Made by a program: the position numbers and the translations under genes. The notes under the pieces were generated by a model, which searched no databases, was not told where the DNA came from, and was given only the letters and a program-made list of their open reading frames with translations. Shown here one piece after another: positions 1-64,000 of a DNA stretch of 64,000 nt; positions within the stretch are counted from its first letter, which is position 1, and the number at the start of each line of letters is the position of its first letter. The DNA comes from Nitrospira sp. GTDB taxonomy: Bacteria; Nitrospirota; Nitrospiria; Nitrospirales; Nitrospiraceae. Location: assembly GCA_030123565.1 (NCBI GenBank), contig CP126122.1, positions 2,990,800 through 3,054,799 on the forward strand. The letters run 5' to 3'.

Positions 1-268
1 GAAGATGGCGGAATTCCATAGTGTGATGTCCTAAAGATTCATGTCATCAGTCCGGCGGGTTGCCTCCTCACCGACTCCTCTCCCCCCGGTGGGGGAGCGG
101 GCAAGGGAGAGGGGGACCGGCCACGCGGATCAATGCAAGTTCCAGAGAGAGGACAGTGGGACGTTCATATCATAATCAAGAGTGATCAATCTAATCAGAA
201 CAAACGCTTGGACGCCTCGGCTCACGGCGCACTAGGTTGACAGGTGTGCGCACCACTTGGAGGTCCTC
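1..268. other. Left-edge intergenic region with a GC-rich hairpin
   Basis: No convincing gene is seen before the MOSC gene. Bases 80-97 form a perfect hairpin: a 7-bp stem CTCCCCC/GGGGGAG around a four-base loop CGGT. A purine-rich stretch (about 104-116) follows, partly complementary to the pyrimidine-rich stretch at 74-87. It resembles the GC-rich REP-like elements common between genes of high-GC genomes, or the terminator of a gene outside the window. No T-run is visible, so a terminator role is uncertain. Confidence 0.3.
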
Positions 269-1093
269 ATGGCCGTCATGCAGTCCGAACTTGCCGGTAC
301 CGTCGCCACACTGTGGCGCTACCCCGTCAAATCCATGCGGGGAGAAGAACTGAATGCCGCGGAGATCACCCTGCGCGGCCTGGCCGGCGACCGAGGGTAT
401 GCCGTGATCGATGCGGAGACCGGGAAGGTCGCGAGCGCCAAACATCCCAAGAAATGGGGACGGCTGTTCGACTGTCGCGCCCTGCTGGAGCCGAACCATA
501 CGAACGGCCACGCAGCACCGGTGCATGTCCTGTTGCCGGACGGACAATGGGCCATGAGCGGGACAAGGGACATGGACGAGCGGTTGTCGGCCCTGTTGGG
601 CCGGACCGTACGCTTGACCGCAGCTGTGCCTGCCGCCCCGCAACTCGAAGAATATTGGCCGGACGTGCCGGGACGCGCCAGACAGGATACCGTGACCGAT
701 GAAGCCATGCCGGCCGGCACTCTCTTCGATGGGGCGCTCGTCCACCTGATGACGACCGCCACCCTCGACGCCCTCCGTCGGCTGTATCAGGAAGGCCGGT
801 TTGAAGTACGGCGGTTCCGGCCCAACCTCGTGGTGGCCTCTCCCCCTGGCGAGCCACGGTTTGTGGAAAATGATTGGATCAACCGCACGGTGGCGATCGG
901 CCAAGATCTCCGGCTGAAGGTGACGGGGCCCTGCGCCCGTTGCGTCATGACGACCCTCCCCCAGGGAGACCTGCCGGAAGACCCCGGCATCCTTCGGACC
1001 GCCGTGCAACATAATCGGGCGGCCGTGGGCCTGTATGCCACGGTCCTTGCCCCCGGTCGAATCATGCGGGGAGACCAGGTCCGGCTGTTGTAA
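269..1093 (+). CDS. MOSC domain protein, YcbX/mARC-like
   Basis: About 274 residues. The N-terminal part (residues 8-120) begins VATLWRYPVKSMRGEEL, the signature of the MOSC N-terminal beta-barrel domain. The C-terminal MOSC domain carries the cysteine motif GPCARC near base 930, where the related YcbX/mARC proteins bind a sulfurated molybdenum cofactor. Known members reduce N-hydroxylated compounds or otherwise handle molybdenum cofactor; the substrate here is unknown. I chose ATG 269 over TTG 257 because GGAGG lies five bases upstream of it. A second, different MOSC gene follows after 50 bases on the same strand, so the two may be co-transcribed. The protein appears soluble and full length. 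Confidence 0.85.
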   Translation: MAVMQSELAGTVATLWRYPVKSMRGEELNAAEITLRGLAGDRGYAVIDAETGKVASAKHPKKWGRLFDCRALLEPNHTNGHAAPVHVLLPDGQWAMSGTRDMDERLSALLGRTVRLTAAVPAAPQLEEYWPDVPGRARQDTVTDEAMPAGTLFDGALVHLMTTATLDALRRLYQEGRFEVRRFRPNLVVASPPGEPRFVENDWINRTVAIGQDLRLKVTGPCARCVMTTLPQGDLPEDPGILRTAVQHNRAAVGLYATVLAPGRIMRGDQVRLL

Positions 1094-1143
1094 TCGGCAT
1101 CGTTGCAGACAGAAACCAGAACCGCAGGTCAAGGACATCGAGC

Positions 1144-1863
1144 ATGACGATGGGGCGACTACGATCCATCCAGGTCGGCCTTCCTCGCACGGAACAGGCG
1201 GACTTCGCCGACGACCAGAGGCCGCAACCCTGGACGACCGGCATCTTCAAGGTTCCAGTCAGCGGAGCGATTTGGCTGGGCCGGGAGAATCTCCAGGGAG
1301 ACGGTCAGGCGGACCTGGTCCACCATGGAGGAATCGACAAGGCCGTCTGTGCCTATTCGGCGGACCATTGGCCCGATTGGCAAGGGATCTTGCCGCCCGA
1401 TCGGCTCGTCGGCGGCGCGTTCGGTGAAAATTTCACGCTGGACCACCTCACGGAAACAAAGGTCTGCATCGGGGATGTGTTTTCCGTCGGCTCGGCCCTC
1501 GTACAGATTTCTCAACCCAGGCAGCCCTGTTGGAAGCTGGCCCGCCGCTGGCAGATGAAGGATTTGGCCGTTCAGGTTGAACGCACCGGTTTCACCGGTT
1601 GGTACTTTCGCGTCCTCCAGGAAGGCACGGTCGAGGCCGACGACATGCTTCGCCTCATCGACCGCCCCTGTCCGGAATGGACCGTCGCGGCCGCCAATCG
1701 GGTGATGCACCATGACCGGAACGACCGCGTCGCCGCCGAGCGGTTGAGCCTCTGTCCCTTCCTCTCCGCAAGCTGGCAACAGACCATGCGGCAACGATGG
1801 CAGGACGGTGCCCTACCGGACCCACAACACAGACGATTCGACGATGTCCCCCATTCACCATAA
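1144..1863 (+). CDS. MOSC domain protein, YiiM-like
   Basis: 239 residues of the YiiM type. The core shows HHGGIDKAVCAY, then GAFGENFTL, then QPRQPCWKLARRW, whose cysteine is the conserved molybdenum-cofactor ligand of this family. The C-terminal 70 residues match the small helical 3-alpha domain that follows MOSC in YiiM. E. coli YiiM reduces 6-N-hydroxylaminopurine, so detoxification of N-hydroxylated bases is a reasonable but unproven role. An AAGGA element lies about eight bases before the ATG. It sits between a YcbX-like MOSC gene and a small exported protein gene, with gaps of 50 and 24 bases. Confidence 0.85.
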   Translation: MTMGRLRSIQVGLPRTEQADFADDQRPQPWTTGIFKVPVSGAIWLGRENLQGDGQADLVHHGGIDKAVCAYSADHWPDWQGILPPDRLVGGAFGENFTLDHLTETKVCIGDVFSVGSALVQISQPRQPCWKLARRWQMKDLAVQVERTGFTGWYFRVLQEGTVEADDMLRLIDRPCPEWTVAAANRVMHHDRNDRVAAERLSLCPFLSASWQQTMRQRWQDGALPDPQHRRFDDVPHSP

Positions 1864-1887
1864 CCAACCACTTTACAGGAGATCTCC

Positions 1888-2226
1888 ATGACTCGTGCAC
1901 TCCTCTCAGCCTGTGCCCTGACCGTTGGTGCGATGCTGACCCTAAGCGTTTGGTGTGCCGCCGAAGGCACGACCACCATCAGCATTCTGTCTCCCCGCGA
2001 CGGCGAAACGGTGGCGGAGACATTCGACATCAAGTACGAAATCCTGAATGCGCCCGAAGGAAACCATGCGCACGTCTACCTGGATGGGAACTATCAGAAG
2101 GGATTCAAGGGGACCTTTACCCACCTGCCGAAAGGCGAGCACACCATCACGGTCAAGATCGCCGACCACGATCATAAGGACACGGCCACGGCCACGGACA
2201 GCATCACGGTCAAGGTCGCAGAATAA
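1888..2226 (+). CDS. Small exported Ig-like protein
   Basis: 112 residues. Residues 1-25 form a clear signal peptide (MTRALLSACALTVGAMLTLS, then Ala-rich). The mature part of about 87 residues is beta-rich, with the phrases SPRDGETV, HVYLDGNY and LPKGEHTITVKIADHDHK, typical of an immunoglobulin-like or DUF4399-like fold with a His/Asp-rich edge that could bind metal. AGGAG lies seven bases before the ATG. The gene follows the YiiM-like gene after 24 bases. Function unknown; periplasmic location is inferred from the signal peptide. Confidence 0.75.
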   Translation: MTRALLSACALTVGAMLTLSVWCAAEGTTTISILSPRDGETVAETFDIKYEILNAPEGNHAHVYLDGNYQKGFKGTFTHLPKGEHTITVKIADHDHKDTATATDSITVKVAE

Positions 2227-2256
2227 GGGCTCGGAGTGCCGGGAAGATGAGTGACT

Positions 2257-2922
2257 TCATTGCACGCCTTGGGTCGACGGACGGCTTGAACTGCCCCGTA
2301 GGTCCATATCGAACATGACCGGCCCATCCGGGTTTTTCGGGTCGAGCCGGATCGGCATCCGATCGGCGGCCAGCTTGACCAGCGGCACCGCCACGATGTG
2401 CGTGGCCTTGGCCGACGGATTCGAGTGGAGCGCGATGCGGATGTTCTTGGGCCGTTGGCTGGGCGCCACCTGGGCCATGAGGTCCGGCGCCACGAATCCC
2501 ACGAGCATCCCGCTTCCATCGGCAAGCTTATGGATCTCATAGGCATTCGCAGCAGGCGCCGCCCGTTCCAACGCCAGATCAGGACTCTGTGTCACCAGCG
2601 CCATCCCTAAAAACTTCGGCGCGATGAAGCCGAAACTCCCGGTCGGAGCCTGGGAGAACAGCACCTTCGAGGCCGCCGCCCCGAGTTCGGCAACCCCGTT
2701 CTTAGCTCGCAATTGACGCCGCAGGTCCGCTTCGGTGCCGGGAGTCTCAATGAACACCGCCGACGGGGCGGCCTTTTGCATCGGCAACACCTCCGTTTTG
2801 CCTCCCTGCGCCGCATCGAGAGACAGCGAAAGGAGACCCGTGAGGACCAGGCCCAGCAGGCGGCCTGCGGCGAGATGACGGAGAAGGGCGGAGGAACTCA
2901 ATCGGGCAAGGCTGTCGGACAT
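2257..2922 (-). CDS. Hypothetical exported protein
   Basis: 221 residues. There is an arginine-containing N-terminus followed by a hydrophobic stretch LLGLVLTGLLSLSLDA (about residues 22-37), consistent with a signal peptide or anchor. The rest is Ala/Pro-rich with no domain I recognise; residues 135-200 look beta-rich. AGGAGG lies nine bases before the ATG at 2922, which supports this start. It converges on the Ig-like gene (stop codons 30 bases apart) and no clear terminator hairpin is visible between them. Confidence 0.65.
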   Translation of the reverse strand: MSDSLARLSSSALLRHLAAGRLLGLVLTGLLSLSLDAAQGGKTEVLPMQKAAPSAVFIETPGTEADLRRQLRAKNGVAELGAAASKVLFSQAPTGSFGFIAPKFLGMALVTQSPDLALERAAPAANAYEIHKLADGSGMLVGFVAPDLMAQVAPSQRPKNIRIALHSNPSAKATHIVAVPLVKLAADRMPIRLDPKNPDGPVMFDMDLRGSSSRPSTQGVQ

Positions 2923-3050
2923 GGATGCTGATCCTCCTGGTCAAACGATGATTCTTGATCGAGAGATTCTAAGAAGCCGGAGGCAGAAAATCAAACGAGA
3001 AGGGGAGGGTCGCTCCATGCGCCATCAACCGCACAGGGCGCGACCTCCTT

Positions 3051-3491
3051 TCAGGGATAGAAACTGATCCGGCGTCGGGCGATGGCCTGCGCGACGGACG
3101 AGAGGATTCGCTCCCGTTCCGCCGGTTTCTCCAAATGCTCCACTACCCCTTGCTTGAGCAGGGAATTGGCCAGCTGCTCGTCGTGGTACCCGGTCAAGAC
3201 GATGACCGGAAGTGAAGGATATTGAGCGCGGAAATAGGCGATCGCCTCCATGCCGTTGATACGAGGCATGCGGATATCGCAAATGACGGCATCCACCATC
3301 AACGGATTGTCGCCGCTGTTCAAGACCTCCACCGCCTTGCCGCCGTCTTCCGCCTCCTCCACGTCGTACCCCGCATGAGTCAACATCATGCGCAGCAGGT
3401 TTCGGATCGGCGCCTCATCATCCACCACCAGCACCCGCCCCAGACAGACCTTGTCACCTGTACTGAGTCCGAACGGCCAGGCCATCCCCAT
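3051..3491 (-). CDS. Stand-alone response regulator receiver domain protein
   Basis: 146 residues made of one CheY-like receiver domain. The acidic pair is in VLVVDDEAPIRN, the phospho-acceptor aspartate in AVICDIRMP, the conserved Thr in VIVLTGYH, and the Lys in HLEKPAE. There is no output domain, so it should act through protein contacts like CheY or Spo0F, or pass phosphate on. GGGAG precedes the ATG. No histidine kinase lies beside it in the window, so its partner is unknown. The N-terminal 17 residues before the domain are poorly conserved in character. Confidence 0.9.
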   Translation of the reverse strand: MGMAWPFGLSTGDKVCLGRVLVVDDEAPIRNLLRMMLTHAGYDVEEAEDGGKAVEVLNSGDNPLMVDAVICDIRMPRINGMEAIAYFRAQYPSLPVIVLTGYHDEQLANSLLKQGVVEHLEKPAERERILSSVAQAIARRRISFYP

Positions 3492-3639
3492 GGTGATCTC
3501 CCTTCGCCTAGAGGGCTTGTCATGTTCTGTCCCTTCAGTAGTGCAAAGACAAGGCCTTGCCGATGCCGGACCGGAGTGACGGCAAATCAGCCGGTTAGAC
3601 CATCAAGGAAAGGCAGGCAGCCGGAAAACATCGATGGCC

Positions 3640-3659
3640 GGTGGTGGAACCGCACCACC
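3640..3659. other. Short stem-loop downstream of the TIR-WD40 gene
   Basis: A perfect 7-bp inverted repeat, GGTGGTG and CACCACC, is separated by six bases. It lies about 25 bases past the stop codon of the minus-strand TIR-WD40 gene. No T-run follows on either strand, so it may be a weak terminator or an RNA-stabilising hairpin. Confidence 0.3.
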
Positions 3660-3683
3660 AGCGGTGCAAATGAACCATCATCG

Positions 3684-6600
3684 TCATGGCAAATTCGGGC
3701 AGGTCTTGCGATAGGGCTCGTCGCCGAGGTATTGCCTCCATTCGTCCTCGGTCAGGTTGCGGGTCAGGCGCCTGCAGGCCTCTGCTTGCAGATCGTCGGT
3801 TTTCCAGAGCCAGACCACAGCAGTCCCCTCTACGCTCCCGGTCAACAGGGTACGGCCATTGGGGCTGAACCGAACGTCTCGAACGTACCCCGCATCCGTC
3901 AATTGGCTGAGGATCCTTCCAGTCGACGCATCCCAGATCGAGACGCGGCCTTCGCTGATGGTGGCGAGGATATGGTCTTCGTTGCTGAACCGGAGCGATT
4001 GAATGTCTCGTGCGTGCTTGAGGTGGGTTTTCAATGTTCCCTCCGGCAGCTCCCAGACCTGCACGTCATCTGGTTGCGCGACGATGCACAGCGTGGTTCC
4101 CTGGGGATGAAAGGCAATCCTCTTGATTTCCTGTGCCTGCGGAAGACGGGCGATCCGCTGCGACGTGGCGACCTCCCATACGTCCACGAAGGAGTTGTGG
4201 AGCAACTTCCCCTCTGCCCGTTCGGATACCTCCATTGCCAGGTAGCGACCCCCAGGACTCAGCGCAAACTTGCTTGCTGCTTGGATCGGGAGAGGAGATC
4301 CGACCCGACGCCATTCTGGCAGCGCCCAGACCTGGACGACGCCGTTTCCGTGATCGTCGGTCCTCTGCGTGCCGGCAAGGACGGTACCGGTTGAATCGAA
4401 GACGAGTTTATCAATCCCATCAATGCTGAGGGGCGAGAGTTCGCGAGCCCCGGCCTTCTCCCAGAGTCTCAACGATCGGCGCTCTCGATCCCATGCCGCG
4501 AGATAACGGGGATGCAAGGCTTGGTCGCCGGATCGGCGGAATTTCGGGAGGTCTGTGACGGCGAGGCCCTTGCCCACGTCCATCAAGACGAGGCTCCCCG
4601 TCCCTTCCGCAACAAGGTGCGTTCCGTCTTCGCTGAAGAGCAGGCGATCGACTCGACTGCGCATAGTCGCCGGGGAAGACGCTGGTGTCCCCTCCGCGGT
4701 CCAGAGCTGAACGGATGTACTACTCCCTGTTGCAATGAGATTACCGTCCGGACTGAAGCCGACCGCTCGTACCTCATCGGAATGGACCAGCCGCGCCCTC
4801 TGGTCCCCGCTGCTCATGTTCCAGACCGTGACAGAGCCGTCCATGCCGCCGGACGCGACGCTGGACGCATCCGGAGCGACCGACAGGACCTCCGCGCCGC
4901 CTGGATGGACTGCGCGCAATCTCTCTCGCCCGGAAGGCAATTCCCACAGGCGAGCGGTCCCATCGAACGAGGCCGTACTGATCGTGGTCCCGTCCGGACT
5001 GAACGCCACAGCCTCAACCTTTGCGGCATGCTTCAGTCGAACCACCTCCTGGCGATTCGTCAAACTCCAGACCCTGGCTGTGCCGTCACGCCCAGCGGTG
5101 GCCATGTGGTCGCCGGACGGACTGAATGCAACATCCTGTATCCAAGAGCCTGGTCCTCCAGCAGCCGCCGTCTCATGCGTACAGTGAAAGAGTTCCTTTC
5201 CGGTCTCGACATCCCATATGAAGGCCTCATCGCCGTTCGCAGTCGCGAGTTGCTTCCCGTCCCGACTGAACGCCAGGCCCAACCCTGCTTCGCCCCGCGA
5301 CCAAGTCCGATATATTCGGCGCGCCGCCATGTTCCAGAGGCTGATACGCCCATCCGTGCTGATCCCAGCCAAGTAGGTTCCGGAGGGGCTGAACAAGACC
5401 TCCCGCATTTCTACCTCATGTTTGAACTTCGCCACTTCGCGGCGTTGATCCAAGGAGACAATTCGCGCGGTGCCGTCTTTGCTGCCTGTGGCGACGTAGG
5501 TGCCGGCTGGGTGGAAGGCCACCGTTACCACGCCATCTTCGTGGATGAACCGGAACAACTCACGGCCGCTGGACATGTCCCACAGGCGCGCGGTCTTGTC
5601 GTAACTGCCCGAGGCCAAGAGGGTTCCGTCCGGACTGAATGCCAGCGCCGTCATCTCTGCATCCACGCCTGGCGCCTTGAATGTAACGCCGCTTGCCGAT
5701 GGATCTCCGCCGGCCTCGATGGATGCCTCAGGCTTGAAGCTCGCGATGACCTTGCCTTGACGCAGGTCCATCACTTCGGCAATGCCATCCTCGCGACCGA
5801 CCGCTGCAAGGTCACCGTTTCCGCTTAAGACCAGAGCGCGGGTGCGCGCCCGGTTCACATCCGGTCCCGCGTACGGATAGGACCCGGCCGAAGGCAGGAG
5901 GGAAAGCCCCGCGCGCAGGGCCTGATTCCCTTCGAACGAGGACACACGCCTGGTCGATTCAAGTGCCAGTAAGACGGAGAGCGGCAACTCATCCGGCAGT
6001 TGCGTCACAACGGATATGGACTGTGCAGCCAACTGACGAGCGACTGCAACGTTGCGCTGCCGCTCTGCTTCGTCTCTCTGCTGTCCTGCCACCCACGCCT
6101 GCCGGAGAGCCGTCACGGCAGATCCGACTATCAGGGCGAACGCGATCCCGACGAAGATTTTCGTTTTGCGGTATTCACGAACGTCCTCACCGTCCAACTC
6201 GTCCTTGGGCTTGCCCTGCAACGGTGCGGCAATGTCCAGGATCGCCGCCCGAAACTGCGAATGCCGCAGTGAGAGCTTCTCTTCGGACTTGGCCCAGCGC
6301 AGATCGACATAGAGCGGTTCGTTCTTGAATCGGCCCTGGAGATTCAGCGGGAGCGCGGTGGTGATGGTCCAATTGAAATCAGTCGTTGCGCGATCCCAAG
6401 ACAGGTCCCCGTCCGTCAGCACGATAAAGAACCTGTCGGCAGTGCGGTGCTGCAACCACCAGGCAACCTCCTGTTGCACCCATTGCGACTGCGCCGCTTG
6501 AGGCGAGGCGAGGAGGAGAAAATATTCGGACTCGCCGAGGGCTTTCTCGATCGAGGGCCACAGTTCGGGCGTCATGGCGAGGCTGGTCTTGTCGCGAAAG

Positions 6601-6737
6601 GTCCGCATCGCGCGGAGCCGGTACCAGGGCTTGGCAAAATGGTGGAGGGCGGACTGCAGCGCCGGCGCCAGCTTGCCGTCCGCCGCGTGGCTGTAGGAAA
6701 TGAAGGCCTTGTACGCGAACTGTTCTGAACCCTTCAT
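3684..6737 (-). CDS. TIR domain - membrane segment - WD40 repeat protein
   Basis: About 1017 residues. Residues 8-165 form a TIR_2 domain: YKAFISYSHAADG at the start, then ALGESEYFLLLASPQAAQS and WVQQEVAWWL. Around residues 200-225 there is one hydrophobic segment (IFVGIAFALIVGSAVTAL) followed by a charged helix (ERQRNVAVARQLAAQS). From about 280 to 990 there are many WD40-type blades with repeated FSPDGT, TARLWD and VWNM motifs, probably two propellers. TIR domains can cleave NAD or act as signalling adaptors; WD40 propellers are recognition scaffolds. The layout suggests a membrane-tethered sensor with a cytoplasmic TIR effector. ATG 6737 is preferred to the TTG 18 bases upstream. No other defence or signalling gene is adjacent, so function remains open. 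Confidence 0.85.
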   Translation of the reverse strand: MKGSEQFAYKAFISYSHAADGKLAPALQSALHHFAKPWYRLRAMRTFRDKTSLAMTPELWPSIEKALGESEYFLLLASPQAAQSQWVQQEVAWWLQHRTADRFFIVLTDGDLSWDRATTDFNWTITTALPLNLQGRFKNEPLYVDLRWAKSEEKLSLRHSQFRAAILDIAAPLQGKPKDELDGEDVREYRKTKIFVGIAFALIVGSAVTALRQAWVAGQQRDEAERQRNVAVARQLAAQSISVVTQLPDELPLSVLLALESTRRVSSFEGNQALRAGLSLLPSAGSYPYAGPDVNRARTRALVLSGNGDLAAVGREDGIAEVMDLRQGKVIASFKPEASIEAGGDPSASGVTFKAPGVDAEMTALAFSPDGTLLASGSYDKTARLWDMSSGRELFRFIHEDGVVTVAFHPAGTYVATGSKDGTARIVSLDQRREVAKFKHEVEMREVLFSPSGTYLAGISTDGRISLWNMAARRIYRTWSRGEAGLGLAFSRDGKQLATANGDEAFIWDVETGKELFHCTHETAAAGGPGSWIQDVAFSPSGDHMATAGRDGTARVWSLTNRQEVVRLKHAAKVEAVAFSPDGTTISTASFDGTARLWELPSGRERLRAVHPGGAEVLSVAPDASSVASGGMDGSVTVWNMSSGDQRARLVHSDEVRAVGFSPDGNLIATGSSTSVQLWTAEGTPASSPATMRSRVDRLLFSEDGTHLVAEGTGSLVLMDVGKGLAVTDLPKFRRSGDQALHPRYLAAWDRERRSLRLWEKAGARELSPLSIDGIDKLVFDSTGTVLAGTQRTDDHGNGVVQVWALPEWRRVGSPLPIQAASKFALSPGGRYLAMEVSERAEGKLLHNSFVDVWEVATSQRIARLPQAQEIKRIAFHPQGTTLCIVAQPDDVQVWELPEGTLKTHLKHARDIQSLRFSNEDHILATISEGRVSIWDASTGRILSQLTDAGYVRDVRFSPNGRTLLTGSVEGTAVVWLWKTDDLQAEACRRLTRNLTEDEWRQYLGDEPYRKTCPNLP

Positions 6738-7357
6738 GACCGATTCGGGCCCCAAGAAATAATGAAAGATGGCACGTTGCAGGACTCCAATGGAACCGCC
6801 CAGAAATCATCGATAATTTTATCGCGAGAACCATGCACAGTAGATCATGGGACGCCAGCCTTTCTCTACCGCAAGTACCAAGCCAGCCGACAATCTCGCG
6901 TTTTGTAGCGGTTTCCAACGATGAAGGATTTCGCATGGGAAGGCTGCAGTATCTACTGCGATACTGTGGGTATCTGAAGAGATACTCTCTTGCCGGCGCG
7001 TGCCGATCTCGGCACATAGATATTTCAATCCTGCGCAACCGAGAAAGAAAACAGCTGCAGACACCTTCTGATCGCGCCGTGATGTGAGGTGATTTCGAGA
7101 AGGGTAAGTGGATGCACGTTGCGTCGATTCGGAGGGGCAGTCTGATACCGCTTGGGTTATGGTGAGTCGGCTGGGATTCGAATGCGAATCTTCAACGGCA
7201 CAAGCCACCACGATGGACGATCGGGACGCACGATAAGTACCAATGCGGATTCGACAGAGCGAAACGCCTGTGAGTTTCTCGCTGCCGACAGAATGAGGTG
7301 GATCATCACCTTCTAGGCAGCCGTTGAAGAATGAACTGCGGCAAAGCGCTTCCCGCG
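6738..7357. other. 620-base non-coding region holding a tRNA-Lys-derived repeat
   Basis: No ORF here has a recognisable product or codon pattern. The stretch separates the start of the TIR-WD40 gene from the end of the first glycan gene, so it should contain the TIR-WD40 promoter, though I cannot pin it down. Its notable content is the tRNA-Lys 3' end copy at 7160-7182. It is somewhat AT-rich compared with the flanking TIR-WD40 gene. Confidence 0.6.
7160..7182. repeat. Putative att-site copy: 23-bp repeat of the tRNA-Lys 3' end
   Basis: These 23 bases (first half TGGTGAGTCGGC) are identical, in the same orientation, to 63316-63338 inside the intact tRNA-Lys gene. Read on the minus strand they comprise the T-loop start, the 3' T-stem strand, the 3' acceptor strand, the discriminator and CCA. 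That is the segment normally duplicated when a tyrosine integrase inserts DNA at a tRNA 3' end. No tRNA can be folded here because the 5' portion is absent. Bases 7175-7190 also form an inverted repeat, GATTCG-AATG-CGAATC. Confidence 0.65.
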
Positions 7358-9157
7358 TTATCTCTGTGGCAATTGATACGTCGCAACGGGGGCTGCGACG
7401 ACTTTATAGGTGTTCCCCGTCAGAGATGGACCATCTAATACCCAAACCGGTCTGTCGGGGTAGGTAGCCACAACTTTCGTGTAGATCTCGTCGGTTCGAG
7501 CCCAAGCATAGATGGTTGCATCTGTGTGGAGATCGATGGGATTGTAGACGGCTGCTGAAGCATAGTCGGTGTGGCGATTGCCCTTGATAAATACCAGGCC
7601 TTTCCCAAATTTTCGTTCTTGCGCAAGAACACGAATATCAGGACGCATACCGCGATAATGGTGGTATTTATCAAGGGCGCGCCAGGGGAGAAAATTGATG
7701 ACGCTCAGTGCGCACAACATGATGACTGCGAGAAGAACTGTCCCTTGATGAGAAGGAAACGATGTAGGGTGCTCAGGCAGTGTTTTTTCGAGAACTGCGA
7801 TTCCGCGGACTGTGAGGAGAGTACATGGAAGAATGATGAGAAACCAATATCGAGCGCCGAAATCCGGACCTCCACTAAACCAATAGAGTGCGTGAACTGC
7901 GATGACCGCGACGACGAAGACAATCATCAGGTGATCACTTTGCTGAAGCTTCCGAGAACACAGAACAACCGCGATAAAAATAAGTGAACCCGTTGCCCAA
8001 CCAAATAATTCCGTATTGACGGAAAAAGAGTTCAAGGCAGTGTTGACCATGGCATCCAGAAGGCTGTGACCTGGGAACGGGTCGATTTCCCATGCAATAC
8101 CACGATCAGGGCCAAAACCTAGGTTGTTGATGCCGGGGCCATAATATTTATCAAAATAATCCATGACGGGGAACTTCAATGGATTGCCGGTGAGCAGAAA
8201 ATTATATGGAAAATTGAGCGAGCTAACCAGCGCTGATCCGAGTGCGAGGCTGACGAGTGCCGGGAATCGCAATCGTTGCCCGCCGACTCCCAGCGCCCAG
8301 AGCCCCAGAAGGCCGGCAAGTATGAACGCCTCCAAAGGCCTAATCAAACTTGCAAAGCCGAGCGCGATGCCCGATGTGAGCCCCCAGCCTATGGAAAAGC
8401 CAGATCGTGCTTTTACTATACCAAGCGAGGCGATCAAAGCACAGGTTAAGGACAGCATATGATTCATAAAGTTCATGCCCATGAAGATGTACCAGGGCGA
8501 CGTAGCGAGAAGCAGAACGGCGATACGTGCGGTGGGCACGTCATACAGCCTTTGAGTCAATGCGAATATCAGTGAAATATTGAGTCCGGCAAGTAAGGGG
8601 TTGATCAGCCAGGGAATACCGAGGCTGACTCCCATAGATAAAGCAATGGGCCAGCCTGGAGGTGTGGGAACATACCAACGTGTATCTTCATATGTCATGA
8701 GGTCAACATCGAAGGCTTCAGGGACAGGTGGTGGAGGCATCGTCAGCATGCCGGCTGCGAAATACCTTGCTTGGTAGAGATACGATACTTCGTCAGGGAT
8801 ATGTGGATGCGACTCGTAAATACACCAAGCAAGCAGGGCTGTCACGCATATGGTCCATAAAGCCGCTCCTAGAACGAAGAGGTTTACCGCGTGCTGCTTA
8901 TTCACGTTGCGGCTTTCTCGCTGCTTGAACCAGGTGACACATCTATCTCTCCACCACGAGCGAAGTCCATATGGGAGGGTCCAGACTGCGAGCGTGATAT
9001 TTGCCATGTTGAGGAGTTGCAGGAAAGCCGCGGTGCAGAGCTCGATTGTGTAGGTCGTGATCTGGCGTGATCCTGCAGCAGCAGGGATTATGGAAATAAA
9101 GGCTATGCCCACGACTTGCCAGGGTTTAAAGGTGCGTATCGCCCACGCTTTGGTCAT
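7358..9157 (-). CDS. GT-C type membrane glycosyltransferase (PMT/ArnT-like)
   Basis: 599 residues with about a dozen hydrophobic helices. The first large periplasmic loop carries HIPDEVSYLYQARYFAAG, with the acidic pair expected of GT-C transferases that take sugar from polyprenyl-phosphate donors. The C-terminal 130 residues form a soluble, periplasmic-type domain. It overlaps the upstream 139-residue membrane protein gene by four bases, so translation is coupled. Base composition is unusual: sampled 60-base lines between 7921 and 8220 are about 42-43 percent GC, against about 60 percent around 9.9 kb. This suggests separate acquisition. Acceptor and sugar are unknown. Confidence 0.75.
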   Translation of the reverse strand: MTKAWAIRTFKPWQVVGIAFISIIPAAAGSRQITTYTIELCTAAFLQLLNMANITLAVWTLPYGLRSWWRDRCVTWFKQRESRNVNKQHAVNLFVLGAALWTICVTALLAWCIYESHPHIPDEVSYLYQARYFAAGMLTMPPPPVPEAFDVDLMTYEDTRWYVPTPPGWPIALSMGVSLGIPWLINPLLAGLNISLIFALTQRLYDVPTARIAVLLLATSPWYIFMGMNFMNHMLSLTCALIASLGIVKARSGFSIGWGLTSGIALGFASLIRPLEAFILAGLLGLWALGVGGQRLRFPALVSLALGSALVSSLNFPYNFLLTGNPLKFPVMDYFDKYYGPGINNLGFGPDRGIAWEIDPFPGHSLLDAMVNTALNSFSVNTELFGWATGSLIFIAVVLCSRKLQQSDHLMIVFVVAVIAVHALYWFSGGPDFGARYWFLIILPCTLLTVRGIAVLEKTLPEHPTSFPSHQGTVLLAVIMLCALSVINFLPWRALDKYHHYRGMRPDIRVLAQERKFGKGLVFIKGNRHTDYASAAVYNPIDLHTDATIYAWARTDEIYTKVVATYPDRPVWVLDGPSLTGNTYKVVAAPVATYQLPQR

Positions 9158-9573
9158 AGGCCAGATTGAGGGGAGAAATGTTGTGACAGTATTATTTGAA
9201 GGGCCAAAATTCCCAGAACAAGCGGGTGCGTGTTCATGACGAGTGCATGCAAAGGCTTGTAGTGTTGGAACCCTGGTTTAATGCCGGCAACTATTAGCTG
9301 AAGGCTGCTCGCTTGCCCGGCAAGGGCGAGCGTAAGCCAGCATGCGGATTGCCAGCACTCTTTTCTGAAGAAGCATCCCAACAGCAAGAGGCCGACTCCA
9401 AGAGAAATGGGCAGGCTGCTTGTTCCGGCGAGAAACCCTTCTGAATCATAAAACTGAGGATCTCGTGACACCCAAATAAAGAAAAAGCAGCTGAGACCCC
9501 ACGTGAGAAATCGCAAGAGGCGTAGGGAGGATTGCGGAACCGATCGCGCAGAAAGACGCTCTTGGAGTAACAC
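9154..9573 (-). CDS. Small membrane protein coupled to a GT-C gene
   Basis: 139 residues with three to four hydrophobic helices (about 20-35, 53-68, 78-95 and 115-130). I recognise no family. The loop with DPQFYDSEGFLAGTSS is in the position of the first external loop of GT-C proteins, so it could be a remnant or accessory of such a transferase. It starts at a GTG and its stop overlaps the start of the downstream GT-C gene by four bases. It shares the low GC of that gene. Confidence 0.55.
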   Translation of the reverse strand: MLLQERLSARSVPQSSLRLLRFLTWGLSCFFFIWVSRDPQFYDSEGFLAGTSSLPISLGVGLLLLGCFFRKECWQSACWLTLALAGQASSLQLIVAGIKPGFQHYKPLHALVMNTHPLVLGILALQIILSQHFSPQSGL

Positions 9574-9663
9574 GGCTCGTCAGCTTCTCATCTGAAGTCT
9601 CACCAACACCCACTCACAGAAGGGCCACTGCTTGACAAAGCACCCTACGCCGGACCGACATCG

Positions 9664-11652
9664 TCATGTGGACGGTTTCGCAATCTTGAACAAAATGATT
9701 TTGTACGGTTGCCCGTCGTTGTCTATATTCTGTTCATACACAACCTCGCGCTTGACCGATTCAGCGATGGTCCATCTCTGCGTCGTGTCGTAATAAATAT
9801 AGTCGATCCCATATTTATTGATGACCGCATCGGTAATCACCGTGACGAGGCTCGGCTCCAGCAGGACCCGATCGGTCACTACATGGTTCTGGAGCCTCCG
9901 CCCAAAGAGCGGATAGTTCTTCAACTCATGGGACGCGTTCAGGATCACGCTGCCCGGCGGGAGTTCGTCTACGACCTTCGGTATTCCGTAGAAACTGCTC
10001 CGGCTCCAGTCACCCCGATAGGCGTGCATAGTCAATGATCGAATCGGTTTTGCCACGACAAGCAGCCCATCCAATACCATCGCTGTGAGAAACAACACGC
10101 CAGCCACCCGTTGCGCCCGTTCACTCATCAGCGACACGCCATAGGCCATCAGGGCAAATAGCACTCCGATCACGGGCAACAACGTCCGCAACATGTTGAA
10201 CACATAGAACCACCAATAACAGGCGATCAGCCCGGCCACCATCAGCGGATAGGCTGCCTTCGGCACCCGCCTGCCTCGCAGGGCCGACGCGAGGACAATC
10301 AGGACACAGACAAGCGTGAACACGGGAATAAACGTCGTAAAGACAGGACCAAATCCCCAATTCGATGAAAAATGATCGCCGGCGTACCAGCAATCTCTCC
10401 AGGGAGAGATCAACCATGAAGAAATGGAATGGGCGCCTGAATCCAGACATTCACCGTCATATTCTATTTCTGGACCAAAGAACGTCATCCGCTCATACAG
10501 GGCATCAATGGAAGCACCTACAACTTTGGATCCGCCAAAGGAGAAATGCAGTGGATGCATCGGATTGCCCGTAGCCAGCCAGTTTTGTAGATACCAATAG
10601 CAGGAGGGAACAAGACTGGACAGTACAAACGCGAGCATCATGGATGCTGCCCGACGTAACCGCGGCATGATGGATGCGGCTCGCGAGCCGAGGAAGAAGA
10701 ACGCCCCCCCTGCGCAGATCGCCGTCATCATCAGAAGCATCGGCACGAGAATGTATCGAGATCCAAGGGCAAGCCCGAACGCCAACCCCGCGAGAACAAT
10801 CTGCAGAGAAGTCCCTTTCTTCTCCGTCGACGGCTCACTTTCAAATGCCCAAAATAACAGGTACAAGGCACAGAGCCATCCATAGGCAACGAACATATCC
10901 ACATACAGATCCAGGGTATTGTGAAGGACAATGGGCATGGTGCCGAATCCAATCGCACCGAGACAGGCCCATTCGCGTGTCGCTCCAAACCGACGGGCAA
11001 AACCATACACAACCAGCAGGCTCAGCAGGGTGAACGGTACATAAGTGAAGGACAGGATTCTCTCTTCCCCGGTAAACAGGAGCAGCAGCGGCAACAATTC
11101 CGCATTCGAAGGCATTTGAAATTTCCAGGATTCATGGAGGAACTCCAACGTGCCCCCCTGAAACCATTTTGCGGCCAGAGGCAAGTGATACACCAACGTG
11201 TCCCATCCCAGCGGCGGTTTCGTCAGCGACTCCAGAAGGAAAATGCCGGCGATACCCGTCGCCACAGCCAGGCTCCATGCTCCGGCCGTTGACTTCAATC
11301 GCCACCACGGACACGGAATGGTCCCTCTTACCTCCCTCATCGCGGAACAGTCCTTGAACTCCGGCAATGTCTGATACGATCGTCTGACAACGAGATAGAT
11401 CAGCATCAACATTCCGGACAGGGGTAAGACGTGAACCATCGGCAGACCGTTCACACGTGCCACGACGCCCAATATATGCCAACTCGTAACGATGACGGCG
11501 GTGGAGACGACCGATCCCACGATCCAACGATCAACTGGCAATGGTCCGTGCAGGCGGGCGACAACCTGAGCCGCCGTGCGTCGACCGATCCCATAGGCGA
11601 ACCCAAGGGCAACGACGACACCGATCATATTCACAACATGCGGGAGACTCAC
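9664..11652 (-). CDS. GT-C type membrane glycosyltransferase
   Basis: 662 residues, strongly hydrophobic, with 12 or more predicted helices. The motif KPPLGWDTLVYHLPLAAKWFQ after the third or fourth helix (about residues 145-165) has the acidic residue and spacing of family 39/83-like GT-C enzymes. A soluble C-terminal part of about 100 residues (PKVVDELPPGSVILNASHEL) follows the last helix. Likely role: transfer of a sugar from a polyprenyl-phosphate donor on the periplasmic face. It ends at 9664, about 90 bases before the AT-rich pair of genes, and has normal regional GC. Confidence 0.75.
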   Translation of the reverse strand: MSLPHVVNMIGVVVALGFAYGIGRRTAAQVVARLHGPLPVDRWIVGSVVSTAVIVTSWHILGVVARVNGLPMVHVLPLSGMLMLIYLVVRRSYQTLPEFKDCSAMREVRGTIPCPWWRLKSTAGAWSLAVATGIAGIFLLESLTKPPLGWDTLVYHLPLAAKWFQGGTLEFLHESWKFQMPSNAELLPLLLLFTGEERILSFTYVPFTLLSLLVVYGFARRFGATREWACLGAIGFGTMPIVLHNTLDLYVDMFVAYGWLCALYLLFWAFESEPSTEKKGTSLQIVLAGLAFGLALGSRYILVPMLLMMTAICAGGAFFFLGSRAASIMPRLRRAASMMLAFVLSSLVPSCYWYLQNWLATGNPMHPLHFSFGGSKVVGASIDALYERMTFFGPEIEYDGECLDSGAHSISSWLISPWRDCWYAGDHFSSNWGFGPVFTTFIPVFTLVCVLIVLASALRGRRVPKAAYPLMVAGLIACYWWFYVFNMLRTLLPVIGVLFALMAYGVSLMSERAQRVAGVLFLTAMVLDGLLVVAKPIRSLTMHAYRGDWSRSSFYGIPKVVDELPPGSVILNASHELKNYPLFGRRLQNHVVTDRVLLEPSLVTVITDAVINKYGIDYIYYDTTQRWTIAESVKREVVYEQNIDNDGQPYKIILFKIAKPST

Positions 11653-11694
11653 ATTCGACCGGACATAGGGGGATTGAGAACGGAACGTAACAGA

Positions 11695-11901
11695 TCAACG
11701 GGCGATAACCGAGAAAACTTTCTGAAAAATGGCATGATACATTTCTCCGTACGTCACCAGAGCTTTACTTTGAAATACATAGACGATCAATGACAATGCA
11801 CACGATAGGGTAGCAAGAGCGCCCCATTTTTCATGGAGCTCTTCTCCAGACGGTCTCGTCGTGACAGACCGGGAAGAAGAATTGTCCTGGTCATCGTTCA
11901 T
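11695..11901 (-). CDS. Small single-helix membrane protein
   Basis: A possible 68-residue protein starting MNDDQDNSSSRSV at ATG 11901, with one hydrophobic helix (LATLSCALSLIVYVFQSK, about residues 31-48) and a short basic tail. It lies between a GT2 gene (stop at 11913) and a GT-C gene (start at 11652). The reading frame extends upstream into the GT2 gene, but the internal ATG just after the GT2 stop is the sensible start. The ribosome binding site is weak. No family recognised; it may be an accessory of the neighbouring membrane glycosyltransferase. Confidence 0.4.
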   Translation of the reverse strand: MNDDQDNSSSRSVTTRPSGEELHEKWGALATLSCALSLIVYVFQSKALVTYGEMYHAIFQKVFSVIAR

Positions 11902-11912
11902 CAAGATATACT

Positions 11913-12950
11913 CTACCCGGTCTGCTTCATACGCTTGCCCGCGTTCCGTGCTCGTGCGACATGCCCTCCCCACATCACAGTGAACGTTGCGGCGCTATAG
12001 AGGAAATACAACATGTGCATGGGCACGGTTGCAGCAGCGAACAGAAGCCCTTTTCGACGGAGGAAAAATGCGAACAGATCGCGGTTCAATGCCAAAAAGA
12101 CTCCAAGCAGCCCGATGATGAGGAACCAGATCGCGGGATGAAGCAGCGCCGCAGGGACGAGCACGAGAATTCCGCCCACGAGTCCTGCACTGATTCTCTG
12201 GGAGGTTTTCAAATTCAGGTCATTGACGAGTCCCTGTCTCTCCAGAATGAGTTGCGCCCACGGGATCGCTCGATAAAAAATATCGGCGCGCAGCAACGAA
12301 CCCATCCGCCACTCCTTCAGATGTTTGACCTGGATCGAGGGGTCCAGCACGATGCGATACCCGCGCGAATGCAGTCGGAATCCCAGTTCAATGTCCTCGA
12401 TGGACGGTTTCGGATAGCGGCGTTGGTCAAACCCTCCAAGTTCATCAAATATTTTTTTGAGAACGGCTCCGCATCCACCCCAGAAAGTCCTGGCCTCACG
12501 ATTCCCTTGTTGGTGAGTGAAATGGTGCAGGAGATTCTTGTACTGGGAGAGAAAATTCTCGGCACCCGGGCTGTCATCATACGATCCAAACACGGCGGCA
12601 ACCCCGGAGTCCTTGTGAAAGTGCGCGACCAGTTTAGAAACGGCATCGGGAGACACCACCACGTCGGCGTCCACGAAAACAAGGATATCCGCATCGGTCG
12701 CTGCGGCTCCCGCATTCCTCGCCGCGCCCGGACCTGATGGACCTGGGCAGTGCAACACCCGAGCGCCGAAGCCGGAAGCGATCGCCACCGAGCCATCCGT
12801 AGACCCGTTATCCACGACGATCAATTCATGATGGACGGAATTCCGAGCGGCGACAAGCGCCGAAAGGCAACAGGCCAACCCTGGGCCACCATTGTATACG
12901 GGAACGATGATCGCCACCAGCAAGGGCCGTTGGATCGCTGTCTCATTCAC
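11913..12950 (-). CDS. Family 2 glycosyltransferase with C-terminal membrane helices
   Basis: 345 residues. The GT-A domain shows AIIVPVYNGGPG at residues 12-24, VVDNGSTDGS, then RNAGAAATDADILVFVDADVV with the DxD metal motif, and a conserved FWGGCGAVLKK segment. After about residue 230 come three hydrophobic helices that anchor it in the inner membrane. Likely adds a sugar to a lipid-linked acceptor on the cytoplasmic face; the sugar is not predictable. It lies downstream of the wecB-like gene with a gap of about 70 bases and probably shares its transcript. Confidence 0.85.
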   Translation of the reverse strand: MNETAIQRPLLVAIIVPVYNGGPGLACCLSALVAARNSVHHELIVVDNGSTDGSVAIASGFGARVLHCPGPSGPGAARNAGAAATDADILVFVDADVVVSPDAVSKLVAHFHKDSGVAAVFGSYDDSPGAENFLSQYKNLLHHFTHQQGNREARTFWGGCGAVLKKIFDELGGFDQRRYPKPSIEDIELGFRLHSRGYRIVLDPSIQVKHLKEWRMGSLLRADIFYRAIPWAQLILERQGLVNDLNLKTSQRISAGLVGGILVLVPAALLHPAIWFLIIGLLGVFLALNRDLFAFFLRRKGLLFAAATVPMHMLYFLYSAATFTVMWGGHVARARNAGKRMKQTG

Positions 12951-13022
12951 CGAGCACCTACTCTCCCCCCTCCAACGGACCGGATAACTTCTATTCCCAT
13001 CGCGACAAGCAGGCCCGCCGGG

Positions 13023-14111
13023 CTATCTCCCATATTCCACCGATCTCGATATCAGACCATTCTCAAGAAGATCGACGATACGCGTTGCCGCGTCACCCTC
13101 CCCAAACAGAGGGGGCGGCTTCGACGTCGGCCAATCTGTTTTGAGTGTCGCGGCAAGAATGCGTTCGCAGTCGTTGCCGACGACGACATTCCAACCTGCA
13201 GCGACGGTCTCGATCCATTCGGTCTCCGTCCGCATCGTGATGCAAGGCACTCCAAAGAAGAACGCTTCTTTCTGAACGCCTCCTGAATCGGTCAATACCG
13301 CTCGCGCATTCTCTTCAAGCACGAGCATGTCCAAATATCCCACTGGATCGATCATCCGGACGTTCGATGTGGGCACGGCCTCTCCCTGAAGACACTGTCG
13401 AGTTCGAGGATGGACTGGAAAGACAACGGGCGCGTCGACCATCTGGAATACCGTCAGAAGGCTTCGAAGGACATCGGGGGTATCCGTATTGGAAGCCCGA
13501 TGGACGGTTGCAAGGAAATACTCCCGTGATGTAAGTCCCAATTTCTCCAGAATTCGAGACCGTTCACGCGCCGCCGCTGAAAATTGCAGCACCGCATCAT
13601 ACATCGTATCGCCCACCCAGTAGACTCCCTTTGTGACCCCTTCCCGAGCTAAATTCACCACGGCATTTTCCGTTGGGCATAACAAAAGATCGGCGCAGTG
13701 ATCGGTGAGCACGCGGTTATGCTCTTCAGGCATGGAACGGTTGAACGAACGTAGCCCGGCCTCAACATGGGCAAGCGGGATGCCCAGTTTGACCGACGCC
13801 ACTGCACCGGCAATGGTCGAGTTGGTATCACCATAGACCACCGTCACATCCGGCTTCTCAGCGATCAGCACTTCTTCGATACGGGCAAGCATCTCGCCGG
13901 TCTGCTTTCCGTGAGACCCCGAGCCGACACCCAGGTTATAGGCCGGTGGGCTCAGACCCATCTCATCGAAAAACACCTGGGACATTTGGTAATCATAGTG
14001 TTGGCCGGTATGGATGAGGACCTCTTTCTGTCCGGCCCGCTGAAGGGCTCGTGAAACCGGTACGGCCTTCACGAACTGCGGGCGTGCGCCGACTACGAAA
14101 GCGACCTTCAT
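13023..14111 (-). CDS. wecB: UDP-N-acetylglucosamine 2-epimerase (non-hydrolysing)
   Basis: 362 residues, the usual length. Hallmarks in order: VVGARPQFVKAVPV at the N-terminus, LIHTGQHYDYQMS, VVYGDTNSTIAG, HVEAGLRSFNRSMPEEHNR containing catalytic acidic residues and substrate contacts, FPVHPRTR, and LTDSGGVQKEAFF. It interconverts UDP-GlcNAc and UDP-ManNAc. The WbpI type instead acts on UDP-2,3-diacetamido-glucuronate, which would fit the WbpB-like gene overlapping it by four bases (ATGA at 14108-14111). I cannot decide between WecB and WbpI from sequence alone. Cytoplasmic. Confidence 0.9.
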   Translation of the reverse strand: MKVAFVVGARPQFVKAVPVSRALQRAGQKEVLIHTGQHYDYQMSQVFFDEMGLSPPAYNLGVGSGSHGKQTGEMLARIEEVLIAEKPDVTVVYGDTNSTIAGAVASVKLGIPLAHVEAGLRSFNRSMPEEHNRVLTDHCADLLLCPTENAVVNLAREGVTKGVYWVGDTMYDAVLQFSAAARERSRILEKLGLTSREYFLATVHRASNTDTPDVLRSLLTVFQMVDAPVVFPVHPRTRQCLQGEAVPTSNVRMIDPVGYLDMLVLEENARAVLTDSGGVQKEAFFFGVPCITMRTETEWIETVAAGWNVVVGNDCERILAATLKTDWPTSKPPPLFGEGDAATRIVDLLENGLISRSVEYGR

Positions 14112-15127
14112 GCTCCGATTCCGCCTCCGGTAATCTCACTCAGCTTGACCGGAATTCCCCCTCGATCCAGGGACAACTGGCTTGCCTGGAGGACAGTCAA
14201 CACGCGCAAGGCGCTTTCTCCGTCAGTGACGGGACGGACACCCTTTTGGATGCAGGAGACGAACTGTTCACATTCAAGGCGAAGTGGTTCGGTTTCTTCG
14301 AAAAAAAGTGTAGTTTCTGCAGTTTGTCGGGGAACGGGGAGTCCCGCCTTCCATTCGATCCCCTTGTCATAGATCTTGAGTTTCCCTTCTCGGGCCGTGT
14401 CATCGAACACGGCCATCTTGCGATCGCCGACGACCACAAGTTTCTGCTCCTTATAGGGATGCAGCCAGCTCACAAAGATGTGCGCCCTCACCCCTCCGTT
14501 GAACTCCAAATCCGTAACGGTCACATCGTGCACACCAGATTGAAGATACGTGCCCCCCATGGCTTGGACGGAGACAGGTGCGGCACCGATCACACTACAG
14601 ATCACCGCGATGTCGTGCGGCGCAAAACTCCACAGAATGTTTTCCACCTGCCGGACCTTGCCGAGATTGAGTCGATTCGAATAGATGTAGAGAATCCTGC
14701 CAAGTTCTTTGCGCAGGATCAGGTCTTTGAGCAACCTCACTGCCGGATGATACTCCAGAATGTGTCCCACCATCAGCGTCAGACCGGTTTTCCGGGATAA
14801 CTCGACCAACTCTGCCCCCTGGTCGTGCCGCAGAGACAACGGTTTTTCGACAAATACGTGTTTGCCCGCCTGGAGCGCAGCCTGTGCCTCTTCATAGTGC
14901 ATGGCCGCGGGGGTGGCGATCACGATACCGTGAACCGCCGGATCTTCCAGTACCTCCCCAAACCGTGTCGTGGCCCGAACCTGAGGGTAGAGCGTCGCTT
15001 GAGCTTTCAAAATCTTTTCGTCCTCATCGCAAATCACACTGAGAACACGCAACTGCGCGAAATTTCTGACCAGGTTTTTCCCCCAGTACCCACAACCGAT
15101 GACGGCAATTTGCGGATCAGTAATCAT
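14108..15127 (-). CDS. Gfo/Idh/MocA oxidoreductase, WbpB/WlbA-like
   Basis: About 339 residues. The NAD-binding N-terminus reads IAVIGCGYWGKNLVRNF, followed by the EKP motif (HVFVEKPLSLR), the segment GHILEYHPAVRLLK, and SNRLNLGKVRQVENILWSF with HD in FAPHDIAVI. These phrases are typical of the dehydrogenase that oxidises UDP-GlcNAc-uronate at C3 (WbpB/WlbA), the first step to diacetamido-uronic acids. ATG 15127 is preferred to the TTG 24 bases upstream, with GGGGGT seven bases before it. It overlaps the upstream gene by 11 bases and wecB by four. The aminotransferase (WbpE) and the UDP-GlcNAc dehydrogenase (WbpA) of that pathway are not in the window. Confidence 0.8.
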   Translation of the reverse strand: MITDPQIAVIGCGYWGKNLVRNFAQLRVLSVICDEDEKILKAQATLYPQVRATTRFGEVLEDPAVHGIVIATPAAMHYEEAQAALQAGKHVFVEKPLSLRHDQGAELVELSRKTGLTLMVGHILEYHPAVRLLKDLILRKELGRILYIYSNRLNLGKVRQVENILWSFAPHDIAVICSVIGAAPVSVQAMGGTYLQSGVHDVTVTDLEFNGGVRAHIFVSWLHPYKEQKLVVVGDRKMAVFDDTAREGKLKIYDKGIEWKAGLPVPRQTAETTLFFEETEPLRLECEQFVSCIQKGVRPVTDGESALRVLTVLQASQLSLDRGGIPVKLSEITGGGIGA

Positions 15128-16112
15128 TGGCGGTACCCCCGTGGGCTGCAACAGGCTGCGGCCGGCTGGTCACGAAACTTCGCCGACCATGCAGGTAAAA
15201 GAACAACCCGATCACGCTGACGAGCAGCAGACACATCCTCCACCCCAACATGATTTCGGCCCCGCTCGCGAGTCCTGCCACATGAAGCAGCCCGCCCAGG
15301 GCGGCTTCACCGACACCAAGACCTCCTGGAGTCAGCGGGATCTGATTGGCTAAAAATCCCAATGGAATGAGTATCGTCATGCGCCAGGAAAATCCTGTGG
15401 GATCGAGCGCAGCAGCAATCAACAGCATCACGCCTGCCGCGAGTGTATGGGTAAACAGGGAGAGAATCGTCGCCCCAGCCAGAATCGTGGGGTGTTTTCG
15501 ATACAGAGTGAGAGTGGCCAGGACCCGCTCCATTATCCGCCCTCCGGGGATGTGGGAGAAGCACCACTGTGCGAGCGGGTGCTCGCGTATCCATCTCGAA
15601 GATCCCGCGAACAGCGCAACCGTCAACCCGATCGCCAGCCCCAGCGCGGCCAACAACAGACCTTGGATGATGGGTACAGCGGCCAAATCCAAAAAGAAGG
15701 GCGCCACCATCAGGGGCCATATCAACATAGTGACCAGACCGATGATGCGATCGAACAGCACGATCGTTGTCAGTTCGGTCCTTCGACCCTGGTGTTCCGA
15801 CGCGGCGTAATAGATCCGCACCACATCTCCGCTCGCGGCGCCGGGCAGGAATGTGCTGAAGAACAATCCGATCAGCGAGAGTCGGTTCGAATCCCACAGG
15901 GAAAGGTCGAACCCCGCGGGTCGAACCAGGAGGCAAAACCGCCACGATGTCAGACAGGAATCCATCAGATAGACCACGACTGCCGTCAAGCTCAACGGCC
16001 ATGCAGCCGCGAGTCCGGACAGCGCCTGCCAACGAATGACGCCGGACTGCCCCAGGTAGGCCAGCAGAGCCACAGCTACGGCAAAACGACATACAGGCAG
16101 CCAGCGTCGCAT
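15117..16112 (-). CDS. YbhN/AglD-like integral membrane protein (LPG synthase TM family)
   Basis: 331 residues with about eight helices. The family signature is present: LSLIGLFFSTFLPGAASGDVVRIYYA, then LFDRIIGL, and near the C-terminus PLTPGGLGVGEAALGGLL. The family covers the membrane part of lysyl-phosphatidylglycerol synthases and stand-alone YbhN proteins found in many glycan clusters, where they may flip lipid carriers. The catalytic aminoacyl domain of LPG synthase is absent. It overlaps the WbpB-like gene by 11 bases and follows the GT-C gene after nine bases, so it is in the same operon. Confidence 0.85.
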   Translation of the reverse strand: MRRWLPVCRFAVAVALLAYLGQSGVIRWQALSGLAAAWPLSLTAVVVYLMDSCLTSWRFCLLVRPAGFDLSLWDSNRLSLIGLFFSTFLPGAASGDVVRIYYAASEHQGRRTELTTIVLFDRIIGLVTMLIWPLMVAPFFLDLAAVPIIQGLLLAALGLAIGLTVALFAGSSRWIREHPLAQWCFSHIPGGRIMERVLATLTLYRKHPTILAGATILSLFTHTLAAGVMLLIAAALDPTGFSWRMTILIPLGFLANQIPLTPGGLGVGEAALGGLLHVAGLASGAEIMLGWRMCLLLVSVIGLFFYLHGRRSFVTSRPQPVAAHGGTANDY

Positions 16113-16121
16113 CGCTCACTC

Positions 16122-17897
16122 TTAAAGGACGGCATCTCCGGGATGATCGGCGGTCACTTCACGTACTCGACCCAAGGCAAGACCGTAGGGAGCTTCGTAC
16201 CAAGGTTCGACCGCAGCGAGGCGGCCTGCTCTATCCTCTCGCATGAAGACCTGAACAGGGGGATTCACGCTGGCATACGACAGAAAGGGCCGATCCAGCC
16301 ACGGTATGAGCCGGGGAGTATGAAACTTTTCCACTAATCGATATCCCAATGTGCCATCCACCAATTGATCGAACAATTTTTTCGAGAACGGACTGATCGC
16401 CGAGTTCAAGCCGTTGCGCCATTCGAGCCGCTGACGCCCTTCATTCATATCCTGGGGAATCACCAAAATGAATTCCGGGCGGCTCTCTTTGATCGTCGCA
16501 ACCGCCTCCTTTTCATGCACGATGTTCAGATTTCGCACGTCGGCCCGCAAATGCGGCAATTTCGAGGCATAGCCGAAATGCATGACTCGATCTCCGGGGC
16601 TTAGATGTTGATCGAGCCATTCGCCCGCCGCATAGCGTGAATCCCTCAGCATATCGTGGGTAAGATCCACCGTTTGAAGCAACAACAACCCCGCCATGAG
16701 GCCGCAGGCCAAGGCAACCGGCAGACGCAACGCTGGAGAACTCAACGCTTGATCGACGGCGTACGCGGCAAAGTACGTCAGGGGCAGAGCCACCGGCAAC
16801 AGATAGTGGACGCGGCTCATTCCGACAGGAATCAGCATGAACAGAAAGCCGACGGAGGAGAGCAACATGACCAGGGATAATCGATCGCGCACAGTCGCAA
16901 GGAGAATCCCTGCGCAAGCAGTGAAAAACAAGGGTACGCTCACGACATCGAGTAGATAGCCGAACAGGTCCTGAAGTTGATGCACCGTTCCTGTCCAAGT
17001 CAACGGGTGACGAAGGTACAGTGCACGGGTCGTGCTTGCGGACGAAAGCTTCTCAAGATGCTGGGCAAAGCGGGCAGGATCGACGAGCACCCCGCTCATC
17101 ATGAAGTAGACAATGCACAATGAGACCAGAGCCGCCGCTATAGACGCCCACTTACTGCGCCAACCGAAGAACCGGTCTGCCTGTCCTGATTTCCATTGGA
17201 TCCAGACTAAGGCCGGAGACAATAAAATGAACGAGCCTGCCGATTGATCCTTCGTCGCCCCCGCCAACGCGACGAAGCTCCCGAGCCATAGACCCCGCTG
17301 CACCGTGAGTCCCCCGCGCAGACTCACCGCAACAACGGCCAAGCCAAGGCTCGTCCACCCCAGCACAGGCATATCAGGATTGGTCAGCTTCGCATAGTAG
17401 GACATGGGGAACAGCAGCATTGTAAAGACTGCGGCCAAACATCCTGCGCGCCGTCCCCATAAACCGCGAGCGCCGACGTACACGCCGACGACGGCCGCCA
17501 CACCCAGTATTATGGACAAAGACCGGCACAGGAGACCGAGAACTTCGAAGGCTCCGACCGGATCGACGAGACCGAAGGGAAAGGTGGGAGTCGGATGGGC
17601 GAATTGATCGGTGACCAACAACCACGCCATATAGGGCGCCATGGCACAGGCCATTAAAAAGTAGTGCCCCCAGGGATAGGCGACATTGCGATTGGGGGCC
17701 GGCGCGACGAATGTGTCGTGCATCTCCGCCAATGCCGCGAGCGGGGCCGCATCATCATTGCCCCAGGCATGGGTTCGTTCATAATTGGTCGCATGGGGGA
17801 GGCCCCACGTAATCCCCGGTAAATAGACGCAGACGGTCATCACGGCGAGACACACCGCGCACCGGTCTTTCACCAATCCCTTCAGGACACCACTCAT
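16122..17897 (-). CDS. GT-C type membrane glycosyltransferase (GT39-like)
   Basis: 591 residues with about 11 helices. The first external loop (about residues 28-75) contains HAWGNDDAAPLAALAEM, with adjacent acidic residues as expected for the catalytic site of dolichyl/undecaprenyl-phosphate-sugar dependent transferases. A soluble C-terminal domain begins near residue 420 (GEWLDQHLSPGDRVMHF). It overlaps the upstream deacetylase-carbamoyltransferase fusion gene by four bases, so the two are translationally coupled. Sugar and acceptor are unknown. Confidence 0.8.
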   Translation of the reverse strand: MSGVLKGLVKDRCAVCLAVMTVCVYLPGITWGLPHATNYERTHAWGNDDAAPLAALAEMHDTFVAPAPNRNVAYPWGHYFLMACAMAPYMAWLLVTDQFAHPTPTFPFGLVDPVGAFEVLGLLCRSLSIILGVAAVVGVYVGARGLWGRRAGCLAAVFTMLLFPMSYYAKLTNPDMPVLGWTSLGLAVVAVSLRGGLTVQRGLWLGSFVALAGATKDQSAGSFILLSPALVWIQWKSGQADRFFGWRSKWASIAAALVSLCIVYFMMSGVLVDPARFAQHLEKLSSASTTRALYLRHPLTWTGTVHQLQDLFGYLLDVVSVPLFFTACAGILLATVRDRLSLVMLLSSVGFLFMLIPVGMSRVHYLLPVALPLTYFAAYAVDQALSSPALRLPVALACGLMAGLLLLQTVDLTHDMLRDSRYAAGEWLDQHLSPGDRVMHFGYASKLPHLRADVRNLNIVHEKEAVATIKESRPEFILVIPQDMNEGRQRLEWRNGLNSAISPFSKKLFDQLVDGTLGYRLVEKFHTPRLIPWLDRPFLSYASVNPPVQVFMREDRAGRLAAVEPWYEAPYGLALGRVREVTADHPGDAVL

Positions 17898-20569
17898 AGG
17901 TGGCCTTGGCCGACAAAAAATGGCCCGAGGACCAAATGATGCAGGTGGCTCTGTTGAAACGCGAAAATCGCCTCTTCCGGGGATCGCACAATCGGCTCCT
18001 CATGCATGTTGAAGCTCGTGTTGATCAACACCGAAATCCCCGTCAGATGTTTATAGGCGGACAAGATATCGTGCATGCCGGGATTGATCTCCCGCCTTAC
18101 CAGTTGAGGACGCGCCGTACCATCGATATGGACGGCTGCCGGGCACAACCGCCGCATGGTGTCCGTACAACCGACCACGAGAGTCATGAATTCACAAGGG
18201 CGCTCCCTGCCTTTTCGTATTTCAAAATATTCTTCGTAGTCTTCATACAATGCCATTGGAGCAAACGGCATGAATTCCGTTCGATGGAGTTGCTGATTGA
18301 GCCAATCATTCACCGACTTGTCTCCGCAGTGGTAGAGAATGGATCGATTCCCGAGCGCTCTCGGCCCGAATTCCATACGACCGTCGCAACGAGCGACGAT
18401 TTTCCTTTCTGCGAGCGCTCGGGCGACCACGTCCGCAATACAGTCCGGCTTCGTGACGTGCAACTGCGGATACCGTTTGAGCGCCGCCAGACAGTCCTTT
18501 TCCGTGAACTCGGTTCCAAGATACATATCGCGGACAGGCTTCGGCTCTGCAGCCGGAAGGCTCAACGCCGCCCCGACACAGAGACCGCCGTCTCCCATGT
18601 TGGGAAACACATAAAACGAGTCGATATCCAATTGTTCTGCCAACGCCATATTTAACTTCACATTCGCCATAACCCCGCCGGCCGCCACGAGAGGAAGGCG
18701 CTCTCCCGCCAGATACTTCTGCGTCAGGCGCACGAGCTCACGTTCCATCAAGAACTGAAAGGCATAGGCGACATCCTCCCGCTTGTATCCTCGCAACAAT
18801 CGCTTGAGCGGCATCTTATAGTTGCGATACTCGACCGTCAGAAGATTCACCTTGCCGGCGAGCACTTCCTTGAATTTCGGACGGATAAAACCCTCCGCAT
18901 AGTAGCGCTTGTTGAGCGTAAACTGCCCGTTCTCGGCCGAGAAGGTGCGCTCCACCTTTTCAATCAACTCCGGCACCGGCTTTCCATATCCCGCCAATCC
19001 CGTGATTTTTCCTTCGTGACGCCCACCTTTGAATCCAAGAATTTGCGTGCAGGCGGTATAAAACTGACCGAACGAATTCGGGTAGAAGTACTGGGCCACT
19101 CTCCTGATCGTCGAACCTGCTCCGCGGGAGATCGTGATGGACAATTCATCCCCCACTCCATCGGCGACGAGAATCAAGGCCTTCTGTGCGGTACTCGTCC
19201 GAAACGCGGCGGAGGCATGTGACTCGTGGTGCTCAACGTACTGAATCTTCGGACGTATGCCGTACTCTGTTTCGAGGAACCGTCCGAGGGTGTCATATTT
19301 CATGGCGCGCCAGAGGCAAAACGCCCGATAGGCCACGCGGCAGAAATGAGGAACGTAATCATTCCAGGAATGGAAGTCCGTCACGTCGCGTTTCAAGCTA
19401 TCGACAATGCGCGGGAGGAGGTCCCTCGGTTCGAGGCCGGACACGGCCACGGCATCGATCTCTTTCGGATTGATACCCGCCACCTGAATCGCCTCCCGAA
19501 TGGAGCGAGTGGGCGGGAAGGCATCGTCGAGCTTGATGCGCGACATTCTTTCCTCGTTGATCGCGGACAGGATCTGTCCATTCTTCACCACACAGGCACC
19601 GGTTTCGTGCGTCGTGCTGATCCCCAGTATCGTGCGAGGGCTCAAGTCAGGGGCCGACCTCGGCCAATCCCGCACAAGATCTTCGCTGGTCGTCAGGGCG
19701 AAGTCCCGCTTGACCCGATCGAACAACACATCCAGAAAGCGAAGCTTCGATCGGCTGGAAAAGTAATTATTCGTGTACAGCTTCAGGCGGACGCTCGGTA
19801 AACCCGGCTGTCGGTCGGAAAAATCCGTGAGGTGGAATAACATCGTCAAATAGTTGTACCGCCGGCTGAAGCGCCGGACTTGCGCATGAAAATAGAACCG
19901 AGACAGGTAAAACGCGTAGCAAGGGTGAAAGGGAGGCAGCCATGGACCGGGGTGCGGCATCGGGAACTCGAACAACCGGCTCTCCGGGAACAACAGGAAC
20001 GGCTCAGGGAAGAGCCGCTGCAATCCGAGCCGTTCCCGAAATTCATTCGTCGGAAAGATAGAACTGTCATAGCGATACCCGGCATCACGAAGGATCTCCA
20101 ATGATTCGAAATCGATCGAGTATCCGGGGGCTCTGAATCCCTGGCATTCGATGCCCAGAACATCCTCGATGGTTTTCTTTCCGGAAGCGATTTCCTCACG
20201 TTTGTCCATGGATGAGAGCTGATTCAAGTATCGATGAGTCAGAGAGTGACACGCGATCTTGTGACCGGCCCGCACGACGGTTTCCACGGCTCGACGTTTT
20301 TCTCCCCCCTCCAGATCGCTCCCGATCACAAAGTACGTGGCGGTCACTCCGTGGCGTTCGAACCACGCCAGGGAGTTCTCGACCGCAGAGGTGTAGAGTG
20401 CATCCTGCGCCCCATCATACCGATACCCATGCCCTTGATGGATGGCGCTAAGACCATCCATGTCAACATGCACAAAAGCCTTTTTCTGGATGACTTGAGA
20501 CGGGGGTTCCGCGTGCGAGCTCACTTGGGCTTCTAGAGGACTAGCCGCCATGGTCGTTGTTACAGGCAT
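17894..20569 (-). CDS. Polysaccharide deacetylase - carbamoyltransferase fusion protein
   Basis: 891 residues in two parts. Residues 30-305 form a NodB-like deacetylase of the DUF3473/exosortase-associated type: the metal aspartates in VDMDG (36 and 38), histidines in CHSLTH (108 and 112), and FRAPGYS at 145-151. Residues 312-891 form a complete NodU/CmcH-type O-carbamoyltransferase: ILGISTTHETGACVV, an NEERMSRIK stretch, HHESHASAAFRTS with iron/nucleotide-binding histidines, VADGVGDE, and GRMEFGPRALGNRS in the C-terminal domain. Both halves seem intact, so one polypeptide could remove an acetyl group and carbamoylate a hydroxyl group. It lies between an asparagine synthase and a GT-C gene. 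Cytoplasmic, since no signal peptide is visible. Confidence 0.85.
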   Translation of the reverse strand: MPVTTTMAASPLEAQVSSHAEPPSQVIQKKAFVHVDMDGLSAIHQGHGYRYDGAQDALYTSAVENSLAWFERHGVTATYFVIGSDLEGGEKRRAVETVVRAGHKIACHSLTHRYLNQLSSMDKREEIASGKKTIEDVLGIECQGFRAPGYSIDFESLEILRDAGYRYDSSIFPTNEFRERLGLQRLFPEPFLLFPESRLFEFPMPHPGPWLPPFHPCYAFYLSRFYFHAQVRRFSRRYNYLTMLFHLTDFSDRQPGLPSVRLKLYTNNYFSSRSKLRFLDVLFDRVKRDFALTTSEDLVRDWPRSAPDLSPRTILGISTTHETGACVVKNGQILSAINEERMSRIKLDDAFPPTRSIREAIQVAGINPKEIDAVAVSGLEPRDLLPRIVDSLKRDVTDFHSWNDYVPHFCRVAYRAFCLWRAMKYDTLGRFLETEYGIRPKIQYVEHHESHASAAFRTSTAQKALILVADGVGDELSITISRGAGSTIRRVAQYFYPNSFGQFYTACTQILGFKGGRHEGKITGLAGYGKPVPELIEKVERTFSAENGQFTLNKRYYAEGFIRPKFKEVLAGKVNLLTVEYRNYKMPLKRLLRGYKREDVAYAFQFLMERELVRLTQKYLAGERLPLVAAGGVMANVKLNMALAEQLDIDSFYVFPNMGDGGLCVGAALSLPAAEPKPVRDMYLGTEFTEKDCLAALKRYPQLHVTKPDCIADVVARALAERKIVARCDGRMEFGPRALGNRSILYHCGDKSVNDWLNQQLHRTEFMPFAPMALYEDYEEYFEIRKGRERPCEFMTLVVGCTDTMRRLCPAAVHIDGTARPQLVRREINPGMHDILSAYKHLTGISVLINTSFNMHEEPIVRSPEEAIFAFQQSHLHHLVLGPFFVGQGHL

Positions 20570-20588
20570 GACACCGTCATCCCTTCAT

Positions 20589-22526
20589 CTAGTTTCCCGT
20601 GCCCACAGCAGATGCCGGATGCGCTCCGGGCAGTTGTTCGCCATCGACAAAGGCTCGAAACCAGAGTTCCAAACATAACAATCCCCAGACCTGCCGGCCG
20701 AAGCTTCGTTCGTGAAGCAGCAACCGCTCCACTTCCTTTACCTGATAGATCCCCCGTTGCCGCGCACGAGGCCCCAGAAGGATGTCGCTCAGGAACTCCC
20801 GCAGCGGACCCCGGCTCCACTCATTCAGGGGCACCGGAAATCCCATCTTGTCCTTCCGGTTAAAGACCGTCTCCGGCAATAAGACCCGAACGGCATCCCG
20901 AAATACCCGTTTGGTATCCCCACCTTTGAAACGAGCCGTCGGTGGCATTCGCGTCACGAGATCGGCGATCCGATGATCGAGCAGCGGGACTCGGGACTCC
21001 AACGACACGCTCATGCTGGTTCGATCCTCGACTTGAAGGAGGGCTGGGAGCAGCGTTTTCAGATCGAAGTTGGTCATCTTATTGAAATAGCTTTTCGTAG
21101 ACGGGTTATTGAAGACTTCTTGAAAGGCCGCGACCATCCGAGCCTGACTCCGGCCGTTCCACACATCTCGACTGATGAGCGTATCCGCATCGTCAAGACG
21201 GCTCACGAGGCGGAAATAGCGTTGATCCATGTCGTCGAACAAGCCGTCTTTCCACAAGTGTTGGAGCATCGGCTTGTACTGCCGTAACAGCGACAGATTG
21301 GGCATGATACTCTCCCACGTCACGACATACCGCCCCTCGTCTTGCGTCCCGAAGATGACTCCCTTCAAACACTGCTCCAAATACGCGACGAGGTATCGTG
21401 CGTAGCCGCCGAAAATTTCATCCCCCCCCTGCCCGCCCAGCACCACCTTCACGTGCTCTCTCGCCAGTTTCGACACACAGTATTGGGGGAAGAGCCCGGG
21501 ACCTGCCGCCGGTTCGTCCATCATGTACATCAGGCGAGGCATGACCTCCACGAAGTCCTGCCAATTCGGCCAGACTTCGTGATGTCGACTGTTGACGTGC
21601 TCGGAAACTGAGCGGGCATAGGCCGTTTCGTCGTACTGGGGGCCGTCTCTAAACGCTCCCGTAAAGGTGTGAAATTGGCCTCCATAGACGGGAGCGGCGA
21701 GACACACGACCGTCGAACTATCGATACCGCCCGAGCAATGAGCGCCGACCGGCACATCACTACGCAGTTGAAGGCGCACGGAATCCTGCAACACGAGCAA
21801 CAGCTGCTCCGTGTAGTAATCCTCAGTGTGGTGGCTGTCGATCTCATAGTTGAAATCCCAATATCGCACGAGGGACGGCTCTTGATCGCGGAACGGCCGA
21901 AAGGTGAGATAGTGCGCAGGTTCCAGCTTGCGGATATGGCGAAACAGGGTCCGCTCTCCCAGACACAACTGAAACGTCAGGTACTCTTCCAGCCCCTGGA
22001 CGTCCGGATCAGGGGCTGCGAGACCGGCTCCAATGAGCGCCTTCGGCTCGCTCGCGAATGCAAAGCGCTTTCCATCGCACATCCAATAAAACGGTTTGAT
22101 TCCCATTCGGTCACGGGCCGCGAACAATCGCTGTTGACGACGATCCCAAATCGCAAAGGCGAACATGCCGTTCAACCGCTCAAGACAACGTTCCCCCAAT
22201 TCCTCGTAAAGATGGAGAATGACTTCCGTATCGCTATGCGTACGAAAGGTATGGTTCCGCATCAACTCTCGACGGAGTTCCAGGTAGTTATAAATCTCCC
22301 CGTTAAACACGATCCAAATCGATTCGTCTTCATTGGTCATGGGTTGATGACCGGCCTCAAGATCGATGATCGACAGGCGCTTGTGACCTAACGCCACGGG
22401 CCCTTCTCCCCACAATCCCTCCCCATCCGGCCCCCGATGCGACAACAACGTCATCATGGCGCGCACGATCGACTGATCGACCGCGTGAGACCGATCACGA
22501 TGGATCACTCCAGCAATTCCACACAT
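20589..22526 (-). CDS. asnB: Asparagine synthase family glutamine-dependent amidotransferase
   Basis: 645 residues. The N-terminal glutaminase starts with the nucleophile Cys2 (MCGIAGVIHRDRS), followed by LLSHRGPDGEG, RLSIIDLEAGHQPM and FNGEIYNY. The synthetase domain has the PP-loop HCSGGIDSSTVV and GGQGGDEIFGGYARY. These AsnB-like proteins are common in glycan clusters, where they are thought to amidate uronic acids rather than make asparagine; this one sits upstream of a carbamoyltransferase fusion, 20 bases away. The substrate assignment is inference. Start codon is fixed by Cys2. Confidence 0.9.
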   Translation of the reverse strand: MCGIAGVIHRDRSHAVDQSIVRAMMTLLSHRGPDGEGLWGEGPVALGHKRLSIIDLEAGHQPMTNEDESIWIVFNGEIYNYLELRRELMRNHTFRTHSDTEVILHLYEELGERCLERLNGMFAFAIWDRRQQRLFAARDRMGIKPFYWMCDGKRFAFASEPKALIGAGLAAPDPDVQGLEEYLTFQLCLGERTLFRHIRKLEPAHYLTFRPFRDQEPSLVRYWDFNYEIDSHHTEDYYTEQLLLVLQDSVRLQLRSDVPVGAHCSGGIDSSTVVCLAAPVYGGQFHTFTGAFRDGPQYDETAYARSVSEHVNSRHHEVWPNWQDFVEVMPRLMYMMDEPAAGPGLFPQYCVSKLAREHVKVVLGGQGGDEIFGGYARYLVAYLEQCLKGVIFGTQDEGRYVVTWESIMPNLSLLRQYKPMLQHLWKDGLFDDMDQRYFRLVSRLDDADTLISRDVWNGRSQARMVAAFQEVFNNPSTKSYFNKMTNFDLKTLLPALLQVEDRTSMSVSLESRVPLLDHRIADLVTRMPPTARFKGGDTKRVFRDAVRVLLPETVFNRKDKMGFPVPLNEWSRGPLREFLSDILLGPRARQRGIYQVKEVERLLLHERSFGRQVWGLLCLELWFRAFVDGEQLPGAHPASAVGTGN

Positions 22527-22642
22527 GGATCAGTCATTCCCTTTCAATAAGATGGCCGCTTCTCAAACGGGGCGGTTCGCCCTATCCGATATTGCACGCC
22601 GCATTCCATTGCATCCGACTCGCCATCAAGCTCGATGAGCCC

Positions 22643-23470
22643 TCAAGACGATTTCAGGCATAGATAGACGATCATCAATCCGAACCGGCGTGAGAGGAAC
22701 CGGTGCAGGGGGTCCGGTATACGTACCGGCAGCGAGCGCCTCGGTAATCCCTGACGTATCGAGTCGAGATGATCAAACCAGCCGTGAATCATCCCATCGA
22801 CATCGCGACGCCTGTAGGCTTTCCCAAGGGGATTGTCCTTACCGTCATAAAGTCTGACCAGCTCTTCCGGCTGCGTTGCCCACAGCATGGATTCCCGTCC
22901 CCTCCCCTCCAGGCGTACCCAGGAGCAAATGAGGACGGCGATCATCCGATACCACAAGGGATTTCGAAGGTAGAGGGTGTTGTAGTAGACGGAAAAACAG
23001 GCGGTTCCGTTCGGCTTTAACACACGATGCATTTCCTGGATACATCGCACCGTGTTCGGGGTGTGGTGAATAACCCCCTGGCAGTTGACGTGATCGAAGG
23101 ATCCGTCGGCATAAGGCAGCTCCTCTGCGTTCCCCAGTCGCACGTCGGCTTGCAACCCGAAGAGCCGGCATCGGCGACGGGTCAACTCGACCGCGCTGCC
23201 GGCCAAATCACAGGCATCGACCCGCGCTCCAAGACGGCAGAACTGGTGGACCCAAAACCCAATACCGCATCCAATGTCCAATACCCGGGTCCCGGGGCGA
23301 ACGACACGCAAGTAGATCGGTGGAATCCTTCCGGAGAACTCATGGAGCGTCATCGCTTCGTGTTCCTCGAAGAACTCTCTCGTGCCGGGATCGGCGCGCG
23401 ACTCTCCAGAGTAGATCGGGTTCTCATTCCAGAATCGGCGAATATCCTCAAGGGTGGGTTCTGCCGGCAT
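22643..23470 (-). CDS. SAM-dependent methyltransferase
   Basis: 275 residues. The Rossmann-fold motif I is VLDIGCGIGFWVHQF (residues about 69-83), motif II is in VDACDLAG, and motif IV is FDHVNCQGVIHHTPN, with EMHRVLKPNG after it, all typical of class I methyltransferases of the Methyltransf_11/25 group. The target is probably a sugar hydroxyl or carboxyl, or a lipid intermediate. It follows a GT2 gene by 24 bases in the same direction. Cytoplasmic, no membrane helix. Confidence 0.85.
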   Translation of the reverse strand: MPAEPTLEDIRRFWNENPIYSGESRADPGTREFFEEHEAMTLHEFSGRIPPIYLRVVRPGTRVLDIGCGIGFWVHQFCRLGARVDACDLAGSAVELTRRRCRLFGLQADVRLGNAEELPYADGSFDHVNCQGVIHHTPNTVRCIQEMHRVLKPNGTACFSVYYNTLYLRNPLWYRMIAVLICSWVRLEGRGRESMLWATQPEELVRLYDGKDNPLGKAYRRRDVDGMIHGWFDHLDSIRQGLPRRSLPVRIPDPLHRFLSRRFGLMIVYLCLKSS

Positions 23471-23494
23471 CCTCTCATCCCATCCACAGGCGTG

Positions 23495-24340
23495 CTAATC
23501 CGAGAGGGCCCGCCCGACCGATGCGGATTCGCCTTTGGAACCAGCCACTCGTTGCTTGCGTTCATCGATCAGTTGCGCCCAGCGCATCCCTTCCTTCCCG
23601 CCCCAGTTGCGACAATGCTTGATAATCAAAATGAGGCATCCCAGTGTCGTGATGCTGGTCACCACCTTGCTCGTGCTCAACTTCTGCTCATAACGCAAGA
23701 CAAACGGCACCTCCCCGATACGCGCTCCCATCATGCGGAACTTGATGAGTTTTTCGAGAGTACCCGTAAACCCAAGCCCCTTCAAATCGATGAATTTATT
23801 CCCAAAGATGTGGAGGGCGTCTTGAACTACCCCGACGCGATAGGCCCGGTACCCGCAGGTATACTCTTTGAGGCCGGGAACGGGGAACACGAGTTTGAAG
23901 AGGAGATTTGCGCAACGACTGATCGTTCGGCGATACCAATCCAGCCCGGTCTGTCCTCCGCCCGGTGCATAGCGAGAGGTGGTCACGACATCATAGCCCT
24001 CGTCGAGTTTTCTCACCATATCCGCGATGTGCTTCGGCTCATGAGTATCGTCGCAGTCCATTCGAACCAGAATATCATCCGGCACCGCCATATCGACCAC
24101 GTACTCGAATCCGTCTCGGATGGTCTCTCCCAGCCCTCGATTATACCGATGCGCAATGACATGTAAAGGATACTGGGTTCTCAGCTCCTCCAGAATCTCT
24201 CCTGTCCGATCTTCGCTGCCATCATCCACGACGACCACGCGGTAGGTCCAACCATGCTCTTTCATCGTCTTGTCGATCTTTGCGAGTAAGGGACGAAGGG
24301 CTGCTTCTTCGTTATAGGCCGGGAGGACGATGTGAATCAT
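23495..24340 (-). CDS. Family 2 glycosyltransferase (polyprenyl-phosphate sugar synthase-like)
   Basis: 281 residues. The N-terminal GT-A domain has IVLPAYNEEAALRPL, VVVDDGSEDRTGEIL, NRGLGETIRDG, and RMDCDDTHEPKHI as the metal-binding motif. This order matches dolichol-phosphate-mannose-synthase-like enzymes. One weak hydrophobic stretch near residue 235 (VVTSITTLGCLILII) may touch the membrane. Likely makes a polyprenyl-phosphate sugar donor for a GT-C enzyme. AAGGAG lies seven bases before ATG 24340, which overlaps the stop of the upstream toroid gene by four bases. Confidence 0.85.
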   Translation of the reverse strand: MIHIVLPAYNEEAALRPLLAKIDKTMKEHGWTYRVVVVDDGSEDRTGEILEELRTQYPLHVIAHRYNRGLGETIRDGFEYVVDMAVPDDILVRMDCDDTHEPKHIADMVRKLDEGYDVVTTSRYAPGGGQTGLDWYRRTISRCANLLFKLVFPVPGLKEYTCGYRAYRVGVVQDALHIFGNKFIDLKGLGFTGTLEKLIKFRMMGARIGEVPFVLRYEQKLSTSKVVTSITTLGCLILIIKHCRNWGGKEGMRWAQLIDERKQRVAGSKGESASVGRALSD

Positions 24341-26094
24341 GACACACTCCTTGCCCGAAACGGCATCGCCATTTCACCCTCGGAGACGACCAGCTCCGGC
24401 ATGGAGCCCGCCGGAAAACGAATCGTACACATGACTGTCCCTTGTCCGTCTTTCTTGAGCCCGTCGAGCAATCCCGAAGAGTCGAACGTCACCTTGCTGC
24501 GGATCTCGGCAGGATGGAAATACTTTGCCGATCCCATATGAATACCCGTAAAGGACCTCGTCAGATCCAGAGATTGAAGCGGGAGCCCACCCGTGCTCTC
24601 CACACAATCGTGTATTTGCACTGCATCCGGGAAAAAGAGCAAGCGACGACGCAGTCGCAACGGCACGATCCGCTTCTTCAGAATCAATCGCGCGAGAATT
24701 CTCCGCCGTATCCATCCACCGAGGTGGATGCTTCGGAAGGCGGTCAGGTTCAAGATTCTCAGAAGGATGAATTTGACCGGAGTCAGCATCTCCTGACAGG
24801 CTTCTGCGAAATCAGTTTGGCAGCAGACGACATCCGTTTGTCCGGAATCGACTTCTCCCCCCAACCCAATGATCTGCGACGTCAGCAGTTTGTCCTTGCT
24901 CCGCGCGCAATATCCGGCATCTTCATAGGTGACGGCCGCAGGCTCCTTCGAGAAGATCCGGCATACTCCTCCCTTTGCGGTGTTGACCACCGCATAATAG
25001 GACGGCGAGCCGGAAACGACGATCCCGCAGTGCTGAAAACGATGCACACCGTTGAGCGATTCGCAGGGAAGCGGAGGAACGTTTCCAGCCGGAGTTGGTG
25101 GCCCAAGACATCCTTCAAGATAGGCATAGAGGAGAGAGGCTAAATTTTCCATATCCGATGCGTCTGGAGTCAGTACGTTGCCTTGTGTGAGTCGTTGGCG
25201 CATGAACCGCGCGACAGAATCCGCCAAGGGAACCGACGGCGCGAGCATTTCGAATCCGGCCGGGAAATACAGCGCCGTGTGCCGACTTCCATAGACGCCT
25301 CCGACACTCCCGTCCGGGTGTACGGAATAGGCGTAGAACGCTATGCTGCGCCGCAACGATTCAAGCAACCGCTCCGAACCCGTTCGCCGCCAGCAGAGCG
25401 CCAGATAAAAGATCCCGAGGGATTCATACCCTGGATCCGGACCATCGTACTCACGATACCAGCCTTCTGGCGACTGAGCAGCAAGAATGCGGCCCATCAC
25501 GTCGTCTGCGCGGCTTCGCCATCGATCTTCGTTGAGAAGGTCGGCAGCTCCAAGGAACGCCGCTGCGAACAACGCCTGGTGATTGGTGATGACCGCATAG
25601 TCCTCGCGACTGTGAAGAGCGAATTCGCAACCTTGCCGTACGGCACGAACTACCCGCTCCCTGAGATGCGAACCGATACCCGAATCGATCAGCCTCAATG
25701 TCTCCACCAGTCCGAAGACCATGGCGAGTGTGACGCCATGATCCTGAGTAAACGGTCCGACAGAATCGAAGGCACCGTTCGGCCGTTGACGAGCGCACGT
25801 ATACTCAATCGCCCCCGCGATCCAACTCAAGACCTGCGCATTTTGATGGTACGGATTGTTCGGAAAAGGCACGCGCCATAAAAGAGCCAACGGATAGAAA
25901 TTGATTTGCAACATCGTGAGTGGGAAGTCATGAAATTTCCATGCCCAATGAGTTCGGTCAAAGCAGCCGAAACTCACCGAATGCGGTTCCCGGTCCAGAC
26001 AACTCAGAAGGCGAGGGATCTGTTTGATCACCGACGGCACATAGAGGGCCGCACGTACCGGATCGACAGCGAGGCATTCGCGTCTTACGTTCAT
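24337..26094 (-). CDS. Alpha/alpha-toroid protein, heparinase-like, of unknown function
   Basis: 585 residues, no signal peptide. Residues 60-330 look like an alpha/alpha toroid: helical repeats with PNGAFDSVGPFTQDHGVTLAM, NHQALFAAAFLGA and SPEGWYREYDGPDPGYES, similar in character to heparinase II/III and polysaccharide lyase toroids. The C-terminal half (from about 340) is more beta-like, as in the lyase sandwich domain. Absence of a secretion signal argues against a periplasmic lyase; it might handle a cytoplasmic lipid-linked glycan. Starts and stops overlap both neighbours by four bases (ATGA), tying it to the formyltransferase and GT2 genes. Confidence 0.55.
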   Translation of the reverse strand: MNVRRECLAVDPVRAALYVPSVIKQIPRLLSCLDREPHSVSFGCFDRTHWAWKFHDFPLTMLQINFYPLALLWRVPFPNNPYHQNAQVLSWIAGAIEYTCARQRPNGAFDSVGPFTQDHGVTLAMVFGLVETLRLIDSGIGSHLRERVVRAVRQGCEFALHSREDYAVITNHQALFAAAFLGAADLLNEDRWRSRADDVMGRILAAQSPEGWYREYDGPDPGYESLGIFYLALCWRRTGSERLLESLRRSIAFYAYSVHPDGSVGGVYGSRHTALYFPAGFEMLAPSVPLADSVARFMRQRLTQGNVLTPDASDMENLASLLYAYLEGCLGPPTPAGNVPPLPCESLNGVHRFQHCGIVVSGSPSYYAVVNTAKGGVCRIFSKEPAAVTYEDAGYCARSKDKLLTSQIIGLGGEVDSGQTDVVCCQTDFAEACQEMLTPVKFILLRILNLTAFRSIHLGGWIRRRILARLILKKRIVPLRLRRRLLFFPDAVQIHDCVESTGGLPLQSLDLTRSFTGIHMGSAKYFHPAEIRSKVTFDSSGLLDGLKKDGQGTVMCTIRFPAGSMPELVVSEGEMAMPFRARSVS

Positions 26095-26933
26095 AGACAG
26101 GACGACCCTCTCGGCGGCAACGGATCATACGTCGCCGCCGCTTCATCTTGTTTAATCCGCGGGATATCGCCGGACCGTACCAAACGAACCGCCTCCAGAA
26201 GCAGCCGTGCGGCCACATGACTCGAACGATCGCGCAACGTGTGCTCCGTCATTCCGGATTCAAGTGGAATCTGTTCTTGCAGAATGATATCCCCCGAATC
26301 GATTCCTTCTTCGATATGATGAACCGTGACTCCGCTGTAGGGTTCTTGATTCCGCAGCACCCAATAAAAAGGATTCGGTCCACGGTGTTTGGGCAACAAT
26401 GAGGGATGCACGTTGATGCACGCGAGGGAAGCGGCCGTGATGACCGGCAACTTTAGAATCTGACTGAAGGCAGCGACTGCGATGATCTCAGGACAGAGTG
26501 AACGTAACCGACCAACGGCTTCCGCAGAATTGATGTTGCGAAATTCAAACCGTTGAAGACGACGGGCAAGGACAAGTTCCTGCATCGAGCGATACCCCGA
26601 CAGCGCAACGTGCGCCTTGCGCAACCGGATTCGCACCCACGAAAACAACAAATCGAACCCTCGCCTGGCGACGAATCCACCTCCATATTGCGACCACGAT
26701 TTTCGCAACACAGGCAGAAAGCCGCGATTGGTCGGGCGATAAATTCCCACGATGACTTCAATCCGGCGGTCTGTCGCCAATGCGTCCAAACAGGTGATGC
26801 TGATCGGGTTATAATCGTTCCCTAAAAAAAGAACTCGCGTTTTTCCCGCTCCCTCGCCGGCCACGATCAGCTCATCTGCCTTGTTATCCAGCCACCCATC
26901 GATTGTGACAGGGACACCGGCAAACGTTTCCAC
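26091..26933 (-). CDS. Formyltransferase family protein (sugar N-formyltransferase-like)
   Basis: 280 residues. The folate-dependent formyltransferase core is evident: VLFLGNDYNPISITC at the start of the Rossmann fold, then NVHPSLLPKHRGPNPFYW with the catalytic Asn/His, and EEGIDSGDII with the catalytic Asp. Homologues N-formylate amino-sugars with N10-formyltetrahydrofolate. No tRNA-binding C-terminal domain is present, so Met-tRNA is an unlikely substrate. The ATG at 26933 overlaps the upstream FemAB fusion by 67 bases; a GTG at 26864, just after that gene's stop, is an equally good start and would remove about 23 residues that contribute nothing to the fold. Confidence 0.8.
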   Translation of the reverse strand: METFAGVPVTIDGWLDNKADELIVAGEGAGKTRVLFLGNDYNPISITCLDALATDRRIEVIVGIYRPTNRGFLPVLRKSWSQYGGGFVARRGFDLLFSWVRIRLRKAHVALSGYRSMQELVLARRLQRFEFRNINSAEAVGRLRSLCPEIIAVAAFSQILKLPVITAASLACINVHPSLLPKHRGPNPFYWVLRNQEPYSGVTVHHIEEGIDSGDIILQEQIPLESGMTEHTLRDRSSHVAARLLLEAVRLVRSGDIPRIKQDEAAATYDPLPPRGSSCL

Positions 26934-29398
26934 ACCGACCGCATGAATGCGAACGCAGGTCCGCTGCTGTCAAAATCAGGGAGTGCGCCGCCCCGATACG
27001 CGCGGTACACGGAATACATGGGGTGCTGGATGCCGCCCCATTTTCGTTTGAATCGCAGCAGCCCCGTCTGACGAGGAGAATCCGCGCCGAAATCGTAGTA
27101 CCGGAATCCCTGTTTCGCCGCCCATTCGATCGTGTGCCAGAATATGACTTCACTCGGATAGCACTTTCGCCATACGTTTTGCGGAGCTGCGTAGGCCGGA
27201 GTGAACGACTCACATGAAAACAGACATATCATCGCATTGATGGGGATGCCATCCTTCCTGACCAAGGCCAGACAGGCCTTCCCTGCTCGAATGAGATGAG
27301 CATGGATCGCGGAAAACAAGGTGCGTGGGAAGGGAGGGATACCCATTGAAGAGCGGGTCCGTACAAACAGTCGACAGAATGTGTCCATACCTTCGACGGT
27401 GTTATCGAACTCAAAGGTGACTCCCTCTTTGGCGGCCTTCTTGATCGCCCAGCGGACGAAATCACGGTCCAGCGCCCTCCAGAGAGCCTCGACGCCAGGC
27501 GTGAGATCGACCCGCGTCGTGACCCAATGGCGGCGGGTGACGAATCCGCTCTCATGCATCACCTTGAGGTCGGGTTCATGGAACGATCGCAATTCGACAT
27601 AACGACAGCCCAGTTCACGCGACAGTTCCGACAGGTACTCGTTCATCCTGGCGGTTACGCGCGGATCGACCGAAAGGATTCCCCCGCGATCTCGCATCGG
27701 CACCGAAACGAGCCGACGGCCGAAGATGCCCTTGACAAGGAAAAGCGGCAAGACCCCGACGATTGCGCCCTTGTCGTCTCGCACACAAATATAGTACGGC
27801 TGATGCCCCAATCCCTGCTGGGTCACCTGCCGCCAGGCAATGGTGTGATAGATCGTGCCGTCCGGATGGCGGGCCACAAATTTGTCCCATTCCTCGTGTT
27901 CCTGTGCCTCCAGGAGTCCGACCGACCATGCCGTCTGCGCACCGACCTGGATCGGGAGATCGTGGATCGCATGGTCGGTGGAATAGGCATCGAGTTCGCG
28001 CTCGTATTCCCCCCATTCCCTGGCCACTTGATTGGGAAGCGGCTTCTTCCATGACGAATCGATGTGTTGTTGAGCCCAAGCTTTCAGCCAACGTCCCCAC
28101 CTCGGGTATAGGTCCTCGTTCATCGCTCGAGCATGATAATTCAGCACGACCACTCCGCCCGTGGACGCAGCGACATCGAGGAGACTTTTGGCATACCCGT
28201 CCGCATCTCGAATCCCGTTCGTTCTCAGTCGCTGATCGAAATGGTTGTCCATCCAGGCAGGCGGTAACTGCAAGACTTGCAACTCGCGCCGCAATTCCGG
28301 ATCGAACGGACGGAATGGGTGGCAGATTCCTCTGCGATATCCGGGATAATACTCAAAAGCCAGCGATGTATCATAGAGAAACGTGCCCTCGTGCATTCGT
28401 AACGTTTCATGCGGAGCTGCCGGATCGAGATGCCAAAAGTGGTGCCGATTGCCTACAACCTGAACGCCCGCAGCCCGTTCGAGATCTTCCTTTTCTTTCT
28501 TGATCCCCCCCTTATCCTGGTAGGCCCGAAATGAGGTGTGTAACCCGATCTCATAGCCGGCATCTCGCAAAACGGCAAAGAGATCTTGGAATACCGGAGT
28601 GCGCACATCATAGAACGCATCGGGATTGCCTTGGGCGTATTGCAGCAGCGAGCCGCGCCGCACCATGAAGTAAAAAGCGGATTTGGATCCCATGGATCGT
28701 TCAAAATCGATCCAATCGGGAAATCCCCAGAAATGGCTGGAGCCATTCCAAATGTCTCTGATGGAGTTCCATGCGCGCACCCCTCGTTGCCGCAGGACGC
28801 GCACGCATTCGATCCAACGGATGATTTGTGGATAGTCCACGTCATGAGACAACACGAAGCTCGAGGCCAGCGCGAATGGTCGCCGTTCGAACCCTTGCTC
28901 TTCCCACAGTCGTCGGAGAAAGGCGCCGTAGATGGATACGACCGGTTTGTTCAGAAGCCCCTTCTGAATCAGAGCCGTGCGGCTCAGGTCCACATTGCCC
29001 CATCGATCCCACGGACAAGCGGTCTCCTGAGCACCATTGAGAAACCAATAGGAGGCGAAGACAATATCCTGCGGAAATTCCAGTCTTGCGCCGGTCCGAC
29101 GAAAGGGCCCCGCTTTGGCGTCGCCGAAATCAAGGAAGGGCACACCTTCCGACTCGTAGACCGCTTCAGGCTCGACATACCGCATAGAAGCAAAGGGCCG
29201 CCTGTAGGCCGGAATGCGGACTTCCGCACGCACCTCTTTTTGACACCCATAATAGAGGTCCACCTGAGAAGTTGCCCTCGTCCACTCGAATGCATAAGGA
29301 AATCCCGCCACACGCATCAGCGTGCGCAAGGTATACTTGATCTCCGCTCCCCATTCCTCGAGAGCGGGATCGATGCCGATGGAAATTGGGCGCAACAT
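26867..29398 (-). CDS. Polysaccharide deacetylase-like - FemAB/GNAT fusion protein
   Basis: 843 residues. Residues 1-170 are an unassigned N-terminal domain. Residues 178-425 are a deacetylase-like barrel with FVLSHDVDYP (186-188 matching the metal-binding acidic motif), GYEIGLHTSFRAY (His287) and GNRHHFWHLD. From about 490 to 843 there is a FemAB-like GNAT pair: HEEWDKFVARHPDGTIYHT, GHQPYYICVRDDKGAIVG, and YYDFGADSPRQTGLLRFKRKWG. FemAB-type proteins are associated with exosortase-linked polysaccharide loci, where they may transfer an aminoacyl or acyl group. Both functions fused is unusual. Next gene downstream is the formyltransferase; 152 bases separate it from the acetyltransferase gene upstream. 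Confidence 0.8.
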   Translation of the reverse strand: MLRPISIGIDPALEEWGAEIKYTLRTLMRVAGFPYAFEWTRATSQVDLYYGCQKEVRAEVRIPAYRRPFASMRYVEPEAVYESEGVPFLDFGDAKAGPFRRTGARLEFPQDIVFASYWFLNGAQETACPWDRWGNVDLSRTALIQKGLLNKPVVSIYGAFLRRLWEEQGFERRPFALASSFVLSHDVDYPQIIRWIECVRVLRQRGVRAWNSIRDIWNGSSHFWGFPDWIDFERSMGSKSAFYFMVRRGSLLQYAQGNPDAFYDVRTPVFQDLFAVLRDAGYEIGLHTSFRAYQDKGGIKKEKEDLERAAGVQVVGNRHHFWHLDPAAPHETLRMHEGTFLYDTSLAFEYYPGYRRGICHPFRPFDPELRRELQVLQLPPAWMDNHFDQRLRTNGIRDADGYAKSLLDVAASTGGVVVLNYHARAMNEDLYPRWGRWLKAWAQQHIDSSWKKPLPNQVAREWGEYERELDAYSTDHAIHDLPIQVGAQTAWSVGLLEAQEHEEWDKFVARHPDGTIYHTIAWRQVTQQGLGHQPYYICVRDDKGAIVGVLPLFLVKGIFGRRLVSVPMRDRGGILSVDPRVTARMNEYLSELSRELGCRYVELRSFHEPDLKVMHESGFVTRRHWVTTRVDLTPGVEALWRALDRDFVRWAIKKAAKEGVTFEFDNTVEGMDTFCRLFVRTRSSMGIPPFPRTLFSAIHAHLIRAGKACLALVRKDGIPINAMICLFSCESFTPAYAAPQNVWRKCYPSEVIFWHTIEWAAKQGFRYYDFGADSPRQTGLLRFKRKWGGIQHPMYSVYRAYRGGALPDFDSSGPAFAFMRSVWKRLPVSLSQSMGGWITRQMS

Positions 29399-29550
29399 TG
29401 CCTACTGCGTTTCTATCGAACCCCTGATCACGACGCTCGTCATCGCAACGATGTCCACCTGAAGGGCGATCCGAGTTTGATGCAGGACCTCCGGACGGGC
29501 ATCATAGATCCAGTACCCCGAGCACCTGGTAACACGGGGCAAGAAGGTGA

Positions 29551-30153
29551 TTACGAACCTGTTTGAACTTCGACGACCCGAGACTGGTCCTTTTGGTATT
29601 GCCGCCCGCACGATGAACACGTTGCTGTCACGAGAGAGACGGCCGCTTCACCGAATGAGAGTGTGACCCCGCAATGACACATCCATCCTTGAATTCGTCC
29701 CGGCACGCCGACAACCAGTGCATAGTCCGGCACATCATCGGTCACGACAGACCCGGCACCGATAAAGGCATAGCGCCCGATGGTGATGCCGCAGATGATA
29801 GTCGCGTTGGCCCCGATCGTCGCCCCGCGCCTGACCACCGTCGCTCGATACTCGCTTTTCCTCGAAATGTGACTGCGTGGATTGATGACATTGGTAAACA
29901 CGCACGATGGGCCGCAGAACACGTCGTCTTCCAAAGCGACTCCGGTATAGAGCGCGACGTTATTCTGAATTTTCACGTTGTTTCCGACCTGCACCCCGCT
30001 GGACACCAGCACATTCTGGCCGATATTGCACCCTCGCCCGATCACCGCCCCGATCATGACGTGAGAGAAATGCCAGATCTTGGTCCCCTCGCCAATGTCA
30101 CAAGGCTGGTCAACGTAGCTCGATTCGTGCACGAAATATTTATGGGTTGTCAT
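29551..30153 (-). CDS. Left-handed beta-helix N-acetyltransferase, WbpD/WlbB-like
   Basis: 200 residues with hexapeptide repeats throughout residues 15-150 ([51 protein letters not shown]). The C-terminal tail has paired cysteines, WMCHCG and ATCSSCG, resembling a zinc ribbon that occurs in WbpD-type acetyltransferases. Known WbpD acetylates the 3-amino group of UDP-2-acetamido-3-amino-glucuronate using acetyl-CoA. Fits with the WbpB-like dehydrogenase at 14.1 kb, although 14 kb away. It precedes the FemAB fusion and follows the epimerase gene after 90 bases. Confidence 0.85.
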
Positions 30154-30243
30154 TGACCGGCTTCTCTATACATGCCCGTCCTTCATCTGTTCAGGCGACA
30201 CTCACAGAGCTTGATACGCACCGCTGCTCAGGTGTGCCGGTCA

Positions 30244-31215
30244 TCACCCGAGCATCTGCTGGCGGTAGTATTCCACCACCTGTGCCACAATATTCGGCAG
30301 ATCGACGGTGGGCTTATATCCGATCAAATTGCGGATCTTGCTGAGGTCCGGCACCCGCCTCCCCATATCTTCAAATCCTTCCTCGTAGGCTTGATCATAG
30401 GGCACCAGCGTGATCTCCGATGAACTCCTGGCGACATCCCTGACCATCTTAGCCAGGTCCATGATCGTGACTTCTTGCTCGCTTCCGATGTTGAAGACCT
30501 GGCCGACCGCTTGAGGGTGCAGGGACAGATCGATGATGGCTCGCACGGCATCGCCGACCCACGTGAAACACCGTGACTGCTGGCCATCCCCATACACGGT
30601 GATGGACTCGTTTTTGAGGGCCTGCTGCACGAAGGTGGGCAGCACCATACCATACCGACCGGTTTGACGAGGACCGACCGTATTAAACAGGCGAAACACC
30701 ACCACCGGAACCTTCTTTTCTTTCCAGTAGGCCAACCCTAGGAACTCGTCCAGGGTTTTCGAGCATGCATAGCTCCACCGGCCTCTGGTCGTGTTTCCGA
30801 TCACCAAATCGCCATCTTCGCGAAATGGGATGGCGGTCGATTTGCCGTACACCTCGCTGGTGGAAGCGATCAGTACCTTTTTTTGCTTCTTGGCCGCCAG
30901 GGTCAGCACCGCTTCCGTACAGGACACGTTGGTTTCAATGGTCCGGACCGGACTTTCTACAATCAAACGGACACCGACCGCGGCAGCCAGATGATAGATG
31001 ACATCCGCCGCATCCACCAGTTCGGCCATGAGGGAATGATCCATCACCGTATCAATGACATACGAAAATCCCGAACGGCCTTTCAGATGTCGAATATTGG
31101 TTATGCTGCCCGTGGACAGATCATCGATCACCGTGACAAAGGCGTTTTGGTTCAAGAGCGCTTCGGTCAGGTGTGACCCGACAAATCCCGCACCGCCCGT
31201 TATCAAGGCGCGCAT
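30244..31215 (-). CDS. NAD-dependent epimerase/dehydratase (extended SDR)
   Basis: 323 residues. The dinucleotide motif MRALITGGAGFVGSHLTE opens the protein, DDLSTG is the typical adenine-site aspartate context, and the catalytic set is STSEVYG plus YACSK (Tyr-x-x-x-Lys). FRLFNTVGPRQ and the C-terminal NIGSEQEVTI are as in UDP-glucose 4-epimerase and UDP-xylose/UDP-glucuronate decarboxylase relatives. The exact substrate cannot be assigned. An AGGAGG (on the minus strand just upstream of 31215) supports the start. It is the first gene after a 738-base non-coding gap, so the promoter of this operon (toward 13 kb) may lie there. Confidence 0.85.
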   Translation of the reverse strand: MRALITGGAGFVGSHLTEALLNQNAFVTVIDDLSTGSITNIRHLKGRSGFSYVIDTVMDHSLMAELVDAADVIYHLAAAVGVRLIVESPVRTIETNVSCTEAVLTLAAKKQKKVLIASTSEVYGKSTAIPFREDGDLVIGNTTRGRWSYACSKTLDEFLGLAYWKEKKVPVVVFRLFNTVGPRQTGRYGMVLPTFVQQALKNESITVYGDGQQSRCFTWVGDAVRAIIDLSLHPQAVGQVFNIGSEQEVTIMDLAKMVRDVARSSSEITLVPYDQAYEEGFEDMGRRVPDLSKIRNLIGYKPTVDLPNIVAQVVEYYRQQMLG

Positions 31216-31953
31216 GTTGTACCTCCTCCGTTAATCTCTGAATTCCACTTCGCGCACATCACGTAACGCCACAGGAGATGCACCCTGGCTGATGTACCCT
31301 GGCTGTGGTAGCGTCATTCATTCGCATCGTTCACCCATGATGGCCTGAGGGAACAGGATACATGTTCCCTATCATTGAACAGCTGGGCCTTCCGATTGTG
31401 TCCCTACACCGGCCATAGGTCACACGCTAACATCCCATGCTCGATCACTCCTGTTCGGCAACTGACCCCGCCGTCAACATCGACACAGCAGGAGGTCCTG
31501 CCGAATCCTTCGACGAGCCTTCCTTAAGAAATCGGTGAACCGTTCAGCATTCTGATTCGATTGGTCCGCATTCCCGTGCCCTTCCGTCTCGTCAGGTTCC
31601 CTGCCTGGAACGGCTAACACCGTGGCCGGGAGTGGGCGGAGGACCGTGAGAGATTCGCCAGGGCACAGATGACGAACGTTAGGTGGGCGTTCTTGTACAA
31701 CCCTCGGGACCGGACCTTCGCGAACCCGACGATGCATGTGATCCCCCGATGACAGGTTCGACCTTGGCCCGTCCCCGCGATTTGGAGCGTGGGAAGGATT
31801 ATTCAGAGATCCCTCCAAGGGATACCACCCCATCGATTGAGCGGTGCATCAATTCAGGGGCTTTAACCGACAGATAGGGTGCGGCTCGCATGAGGCGATA
31901 TTCTGGAGCCTGTTCACATCAGGAATCCCCAAGCGGATGACCACGATCGTTCG
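31216..31953. other. 738-base non-coding gap, probable promoter region
   Basis: No ORF here shows recognisable protein features; the longest minus-strand frame (31474-31833) has an Arg/Pro-rich composition with no domain. It lies upstream of the SDR gene that heads the 17.9-31.2 kb run of coupled genes, so a promoter is likely, but I could not single out a -10/-35 pair. A short direct repeat CCCTGGCTG occurs twice near 31281-31303. No tRNA or strong terminator hairpin was seen. Confidence 0.5.
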
Positions 31954-32811
31954 TCATACTACACCCTCCTGCTCGCCTTCCCAAACTTTAGCGTCAAAGT
32001 TGTGTGCAGCACATTCTTCGAAGATATCGCCTTCATGATGTGATGCCCAGATCATTCCCGTCCGTCCCGTTCGTTCCTCGGCTTCAATCCGGAAACCAGC
32101 CCCCCTGAGGCGATCCAACGAAGTCTGATGTCGCGCCTCACCATGTGTCTCCAACGCGATTTGGTGTGTCCGCGCCAGCACGCATGGAGCACCGTCCAAT
32201 ACCTCAACTTCCATCCCTTCTGTATCGACTTTCAGGAATGCCACTTCTCCGATGCCCTGTTCGTCTGCATAGGTATCCAGTTTCATAATCTGGATTTCGA
32301 TGGGCTCAAGGCTCCACGGCTGCGCGATGGACGATGCCATCACACCGTGTTGATCAACACCAAGGGTTACCGTACCAGCCCTCCGACCGAGGCCAATCTG
32401 GTTGACGATCGCAGCAGGGCAGTTTTTGTGCACCATTGCTGCATTCGACGGCAACGGCTCGAAACAATGAAGGCGGCGCTCCGGATTATATGTATGGATC
32501 CATCGGGCAAATAGCCCGATGTTCGCTCCCACATCCAGGATCTCGCCGGGGTAAGCCAGGCAGGTGACCCGATAGGCGTTCTCCACAAACAGAGGGTAGA
32601 GGTTGGTCACGTCGCCGAAGTTATCGCGCAGGTAAATGTCCCCGATCACGGTCCCGAGCTTGTAGACTCGCTCGGGATTGTATGGCGCCCAATATGCCCG
32701 AGCACGTATGTTCTTTGAGAGCGCCCACAGGATCTTGAATTGTTCCCTCGGCGTTCGTCCCAGCGTGAGCGCGCAACGCAGAAACGCTCTCAACTTTGAC
32801 CGAGTGATCAT
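31954..32811 (-). CDS. FkbM family methyltransferase
   Basis: 285 residues from ATG 32811, which has AGGA seven bases upstream; the open frame extends 93 codons further to 33090, but that part is Cys/Arg-rich and not family-like. Motif I is EILDVGANIGLFARWIH, followed by HCFEPLPSNAAMVHKN, the FkbM-type VGLGRRAGTVTL-like segment, and VAFLKVDTEGMEVEVLDG, characteristic of the FkbM family. These enzymes O-methylate sugars or macrolides using SAM. C-terminal QIALETHGE matches the family too. Downstream neighbour is the gap at 31.2 kb; upstream is a flippase gene. Confidence 0.85.
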   Translation of the reverse strand: MITRSKLRAFLRCALTLGRTPREQFKILWALSKNIRARAYWAPYNPERVYKLGTVIGDIYLRDNFGDVTNLYPLFVENAYRVTCLAYPGEILDVGANIGLFARWIHTYNPERRLHCFEPLPSNAAMVHKNCPAAIVNQIGLGRRAGTVTLGVDQHGVMASSIAQPWSLEPIEIQIMKLDTYADEQGIGEVAFLKVDTEGMEVEVLDGAPCVLARTHQIALETHGEARHQTSLDRLRGAGFRIEAEERTGRTGMIWASHHEGDIFEECAAHNFDAKVWEGEQEGVV

Positions 32812-33115
32812 CGGCCATCCTACAACAGGTGGAGCAACTGAAGCTCCACGGAGCTGATGCGTGAGGATAGTACAAGGATCGAACAATATCAAACGTGATA
32901 TGGGGCGAGACGACCCCACCGACACCGCCGTCACCAACAGTCCCCGCATGATTCGGCATCCATAATGCTCCAATTTGTCGTTCGTATAACTCTCAACCGC
33001 TTTCATATGCCTGCATGACTCAGTACACTTGCACTGAGAGAGCCTCCTGGCGGCGAAGTCTCGAAAACCCTTTGGGGCTCGGCGATTCACGCTCCACAGG
33101 ATAATGCCTGCCGCT

Positions 33116-34516
33116 TCAAATAGCGGGCCGAACCATCATGATCCAGGATCGAACCTCTTTCTCCCCCATCAGCCACAGCGAGCCGAGATATACCAGCCAA
33201 GCGAAGACTGCCTGTGACACCCAGTGAAACGATGCGAAAGCAATGAATGTGCCTCCCATGAGGACTGAGGCAACGAGTGGTTTTGATAAACGCTCAAGTA
33301 CAGGCACCGGAACGACGTAACGGTTGCAGTACAGCGCCGCCAATGTCAACCAGACGCAATCCCCTACCACCGTTGCCGCAGCTGCTCCGATAATGCCGTA
33401 TGGGGGAATGAGGAGGACATTGAGTCCGAGATTGAAGGCTGCTGAAATGCCGGCGCATCGGAGATCTAACGTTTGTCGACCGCAGGCAATAAACGCCTGG
33501 CGATAGCTGCCGCGCAGAATCACCAGGACCGCTGACCACACGAGAATCTGGAGCGCAGTGTTCGCCTGACGATAGGCTGGGCCAAACAACAGGTCGAGTA
33601 CCGGAGCTCCCAGGAACATGCCGCTCACTCCGATGGGAAACGCTATCAGACCGGCAATACCCAGTGACCGTCTCAGCGTACCGATGAACCCCTGCTTATC
33701 CTCATGGTGCTTGCGAGACAAGAGCGGGAAGAGCCCCTGAAAGTAGGTCAGCGGCAACGCGAGCAAGGCGGTGACGGGTCGATAGGCGGCATTGTAGAAG
33801 CCTACGGCACTAGGTCCGGACAAAAATCCTAACAGAAGCGTATCGCAGTTATAACTCAGTAACCCCAATCCGTTCGAAACGCCCATGGGGAGCGCATTTC
33901 GTAGGATCAATAGGCTCTCGCTCAAGCTAAAATTGACACGGCCGAATCCGTAGGTCGAGAGGAACTGTCTCCCAAAGAAGCTCACTGCAGCCAAATCGCC
34001 CAGCCCTTTCAAGAACGGCGCCCAAATCAAATCGTTTGGGCTTCTGACCATCACCAGGATTCCGCCTGCAAACACCAGTTGCGTAAGCGCAAGCCCCTGA
34101 CCTGCAGTGGCCATGCGCTCCTGCCCCATAAACACCCATTTCAGATTGGCGGCCTGCAGGAAAAGCGTCAGCCCGAACACCACGAGCACCGTTCGCAGCT
34201 GAGGAAATTCCGGCAAGAGCGGCAGAATGGCCAGGAGCATTCCCACAGCAGCCGTGGCCCCCATGAGACGAAGGGGCATGACCTTGCCGACCAGGGCCGG
34301 AATATCTCCACCCTTGGTCGCTTCCCTGGTCGCCCACACCTCCATTCCGAGATCCGCAATGAGAAGGAAGTAGGCCATCACGGAGATCGCGAACTCCCAA
34401 ACCCCATAGTGTTCCACACCCATGATGCGGGCGAGATACAGACAGGCCAGGAAATAGGCCGCTTTGGCGACCATGTCCCATGCGGACAATTTCAGAATGT
34501 TTCGGTATGAACTCAT
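33116..34516 (-). CDS. MOP-family oligosaccharide flippase (Wzx-like)
   Basis: 466 residues with about 12-14 hydrophobic helices. The N-terminus NILKLSAWDMVAKAAYFLACLYLAR and the following IMGVEHYGVWEFAI segment are typical of polysaccharide transporters, as is DLGMEVWATRE. Proteins of this type carry lipid-linked oligosaccharides across the inner membrane. It is one of two such genes in the window; the other is at 57.3 kb and is of a different subtype. No O-antigen polymerase lies next to it. Confidence 0.85.
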   Translation of the reverse strand: MSSYRNILKLSAWDMVAKAAYFLACLYLARIMGVEHYGVWEFAISVMAYFLLIADLGMEVWATREATKGGDIPALVGKVMPLRLMGATAAVGMLLAILPLLPEFPQLRTVLVVFGLTLFLQAANLKWVFMGQERMATAGQGLALTQLVFAGGILVMVRSPNDLIWAPFLKGLGDLAAVSFFGRQFLSTYGFGRVNFSLSESLLILRNALPMGVSNGLGLLSYNCDTLLLGFLSGPSAVGFYNAAYRPVTALLALPLTYFQGLFPLLSRKHHEDKQGFIGTLRRSLGIAGLIAFPIGVSGMFLGAPVLDLLFGPAYRQANTALQILVWSAVLVILRGSYRQAFIACGRQTLDLRCAGISAAFNLGLNVLLIPPYGIIGAAAATVVGDCVWLTLAALYCNRYVVPVPVLERLSKPLVASVLMGGTFIAFASFHWVSQAVFAWLVYLGSLWLMGEKEVRSWIMMVRPAI

Positions 34517-34550
34517 GCTCCGGCGCCGAGAGTATTAGAAGAGTCCCGTC

Positions 34551-35594
34551 TCATTGAGACTGGACCGACGACTCGCCAGGCTTCCGACCAATTCCCTGGA
34601 GCAATGGACCGATCACGAACATGAGGCTGCCCAAGACCGGAATACGCTTTAGCAACCCGTACAGATCGACTACCCATTGAAGCACGACTCCGAACTGCTT
34701 CTTCTGCTGATCGGCAATGTCCGGAAGAAAGATCTGTATGTCGGTAAATCCTTCGTCTCGCAACAGCATGCTCAAAGTTCGGCTCGATAATAGATCCCGC
34801 TTAGGCGGAATCCCTCCTTGCCACCTCACATAGCCGTTGAGGATCCTCCTCGGCCAATATCCGCCGGCCAGTACCCCGACCTGCGGATCAGGCCCCCAAC
34901 TCCAACGGTTGGGGGTCGACACACAGAAGTAACCGCCGGCAACCAGGACACGCCGGCATTCCTTCATGACCTGCCGGCGATCCTTCATATGCTCCAGCGA
35001 AGACTCGGAGATCACTCGATGAAAATATCCGTCGGGAAACGGAAGGGCTTCGGCGCAGGCGCATACAATGGGGATGTCGAGTCCTGCCTCCAGAAGCCGC
35101 TTCTTCGCCACGACCAGCCACCGGAAGGCAAGGTCGACCCCGACGAGCAGAGAGAAGCGGGGGGCCGCTGCCACGAGCAGCGGAGCTGTGCCGCATCCAA
35201 TTTCCAAGATGCGGATCGCCCCTACCGACGACTTCGGCTGAATTGCCCGTTCCCAGCCATCCAATGAGGCCCATGCACGCGCCTCAGCCGCCATCAACCC
35301 TCTCGTATATTGCCTGGCATGGTGGGGAGGTACAGCGGAGGTGGTGCTGTAGTAGAAATCCACCAATTCCGCAAACGTTGAGCTGTGCAGATGGTCGGCG
35401 ACCTTCAGTCCTTTCGCATGATCTTCTTCGATTCCGATATAGGGATCAGAGAAAATCCGCAAGTCGGGGATACCAACCAGAATCGGATACCTCTGACGAC
35501 AAGCGCGACATTCGAGAATGTCCTCCTCGCCTCGATAGTCATCCAGCTCTCCCAGACATTTCGGACAGCAGATCTCGATTCCCTTGAAGATCAT
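34551..35594 (-). CDS. SAM-dependent methyltransferase with N-terminal zinc-ribbon
   Basis: 347 residues from ATG 35594. The first 45 residues form a Trm112-like ribbon: CCPKCLGELDD and CRACRQRYPILVGIPDL. The methyltransferase core has ILEIGCGTAPLLVAAA, GVDLAFRW, EALPFPDGYFHRVISESSLEH and RRVLVAGGYFCVSTPN. C-terminal residues 300-330 are hydrophobic (VLQWVVDLYGLLKRIPVLGSL). The open frame runs upstream to 35759, but ATG 35594 overlaps the stop of the GT2 gene by four bases (ATGA), which gives the likely coupled start. Target is probably a glycan or lipid carrier intermediate. Confidence 0.85.
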   Translation of the reverse strand: MIFKGIEICCPKCLGELDDYRGEEDILECRACRQRYPILVGIPDLRIFSDPYIGIEEDHAKGLKVADHLHSSTFAELVDFYYSTTSAVPPHHARQYTRGLMAAEARAWASLDGWERAIQPKSSVGAIRILEIGCGTAPLLVAAAPRFSLLVGVDLAFRWLVVAKKRLLEAGLDIPIVCACAEALPFPDGYFHRVISESSLEHMKDRRQVMKECRRVLVAGGYFCVSTPNRWSWGPDPQVGVLAGGYWPRRILNGYVRWQGGIPPKRDLLSSRTLSMLLRDEGFTDIQIFLPDIADQQKKQFGVVLQWVVDLYGLLKRIPVLGSLMFVIGPLLQGIGRKPGESSVQSQ

Positions 35595-36553
35595 CTTGGC
35601 GGTGCTCCCTCCTGTCCTTCCTGTCCGACAACCGCCTCGCTGTCTGGTAAGAGCGTGGCCGCAGGTCGTCCGGACCAATACCCCATGCACTCCCCCAACG
35701 CCCAGGTAGAATTCAGCACGACCAGCGCGGGAAGCGCCCATGTGAATTGAAGGATGCATCGCCTCTTTTCAACAACGTTCCGAGCGACGCGTAGCACCGT
35801 CAGCAGGGGAGTCGCCAGCGCGGCGACCCCATATGCCATTCGGCGCGCGACCGAGGCATGAACCACTCGTCTACTCCCGAAGAGACGACCGAAGCACCAT
35901 CGGTCATTCAGTGCCTCCGTCCATCCCATGGATCGTCTTTGATACACGACCATCTCAGGATCGAACCACAAAGTCCGGCCCTTCGCCTGCAAGGCACCAT
36001 GAACCTCGGGTTCATGGAACTCTTTTTCCCATACCGAGACAATCGCATCGAGGGCCGATCTCTTGTAGGAGACGTTGCAATCGGTGAGGTGTCCCGTCAA
36101 GGTCGGTGACATCGGCCTCATATAACGGACGTAATCAGCGAAGTAGATGGCCCAGCCCAACATCCGATCCGGGACCTGCTTCTCGACAGCACCCCCGACC
36201 GCCGCGTGATGAGAGTCGTGCCCCTTCATCACCTGGTCGCACCAATCGTCCTGCGGCCGGCACTGGTCTTCGGTCACTGCGACAATCCGCCCCCGGCTGT
36301 GAAGAATGCCGACAGTCCTCAGTTCAGCATAGGTTTTCCGCCCCTCACAGCGCACAAAGGAGACTTGCGGAAACTCCCGTATGAAATCGGACACATGCTG
36401 CAAGCGCCGGTCGTAGGGAACAATGATCTCACGGTTTCCTTTCAGGCGTTGTCGCTCGAGATGGGAAAGGCATTGTCGGAGAAAATCTCCACCTTCCAAC
36501 AACACAACGACCACACTGAGATCGCAACCTGGGCTCACGATTGAGGCCGTCAC
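35591..36553 (-). CDS. Family 2 glycosyltransferase
   Basis: 320 residues, starting at GTG 36553. The GT-A domain begins LSVVVVLLEGGDFLRQCLSH and has EIIVPYDRR; the usual DxD site reads VAVTEDQCRP, where the motif is TED rather than DxD. GHLTDCNVSYKRSALDAI and FHEPEVHGALQAKG are typical of inner-core GT2 enzymes that also have membrane helices; two hydrophobic segments occur after residue 240. The lack of a standard DxD is worth noting but many GT2 enzymes vary there. Couples to the methyltransferase at 35.59 kb by an ATGA overlap. Confidence 0.8.
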   Translation of the reverse strand: MTASIVSPGCDLSVVVVLLEGGDFLRQCLSHLERQRLKGNREIIVPYDRRLQHVSDFIREFPQVSFVRCEGRKTYAELRTVGILHSRGRIVAVTEDQCRPQDDWCDQVMKGHDSHHAAVGGAVEKQVPDRMLGWAIYFADYVRYMRPMSPTLTGHLTDCNVSYKRSALDAIVSVWEKEFHEPEVHGALQAKGRTLWFDPEMVVYQRRSMGWTEALNDRWCFGRLFGSRRVVHASVARRMAYGVAALATPLLTVLRVARNVVEKRRCILQFTWALPALVVLNSTWALGECMGYWSGRPAATLLPDSEAVVGQEGQEGAPPR

Positions 36554-36694
36554 CGTTTCATCCCTGTTCGTTGCTTCTGATCAATGCCTGCGCTCCTCAC
36601 CGGTCTCCCCGACACACGACCTTGTGGATGGCACGGAATGAATACATGAGCGCTGCAACAACACGTGGCACGTCAACCCTCGATCGATCTCGTC

Positions 36695-38287
36695 CTACCA
36701 AGGTCGCAGGCCAAGCAGAACACCGGCTCCACGAGCGCCGGCAACCTCCTGAAACCCTTGCACGATCGGCCATCCACTGGAATTGGTTGCCCCGCCGATG
36801 ATCACCGTTCCAGCGGGACTCACGGCAAGGGCACGGCAAGCTTCGCTCCCTGTTCCCCCGACATACGTGGCATAGAGGATGCGCGTCAGATCCGCCGACA
36901 GCTTGACCACAAACGCATCTGCATTCCCGCCCAACCTCGTTTGCAAGGCTCCACCCGTCACCGGAAAGTCATCGGAAAAGGTCGCGCCCGTGATCGACAC
37001 ATCCCCGTTGGAATCAACCTCGACGCCCTCGACGGATTCCCCATGTCTCCCACCGAGGAACGTGCTTGCCAACAGCCGTGTCCCGTCGGCGGAGATCTTC
37101 GCAACTACCACATCACCGGGATAATTCGTCCCGCCTCCCGTCCCTTTTTCCCCTGAACCTGCATAAGCCGGCTGGACCGCTCCCGAGGTGGTCGGGAAAT
37201 CTTTCGAGAGCGAGCCGGACGCGATGACGGCGTTTTCATCCTCATCGACAGCCAGTTCATGCGTTTCAACATTCTCAAGATCCGACCCGCCGAGATAGGT
37301 TGCAAACAGCAACGCTCCTGCTGCATTGAACTTCGCGAGGTAAAAATCTCCTCCTCCGTGATAGCTCTGACCATATACTCCAGGGGTCACGGGCGCATCG
37401 TCGGATTCGGTCGTCGTCAAAAAATAGACATTGCCCTTACTCGTGGTACGTACGGAGCCTTCTCCTCCTTCCGACCCTCGGCCCCCAAGATACGTCGCCC
37501 ACATCACTTCCGTCCCGTCATTCTTCAGGCGGGCCAGAACCGCGTCTCGCTTTCCTGAATGCCGCGATCGATACCCTCTGTCGAAGGCCTGACGAATGTT
37601 TTTCGGATAGGCACCGGTCGTCGAAGAGGCGGCGATGAAGATCGAGCCATCCCGAGCCAATGCCAAGTCTCTGACCGGGTGGGATGGATCATCCCCTGCG
37701 CCAAAATAGCTCGCCCAGACCAGCGTTTTCCCCTCAGGTGACAGTTTGGCGACAAAACCGCTCTGTGAGGGGTACGGACCTTGAGGAGGCCCTCCAAGAA
37801 ACTGAGGCTGAAACACCACGTCGGTGACAGGAAATTTGTCGCCGGCTCGTCCACTGATATAGACATATCCCTGGTCGTCCACTTCGATCGCATAGGCGCG
37901 GTCATGACTCGGACCACCAAGGTACGTGGCCCACAGGACCTTCCCCTCGGCAGTCAACTTCATCACAAACGCGTCCAACCCTCCGTTAAAACTTCGGTCG
38001 TACACTCCAGGCGTGGTCGGAAAATCGGCCGACTCGGTTCCTCCAGTGACATAGATATATCCCTGCCGGTCGACCGTGATGTCTCTGATCTCCGTGAAAT
38101 CGCCTCCTCCCATCAATGTCGAGAACAGGACCGACTTCAGGTTCCGATCAACCCCCGGCGGAAGGGACCCCTCCCCGTTGGGTTGAGAACAGCCGATCAG
38201 GGAAACAGCCAAGGCCATTCTCAGCCACCAGATCAGCCCACATGGTCCGATTCGCGTTGCCGGCAAACCTGATGCACCCTTGGTCAT
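36695..38287 (-). CDS. SBBP-type beta-propeller lipoprotein
   Basis: About 530 residues. Near the N-terminus MALAVSLIGCSQP carries a lipobox (LIGC), suggesting lipidation at the cysteine and anchoring in a membrane. The rest consists of repeated blades with the phrases ATYLGG, YVTGGTESADFPTTPG and AFVMKLTAEGK, the hallmark of SBBP seven-bladed propeller repeats. I count about eight repeats. Start ATG 38287 has GGGAGG about eleven bases upstream; the frame itself extends to 38362. Such propellers are surface or periplasmic scaffolds of unknown binding role; placement amid glycan genes is notable. Confidence 0.75.
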   Translation of the reverse strand: MTKGASGLPATRIGPCGLIWWLRMALAVSLIGCSQPNGEGSLPPGVDRNLKSVLFSTLMGGGDFTEIRDITVDRQGYIYVTGGTESADFPTTPGVYDRSFNGGLDAFVMKLTAEGKVLWATYLGGPSHDRAYAIEVDDQGYVYISGRAGDKFPVTDVVFQPQFLGGPPQGPYPSQSGFVAKLSPEGKTLVWASYFGAGDDPSHPVRDLALARDGSIFIAASSTTGAYPKNIRQAFDRGYRSRHSGKRDAVLARLKNDGTEVMWATYLGGRGSEGGEGSVRTTSKGNVYFLTTTESDDAPVTPGVYGQSYHGGGDFYLAKFNAAGALLFATYLGGSDLENVETHELAVDEDENAVIASGSLSKDFPTTSGAVQPAYAGSGEKGTGGGTNYPGDVVVAKISADGTRLLASTFLGGRHGESVEGVEVDSNGDVSITGATFSDDFPVTGGALQTRLGGNADAFVVKLSADLTRILYATYVGGTGSEACRALAVSPAGTVIIGGATNSSGWPIVQGFQEVAGARGAGVLLGLRPW

Positions 38288-38437
38288 TGAACGTTTACGC
38301 CTCCCGTCACCATCCCGACGATCCGGCGAGAGCACCCATCCATGGAATAGGCACCGACTCATCGATATTGCCGGTTCTCTTGCAGGGTATTTCGCCTCAT
38401 CCCATCATCTTAATTTCGAAACTGAACCGCGCGCTCT

Positions 38438-39133
38438 TCAGACTCTGCGGAGCGCCAGTGCATATCCGGTGAGGGCAACCACTCCCCCGATCAGACTGCC
38501 GAGGAGCAGGAGGCCTTTGCGCAGGAGACTCGAACCGGTTGCCCACTCGACAGGATCAAAGCTATGAAGTCCTTCGAGCGCCGCTCGAATCCTGATCCAA
38601 CGATTGGTATATCGACTGTCCCCGTTACGCGCTGAAACGTACACGACCGATGCCGGTGGATCGGACATTTGGATGCGATACACCGGAAGGGGGCCTGACG
38701 TATAGTCGGCGCCGTACGCACTCACAAGCGTCGAGGATGCGATGTTCACTCCATCGACCATCATGGCATGAGCAATTGCCTGCGCCATCTGCTCCGTTAC
38801 CGTCACCACTTCTCCCGTGCGGGCGTTGATGAGATGGGATCCTCCGTTGCCGGTGGAGATCTCGTACACCATCGCCCCTGCAAGTGGTCGCAGTTGTATA
38901 TTCGTTACTTCAACAGACCCCTGACTCACGCCATTCACCGCCCTGATTGCGTCTGCAGGAGAGATACTCAAGTCGCGAAGAGTCTCTGGTTGAAATATGG
39001 AGTGGTCAGGAGTGAGAGTAGCAATTCTCAACTGCGGCATCACCATGACAACTCCGCTCACGATCCACAGTAGAAAGAGGAACCCCACCGATACCGCCAT
39101 GGCCCTATGTATTTTCCGCCAATTGATCGTCAT
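38438..39133 (-). CDS. PepSY domain membrane protein
   Basis: 231 residues. An N-terminal membrane helix (VSVGFLFLLWIVSGVVMVM, residues 15-33) and a C-terminal one (LLLLGSLIGGVVALTGYAL, near 205-224) flank a periplasmic domain containing SISPADAIRAV and AMVYEISTG with HLINARTGEV, the PepSY beta-sheet pattern. PepSY_TM relatives occur with iron uptake or peptidase control; no such neighbour is here. Its stop is about 150 bases from the start of the SBBP lipoprotein gene. Function unknown. Confidence 0.75.
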   Translation of the reverse strand: MTINWRKIHRAMAVSVGFLFLLWIVSGVVMVMPQLRIATLTPDHSIFQPETLRDLSISPADAIRAVNGVSQGSVEVTNIQLRPLAGAMVYEISTGNGGSHLINARTGEVVTVTEQMAQAIAHAMMVDGVNIASSTLVSAYGADYTSGPLPVYRIQMSDPPASVVYVSARNGDSRYTNRWIRIRAALEGLHSFDPVEWATGSSLLRKGLLLLGSLIGGVVALTGYALALRRV

Positions 39134-39250
39134 TCTCCTGCCTCATCCCTCACGGACGATCCAACGTCCCGGATCCGTCCGCTGTAAGTGATGTTGTCGT
39201 CGCCGTTCAGATCGTGCACACCGTTCCTCATCCCATGAAAGGGACAGGGA

Positions 39251-40264
39251 TCAGAGGCCATCACGGCAGATGGCCTCTGCAATTCTGACCGTCTCCAATC
39301 CATCGAGTCCAGTTGCAAGATGCGTGGCTCCTCCGCCGATGGCCACGCCGAAGGCCGCCATTTCTTCCACGAAACTTTGAACGACGACCCATCGATACGA
39401 CCGGAGATGCTCGAAGAGAAACACCTTGGGGAAAAAGTAGGTTTTCTTCTTGGATGGCCCTCCGACCTGACTCGAATGGATGAGTCGGACCAGCGTCGGA
39501 AAGCACCAGGCCCGAATGCATCCTCGCGTTCCGTACAATTCCACCAAAAACTGATAACCACGCCATTCCGTCCAACTGGCCTGGACGGTACCGATCACTC
39601 CCGTCGGACTTCGGAGCAAGCCGAAGCCATTATCTTCACAGCCGCGAAATTTCCATACTGCATTCGACGCATACCCCTTCACCTCCGCCACCTCTCCCAT
39701 AAAGTACCTGGTGAGGTCGAGAAGATGGATGCCGTTATCGCGCAGGGCACCTCCCCCCATCACCTCCGCGTCATGCAACCATTCATGATTGTGATCCTTG
39801 GCCGTATATCCTGCATAACTGCGAACATGGTTCAGCTCCCCGATCGTGCCGGCGTCCAACAATTCCCTCGCTTTGAGCATGGACGGATAGAATCGATAAT
39901 TGAACCCTGTCGCCAACAGGCGTCCGCTTCGCTCGGCGGCCCGGTTCATTCGGCCGCATTCCTCCAACGTGCGCGCGAGGGGCTTTTCACAGAGAACATG
40001 TTTGCCGTTCTCCAGGGCCTCGATCGTCATCTCGGCGTGCAACGACGGCGGCGTGGACACGATCACCGCATCGACATCCTGCCTGCGCACCAATGCACGC
40101 CACTCCGCCTCCACCTGACACCGGTACGTTGCGGCCATGGTCGCGGCGCGGCTCCCGATCGCATCGCTCACCGCAACGAGCCGATGTGACGGAAGCTGTG
40201 CAAACGCCTGCGCTCGCAACTCACCGATGCCGCCACATCCGATAAGCCCAAACCGTAGTTCCAT
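39251..40264 (-). CDS. Gfo/Idh/MocA family oxidoreductase
   Basis: 337 residues from ATG 40264 (a TTG lies one codon upstream). Nucleotide-binding motif RFGLIGCGGIGELRAQAF, then the EKP motif HVLCEKPLARTLEECG, YRFYPSMLKARELL, and MGGGALRDNGIHLLDLTRYF with the family's catalytic His/Asp context. It is a different subgroup from the WbpB-like gene at 14.1 kb. Probably oxidises or dehydrates a nucleotide sugar or free sugar, but the substrate cannot be read from sequence. It precedes the FAD protein gene in the minus direction with a gap of about 33 bases. Confidence 0.8.
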   Translation of the reverse strand: MELRFGLIGCGGIGELRAQAFAQLPSHRLVAVSDAIGSRAATMAATYRCQVEAEWRALVRRQDVDAVIVSTPPSLHAEMTIEALENGKHVLCEKPLARTLEECGRMNRAAERSGRLLATGFNYRFYPSMLKARELLDAGTIGELNHVRSYAGYTAKDHNHEWLHDAEVMGGGALRDNGIHLLDLTRYFMGEVAEVKGYASNAVWKFRGCEDNGFGLLRSPTGVIGTVQASWTEWRGYQFLVELYGTRGCIRAWCFPTLVRLIHSSQVGGPSKKKTYFFPKVFLFEHLRSYRWVVVQSFVEEMAAFGVAIGGGATHLATGLDGLETVRIAEAICRDGL

Positions 40265-40297
40265 CAAACCCCCTTCGTTCCCGATCCTGTCTCTCGG

Positions 40298-41731
40298 CTA
40301 ATCCTCGACCACATGCGTCTCGAAGACGGCCCGATACCGTTTCCACCGATCCCAAGCGAACGTGCCATCAGGGTGGAGGCAATCCACCGCCGCATAGGCC
40401 ATGAAAAGGGCATGATGAGTATTATCGTGCGCAAACAGCCCTTGTCTGCCGAAGGTCAAGAGATTCGACATCGGTTCGAGATATTCATCCATCGCCTTGA
40501 ACCGACTCTCGTATCCTTGGAGATACACGGGATATGCATGGCTGAGCTTCTTAACCAGAACCTCCTTCACCGGTCCCTTGACCGGAAGCGACAGGCGCGA
40601 GAGGGTGTCCAATACCACCTGTCCCAACTCATCCGACGACATATTCCATACAGGATCCTGCAGAGAGCATGGCATCTCTGCACAGAGAACCGTCATGCCG
40701 GACCGACCGTGAAGGCTATAATTCTTTGGTTCGGAGAGACGGCTGATGGGGATCGATGTTTCCGGAAAATAGTGGGCGTCGAATTCGGTGAATCGGTCCT
40801 GCTCGAGCACGATGTACACAAGAACCATGGACCTGAACGTCAGCCCCCCGGCGCTCTCTAACACGTCGGGCGGCGCCGCCGGATGGAGTGACCGCACCAA
40901 CGCGGTGAGAGGGATCGTAGACCATACGTAATCGCATGGGATACGCATTTCCTTCCCGTCACGCTCGGCCACGACGGTGTGCACCCTATTCCCGTCCACC
41001 TGCAGCGATCGGACAGACGTCTTGAACAGAATCTTCGCCCCGGCCGCTTCCGCGGCCTTCGAATAGGCTTCTGTGATCTGGCCGAACCCTCCGCGAGGGT
41101 AGTAGAAGACGCCTCGTTTCCCCTGTTGTCCGCCCGGGCGCATCCCCAGGATCTTGCGAAACATTTTGGAGAGCGAACTCGCTTGCACACGCCTCTTGGC
41201 CTGTGTGCCCGACAGCGCATCCGGCTCGACACCCCACAGTTTTCTCGCATAGGGAAAGTAGAAATCTCGACAGATCGTCCCTCCCAAACCGGCTTCCAAT
41301 ACCGTCGCGAAGGATTCCCGCTGTTCGGTGTCGAGCCTGAATCCTTTCATCTTTTTGAGCAGATCGAGCCCGACGCCGAACGCAAACGTGGGAGAGACTC
41401 TCATCATCAGGTCCGCCGGTTTCAACGGAAAATGAATCCACCTCCCCTTGAGATGAATTCGACCATGTCTCGGCCTTTCGAGCAGATCGTCCCCCAACAG
41501 GGTTCGAATATCTGTGAAGACTTGCGGATCACACGAGGGATGAAGTCGATGGCTTCCATAATCGACATTCAGCCCTCCCAATGCGAAACTTCCGGCATTG
41601 CCCCCGACGACTTCATTCCGTTCCAAGATCGTGACATCGAAGCGGTTGTGTTGCATGAGACGATAGGCTGCACCGACACCGGCCGGTCCGGCCCCCAAAA
41701 TGACCACTCTGGGGCGTTCAATGGATTTCAT
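40298..41731 (-). CDS. NAD(P)/FAD-dependent amine-oxidase-like protein (UGM/protoporphyrinogen-oxidase fold)
   Basis: 477 residues. Opens with the FAD-binding Rossmann motif RVVILGAGPAGVGAAYRLM, then ERNEVVGGNAGSFALGGLNVDYGSHRLHP, which matches the UDP-galactopyranose-mutase/protoporphyrinogen-oxidase family. Further family features are GRWIHFPLKPADLMM, YFPYARKLWGVEPDALS and a C-terminal NLLTFGRQGLFAHDNTHHALFMAY. It probably catalyses a redox or ring-rearrangement step on a sugar nucleotide or lipid-linked sugar. A second protein of the same family lies at 55.3-57.1 kb. Confidence 0.8.
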   Translation of the reverse strand: MKSIERPRVVILGAGPAGVGAAYRLMQHNRFDVTILERNEVVGGNAGSFALGGLNVDYGSHRLHPSCDPQVFTDIRTLLGDDLLERPRHGRIHLKGRWIHFPLKPADLMMRVSPTFAFGVGLDLLKKMKGFRLDTEQRESFATVLEAGLGGTICRDFYFPYARKLWGVEPDALSGTQAKRRVQASSLSKMFRKILGMRPGGQQGKRGVFYYPRGGFGQITEAYSKAAEAAGAKILFKTSVRSLQVDGNRVHTVVAERDGKEMRIPCDYVWSTIPLTALVRSLHPAAPPDVLESAGGLTFRSMVLVYIVLEQDRFTEFDAHYFPETSIPISRLSEPKNYSLHGRSGMTVLCAEMPCSLQDPVWNMSSDELGQVVLDTLSRLSLPVKGPVKEVLVKKLSHAYPVYLQGYESRFKAMDEYLEPMSNLLTFGRQGLFAHDNTHHALFMAYAAVDCLHPDGTFAWDRWKRYRAVFETHVVED

Positions 41732-41790
41732 CAGGAACCCAGCCTCCTACCGTATGGACTGTCCACGATCTTTCCAAATGCGAAACGACA

Positions 41791-43401
41791 TCAAAAACTA
41801 TTTTCGGCGATACGAACCGCATTGGCCATCAAGGTGAACGTAATGTTCTTGGCGGGCAGTGCCGGAAAAGTCGCGCCATCCACGATATACACATTCTCAA
41901 AATCGTGACTTTGACCGTTCGGCGACACGGTCAACGGCCGCCTCTCGCGGGACATGGGTAACGTCCCCGCATAGTGAATACTGGCTCCCATCGGCCGGAC
42001 ATGGACTTGCCCCGGCGGGACCACACATTTCAAATGTCGCAGGACTGTTTTCGCGCGACGCAGGGCATGTTGTATCCGCATTGCATGGTTGGCTCTCGGT
42101 TCGTAATGGAGGGCGAGTGTCGCGTCCCCCTTGGCGCCGTCTTCGCTTAAGGTGACATAATTGGTGCTCCGTCGGTCGTCACTGAGATTCATATTGACCA
42201 ATCCCAGGGCTGCATGCAGGTGTTTGAAGAGAAAAATCGCAAACCTCATGTCGGAAGGCGTGCGATGAATCAACGGATGGACCAGAGCAGACTTGAGTGT
42301 GGTGATCAAACAGTGAACGTAGTCGAATGGATCGTCGGCAATCAGGCCGAACGCCACCTGGTGATACTGATATCGCTCGTCATTATAAGCATGCCCGACC
42401 AGGTCCAGATTGACAAATGGAACAAGAATTTGTTGATTATCCATCAATCCGGTGAGCTTCAACACCGTTCCGTCATGTTGCCGCATGGATTCCAACACGA
42501 TTCGTGAGGTGGAGAGGGTGCCCGCACCCAGCACGAGGCTGTCGATCGCCCATTCTTCTCTTTCCTTTGCATCAAGCCGATCGATCACGAGGTGCGAGGC
42601 TCTCCCGTCCTTGCCGACTCGAAAATGACTGACGTAACAACCCGGGACATAGCGAAATGACTCATATCGCTCGCATTCCTCTAACGTCAAAGAAGGAGTA
42701 TAAAAACTATCTTGCGGGCACCCCCACAAACAGCGCCCGCGGTAGGTGCAGGCTTTTCGATGCGCCCAGTCCCGGCTGATCGTTGCCAGGCGCGCACGTC
42801 CGATCACACAATTCAGCTGACGCCGAAAGAGGTTCTTCTTGCGCTCATACTTCCGCAACAAGTCCTCGGAATGTTCGTCGAGATCGAGCGGGCCCAAGAG
42901 GTGATCATGTAGCGGTATGAATTCCGCCAAATCGTCCCCCAGGCCGGAGATTCCAATCCGCCGCGCGATTTCACTGTAACAGGAGCGCATTTGAGAGTAT
43001 TCAACGGGAAAATCTCGGAGCTCATGTTCATTGAACGGATACACTCCCCCCGTCCATGCTTCAGCAAGGCCTCCGCGCGCGAAGGACGCGAGCGAGGAAA
43101 ATCCGGTTGACTCGACGCGGTAGCCGGGCGGCGACGAAAAGACATACCGTTTACTTGGTGGGAAGCCGTAGTATTCTCCCGCTGTCCCAGGATAGATGAC
43201 CGCCTCATAAGACCGGCCCAGAAAATACTCGACGGGGTCCTGCAATCCTGTCTTCAGCTGGTTGAAACTCTGTTCGGGCCCGACGGGATCCGGCTTCGAC
43301 TCTCCCACATCGACCATCACGACGTGACGGCCTTTTTTGAGCACCGATAGAGAAAAATGCACGGCACTCGGTCCCGATCCGACTACGGTAATAGGCGTCA
43401 T
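41791..43401 (-). CDS. GMC-type FAD-dependent oxidoreductase
   Basis: About 536 residues. ITVVGSGPSAVHFSLSVLKKG is the FAD Rossmann motif; a cysteine-rich segment CTYRGRCLWGCPQDSF (about residue 218) is typical of some GMC enzymes; the C-terminus reads NVYIVDGATFPALPAKNITFTLMANAVRIA, the classical GMC_oxred_C signature. ATG 43401 overlaps the upstream 150-residue gene's stop by four bases (ATGA), better than the GTG four codons earlier. It likely oxidises an alcohol group on a sugar or lipid-linked intermediate, in series with the neighbouring SDR and FAD proteins. Confidence 0.85.
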   Translation of the reverse strand: MTPITVVGSGPSAVHFSLSVLKKGRHVVMVDVGESKPDPVGPEQSFNQLKTGLQDPVEYFLGRSYEAVIYPGTAGEYYGFPPSKRYVFSSPPGYRVESTGFSSLASFARGGLAEAWTGGVYPFNEHELRDFPVEYSQMRSCYSEIARRIGISGLGDDLAEFIPLHDHLLGPLDLDEHSEDLLRKYERKKNLFRRQLNCVIGRARLATISRDWAHRKACTYRGRCLWGCPQDSFYTPSLTLEECERYESFRYVPGCYVSHFRVGKDGRASHLVIDRLDAKEREEWAIDSLVLGAGTLSTSRIVLESMRQHDGTVLKLTGLMDNQQILVPFVNLDLVGHAYNDERYQYHQVAFGLIADDPFDYVHCLITTLKSALVHPLIHRTPSDMRFAIFLFKHLHAALGLVNMNLSDDRRSTNYVTLSEDGAKGDATLALHYEPRANHAMRIQHALRRAKTVLRHLKCVVPPGQVHVRPMGASIHYAGTLPMSRERRPLTVSPNGQSHDFENVYIVDGATFPALPAKNITFTLMANAVRIAENSF

Positions 43402-43850
43402 CGATCCCGCCACCGCCGGGAAATTTTGCAGGCCACCTGTATCGGCGCCAGCAGGAGGACGGCGAGGAGGGCAGTTGCGGCAAGCGCGAACCCCTTGATG
43501 ACAAGCAGGCGATACAGAGTCGGTTGGGCATGCAGCTCCGGTCGATCGAGCCGGTCAAAGGCGCCCGGAGAACATTCCAGAATGGCAAGGAGCAAGACCA
43601 ACTTCCGTCTGAGAAGGGCCTCTTTATAGAAAAGACCGGAGTAGGTATCGGCGAGTCTCAAAATGAACGCGTGTCTGAGGGCAAGCCGCATGAGGATGTG
43701 ATCGAACAGTTGCACCGGCCGACCCGCAAACGGATGTCCGAGGTGATGCGCCTCTTGATACTTCCTCAGGACATAGTCACTCGGCCTTAGATCGATCAAG
43801 TATTCGCTAAAAAGTTCGCACTCTCGATTCAGATTAGGCTGTGGGGCCAT
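43398..43850 (-). CDS. Unknown small protein with C-terminal membrane helix
   Basis: 150 residues. Mostly helical and Arg/Leu-rich with one hydrophobic helix at residues 113-131 (VIKGFALAATALLAVLLLA) and a basic tail. No family is recognised. It overlaps the SDR gene upstream by 17 bases and the GMC gene downstream by four, so it is a real member of this coupled set; a membrane tether or partner subunit for the GMC oxidoreductase is conceivable. Confidence 0.65.
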   Translation of the reverse strand: MAPQPNLNRECELFSEYLIDLRPSDYVLRKYQEAHHLGHPFAGRPVQLFDHILMRLALRHAFILRLADTYSGLFYKEALLRRKLVLLLAILECSPGAFDRLDRPELHAQPTLYRLLVIKGFALAATALLAVLLLAPIQVACKISRRWRDR

Positions 43851-44808
43851 GCCGCCTGTCCCGCTCTTCGCGTAGCGCCAACGTGATCATGCGAGCGATG
43901 GTCGTAGTCGCACCGTTGCCGGGAGGCATGTTGCGATTATCGGCACAGCCGTCGTTCTTAAATGATGCCAATTGACCGACGGAAAGCGGCCATGTCGGTC
44001 CGACCACGGTTTCGACGAGAGTCAGCACGGCGGTCAGCATCCCCAGCGGGATTTTCAGGATGCCGAAGGGCGCTTTTCCCGAATGCGCCAGATGGATGCG
44101 CCGGAGAAACTCGACCATCGACACCCGTTCAGGACCTCCCACCTCCAGAATTTCATTGCGATATCGCTTAGCCAGAATCATGTCGCGGATGATCTTCACA
44201 AGGTCATCCACATAGATGGGTTGAACGAGAGACCTTCCATCCCCGAACACAACGACGCAAGGAAGCGCTGCAAGCTTCATCAGGCCTTCCCACGCTTTTC
44301 CCCCGGCTCCCACTACGATCGTCGGGCGCACGATCAGAAAATTGAGGCCGCTGTCCTTCACCAACTGTTCCGCGTCCTGTTTGGATTGCGCGTAGTAATA
44401 TCGCTTTTTGTCGGAAAACGTTACCGCAATGGTGCTGAGAAACACAATGTTCCTGACGCCGCCTCGTCGACATGCGTCCAGCAATCGAGCGGTCCCCTGC
44501 ACGTTGACTTCTTCAAATTGACGGGGACCGGCGTTTCCGGTGGCCGCCGCGAGATGGACCACCGTGTCACAGTGAGCGAGGCAGGCGGCATAGGCAGCCA
44601 CATCGTTCATCCCGCCTTCGACAGTGTCGACGGCTCTAGAGAATTGCATGGCACGAAATACGTCCACTCGTGAATGGACGAGGCAATAGACTCTCTCGGA
44701 AATGTGAGGGAGCAGCTCTCGGAGCAACCTGGCTCCGATGAATCCATTGCACCCGGTAATGAAAATAGCCACGGCTGCCCAATCGGTTGCGGGACGGCGC
44801 TCCGTCAA
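43834..44808 (-). CDS. NAD-dependent epimerase/SDR family protein
   Basis: 324 residues. The Rossmann motif is AIFITGCNGFIGARLLRELL, followed by VHLAAATGNAGP, FLSTIAVTF, YYYAQSKQDAEQLV (Tyr-x-x-x-Lys) and RPTIVVGAGGKAW. It belongs to the extended SDR group near UDP-glucose 4-epimerases and flavonol reductase-like proteins. The first codon is TTG 44808, overlapping the GT2 stop by four bases (TTGA); GTG 44772 is an alternative start. Part of the tightly overlapped SDR - unknown - GMC set. Confidence 0.8.
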   Translation of the reverse strand: MTERRPATDWAAVAIFITGCNGFIGARLLRELLPHISERVYCLVHSRVDVFRAMQFSRAVDTVEGGMNDVAAYAACLAHCDTVVHLAAATGNAGPRQFEEVNVQGTARLLDACRRGGVRNIVFLSTIAVTFSDKKRYYYAQSKQDAEQLVKDSGLNFLIVRPTIVVGAGGKAWEGLMKLAALPCVVVFGDGRSLVQPIYVDDLVKIIRDMILAKRYRNEILEVGGPERVSMVEFLRRIHLAHSGKAPFGILKIPLGMLTAVLTLVETVVGPTWPLSVGQLASFKNDGCADNRNMPPGNGATTTIARMITLALREERDRRHGPTA

Positions 44809-45833
44809 TCCTTCGAGAACGATCCGCTCGCGGCTCGATCAGGGAGACTGTACCTCGGTCGATCACTCCGCGCTTCATGATCGATGATATAGAGCGGCCT
44901 TCCTTTCGTTTCATTGAATATTCTTCCGATATACTCACCAAGGATGCCCAAACAGATCAACTGCACTCCCCCGAGAAACAACAATCCCACCATGATCGTC
45001 GCCCAGCCTTGCACCGTATAACCCATGAATTTCTGCACGATAACGGAACACGCATAGGCAAAGGCGATCAGCGAAGTGAGGTACCCCATGATGGTCGCCA
45101 TTTTCAAAGGGATACTGGAAAAGGACGTGATTCCGTCCAGCGCGAAGCGGATCATTTTCCGATAGGGATACTTGGTCTCTCCGGCGTACCGTTTGTCTCT
45201 GCGATACGTCAGACCGATCTGCCTGAAGCCGATCCAACTGACTAATCCGCGTACGAATCGGTCCCGTTCCTGCATCGCTTTGAGCTGTTCTACCACGCGC
45301 CTGCTCATGAGACGGAAATCCCCTACGTCCACGGGGATATCAAGATTGACCGACGCCTTCAAAATCCGATAAAAGATCGAGGCGGTCCAGACTTTCAACA
45401 GGGTCTCGCCATCACGCGTTTCCCGCACGCCATAGACCACATCGTACCCTTCCTTCCACTTTTCGATGAAACGTAAGATGACCTCGGGGGGATCCTGGAG
45501 GTCCGCATCGATGACGACCACCGCGTTTCCGCAAGCGGCATCGATCCCCGCAGTAATCGCAATTTGATGTCCGAAATTTCTCGAAAGCTTCAACAGACGA
45601 ACTCGCGCATCCTGTCCGACAAATTGCGTGATCACCTGCGCCGAACCGTCACAGCTTCCATCGTCGACGAAAATGATTTCATGGTCCAACCCGTTCACAT
45701 CAAGGAGAACGCGTTTGGTTCGATCATAAAATTCCTGCAGGCCTTCTTTTTCGTTATACACGGGCACGACGACGGAGAGAAGCGAACCGACGGCGGAGTC
45801 GGGCTCTTTTTCTGCATCAAGTCCCTGTGGCAT
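44805..45833 (-). CDS. GtrB/ArnC-like polyprenyl-phosphate glycosyltransferase
   Basis: About 342 residues from ATG 45833 (GGGAGG nine bases upstream); the frame extends to 45911 but overlaps the next gene. SVVVPVYNEKEGLQEFYDR, FVDDGSCDGS, and VVVIDADLQDPPEVI with the DADLQDPP signature define the GtrB/ArnC family. Two C-terminal helices and GILGEYIGRIFNETKGRPLY complete it. It should transfer a sugar from a nucleotide donor to undecaprenyl phosphate, making the donor for a GT-C enzyme such as the one immediately upstream. Overlaps the SDR gene by TTGA. Confidence 0.9.
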   Translation of the reverse strand: MPQGLDAEKEPDSAVGSLLSVVVPVYNEKEGLQEFYDRTKRVLLDVNGLDHEIIFVDDGSCDGSAQVITQFVGQDARVRLLKLSRNFGHQIAITAGIDAACGNAVVVIDADLQDPPEVILRFIEKWKEGYDVVYGVRETRDGETLLKVWTASIFYRILKASVNLDIPVDVGDFRLMSRRVVEQLKAMQERDRFVRGLVSWIGFRQIGLTYRRDKRYAGETKYPYRKMIRFALDGITSFSSIPLKMATIMGYLTSLIAFAYACSVIVQKFMGYTVQGWATIMVGLLFLGGVQLICLGILGEYIGRIFNETKGRPLYIIDHEARSDRPRYSLPDRAASGSFSKD

Positions 45834-45883
45834 TGCCCAAGCCTCCCTCACCAAAATGGATGTCGATCCTCGGAGAATGATGG

Positions 45884-47434
45884 TTACATGGGTTCCGAGC
45901 GTGCACACCATATGACATACAACAGCGCACCCGTGAGGACAAACAGCGGTAATGGGGACGGACCGTTCACAAACACCTCACCGAATTGGGCCTTGAAGCG
46001 AGACAACGTCGTCAGCAGAGGGAGCTGAAATCCTCCCGCGAACACATGGAAGACGGGGTCCAAGACCCCCAGCCCTCGCTCAACATCTCGATACATCGCC
46101 AATGCCCAGTTTTGCGCTATGGACACGACGCCAATCAGCAACACCCATCGCTCCGACCATTGCGCAAGGGTTACTGCGACCGGGATAAAGAGAAAGGGAA
46201 AGATGGGACTCAAGTACCGGATCCCCGTGTTGAATTGGAGCCTCGTATAATTCACCCCACCGAAGAAAATCCACAATGCGACGAATGTGAGGAGGATGAA
46301 CCACAGTTCCCGGGACGCGAGACGCGACGTCGCGCCGGAGTGAGGCCGCCCGGCGACAAAAGCCAACAGCATGAGCGGGCTGGTGATGAATAATCCGTAG
46401 CGATAATCGAATAGGAGCAAGGTCAGCAATTCGAGCTGCGGCCACCCGAATCCCTGATAGCCGCGTTCGATCCACTGAACGGGAGGCATCCAATGTTGCC
46501 CCGGAAAGAATGGATGCCCAAAACTCTGCCACTGATAAAACCAGAGCAAGCACACCGGCCCCAATGCTCCGACGACATACCAGACGGATAGCCTCACCCC
46601 CGTCAGGAGAGACTCCTCCTGGTAGGCCTTCACAAATCCGTAGAGACACAGGGCGATGAGGAAAATGCCGCCGCTGTAGTCAAATAGCAGCGCCGTTCCA
46701 CCAGCCGCGCCCGTCCAAACATATCTCGCCCGGAGACTCTCGCGAGACCAACCGAATGGATTCCAGATAAGCAGGAATCCCCAAAAGGCGATATGCCCCA
46801 GCATGAGATTATGGTTGAGATAGCCCGTCCGAAAGAAGACGGGTGTGCCGAACGCATACAACAGCGCAAGCCATAAAGCGGTTCTTTCGGAGTGGAGCAC
46901 CCTTTGGAGCACGAGAAACATGGTGACCACGCCCAACGCCGAACTCGGCGCCATGCACAACACCTGCATCACGAAGCTCCCCAGCGCAAATTTGACGTCA
47001 TAACCTCGCTTCCACGATTCCTCGTAGAATTTTTTCGCCATGGGCCACGGCGAATCGTACTCGGGCGGAGCCTGATGCTTCTGTTCGCGTCCCTCTCGCA
47101 CATGCTGCACGATGATATCGATGGCCGGCCTCGCCACTGCGTATGGCACAGCGGCCAGCATCGACACTCCCGGATTGCTCCCTATGTGCCAACCATAGCC
47201 GGCCTTCTCAAAAAGATCAGGGTGAAGACCGGCATAGTCATCCACTCGAAACGACACATGATCTCCTATGCTCAACGTCAAATAAATCTCTCTGACGATG
47301 TTCGTTGAAAAATGGAGGGCGTAGATGATCCAGCACGTCAAAAACAACCGGACGGCGGTCTCGCGGGCAGACCAGTGCGCCGGAGCGACCCTCTGGCGCT
47401 CTCCTTCACGGGAATGTCTCCCAACCTCCTTCAT
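45884..47434 (-). CDS. GT-C type membrane glycosyltransferase
   Basis: About 516 residues from ATG 47434; the frame runs to 47527, overlapping the ICMT gene by 50 bases, and has no better site. Around 11 hydrophobic helices follow. The first external loop has HVSFRVDDYAGLHPDLFE (adjacent acidic residues), which fits a GT-C catalytic site, and GWHIGSNPGVSMLAAVPY. A short C-terminal end follows the last helix. The GtrB-like gene just downstream would supply its lipid-phosphate sugar donor. Confidence 0.75.
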   Translation of the reverse strand: MKEVGRHSREGERQRVAPAHWSARETAVRLFLTCWIIYALHFSTNIVREIYLTLSIGDHVSFRVDDYAGLHPDLFEKAGYGWHIGSNPGVSMLAAVPYAVARPAIDIIVQHVREGREQKHQAPPEYDSPWPMAKKFYEESWKRGYDVKFALGSFVMQVLCMAPSSALGVVTMFLVLQRVLHSERTALWLALLYAFGTPVFFRTGYLNHNLMLGHIAFWGFLLIWNPFGWSRESLRARYVWTGAAGGTALLFDYSGGIFLIALCLYGFVKAYQEESLLTGVRLSVWYVVGALGPVCLLWFYQWQSFGHPFFPGQHWMPPVQWIERGYQGFGWPQLELLTLLLFDYRYGLFITSPLMLLAFVAGRPHSGATSRLASRELWFILLTFVALWIFFGGVNYTRLQFNTGIRYLSPIFPFLFIPVAVTLAQWSERWVLLIGVVSIAQNWALAMYRDVERGLGVLDPVFHVFAGGFQLPLLTTLSRFKAQFGEVFVNGPSPLPLFVLTGALLYVIWCARSEPM

Positions 47435-47477
47435 GGATGCATCGAAGATCGAACCATTGCTTGCAAGGCCGCCGGTG

Positions 47478-48047
47478 TCAGAACACGAAAGGAATGAACT
47501 TCTTCGTCCGGCGGCGGTACTCCGCATAGCCGGGAAACGCGCGCACTAAGATTCTCTCCTCAGCTTGAACATTCCGCACAGCCACGGCTGCCGGAATCAT
47601 CGCAGCTATGACAAGCCAAGAATTCAATGCGAGCTGGAGTCCTATGAGAAGGAGAATATCCCCTGCATAAATCGGGTGCCGGACGTACCCATAGATCCCC
47701 TTGGTCACCAGGGCCTGCCCGGGCACGACCTGGTACTCCTCGAGATCCACCCAATTTTCCCCCAACTGGATCCGCCCTAAGACGGCAATCCCCAGGCCGC
47801 ACCCGAATAGGCACATACCGATCACTCGAAGCCCCGAGGGATCATTTGCGATAGGCATCAATTGAAGGAACAGGCTCTGGAAAACCAAAAACCCCAAGAC
47901 GCACAGCTTCACAAACTTGATCAAGACCACGGTGGGAGAGATCCCCACCGAGCGTTCCCGCCCCTTCGCAGCCCGCGGCCGCAACACTTCCCATACCAGT
48001 TTATGAATCACAAGCCCTGCGGCCAGGATCACACGATATAATTCCAT
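47478..48047 (-). CDS. Isoprenylcysteine carboxyl methyltransferase (ICMT) family protein
   Basis: 189 residues with four or five membrane helices. The C-terminal signature GIYGYVRHPIYAGDILLLIG and QAEERILVRAFPGYAEYRRR is that of the ICMT/PEMT family. Bacterial members methylate a membrane lipid or isoprenoid carboxyl using SAM and are not limited to prenylated proteins. Placed between a GT2 gene and a GT-C gene, it may methylate a lipid-linked intermediate; this is inference from context. No strong ribosome binding site is seen. Confidence 0.85.
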   Translation of the reverse strand: MELYRVILAAGLVIHKLVWEVLRPRAAKGRERSVGISPTVVLIKFVKLCVLGFLVFQSLFLQLMPIANDPSGLRVIGMCLFGCGLGIAVLGRIQLGENWVDLEEYQVVPGQALVTKGIYGYVRHPIYAGDILLLIGLQLALNSWLVIAAMIPAAVAVRNVQAEERILVRAFPGYAEYRRRTKKFIPFVF

Positions 48048-48087
48048 CCCTCAAACCCGCTAAACATCGCCGTCGGTGCTCTTCTAT

Positions 48088-49170
48088 TCACGGCTTCTCA
48101 TCCGGTCGCTTCAATTCTGTTTCCTCGACCATGGCGTGCGTCACCTCACAAACTTTGGTCGCCTGAGGCTGGCCCGGTCCCCTTGACTGATAGGACAGCC
48201 TGCGAAGCACGCCGTCTGCGACCATTCCGATCGCCAAAAATTGCAGTCCGGCCAGAAACAGCAACAGGGCGGACGTCGACAAGACCGGCTGATAGAAGGT
48301 CGCCCATCCGAATGTCGCGACTCTCTCCATGACCAGCAGCACATCGATGATCGATTTCATCACCCCAATGCCGATCGATACCGCAGCAAGCGGCACAAAC
48401 ACTTTCAAGGGCTGAAACAGCATGGCCATTCGCAACACCAAGATGACAAAATCCATGAAGTGATGAGGCCGAATTTTCGACGTGCCGATGCGCTTATAAT
48501 AATTGATCGTGTGGTACACCACCCTGAAGTCATCGCCCAGCAACGCCAACGTCGAGGTCGTGGTGAATGAGAACCGATTGGACAACATCGGAAAGTAGGG
48601 CTCAATTGCCTGCCGCCGGAATGCGCGCAGCCCGGAATTCAAATCCGGGATCGGCTGCCCGGCGATATGCTGAGCCAGCCTTCTCAGCAACCACTTCGCG
48701 GGACGCCGAATCAATGGGATGTGCACTTCTTCTCCTATTCTGGCGCCGACCACCATGTCCGCAGCTTCCAATTTCTCGATCAAATTCGGGATCTGATCGG
48801 CCGGATAGGTACCGTCGGCATCAGTGATGACGATCGTGTCGTACAACGCCCCCCGAATGCCGGTCTTGATGGCGGCGCCGTACCCTCGATTCTCCATGTG
48901 TCTGAACACACGGGCGCCGTCCCGCATGGCGACGGTCGATGTCCGGTCTGTCGATGCATCATCGACGACAATAATTTCAAAAGGGGTGCCGTTTCGGCTC
49001 ATGGCTTGCCTGATCGCTTCCACTTCAGCGCCTACCGAGGCTTCCTCGTTGAACGCCGGAATGACCACGGAGATACCCCTTTCCACTTCGCGAGGGTCCC
49101 GTGCGGAGGCTGCTTTGGTTCGATACTCCATGGCAGAGCCGGCCCTTTCCTCTTTTAAACGTGGCCTCAT
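48088..49170 (-). CDS. Family 2 glycosyltransferase with C-terminal helices (DPM-like)
   Basis: About 360 residues from ATG 49170; the frame extends to 49302 but ATG 49170 overlaps the upstream GT-C gene stop by four bases (ATGA), supporting coupling. An alternative ATG lies at 49131. Motifs: ISVVIPAFNEEASVGAEV, IIVVDDASTDRTS, and ITDADGTYPADQIP, then GARIGEEVHIP. Two hydrophobic helices near the C-terminus anchor it. Its presumed product is a polyprenyl-phosphate sugar for the GT-C enzyme encoded just upstream. Confidence 0.85.
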   Translation of the reverse strand: MRPRLKEERAGSAMEYRTKAASARDPREVERGISVVIPAFNEEASVGAEVEAIRQAMSRNGTPFEIIVVDDASTDRTSTVAMRDGARVFRHMENRGYGAAIKTGIRGALYDTIVITDADGTYPADQIPNLIEKLEAADMVVGARIGEEVHIPLIRRPAKWLLRRLAQHIAGQPIPDLNSGLRAFRRQAIEPYFPMLSNRFSFTTTSTLALLGDDFRVVYHTINYYKRIGTSKIRPHHFMDFVILVLRMAMLFQPLKVFVPLAAVSIGIGVMKSIIDVLLVMERVATFGWATFYQPVLSTSALLLFLAGLQFLAIGMVADGVLRRLSYQSRGPGQPQATKVCEVTHAMVEETELKRPDEKP

Positions 49171-50897
49171 CCGCGGGATGATTCTTGAGCATCCGCGATC
49201 GGCGCGACTTTGCGGTCGACACGATAGACGTACACAGCCCCATCTCCCAGCGTTCCAGGAAACACCGTTTGCAGGAGAAACTCGGATTTCAGACTGCTCC
49301 AAATGTCCGGAGCATAGGCTTCAAGATGCATGGGCATGGTCATCACAACCCATGTCCGGCTAGCCCGTGTCCGAATGGCATTCAACTCCTCAAGTGTTTC
49401 TGCGGTGGTCCAGTTCGTCTCAAAAAACTGTTTGTAGGGGAACTGCGCCAATCCCACCGCCACGACCGCATCCTCTGGGTTCCTATTACGTTCCACATAA
49501 CTCAGCGCACTGCGATAATCCTGTTTCGGCGCATAGACCGCAGGCACGGAAATGGCCGATCCCATGATAACCATCAGTGACAAGCCTGTTCCCAACACCA
49601 ACCCCTTCGCACGTGACAGCTTGAGCATCTCGGAAATTGAAGCAGCCAGGATCATGACGCCATGAACAACGACCAACGCGACGAAGCCCGACAAGAAAAA
49701 GAAGAATCGCGGCCACAACGGATGCCCAATCCCCAACACGACCGCGGTTCCAAGCGCGGCAGGAAGAAGCAACAGCGCAAGCATGAGCCCTGACGTTCTG
49801 CCCATTTTCCAGACACCGAAACCGAAAAGCACCAGTGCCGCTGCGAGGACCACTAGACCGCCCTTGACTCCCACCTGGATTCCTCTGATGATCTCGATCA
49901 CAGTCCAGAACGGATTGTTCCAAGCTTGAACATTCGTCTTCTGTCCGATTTGGCCCAATATTTGCGGCATCACCAAGGCATGCAGTTGAAATGTGAGCAG
50001 CCCCCCCATGACGAATCCATACAACATTCCTCGCCACGCCATACTTTGGCGCCAATTCTTAGACGACATGAGGCGCACACTATAAATCAGAAAGTGGCTG
50101 GCAATCACAAACACCATGGTCACATGCACGAAGACCCCGGCTGCCGCGGCCACGGCGTACCAGCACCACCACTTGACTGTATTCTCCCGTAATCCACGAA
50201 GAAACACCCACGTGGCCATCATGGTAAAGAACATCACCCCTGTGTATCCGCGTGCATTCTGACTAAACCAAATGTGGTGATAGGAGAATACCAGCAGCGC
50301 TGTCGCCAAAAGGGCTTCGTGTTCACTGAGAAGATGACGCCCCACGAGATACACGCCGAGAAGGCTTCCGACGCCAAAAATCACCGCGGGTACACGCACC
50401 GCCCAACTGCTGTCCCCGAACCATGCGATACAAGCATGTGCAAAGAGCGTATACAGAAAGTGCTGATTCTCTGAATCATATGTCGTCAGCAACGTGCCGA
50501 TCGGCATACGCACATATTTGACGTACGCCGTAATTTCGTCATACCACAACCCCTGATCCAACCCGTACACCCTCAGCACGATTCCTACAAGGAGTATGGC
50601 GACGACCACGGCAATCCGAGGACGCTGCACTCGTTCTGCCTCGACTCGCCCGGTCGTGTCGGCACCATTGCTTGCTGCAACCTTGAAGAGTCCGATGACG
50701 GCGAGTCCTAGCAGGATCAGCCCCCCCTTAAACCACATCGCTCCCTGCAACAATTTGCCTGTCGATTGGGTCGGGATATCCTGGAGAGACGTGCCACGCA
50801 CAAATTCGATCACCCCGCCCGATGGAGCCGTCACGCCTATCAGGATCAGAACGAGGCCGATCAGCACGGCAACGTTTTGCTTGGTCGGCCTGTCCAT
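49167..50897 (-). CDS. GT-C type membrane glycosyltransferase (PMT-like)
   Basis: 576 residues with about 12 helices. The region GLWYDEITAYVKYVRMP carries the first-loop acidic motif (Asp-Glu) and is followed by YDSENQHFLYTLFAHAC and WFSQNARGYTGVMFF, the pattern of PMT/ArnT-like transferases. C-terminal 100 residues are soluble. It starts three bases after the stop of the deacetylase gene and overlaps the downstream GT2 by ATGA, giving a compact donor-synthase plus transferase pair. Confidence 0.8.
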   Translation of the reverse strand: MDRPTKQNVAVLIGLVLILIGVTAPSGGVIEFVRGTSLQDIPTQSTGKLLQGAMWFKGGLILLGLAVIGLFKVAASNGADTTGRVEAERVQRPRIAVVVAILLVGIVLRVYGLDQGLWYDEITAYVKYVRMPIGTLLTTYDSENQHFLYTLFAHACIAWFGDSSWAVRVPAVIFGVGSLLGVYLVGRHLLSEHEALLATALLVFSYHHIWFSQNARGYTGVMFFTMMATWVFLRGLRENTVKWWCWYAVAAAAGVFVHVTMVFVIASHFLIYSVRLMSSKNWRQSMAWRGMLYGFVMGGLLTFQLHALVMPQILGQIGQKTNVQAWNNPFWTVIEIIRGIQVGVKGGLVVLAAALVLFGFGVWKMGRTSGLMLALLLLPAALGTAVVLGIGHPLWPRFFFFLSGFVALVVVHGVMILAASISEMLKLSRAKGLVLGTGLSLMVIMGSAISVPAVYAPKQDYRSALSYVERNRNPEDAVVAVGLAQFPYKQFFETNWTTAETLEELNAIRTRASRTWVVMTMPMHLEAYAPDIWSSLKSEFLLQTVFPGTLGDGAVYVYRVDRKVAPIADAQESSRG

Positions 50898-50900
50898 TGC

Positions 50901-51740
50901 TTAATGAGCCCGTAACCGTCGTAGAAATCGTCGCAGTCCGACATAGTGGCGAAACACGGATGTTCCGCACCACCTGAACAGGTCATTTCGGGAAAAGTAA
51001 TACATATCAATGCGGGGGAGCCGATAGGGATGGCTTTCACGAGAGGCAAACCCCATTTCCACTGAGCATGCGGCTTCATAGGCTTGACAAACAATTTGCT
51101 CCGCCGCCGGCGTATGGATCCCATAGGGGTAGGCAAACAAACGCGGCTTGCTCCCCACTTGTTCAGAGATGACATGCTGAGGCTCGATGATTTCTCTTGC
51201 GAGTTCTTCACGCGAAAGACGGGCAAGATTGGGATGTGTGATGGTATGCACGCCGAAGTCGATGCCTTCTCGGGATGCTTCCCGAACTTCCTGCCAATCG
51301 AGCAACTCCAATCGGGGGACGTCAGGAGATTGTCCCGGCCATTGATTGTCTTTTCCGGAACGGCCGGTCACCAAAAAGACGGTGGCTGGAAACTGAAATC
51401 TCTTCAGGATGGGGAGCGCACAAGAAAAGAAGTTGCGGAACCCATCGTCAAACGTTAAGGCCACGGCATTCCGAGGAAGAGTCGAGCGGTGTTTCAGGAT
51501 AGACACTGCCTCAAGCAACGAAAGGACCCGAATCTTGTTTTCAGCCAAGCACTCCATGTGCCGACGAAACTGTTTCACATCGGTCGAAATCACCGATCCG
51601 CTCGAATCGATGGAATGGTAGGTCAGAATCGGGATTGCAGCAGTCAGCTCTGCGGGCACGACAGCCTCCTCACTCTGAATGCGACCACTGGAATCCTCCA
51701 AGGCTACCCATTCTCTTCGACCGGTCACGGATCCGGTCAC
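50901..51740 (-). CDS. NodB-type polysaccharide deacetylase
   Basis: 279 residues. PILTYHSIDSSG opens the domain; VALTFDDGFRNFF provides the metal-binding aspartates, and FGVHTITHPNLARLS the histidines (HxxxH). YPYGIHTPAAEQI is the further conserved motif. No signal peptide is evident at the start (GTG 51740), so it may act inside the cell on lipid-linked sugar, or a different start is used. The stop-start overlap with the GT4 gene is GTGA (51737-51740). Third deacetylase domain in the window. Confidence 0.85.
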   Translation of the reverse strand: MTGSVTGRREWVALEDSSGRIQSEEAVVPAELTAAIPILTYHSIDSSGSVISTDVKQFRRHMECLAENKIRVLSLLEAVSILKHRSTLPRNAVALTFDDGFRNFFSCALPILKRFQFPATVFLVTGRSGKDNQWPGQSPDVPRLELLDWQEVREASREGIDFGVHTITHPNLARLSREELAREIIEPQHVISEQVGSKPRLFAYPYGIHTPAAEQIVCQAYEAACSVEMGFASRESHPYRLPRIDMYYFSRNDLFRWCGTSVFRHYVGLRRFLRRLRAH

Positions 51741-52981
51741 GCAGGCTCGCGCGAGTAAGGGCGACCGCCCTTCGATTTTCGAATCTCATGAATCAATCCG
51801 AAGTACAACTCACAATGATATTCCTCCGTCCAATACTTGAGATAGGCTTCGAAGCCACGTTGGCCAAGCCGGTTTCGCAATTCATGGTCATGCGCCAGGG
51901 TATCAACGGCTCGTTCGAGTTCCTCCTCGCCTGTATAGACAAGTCCCCCGCCACTATCATGCACCACCTCCGGCAAGGCACCGAGGTTGTTGACGATCAC
52001 AGGGGTCTTGTGCGAGAAGGCCTCGATGATGATGATCCCGAAGACTTCATAGCAAATTGACGGGACGATGACGGCATTCGCCTTCCGATACAATGCAGAT
52101 AACTGCTCGTGGCTGCAACGCCCCAGAAACATGATGTTCTGGACTCCGTCCGCCATTGCTTTGAGCTCCGAGGCATAGGTTCCGTCCCCCGCGATGTACA
52201 GGCGATACGTAGGCCTCCGCCGAAACAGGGGAATCAGGTGTTGCACACCCTTGATTTTTTCCAGCCTTCCCACGAACAAAAACTCGTGCGAACCCGGTGA
52301 GATCGAGACTCCCTCTTGTCGGTCGGATTCATCTGCCGGTCGCCTGGGTAAAAAGTACGGAATGTGGGTAATGGGAATATCAAGCCCCTGCTCCAAATGC
52401 TTCTGCTTTGTGAATCGACTCGGCGAGATAAAGTGATCAACATGTTTCAGCATACGTTCAAGCAGTCCCGTATACCGCCAGAGCTGCGGCGGGCGCTTCC
52501 AAGCCAGCGTGCAGGAAAAGCAGTTTTTTTCGACGCACAGTTCCTTGTTGTTCTTCCAGAGCACGTGCATGGGACACACCAGCCAATGCTCGTGGGTGGT
52601 ATAGAGCTTGACGGCGTTTCCATAGCGGAGCGCTGTAATGCCGATCAAAGACATATTGTGAAAGTGGATGACATCGTACGCATTCTTCTCAAGCATCTCC
52701 CTGAGATGCGGGCTCTTCAGACCCGGATATCCAGTTTGCTGAGTAACAAGCGGGGAGAGGAACCCAAACCCACTCTTCAACTTGTGTATGCGCACGTTTT
52801 CATGACAGGGGAAGTCCCCCTGCGGCCCCCTGGGTTGCAACAATAGATAGGCATCTTCACAATGAATGACATCGACTTGATGCCCGCGCTTGGCCAATTC
52901 ATTGACAAGTCGGTAGATAAAAATTCCATCTCCACCGAAGTTATACGGCGGGAAGAAGGTTGTGATCATGCAAAACTTCAA
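51737..52981 (-). CDS. Family 4 glycosyltransferase
   Basis: 414 residues (from TTG 52981 with GGAGGG upstream; ATG 52969 is an alternative). GT-B fold: N-terminal MITTFFPPYNFGGDGIFIYR, Rossmann linker region with HFHNMSLIG, cysteine-containing VEKNCFSC, and C-terminal HEFLFVGRLEKIKGVQHL, RKANAVIVPSICYEVFGI with IIEAF (EX7E motif). GT4 enzymes transfer hexoses or pentoses with retention. Likely cytoplasmic face of the inner membrane. Confidence 0.85.
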   Translation of the reverse strand: MKFCMITTFFPPYNFGGDGIFIYRLVNELAKRGHQVDVIHCEDAYLLLQPRGPQGDFPCHENVRIHKLKSGFGFLSPLVTQQTGYPGLKSPHLREMLEKNAYDVIHFHNMSLIGITALRYGNAVKLYTTHEHWLVCPMHVLWKNNKELCVEKNCFSCTLAWKRPPQLWRYTGLLERMLKHVDHFISPSRFTKQKHLEQGLDIPITHIPYFLPRRPADESDRQEGVSISPGSHEFLFVGRLEKIKGVQHLIPLFRRRPTYRLYIAGDGTYASELKAMADGVQNIMFLGRCSHEQLSALYRKANAVIVPSICYEVFGIIIIEAFSHKTPVIVNNLGALPEVVHDSGGGLVYTGEEELERAVDTLAHDHELRNRLGQRGFEAYLKYWTEEYHCELYFGLIHEIRKSKGGRPYSREPA

Positions 52982-53000
52982 CTTTCCCTCCCCACCTTTC

Positions 53001-54176
53001 TTAGGAAACGAGGCTCTCGCACAGACAGGTCAGTTCCGCGGCGGCTCGCTGCCACACAAATCTCTTCGACCGCTCTAACCCTCGTGCGCGCATGGTGCGG
53101 CACAATGTCTTATCAGACAGGACGACCTTGAGCGTCGCGAGAAGCTCGCGAGGATCGGAGGGATCGAATAGCTCTCCTGCTCCGCCAAGAACCTCCGGGA
53201 GCGAACCGGCACGACTGGCCACGACCGGTGTCCCGCAAGCCATGGCTTCGACGGCCGGAAGGCCGAACCCTTCAACGAGCGATGGGAGCACGAAGCAACT
53301 TGTCGCATTGTACAAACAGGCCAAATCCTCATCTTCGATAAATCCGGTAAAGGCCACCCGCTCTATCAGCCGACTTTGCAGGACCATTTGCCTCAAAGTC
53401 GGATAGTCAGAGTAAAACGCATCAGCGAGGTACTCCCCTACCAGAATGAGACGTACGTCCTCAAATCGGGGATCTGCAATCAACTCCACATAGGCACTGA
53501 TCAACGCGCCAAGATTCTTATGGGGGCTCATGCCTCCGACATAGAGCAAGAATCTTTCATGCGGTGAAAGACCGTAGCGTTTCAAGACCGAATCGAGTGT
53601 CATGTGATCGTCAATGACACGAAATGCAGAACCGGGTGCCTCATAAATGACATGAACCCGTTCATCCGACAGACCGCAGCGCTGCACGATTTCGTCTTTC
53701 GAATACTGGGAGACGGTAAGGACGACGGAGCTTTGCCAGATACCCAACATCTGCTTGAGTCGCCAGAATGTTCTCAACCTGGCATTCGGAAACACCTTGT
53801 CCGGATAGAGTTCCGGAATCATGTCATGGATGGTCAGAATGATCTTTGTCCTGTTGAGAACGGGGAAATATGAATAGACAGCAGGAAAAAACATCACGTC
53901 GATGTCATGCCGTAAGACTTGACGCGTCATGGCCCAGACATCGCGCAGCGATCGACGTCCCGAAGCGGATGCCGCCTCAATCACCGGCTGATGTGTGGAT
54001 GCGCGCACGATCTGTCCATGTCCTAGGCCCTCTCCTTCGACCACGGTCGCACTATCTGCGAAGAGAAGGTAATCATGGGCCGGCCCTTCCTTGATCAGCG
54101 ACCTCACAATTTCACGGGTAAAGCGGCCGAACCCTCGCCGATTTCCCCAGGTACTGATGTCGATACCGATATTCAC
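53001..54176 (-). CDS. Family 4 glycosyltransferase
   Basis: About 391 residues from GTG 54176, which has AGGAG about ten bases upstream; the frame extends to another GTG at 54200. N-terminus NIGIDISTWGNRRGFGRFTRE; donor-binding motif HERFLLYVGGMSPHKNLGAL; then SLVEGFGLPAVEAMACGTPV with the EX7E arrangement and SRAGSLPEVLGGAGEL. Typical GT4/GT1 retaining transferase. Its end lies only 20 bases before the start of the next GT4 gene, so the two probably act in the same step order. Confidence 0.85.
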   Translation of the reverse strand: MNIGIDISTWGNRRGFGRFTREIVRSLIKEGPAHDYLLFADSATVVEGEGLGHGQIVRASTHQPVIEAASASGRRSLRDVWAMTRQVLRHDIDVMFFPAVYSYFPVLNRTKIILTIHDMIPELYPDKVFPNARLRTFWRLKQMLGIWQSSVVLTVSQYSKDEIVQRCGLSDERVHVIYEAPGSAFRVIDDHMTLDSVLKRYGLSPHERFLLYVGGMSPHKNLGALISAYVELIADPRFEDVRLILVGEYLADAFYSDYPTLRQMVLQSRLIERVAFTGFIEDEDLACLYNATSCFVLPSLVEGFGLPAVEAMACGTPVVASRAGSLPEVLGGAGELFDPSDPRELLATLKVVLSDKTLCRTMRARGLERSKRFVWQRAAAELTCLCESLVS

Positions 54177-54375
54177 CGTCGTGGTTCTCCTGACCACCAC
54201 CCTGCTCTCATGAACGCCGTGGGAGCCAATCTGCTCTCAGCGTTTTACGTTCCTTCACCGTCCTTGCGCTGCCCCTTGCAGCAGCACCTATGATGCCATG
54301 CGAACAAGGACCCGGGTCCCTTGTTCTCCACAAGAGTAATGCATCACACCCGGCGGCGTAATCAGCAACAGGTGG

Positions 54376-54849
54376 TCACGGCAGCTCGAACCAGTCCTCC
54401 GAGAGACACGTTCCTGCGGAAACAGGCGACACGATGACGGCCGGCCGATACGCCGCGGTCACCTTGGCCAGGTTCCTGGACCGAGGGATGTCATCGACCT
54501 CTCGGGCGATCACGCTGGCAAAAAATCCTCCTGACTCCTCAACCTGGGCTGCCGCACAAGCAGGCACGAAGGCGATCGCCTTCGCCAGCGGCTGCACAAA
54601 CAGATCGTAGGGATCTTCGGCTGGATGAAGGCGATAGGGGGCTTGCGGAAGAGCCGGTTGCACGGTGTGGTGCGTCGGCGGCGTGTCGGCGAGTCGGTTG
54701 GACCGGAGCCGGGAGTCCCTGACAGCAGAACCGGCCGTCACAGGTGGTTTTGACGAGGCCCCGATGCGCGAATGCCCATCGGAGCCAAAACCACGCGGTG
54801 GGTTCACCCCGAGACCGACCATAGACGTACATTCAAACTGCTCGGCCAT
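54376..54849 (-). CDS. Uncertain hypothetical protein
   Basis: 157 residues, no domain recognised. AGGGG precedes ATG 54849 by about eight bases. The composition (Pro/Ala-rich, moderate charge) is plausible for a secreted or cytoplasmic protein, but there is no clear signal peptide and no homologue I can name. It lies in an otherwise empty 678-base gap between GT4 (start 54176) and a small membrane protein gene. Could be a chance frame in GC-rich DNA. Confidence 0.35.
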   Translation of the reverse strand: MAEQFECTSMVGLGVNPPRGFGSDGHSRIGASSKPPVTAGSAVRDSRLRSNRLADTPPTHHTVQPALPQAPYRLHPAEDPYDLFVQPLAKAIAFVPACAAAQVEESGGFFASVIAREVDDIPRSRNLAKVTAAYRPAVIVSPVSAGTCLSEDWFELP

Positions 54850-54878
54850 GGTTCGTGCCCCTGCAACCCAGCGGGAGT

Positions 54879-55220
54879 CTAGACATGTCCGTTTCTGAAC
54901 TCGACGATCTTATTATAAATCCACCCAACCGATGCACCGGCTATCGTACCGGCTGCAAAACCATAGGCAAACCCAATGAGGCTTCCCAGGAACGACACGC
55001 GATACCCGATAAAAAATTGACTCAACAACTGCAAGTGCGGGCCGACGACATACTCTCCCTGCGCATTCACATGCCCGCCTTTGATAAGCAACCAATTGGT
55101 TACAATAAAAATGGCCAACCCGAACAGTAATCCGGCGACCAATCCGAACACGTTACTGTTCATTCGGAAGATGGCGCCAAAGAGTTTATCATCCTCAGTG
55201 TCAATGGGGTTTGCCATCAT
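54879..55220 (-). CDS. Small membrane protein related to the C-terminus of its neighbour
   Basis: 113 residues with a hydrophobic helix at about 25-45 (VFGLVAGLLFGLAIFIVTNWLL) and another at about 82-100. The segment LQLLSQFFIGYRVSFLGSLI (from residue about 63) is closely similar to [20 protein letters not shown] in the C-terminal 100 residues of the FAD protein encoded next upstream. So this is a free-standing copy of a membrane domain that is also fused to an oxidoreductase. GGAGG precedes the ATG. Unknown role, perhaps a membrane partner of the FAD enzyme. Confidence 0.75.
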   Translation of the reverse strand: MMANPIDTEDDKLFGAIFRMNSNVFGLVAGLLFGLAIFIVTNWLLIKGGHVNAQGEYVVGPHLQLLSQFFIGYRVSFLGSLIGFAYGFAAGTIAGASVGWIYNKIVEFRNGHV

Positions 55221-55254
55221 TCACCTCCCGTGAATAGACGGTGCAATAAACATT

Positions 55255-57102
55255 TCAGAAGTGATCCACGAATTCCCTAAACGAGATAAGCTCCACCTTT
55301 CTTTTCGCACGATAGATCACCAGACCCAAGAAGAAGTTTCGAAGGTAGGCAAAGGTCCATCCCCACAAAAACGCCCACAGGAAACTGTATGCGAATCCGA
55401 CCATCGCTCCATGAACCGATACGGTATACCCGACAAAAAACTCGCTGAGGAGTTGCATGTTTCTTCCTACCGTATCTCCCCCCTTTAGGACCAGGAAAAG
55501 AGTAGCCGTGAAGGTCACAAGACCCGCCACGACTCCTAATGCAAGAGCAAAGGCCAATTTATCCATCCTGGCAAACGCCGTCACCAACCTTGGACTTGCC
55601 GTTGCCGGTACGGGCACAGGAACCTGTGGTTGCGTAAGCGCCAAGGTACCTAGCTGCGACTTGGCTTGAATCTCCCGGCTCGTCGTTTCTTCATGATATT
55701 CCTGATCGGCATTCACCTCCCACAGATCGTGCCGAGCGCCGAACATATTCTCGATCGCCAACATGGCGGTCAGCATCGAATGATCTTGGTTATTGTATCG
55801 ATGCATGCCATTCCGCCCGACCACTTGAATATTCTCAAATCGCCCAAGGAACTGTCTGATGACTTTCAAGGCGTCTCGATACTTATCATCGTAGACGGGA
55901 TAGGCCTTGGGCATTCTCACCACAACCCCATCCTCAACTTCGTTCTTTTTCGCCAAGCCAATCACCTCGAGCTCGCGTGCGCCCAACTCGATCAGGTCCG
56001 TATCCGTCATCGTCCAGAGCCCATCTCCCTCAAAGCAAAAGTACTCCAACCCCAAACAAGTCTTATTCTGATCCGGCACCATGTACGGACTCCAGTTCTT
56101 GAAGTTCTGGATCCGCCCGACCGAGACCTTTGGGTCATGAATGTAGATCCAATTATCGGGAAACAGGTCCGCCTTGTTCAGTATCAAGGCCACGGTGAGG
56201 AAATCGCGGTAGTTGAGGGATGCGGCGGCCTGAGCCACCTCCGAGGGCGCGGGCGGATCAAGCTTTTGTATCAACTCTCTGAGCGGCATGGTGCTGATAA
56301 ACTCATCCCCCCGCACGCTCTCCCTTTGGCCTCCCCGGTTGATGTGCACGGTTTCGACTCTATTGCCTCGACAGCAAACGGCGTCGACTTCCGTCCCTAC
56401 CAGTACCTCACTTCCATGTTTTCTCACCAATTCCGCTATCCGCTCCCACATCATTCCCGGTCCACGTTGTGGGTAATCGAATGAATCGATGAGTGTTTTG
56501 ACGACACCGTCGCCGCTCGATCCGGACTTGAGAAGCGCATTTTTCATAGCGACCAGCAGCGATAGCCCCTTTATTCGCTGTGCAGCCCATTCGGCGGCAA
56601 TCGTGTGAGCAGGCATACCCCAGACTTTCTCCGTGTAGGTTTTGAAAAACGTCTGGTACAAGCGCCATCCGAATCGATTGGACACCCAACATTCGAAGTT
56701 GTCTTCGGGCAGCTTTGGGAACATTCTTGCCCAGAGGTAGCTCGCCACGATGAGACAGCTGTTCATCACACCGAGGCCAAGAAACGCGTTCAGCGGCTTC
56801 AGCGGATAATGAAAGAACTTCTGATTGTAATAAATCCTCGATAATCGCTGCCGATGCAAAAACTCATCAGGCGACAGCACCTCTTTCCACAATTGCTCAA
56901 CAGCGGTGACTTTTGTAAAGAACCGATGTCCTCCGATATCGAAGTGGTAACCCTTATAATTGACTGTCCGTGAAATGCCTCCAACGAGGTGATCTTTCTC
57001 AAGAACAATAGAGGTTCTTCCTAACTTAGCAAGTTGATAGGCAGCCGTCAGTCCTGCCGGCCCTGCCCCTATCACGACCACCCGTTCCTGTCGATCGTTC
57101 AT
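55255..57102 (-). CDS. FAD-dependent amine-oxidase-like protein with C-terminal membrane domain
   Basis: About 615 residues from ATG 57102 (GAGG six bases upstream). Residues 1-490: FAD Rossmann [70 protein letters not shown], and [20 protein letters not shown], all of the UDP-galactopyranose-mutase-like family. Residues 515-615: a two-helix membrane domain ([19 protein letters not shown] and [17 protein letters not shown]). Such fusions suggest that the enzyme acts on a membrane-bound intermediate. Adjacent 113-residue gene encodes a related free domain. Confidence 0.8.
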
Positions 57103-57258
57103 ATTGTGCCTCAACGGGCAAACGGCATCTGAGGTTATCTCCGAACCCACTCAACGAAGCGCAAACGTTGCGCCTGCTTCGAGAATTCTCCCATCGCGGC
57201 CGTCATTTCCCGATTTCCATAAGCCACCCCTACCGGCCACGATTTCCCGACCCTGCTC

Positions 57259-58791
57259 TCACCCCTGCGGAGTCACCTCCGAAACCGGCTCTCTCCGTAA
57301 CTCTTCAGGGACAACGACCAGCTCCGCCGGAGGTACCCACGCGTAGGTGTGCTCACTCCTACCGGGCACCACCAACCTCCAGAATGTCATCAACCGTTCT
57401 CTATAAGCCGTCATCAGTGTGGAAACATAGGTGGCGGCGCCGACCAACACTTCCACCACCAATTGAATCCAGACCGGCAACTCGGAAGGCAAGCCCGCTT
57501 TCACCGTGAGCACCGCTATCGCCATGAGAGAGCAGGCGCTGATCGCGGGCCACAACGCCTTCGTAAATTGCATCACCGAGATCTGCAAACGTTGGAACAC
57601 ACGGTAATAGATCGGTAGGCTCACGAGAGGGAATAACACAAGCCATGTCACGGCCATTGAAGACAGTCCCCAATGACTGCCGACGAAAAAGCCCGCGGGT
57701 AACACGATGGCCGCAATGCCCATCATGATCGTCTGGAACCGAATTTGTCCGCTGACGAACAGTATCTGGGGGAGCAACGGATCGATGGTACGCACCATTG
57801 CAGCAATGGCAAGCACTTGGATCGGATGAATCACCTCCAGCCAGCGCGGGCCGAGGACAACGGGAACGAATTCGTCGGCAACCAGAGCCATGCCAAGCTC
57901 AGCGGCAAAACAAGTTAACGCCAGTCCTTCGACCAACACCAGATAATATCGCCTGAGCAGCGCGGTATCGTGTTGAATGGTCGAAAAAAACGGAAAGGTC
58001 ACGCGGCCGATCGTCGCTGTAATATGTTCGACCATGAGGCTCGATAGTGACCAGGCTATGGAATACACACCCAGGGACGCGGTGCCCAACAGGCGACCCG
58101 CCACAAGAAATTGCGATTGCATCTGAGCACTCCAAAACAGACGAGACAGGACGACGTGAGAGCCGAAAATGAATGCATTGATCGATTGAAGATTGGGAAG
58201 CAGAAACCCATGCCGCCGTTTGATCAACACCGCGACGGTTGTCACAAACTCTCCCGCCAGACCACTGATGATCAATGCCCAATAGTGGAAGCCCTTGGCG
58301 GCCAACCACAGGCTACAGCACGCTTGAAAAAGAACTTGAACGGTTTCGATCACAGCCAAGAATTCGAAGCGTAGTTCCCTCTCCAAGATCGCGGTAGGAA
58401 CCGTGCGAAGCCCGGACAACACCAGAGACAGCGCCGTGGCCACTACGACCCAGAACAGCGCAGGGGTCCGATAGAAATCGGCTAAGGGTTCCGCAACCAC
58501 TACAGACACAAGAAAACCGAAAACTCCGAGGAAGGAGCACAGGCTATTGACTTGAGCCAGTTGCACTCGATCAAGGTTCTTTGTGACCACGCTGGCGCCC
58601 AGACCAAATTCAAAGATCAATTTCGCAAACACGAAATAGACTCCCGCCATCGCCACCAGTCCATAATCTTCCGGAGACAACAGACGTAGGACCAAGATTG
58701 TCGACACCCAGCCGATCAGGCGAGCAAGCCATTTCAGGCTTCCCCACCAAACCAGACAACGGATCAGCATTTTGTCGAGTATTTGACTCAT
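57259..58791 (-). CDS. MOP-family polysaccharide flippase (WzxC-like)
   Basis: About 510 residues from ATG 58791; the open frame starts at TTG 58860, but no good ribosome site exists for either. Around 12-14 helices. LIGWVSTILVLRLLSPEDYGLVAMAG and FGLGASVVTKNLD match the PST/WzxC branch of polysaccharide transporters, distinct from the one at 33.1 kb. It is the most upstream minus-strand gene of the glycan block, so the operon promoter should lie in the 58.8-59.5 kb region. Confidence 0.85.
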   Translation of the reverse strand: MSQILDKMLIRCLVWWGSLKWLARLIGWVSTILVLRLLSPEDYGLVAMAGVYFVFAKLIFEFGLGASVVTKNLDRVQLAQVNSLCSFLGVFGFLVSVVVAEPLADFYRTPALFWVVVATALSLVLSGLRTVPTAILERELRFEFLAVIETVQVLFQACCSLWLAAKGFHYWALIISGLAGEFVTTVAVLIKRRHGFLLPNLQSINAFIFGSHVVLSRLFWSAQMQSQFLVAGRLLGTASLGVYSIAWSLSSLMVEHITATIGRVTFPFFSTIQHDTALLRRYYLVLVEGLALTCFAAELGMALVADEFVPVVLGPRWLEVIHPIQVLAIAAMVRTIDPLLPQILFVSGQIRFQTIMMGIAAIVLPAGFFVGSHWGLSSMAVTWLVLFPLVSLPIYYRVFQRLQISVMQFTKALWPAISACSLMAIAVLTVKAGLPSELPVWIQLVVEVLVGAATYVSTLMTAYRERLMTFWRLVVPGRSEHTYAWVPPAELVVVPEELRREPVSEVTPQG

Positions 58792-59522
58792 GGGCGGAGG
58801 GAGGACATAACGTTTCCGCGGGGAAACGCAAGACGGTGAGATTTCACAAGGTCCGGACAATTTCCATGGCTGAAATCGCAGTGCTTCGGCATGAAACTAT
58901 TTGATTTCAGCAGGACAACAGGCAAGTTACCACCCTCCCTATCTTCAGAGCCGCGAGAAGGACGAGCCCGATCGAGAAGGCGTTCCTATGCCTGCTCTTA
59001 TACCACAGCCGGTCCCATCTCCTCAGGAAAAGTGTAAATATCTGACACAATGCAGATTGGAATCGGAGGGTGCAGTTTCCTCATTTCCACGAAAGAAGAC
59101 GGTCAGAATCTTCAGTTCCATTGGTTAGAACTGGATCTGGCAACCAGGTAGAGTTCTCACTTTCATATAAAAGGAGTGAGGACCATGACAGGCTGCGGCC
59201 GGTTTCAACGACACCGAGTTCGGTGTATGAATGAACCCGAGGGGGGGCATAGAGCGACGCAAGTTTATGCAAGCGTTCAAGGTGGAGACGTGAAGCGTGA
59301 CGGCATTACGCTGAAAGGCCGTGCCCAGTCGCCCCTCGCCGACCGATTGCAATCATGAGGTCGCGGTACTTATTCTATAGGTACATGAATACCTCCCATC
59401 ACTTCGATCCATGAGTGAGGGTGAGCCCCCTTGCCACATATCCGATGGACAAAATCCGCGATCGCGAACAGGTTTTCAGCCGGGATAACACCCGCTCTTA
59501 ACAGGGGGTGGAGGAGGTGACG
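58792..59522. other. 731-base divergent intergenic region
   Basis: It separates the minus-strand flippase gene (start 58791) from the plus-strand ACT protein gene (start 59523), so promoters for both directions are expected here. I could not identify a convincing -10/-35 pair. A short frame at 59185-59358 with a ribosome site is the only gene-like element, and it is listed separately. No other RNA gene or repeat is apparent. Confidence 0.5.
59185..59358 (+). CDS. Possible 57-residue protein with strong ribosome binding site
   Basis: AAAGGAG and a second GAGG precede ATG 59185 with good spacing. The product would be MTGCGRFQRHRVRC followed by a Gly/Arg-rich tail, ending at TGA 59356-59358. 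No domain or membrane helix is seen. The sequence composition is not clearly protein-like, so it could be a leader or chance frame upstream of the ACT gene. Confidence 0.3.
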   Translation: MTGCGRFQRHRVRCMNEPEGGHRATQVYASVQGGDVKRDGITLKGRAQSPLADRLQS

Positions 59523-59936
59523 ATGTCTGATCTCATTCGAACCGCCCAATACTTCAAGCTTCAAGTTCCGGACAAGCCCGGAGGAGGAGACAGAATGCTC
59601 AGTCCCCTGCGCGATGCGGGAGTGAATCTACTGGCGGTGCATGCGTTCCCCCGCAATCGCCGCACCCAGGTGGATGTGGTTCCTGAAGATCCCGCAGCCT
59701 TCAAAAAAGTGGCGAGGCAGGCCAAATGGACAGTGCATGGACCAAAAATGTGCCTGCTCATAGACGGCGATGATCGCCTCGGTGCACTCGCGGAGGTGAC
59801 CGCCCGGCTTGGGTCAGCCAAGATCAACATCACGGCCGTGACCGGCAGGACCGCTGGCGAGGGACGCTTCGGTGCCATACTCTGGGTGAAGCCGCAGGAT
59901 ATGAGAAAGGCGGCCAAAGTCCTCGGGATCGATTAG
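59523..59936 (+). CDS. Tandem ACT domain protein
   Basis: 137 residues from ATG 59523, preceded by GGAGGAGGTGA. Two ACT-like units: residues 8-65 (YFKLQVPDKPGGGDRML, AGVNLLAVHAFPRN) and 72-135 (KMCLLIDGDDRLGALAEV, AKINITAVTGR). ACT domains bind amino acids or small ligands; a protein of only two ACT units is usually regulatory. No enzyme domain is present. It is transcribed away from the glycan block. Confidence 0.8.
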   Translation: MSDLIRTAQYFKLQVPDKPGGGDRMLSPLRDAGVNLLAVHAFPRNRRTQVDVVPEDPAAFKKVARQAKWTVHGPKMCLLIDGDDRLGALAEVTARLGSAKINITAVTGRTAGEGRFGAILWVKPQDMRKAAKVLGID

Positions 59937-59956
59937 GGAGCGATCCCTTTCGCTCC
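59937..59956. terminator. Stem-loop right after the ACT gene
   Basis: A 7-bp perfect inverted repeat (GGAGCGA and TCGCTCC) with a six-base loop begins the base after the stop codon, between convergent genes. No T-run follows, so it is a weak or factor-assisted terminator candidate. Confidence 0.35.
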
Positions 59957-60029
59957 AAGGGGACCGGAAAGCGAGCAAGCATTGTTGTCTACAGGGTATC
60001 GCTCAAGGCTCCTTCAGGCTTGATCGACT

Positions 60030-60791
60030 TTACCGCTGTGGTATCGGTTGTCCTGCCCACCCGGGGTTCGAAGCAAATCCTTTCCCATACCGATCATAGA
60101 GTTGGAAGAACTGGTAGGCCTTGCAGTCGGTGAGGACTTCTTTGATTTCAGTGAGGTATCGGTCGAAGCCGTACTCGAACACGACGCCTTGTCCTCCCAC
60201 CAACTTGACGACCCTCTTTTCTGGATCAATCGTGCTTTCCTGATGGAAGACATAGCGGTAGTAAGGACTCTCGGATCCACCGATATGTTGGAGGAACTGG
60301 GGCCAGGTCGGGGGCTGATCAAACGAGAGACGCTGCTTGATGTTCACCCCTTGGATGGGGCCAAATGGCTCAAAGAAGTCCTTGAACATCTTGTCCCGCC
60401 AGTGATGCTCGTCGGCAATGTGATGAATCGCATGTTCGAACGGCACCACGGTGTGGGTTTCCCATCGCGATCCAGGCGCCCAATGAAAGATGACTCCGGT
60501 TGTCGGGCCATTCCATTCCGTCCCGCCCACTTGCTCGACTTGATGCTCGATGATTTTGTTCGCCCAGACCCAGTAGAGGAAATCAACAAACCGAGGATCG
60601 TCCTGGTTCAGTGTCAGCGCTTTGGTGGCGAGGGGCGCAGTCGGGTTGTAGGTGGTTCTGATGGCTTGGCAATGCTGCTCCCATTGAGCCTCTGACCAGG
60701 CAGCACTGCTGACAGGAAAGGCGTCCGCACCGGAGCCGGCATAAAACAATGCCACCATCACAAGACAAACGAACACCCCCCATCCTCGCAT
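60030..60791 (-). CDS. Hypothetical exported protein
   Basis: 253 residues. Residues 1-24 (MRGWGVFVCLVMVALFYAGS) form a signal peptide. The mature protein is rich in Trp, His and Tyr (SEAQWEQHCQAI, HWAPGSRWETH, HHIADEHHWRDKM), suggesting a periplasmic or outer-membrane role, perhaps metal-binding, but no domain is recognised. It starts four bases after the stop of the dehydrogenase gene upstream, so the two are probably co-transcribed. Convergent with the ACT gene. Confidence 0.65.
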   Translation of the reverse strand: MRGWGVFVCLVMVALFYAGSGADAFPVSSAAWSEAQWEQHCQAIRTTYNPTAPLATKALTLNQDDPRFVDFLYWVWANKIIEHQVEQVGGTEWNGPTTGVIFHWAPGSRWETHTVVPFEHAIHHIADEHHWRDKMFKDFFEPFGPIQGVNIKQRLSFDQPPTWPQFLQHIGGSESPYYRYVFHQESTIDPEKRVVKLVGGQGVVFEYGFDRYLTEIKEVLTDCKAYQFFQLYDRYGKGFASNPGWAGQPIPQR

Positions 60792-60795
60792 TGCG

Positions 60796-61917
60796 TTAAC
60801 CTCCTCTATTCGGACGTGAATGGGGCCAGGATGACGTCAGGCTGCCTTCATCGGCCACGCGCACCACAACCTTTCCCATGGGCCCCTCCGCCAAGCGCAC
60901 GAATCCCCGCTTCACTTCTTCGAACGGGACCATGGTGTCCACCTGTGGCCGCTGCCCCATGGCATCCAGTCGATCAACAATCTCTGTCCACGCCACGTGC
61001 GCTGCCTGCGCCGTATAGTCCCCAACCGAAACCCCGCCCATCCGATTCCGACGGAACAACAGGCTCGCCGTATTGAACTCCGGCACGACTCCCCCGCTCC
61101 TACCGACCACGCTGATCCTACCGCCATACCCAAGCATGGCAATCACTTGCGACAACAGCGTTCCACCAACATTGTCGATGGCCAGGTCGACTTTCTTCGG
61201 GCTGATGGCCGCCGCCACAGCCTTCACTAAGTTCCTGTCCGCTGGATCAAACACGAAATCAGCCCCAAGCCTCTTCAACCTGGCGCCCTTCTCCGCGCTG
61301 CGTGACAGCGCCACATTGCACCCTGGCGCAGCAATCTGATCGTTCTTCAACCTGGCGCCCTTCTCCGCGCTGCGTGACAGGGCCACCACCGTAAGACCCA
61401 TCGATTTCCCAAGCAGCACCGACGCAAGGCCGACCCCGCCTGACGCACCGGTCACAAGGAGGACAGAACCAGCAGGCGGAGGCGCCGGAGGGTCGTTCCA
61501 CTGGGTCAGAGCCTGCCAGGCGGTCAACAAGACCAGAGGGGCGCCCGCCATCTCTTCGAGGGACCAGCCCTGGGGGACGGGGGTCACACTTTCCGCGGGC
61601 ACCACGACCTGCTCCGCCAGAGTTCCCCATACTTCCACCCCCACATCACAGCGGAGGATGCCCAGGGTCTCGCCCACCCGAACGTTGTCCACGACAGGCC
61701 CTACCGCCAGCACGTCACCCACGCCATCACGCCCAAGAATATGCGGCAGCGACGGCTTGGCTGGATACAGCCCCCGCGCCAGAAAGGCGTCCGCGGGGTT
61801 CAACGCCGCAATCCTGACCCTCAGCAGCACTTCTGCCGGACCAGCCTGAGGATCCGCGACCTCGCCGAGCCGAAGCCTGTCGATTCCCTCATAGGACTCC
61901 ATCAGCCACGCGCGCAT
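60796..61917 (-). CDS. Zinc-independent quinone oxidoreductase family (MDR) with internal duplication
   Basis: 373 residues, slightly longer than the 320-340 typical. N-terminal GroES-like fold; the cofactor site is LLVTGASGGVGLASVLLG; no CxxC structural zinc site or catalytic zinc cysteines are seen, as in NADPH:quinone reductase. After the Rossmann beta-alpha the segment VALSRSAEKGARLK occurs twice, 24 residues apart, separated by NDQIAAPGC: an in-frame partial duplication (see repeats). This adds a loop or helix at the start of the NADPH-specificity region. It may or may not be functional. Substrate unknown. Confidence 0.8.
   Translation of the reverse strand: MRAWLMESYEGIDRLRLGEVADPQAGPAEVLLRVRIAALNPADAFLARGLYPAKPSLPHILGRDGVGDVLAVGPVVDNVRVGETLGILRCDVGVEVWGTLAEQVVVPAESVTPVPQGWSLEEMAGAPLVLLTAWQALTQWNDPPAPPPAGSVLLVTGASGGVGLASVLLGKSMGLTVVALSRSAEKGARLKNDQIAAPGCNVALSRSAEKGARLKRLGADFVFDPADRNLVKAVAAAISPKKVDLAIDNVGGTLLSQVIAMLGYGGRISVVGRSGGVVPEFNTASLLFRRNRMGGVSVGDYTAQAAHVAWTEIVDRLDAMGQRPQVDTMVPFEEVKRGFVRLAEGPMGKVVVRVADEGSLTSSWPHSRPNRGG
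61273..61314. repeat. First copy of a 42-bp intragenic direct repeat
   Basis: In the dehydrogenase gene, 42 bases recur at 61345-61386 with one mismatch (61309 C against 61381 G). The offset is exactly 72 bases, so the reading frame is kept and 24 residues are added. Thirty unrelated bases separate the two copies. Confidence 0.9.
61345..61386. repeat. Second copy of the 42-bp intragenic direct repeat
   Basis: Forty-one of 42 bases match 61273-61314. It encodes the second SRSAEKGARLK motif of the same gene in the same frame, so the duplication is recent or under selection. Confidence 0.9.
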
Positions 61918-62147
61918 ACACCCATCTTACCTTTTACCTTGGCAGAGGACTCACAGCCGCCGCAGAAACCTTCCCAGGTGACCCTAATCTTACTTATGAC
62001 AGCGCCCACTCTTCCTTTCTACGCGACCTCCGCTCGCATGCCCAAAAATCAATCCTTCGGGTGATAGTCAGGGTACATCAATCTGTCTACAGTTTCACAT
62101 CCATCACGGCGGGTTTTCCAATTGCGGCGTGAAAGGAGGGTGCAGCG

Positions 62148-62651
62148 ATGAGGCCTACACTTTCCCTCGTTGTGACGATGACGGCGGTGCTGGTGGGTGC
62201 TCCTGTGGCGGCAGAAGAACCGATTCTCTTTGTGCAGAGTTCGCACTCCGGCTTCAGCGGGGTCATCAGCAAGATCGAGTCCGGCATGCTCTTTGTCAAA
62301 ACCGACACAAGTTTGCAGCCGCGCGTGATCAGCCCCAGGAAGGCGGAACGGGTCGGGCTGTACGACGCGAAGGTCGGAGAAACCGTGAACATGCTCGTGG
62401 ATTCGGGAAACGTTCTGATGGACGTCTCAAGGACAGACCGGTTCTTTCCTGAGCATCACTTTGTTGCAGGCCAGCTTCATTATACGGATCCCTATTGGGG
62501 CGCCATTCAGCTTTCGACCCCTGAAGGGCCGGCAAATTTTGACGTGGATCCACTGGCAGGTAGCAAGCTTTCCACGTTGCAGGAAGGCATGCCGGTCACC
62601 ATTGAGTTAGACGCAGATAACGTCATGGTCGACATCCATTGGAGCCGGTGA
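62148..62651 (+). CDS. Hypothetical exported protein
   Basis: 167 residues. A signal peptide is present at residues 1-21 (LSLVVTMTAVLVGAPVAAEE). The mature protein is beta-rich with IESGMLFVKTDTSLQPRVISP and AKVGETVNMLVDSGN. GAAAGGAGGG precedes the ATG with fitting spacing. No family recognised, but the length and composition suggest a periplasmic or surface protein. It begins about 230 bases after the divergent dehydrogenase gene start. Confidence 0.75.
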   Translation: MRPTLSLVVTMTAVLVGAPVAAEEPILFVQSSHSGFSGVISKIESGMLFVKTDTSLQPRVISPRKAERVGLYDAKVGETVNMLVDSGNVLMDVSRTDRFFPEHHFVAGQLHYTDPYWGAIQLSTPEGPANFDVDPLAGSKLSTLQEGMPVTIELDADNVMVDIHWSR

Positions 62652-62782
62652 AGTTCGGCTTGTGTCGTATCAGTTGCCTCTTCAACGCAGTGCCAGGCTC
62701 ATGCGGAGAGAGCGGCAGGAAGGCGCCACTGCGGTGCCCAACAGGGAGGAATCCCGTGTGATTCCAAGCTTGGAGGCAAACT

Positions 62783-63097
62783 ATGAGCGTCACATCCTAC
62801 ACGAATATGACGGAAGCCATTCAGGATCTCAGGAAGCGAGGATTCGTAGCGAATTTCGAATTTCTCGATCAGGAGTTCCGAGACGTCGAGAGCGAGAAAT
62901 CCTTTACGGCTGACGAACTGACTATCGTGGAACACTACCGGTTTGAAGGAGCCAGTGATCCAGAGGACATGTCCGTCGTATATGCCATCGAGAGTCAAGA
63001 TGGCACCCGTGGGATCATTGCCGACGCCTTTGGGGTCTATGCCAATCCTGAGCTCGGCGGATTTCTCAACAACGTCATCCTCCGAGAAGAGCCGTGA
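62783..63097 (+). CDS. Small hypothetical protein of a family often labelled PRPP synthetase
   Basis: 104 residues. Pattern: MTEAIQDLRKRGFVANFEF, then ELTIVEHYRFEGASDPEDMSV and YAIESQDGTRGIIADAFG. From memory this resembles small proteins widely annotated as phosphoribosylpyrophosphate synthetase. No PRPP or nucleotide motif is present, so that label is not supported; the function is unknown. It follows the exported-protein gene after 131 bases. Confidence 0.6.
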   Translation: MSVTSYTNMTEAIQDLRKRGFVANFEFLDQEFRDVESEKSFTADELTIVEHYRFEGASDPEDMSVVYAIESQDGTRGIIADAFGVYANPELGGFLNNVILREEP

Positions 63098-63266
63098 GCG
63101 TCACAGGCACGCCATAACGCTGCGTCTACCTCTTTACGCCCCATAAGCGTTTCCCCGGCCTATCCACGTGGCGCTATCACTTCTTGTAGAACGCCGGTGC
63201 TTCGCTCAGCAGGGGAAAAATCTGGAATGAATCAAACCAAAATGCCGACCCAAATTTCCAGTGAAC

Positions 63267-63288
63267 TTCCAATGGCGATTCATTGGAA
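63267..63288. other. Stem-loop between the last gene and tRNA-Lys
   Basis: Eight-base perfect stem (TTCCAATG and CATTGGAA) with a six-base loop, in AT-rich sequence downstream of the tRNA 3' end. No T-run follows on the minus strand; a weak terminator or processing element, or an integration-site feature, are possible. Confidence 0.35.
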
Positions 63289-63315
63289 ACAGCAACAATC
63301 GTAAGTACTCGAAAC

Positions 63316-63338
63316 TGGTGAGTCGGCTGGGATTCGAA
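63316..63338. repeat. Right copy of the 23-bp tRNA-end direct repeat
   Basis: The 3' end of the tRNA-Lys gene (T-loop to CCA), identical to 7160-7182 and in the same orientation. Beyond these 23 bases the two sites diverge completely on both sides. See the putative genomic island entry. Confidence 0.8.
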
Positions 63339-63391
63339 CCCAGGACCCTCGCCTTAAAAGGGCGATGCTCTACCGACTGAGCTACCGACTC
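63316..63391 (-). tRNA. tRNA-Lys(UUU)
   Basis: 76 nucleotides including an encoded CCA. The acceptor stem GAGUCGG pairs with CCGACUC; the anticodon loop CUUUUAA sits between stem strands UCGCC and GGCGA, giving anticodon UUU; the T-stem CUGGG pairs with CCCAG. All arms fold correctly. It lies about 124 bases downstream of purA on the same strand. Its 3' 23 bases are also found at 7160-7182. Confidence 0.97.
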
Positions 63392-63515
63392 TCCCGAACA
63401 CGTATGCCACACATCGTCACTCGCGAGTCGTGACGGAGAGGGATCATAGCACTGACCATGGGTGATTCGCTACGGCGAGATATGCGCCTCCGGGAACAAC
63501 TCCAACATTCTAACG

Positions 63516-64000
63516 CTATCGCGAACGCTTCGGCCGTGCGCGTCGGCCGGCCTTGAGCGGGTTGTGAAGAATGATGGTCTCGTCTCGCCGCGAGCCGGTG
63601 GAAATCATGTCGATCCGGCACTCGGCCAATTCCTCGATCCTCGTAAGGTAGCGCTTGGCCTCCGCTGGCAGGTGCCTGTAACTGGTGACTCCGGTGGTGG
63701 GCGCATTCCAGCCGCGCACTCGCTCGTACACCGGCTCGCAATTCGTCAGCGCCGACAAATCCGACGGCATCTCGCGGATGAGTTTTCCGTTCACTCGATA
63801 CCCCGTGCAGACCTTCAGTTCTTTACGTCCGTCGAGTACATCCAACTTCGTCACTGCGAGCGACGACAAGCCGTTGATTCTCGTCGCGTGGCGAACCACG
63901 ACGCTATCGAACCAGCCGCAGCGTCGCACCCGTCCGGTCACTGAACCAAATTCCTTTCCACGTTCCTGCAGCCAGCCGCCCACCTCATCGGTCAATTCGG
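63516..64000 (-). CDS. purA: Adenylosuccinate synthetase, C-terminal part (runs off the window)
   Basis: About 160 C-terminal residues are in view; the gene continues past the window edge. Motifs QERGKEFGSVTGRVRRCGWFD, then TKLDVLDG with KVCTGYRV and the C-terminal RIEELAECRIDMISTGSRRDETI match the end of PurA. The enzyme joins IMP and aspartate with GTP to make adenylosuccinate in purine synthesis. The last dozen residues are basic (KAGRRARPKRSR), an unusual tail. It is upstream of the tRNA-Lys gene on the same strand. Confidence 0.9.
   Translation of the reverse strand, partial: ELTDEVGGWLQERGKEFGSVTGRVRRCGWFDSVVVRHATRINGLSSLAVTKLDVLDGRKELKVCTGYRVNGKLIREMPSDLSALTNCEPVYERVRGWNAPTTGVTSYRHLPAEAKRYLTRIEELAECRIDMISTGSRRDETIILHNPLKAGRRARPKRSR

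Follow-up and report, generated by a model that had tools for sequence, protein, structure and literature searches.

In the Nod factor pathway of rhizobia, NodB deacetylates the non-reducing GlcNAc of the Nod factor (PMC5380657), and NodU is assigned the 6-O-carbamoylation of Nod factors by a reference cited in PMC7290934. Of the carbamoyltransferases with a related fold, GdmN binds iron through H133, H137, D156 and D333 and uses H27 as general base (PMC9633730). A NodU-like carbamoyltransferase also occurs in another hydrolase fusion, StdF, where it acts on an amine (PMC13174530). Here we describe a Nitrospira gene in which a NodB-type deacetylase and a class III carbamoyltransferase are joined in one protein. 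We propose, with a probability of roughly 0.6, that its product is a cytoplasmic bifunctional enzyme that tailors a glycan made by the surrounding polysaccharide cluster.

One gene for two enzymes

The gene lies on the minus strand of the window (the whole 64-kb stretch of DNA analyzed), which is part of a complete Nitrospira chromosome assembled as one 4.6-Mb contig, where the gene occupies positions 3008696-3011368. Its features, in window coordinates, are the following:

17894-20569, minus strand: fusion gene, NodB-type deacetylase plus class III carbamoyltransferase, 891 aa (ORF, Pfam, four-genome comparison)
19670-20479, minus strand: polysaccharide deacetylase (CE4-like) domain, about residues 31-300 (Pfam; best curated relative TIGR03006, below its cut-off)
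20456-20464, minus strand: first motif of the deacetylase, D36-x-D38, with putative roles as catalytic base and in metal binding (invariant in four fusions)
20234-20248, minus strand: deacetylase metal motif H108-S-L-T-H112 (invariant in the fusions and in the A2 and A4 alignments)
19634-19669, minus strand: inter-domain linker, about residues 301-312 (Pfam boundaries and four-fusion comparison; low pLDDT)
18545-19633, minus strand: Kae1-like carbamoyl-transfer domain, about residues 313-675 (alignment to GdmN; fold match to GdmN, TobZ and NovN)
17912-18424, minus strand: YrdC-like carbamoyl-adenylate domain, residues 716-886, with the motif GRMEFGPRALG (Pfam, alignment, fold match)

The first-pass annotation had read this stretch as one fused open reading frame, and this was confirmed: a single frame of 891 aa opens with ATG and contains no internal stop. 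The NodB-type (CE4) polysaccharide deacetylase comes first, at about residues 31-300, and the NodU/TobZ-type carbamoyltransferase follows at residues 313-886. Based on Pfam searches, both halves score above their cut-offs. Polysacc_deac_1 (PF01522) matched residues 56-167 with 64.4 bits against a cut-off of 23.1, and Carbam_trans_N (residues 314-669, 137 bits) and Carbam_trans_C (residues 716-886, 188 bits) were both well above their curated cut-offs, in the N-then-C order that defines class III (NodU/TobZ) enzymes.

Full-length copies were present in four of 29 Nitrospira genomes: this genome (G000), G021, G027 and G014, the last three including the named MAGs Nitrospira RBC073 and SJ521. The copies are 96% (G021), 96% (G027) and 86% (G014) identical to that of G000, and all are 891 aa long without gaps or stops; none has a stop or frameshift around residue 308, which would have contradicted the original reading. 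Calculated by the Nei-Gojobori method, the dN/dS ratios were 0.09-0.11 over the full ORF; the deacetylase half gave 0.07-0.14, the carbamoyltransferase half 0.09-0.12 and the junction (residues 285-313) 0.07-0.17. Poor conservation was confined to the first 30 residues. Since the gene is intact and equal in length in four of 29 genomes, and dN/dS stays at about 0.1 from one half through the linker to the other, an assembly or frameshift artefact was ruled out. The ratio across the junction and the gapless ORFs of the four genomes also indicate that the linker is translated and under selection.

Active sites of the two halves

The motifs reported for the deacetylase half, VDMDG and CHSLTH, were found at residues 35-39 and 107-112, and those of the carbamoyltransferase half, HHESHASAAF and GRMEFGPRALG, at residues 447-456 and 730-740. 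The metal ligands of both halves are retained, and every catalytic residue that could be checked by alignment is present.

Concerning the deacetylase, D36, D38, H108, H112, R146, P148, D168 and H246 are invariant in all four fusions, so that the protein carries the residue set of the NodB-homology (CE4) family: an Asp motif, HxxxH, R-x-P and a C-terminal catalytic His. Six of these residues (D36, H108, H112, R146, D168 and H246) are also unchanged in alignments with unfused XrtA-type deacetylases, D36 being invariant in both the A2 and the A4 alignment of unfused relatives. Motif 1 reads D-x-D instead of the classical D-D of CE4, and the roles given here to the motif residues are putative ones taken from that family. 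The best curated model for this half was TIGR03006, the deacetylase of the XrtA system, which scored 84.9 bits, below its cut-off of 276.2; the NodB model gave 38 of 240 bits. The HPWE and GGGYFR segments of the TIGR03006 family are replaced in the fusion, with HLTD standing in the place of HPWE. Together with the low TIGR03006 score, this suggests that the acceptor pocket probably differs from that of the XrtA deacetylases. The same departure in the C-terminal segment would fit a catalytically dead domain that serves the carbamoyltransferase as a carbohydrate-binding or scaffolding module, as would its somewhat faster evolution, in the comparison with the most distant copy (G014), than that of the carbamoyltransferase half (dN/dS 0.14 against 0.09). 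However, a role in binding would not need the core CE4 residues, which are invariant in the four genomes, and we regard a dead deacetylase as very improbable.

The carbamoyltransferase half could be compared residue by residue with GdmN. In a phmmer alignment the iron ligands H133, H137, D156 and D333 of GdmN correspond to H447, H451, D470 and D660 of the fusion and its general base H27 to H321, so that the two His and two Asp ligands and the catalytic His of class III carbamoyltransferases are all in place. The NodU equivalog NF041651 gave 121.8 bits, below its cut-off of 1000 bits. An AlphaFold2 model of the fusion, built from 34 sequences, reached a pLDDT of 80-98 over most blocks of this half, two loops excepted. 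Foldseek searches with the modelled half returned GdmN, TobZ, VtdB and NovN with E values from 1e-43 to 2e-38; the value of 1e-43 for GdmN and a TM-score of 0.8 (by target length) to TobZ place it in the class III fold.

The deacetylase half was modelled poorly, with pLDDT blocks of about 24-54 over residues 100-310, because few usable relatives were available; two scans of viral contigs for additional relatives yielded one each. A structure prediction of the linker had been suggested in the first-pass annotation, and AlphaFold2 gave it a low pLDDT and no confident structure. At such values the model does not show how the two active sites are positioned towards each other.

The polysaccharide cluster

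The fusion gene is embedded in a cluster of polysaccharide genes whose order around it is conserved in all four fusion genomes. The neighbours that bear on its function are:

20589-22526, minus strand: upstream neighbour, asparagine-synthase-like amidotransferase (AsnB) of XrtA/PEP-CTERM type (514 bits, below the cut-off of 816.9)
16122-17897, minus strand: downstream neighbour, membrane protein with a weak GT-C (PMT-like) match, whose gene overlaps the fusion stop by 4 bp
23495-24340, minus strand: GT2 polyprenyl-phosphate sugar synthase-like protein, related to dolichol-P-mannose synthase (DPM1) and ArnC (profile match)
26091-26933, minus strand: formyltransferase domain of Fmt/ArnA type (profile match)
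26867-29398, minus strand: second fusion, VimE-like deacetylase N-terminus plus XrtA-type FemAB acyltransferase C-terminus (profile match)

The AsnB-type gene is separated from the fusion gene by 19 bp. The cluster also contains a methyltransferase, a UDP-GlcNAc 2-epimerase, flippases and numerous glycosyltransferases. The second fusion, which combines a DUF7033 region with the XrtA-type FemAB/GNAT transferase, is kept in the three other genomes with the deacetylase-carbamoyltransferase gene. All fusion genomes also encode a 585-aa protein (24337-26094, minus strand) that matched no Pfam or NCBIfam model, has a relative at L073:7220-8917 and by eye resembles an alpha/alpha-toroid of heparinase or C5-epimerase kind. 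Elsewhere in the window, 50901-51740 (minus strand) encodes a PgaB/IcaB-type deacetylase, the third distinct deacetylase gene of the 64 kb, and 3684-6755 (minus strand) a 1023-aa protein with many WD40 repeats.

The presence of the Fmt/ArnA-type formyltransferase, the DPM1/ArnC-like GT2 and GT-C-like proteins raises an alternative in which the deacetylase half is a deformylase. ArnD shares its fold family with the NodB-type deacetylases, and an ArnD-like step could remove the formyl group from a formamido sugar on undecaprenyl phosphate, the product of the formyltransferase and the GT2, before carbamoylation. The ArnD model, however, gave the fusion a negligible score of 13.6 bits (E 0.028), compared with 84.9 bits from the XrtA deacetylase model, which makes this route improbable.

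No signal peptide or membrane segment was evident in the fusion protein, whose hydropathy over 19 residues peaks at 1.34, and at 0.41 within the N-terminus. As its carbamoyltransferase also needs carbamoyl phosphate and ATP, we infer that the enzyme is cytoplasmic.

Distribution of the fusion and of unfused pairs

No further copy of the fusion was detected in 175 genomes of the family, in 295 genomes sampled across the phylum, in 72,556 plasmids or in 50,697 phages. A search for exact peptides in 84,980 species genomes matched two Nitrospira MAGs only; as such a search detects close relatives only, other phyla are still possible carriers. Unusually long carbamoyltransferase frames in other members of the phylum (G086, G137, G238, G297, G266 and G114) were read and had no deacetylase, and a Haloterrigena match beginning at query residue 255 proved to be a separate carbamoyltransferase. 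Literature searches on deacetylase-carbamoyltransferase fusions returned no report. In the material searched the fusion is rare, and it is selectively maintained.

Other extended carbamoyltransferases were encountered. Two Nitrospira genomes, G010 and G019, encode a 1101-aa fusion of an SGNH/GDSL hydrolase with a carbamoyltransferase (L029:9013-12318, minus strand, and L030:7589-10894, plus strand), another hydrolase-type domain joined to this family, in which about 140 C-terminal residues have no assignment. At L045:8079-10661 (plus strand) a carbamoyltransferase frame carries an N-terminal extension of 287 residues for which Pfam returned no match at E values up to 2; the extension may be mere open frame preceding the real start codon.

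The two functions are also found side by side as separate genes. Eight other Nitrospira genomes have a deacetylase gene immediately upstream of a carbamoyltransferase gene; the intergenic gap is 2-37 bp in the seven pairs where it could be measured. The distant phylum member G193 has a deacetylase (PF01522, 24.7 bits, cut-off 23.1) encoded 26 bp upstream of a carbamoyltransferase, and G281 and G175 combine relatives of the two halves with AsnB within one cluster. At L066:7085-9741 (minus strand), in a distant phylum member, an unfused deacetylase and carbamoyltransferase are adjacent, and their cluster also includes AsnB, FemAB and a further deacetylase.

In a tree of 36 carbamoyltransferase sequences, the fused clade grouped with those of G193, G305, G175, G281, G148 and G139, and the carbamoyltransferases of the Nitrospira pairs fell on the opposite side of a branch with 100/98 support. 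A derivation of the fusion from the adjacent Nitrospira pair was therefore rejected, the deacetylases being also only 22-23% identical. Since fused and paired carbamoyltransferases belong to separate clades, and thus to different subfamilies, the association with a deacetylase has arisen at least twice.

This recurrence supports, without proving, a common substrate, because both kinds of gene are generally abundant in polysaccharide clusters and adjacency by itself is weak evidence. The cases inside each clade are, in addition, not independent. The abundance of both kinds of gene, and the fact that the unfused pairs represent different subfamilies, would also suit a fortuitous fusion, in which two enzymes of the operon were joined for co-expression and act on different molecules of the pathway. 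Yet the genes lie directly side by side in repeated cases and the linker is maintained by selection, both of which argue for functional coupling, and a fortuitous union seems quite unlikely.

Proposed function

The polysaccharide operon and the independent unfused neighbours in other genomes suggest that both activities of the fusion serve the same glycan. In the bifunctional tailoring enzyme that we favour, the NodB-type domain would act on an amino sugar in a precursor linked to a nucleotide or to undecaprenyl, stripping it of an acetyl group or a comparable acyl group. The YrdC-like part would form carbamoyl-AMP from carbamoyl phosphate and ATP, and the iron-binding Kae1-like part would pass the carbamoyl on; its acceptor would most likely be a hydroxyl, either on that amino sugar or on a residue next to it. 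The modified precursor would then be flipped and polymerised. The substrate, the order of the reactions and O- rather than N-transfer are our inferences; the group removed would be N-acetyl, with N-formyl or O-acetyl also possible. The first-pass annotation had gone further, to deacetylation and carbamoylation in sequence or on one intermediate, as a route to carbamoylated amino sugars. The fusion, its two preserved active sites and a context suggesting one glycan stand, and the reaction sequence, the N-acetyl substrate and O-transfer are retained as a proposal.

The freed amine could itself be carbamoylated, in an acyl exchange that would convert an N-acetyl into an N-carbamoyl group (a ureido sugar). 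The deacetylase-FemAB fusion of the same operon, a pair suited to de-N-acylation followed by re-N-acylation, lends this some credit, but the structurally solved class III enzymes that we found are all described as O-carbamoyltransferases or act on antibiotic hydroxyls, with H321 kept likewise in the fusion, and the literature searched contained no ureido-sugar polymer. We consider the exchange rather unlikely; that a single chain makes such a polymer, with the deacetylase-FemAB fusion alongside it swapping acetyl for aminoacyl, is unlikely.

If both halves of the tailoring enzyme act on one precursor, the fusion would be direct evidence of coupled de-N-acylation and carbamoylation in bacterial surface polysaccharides, a coupling otherwise only hinted at by neighbouring genes in other genomes. 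Some Nitrospira would then be predicted to have a carbamoylated amino sugar in their surface glycan, and the gene would offer a one-gene handle for making carbamoylated amino sugars in vitro.

Comparison with known systems

The fusion is a new domain architecture built from known enzymes and not a new kind of system. With the XrtA/PEP-CTERM system it shares TIGR03006 as best model for the N-terminal half and the proximity of AsnB-type and FemAB-type genes. However, it scores far below the equivalog cut-off, lacks HPWE and GGGYFR, and no exosortase was matched among the window proteins scanned with NCBIfam. TobZ, GdmN and NovN have the same Kae1-like and YrdC-like domains with conserved iron ligands and general base, whereas their substrates are antibiotics and they have no deacetylase; the C-terminal dimerisation domain of GdmN and NovN (PMC9633730) is absent from the fusion. 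StdF differs in that its hydrolase is a peptidase, its substrate a peptide and its reaction the N-carbamoylation of lysine. The closest parallel is the NodB/NodU pair, in which the two matching enzyme folds act on one oligosaccharide in the Nod factor pathway. In rhizobia these are separate proteins, whereas in Nitrospira they form one chain, belong to other subfamilies and are encoded in a polysaccharide cluster.
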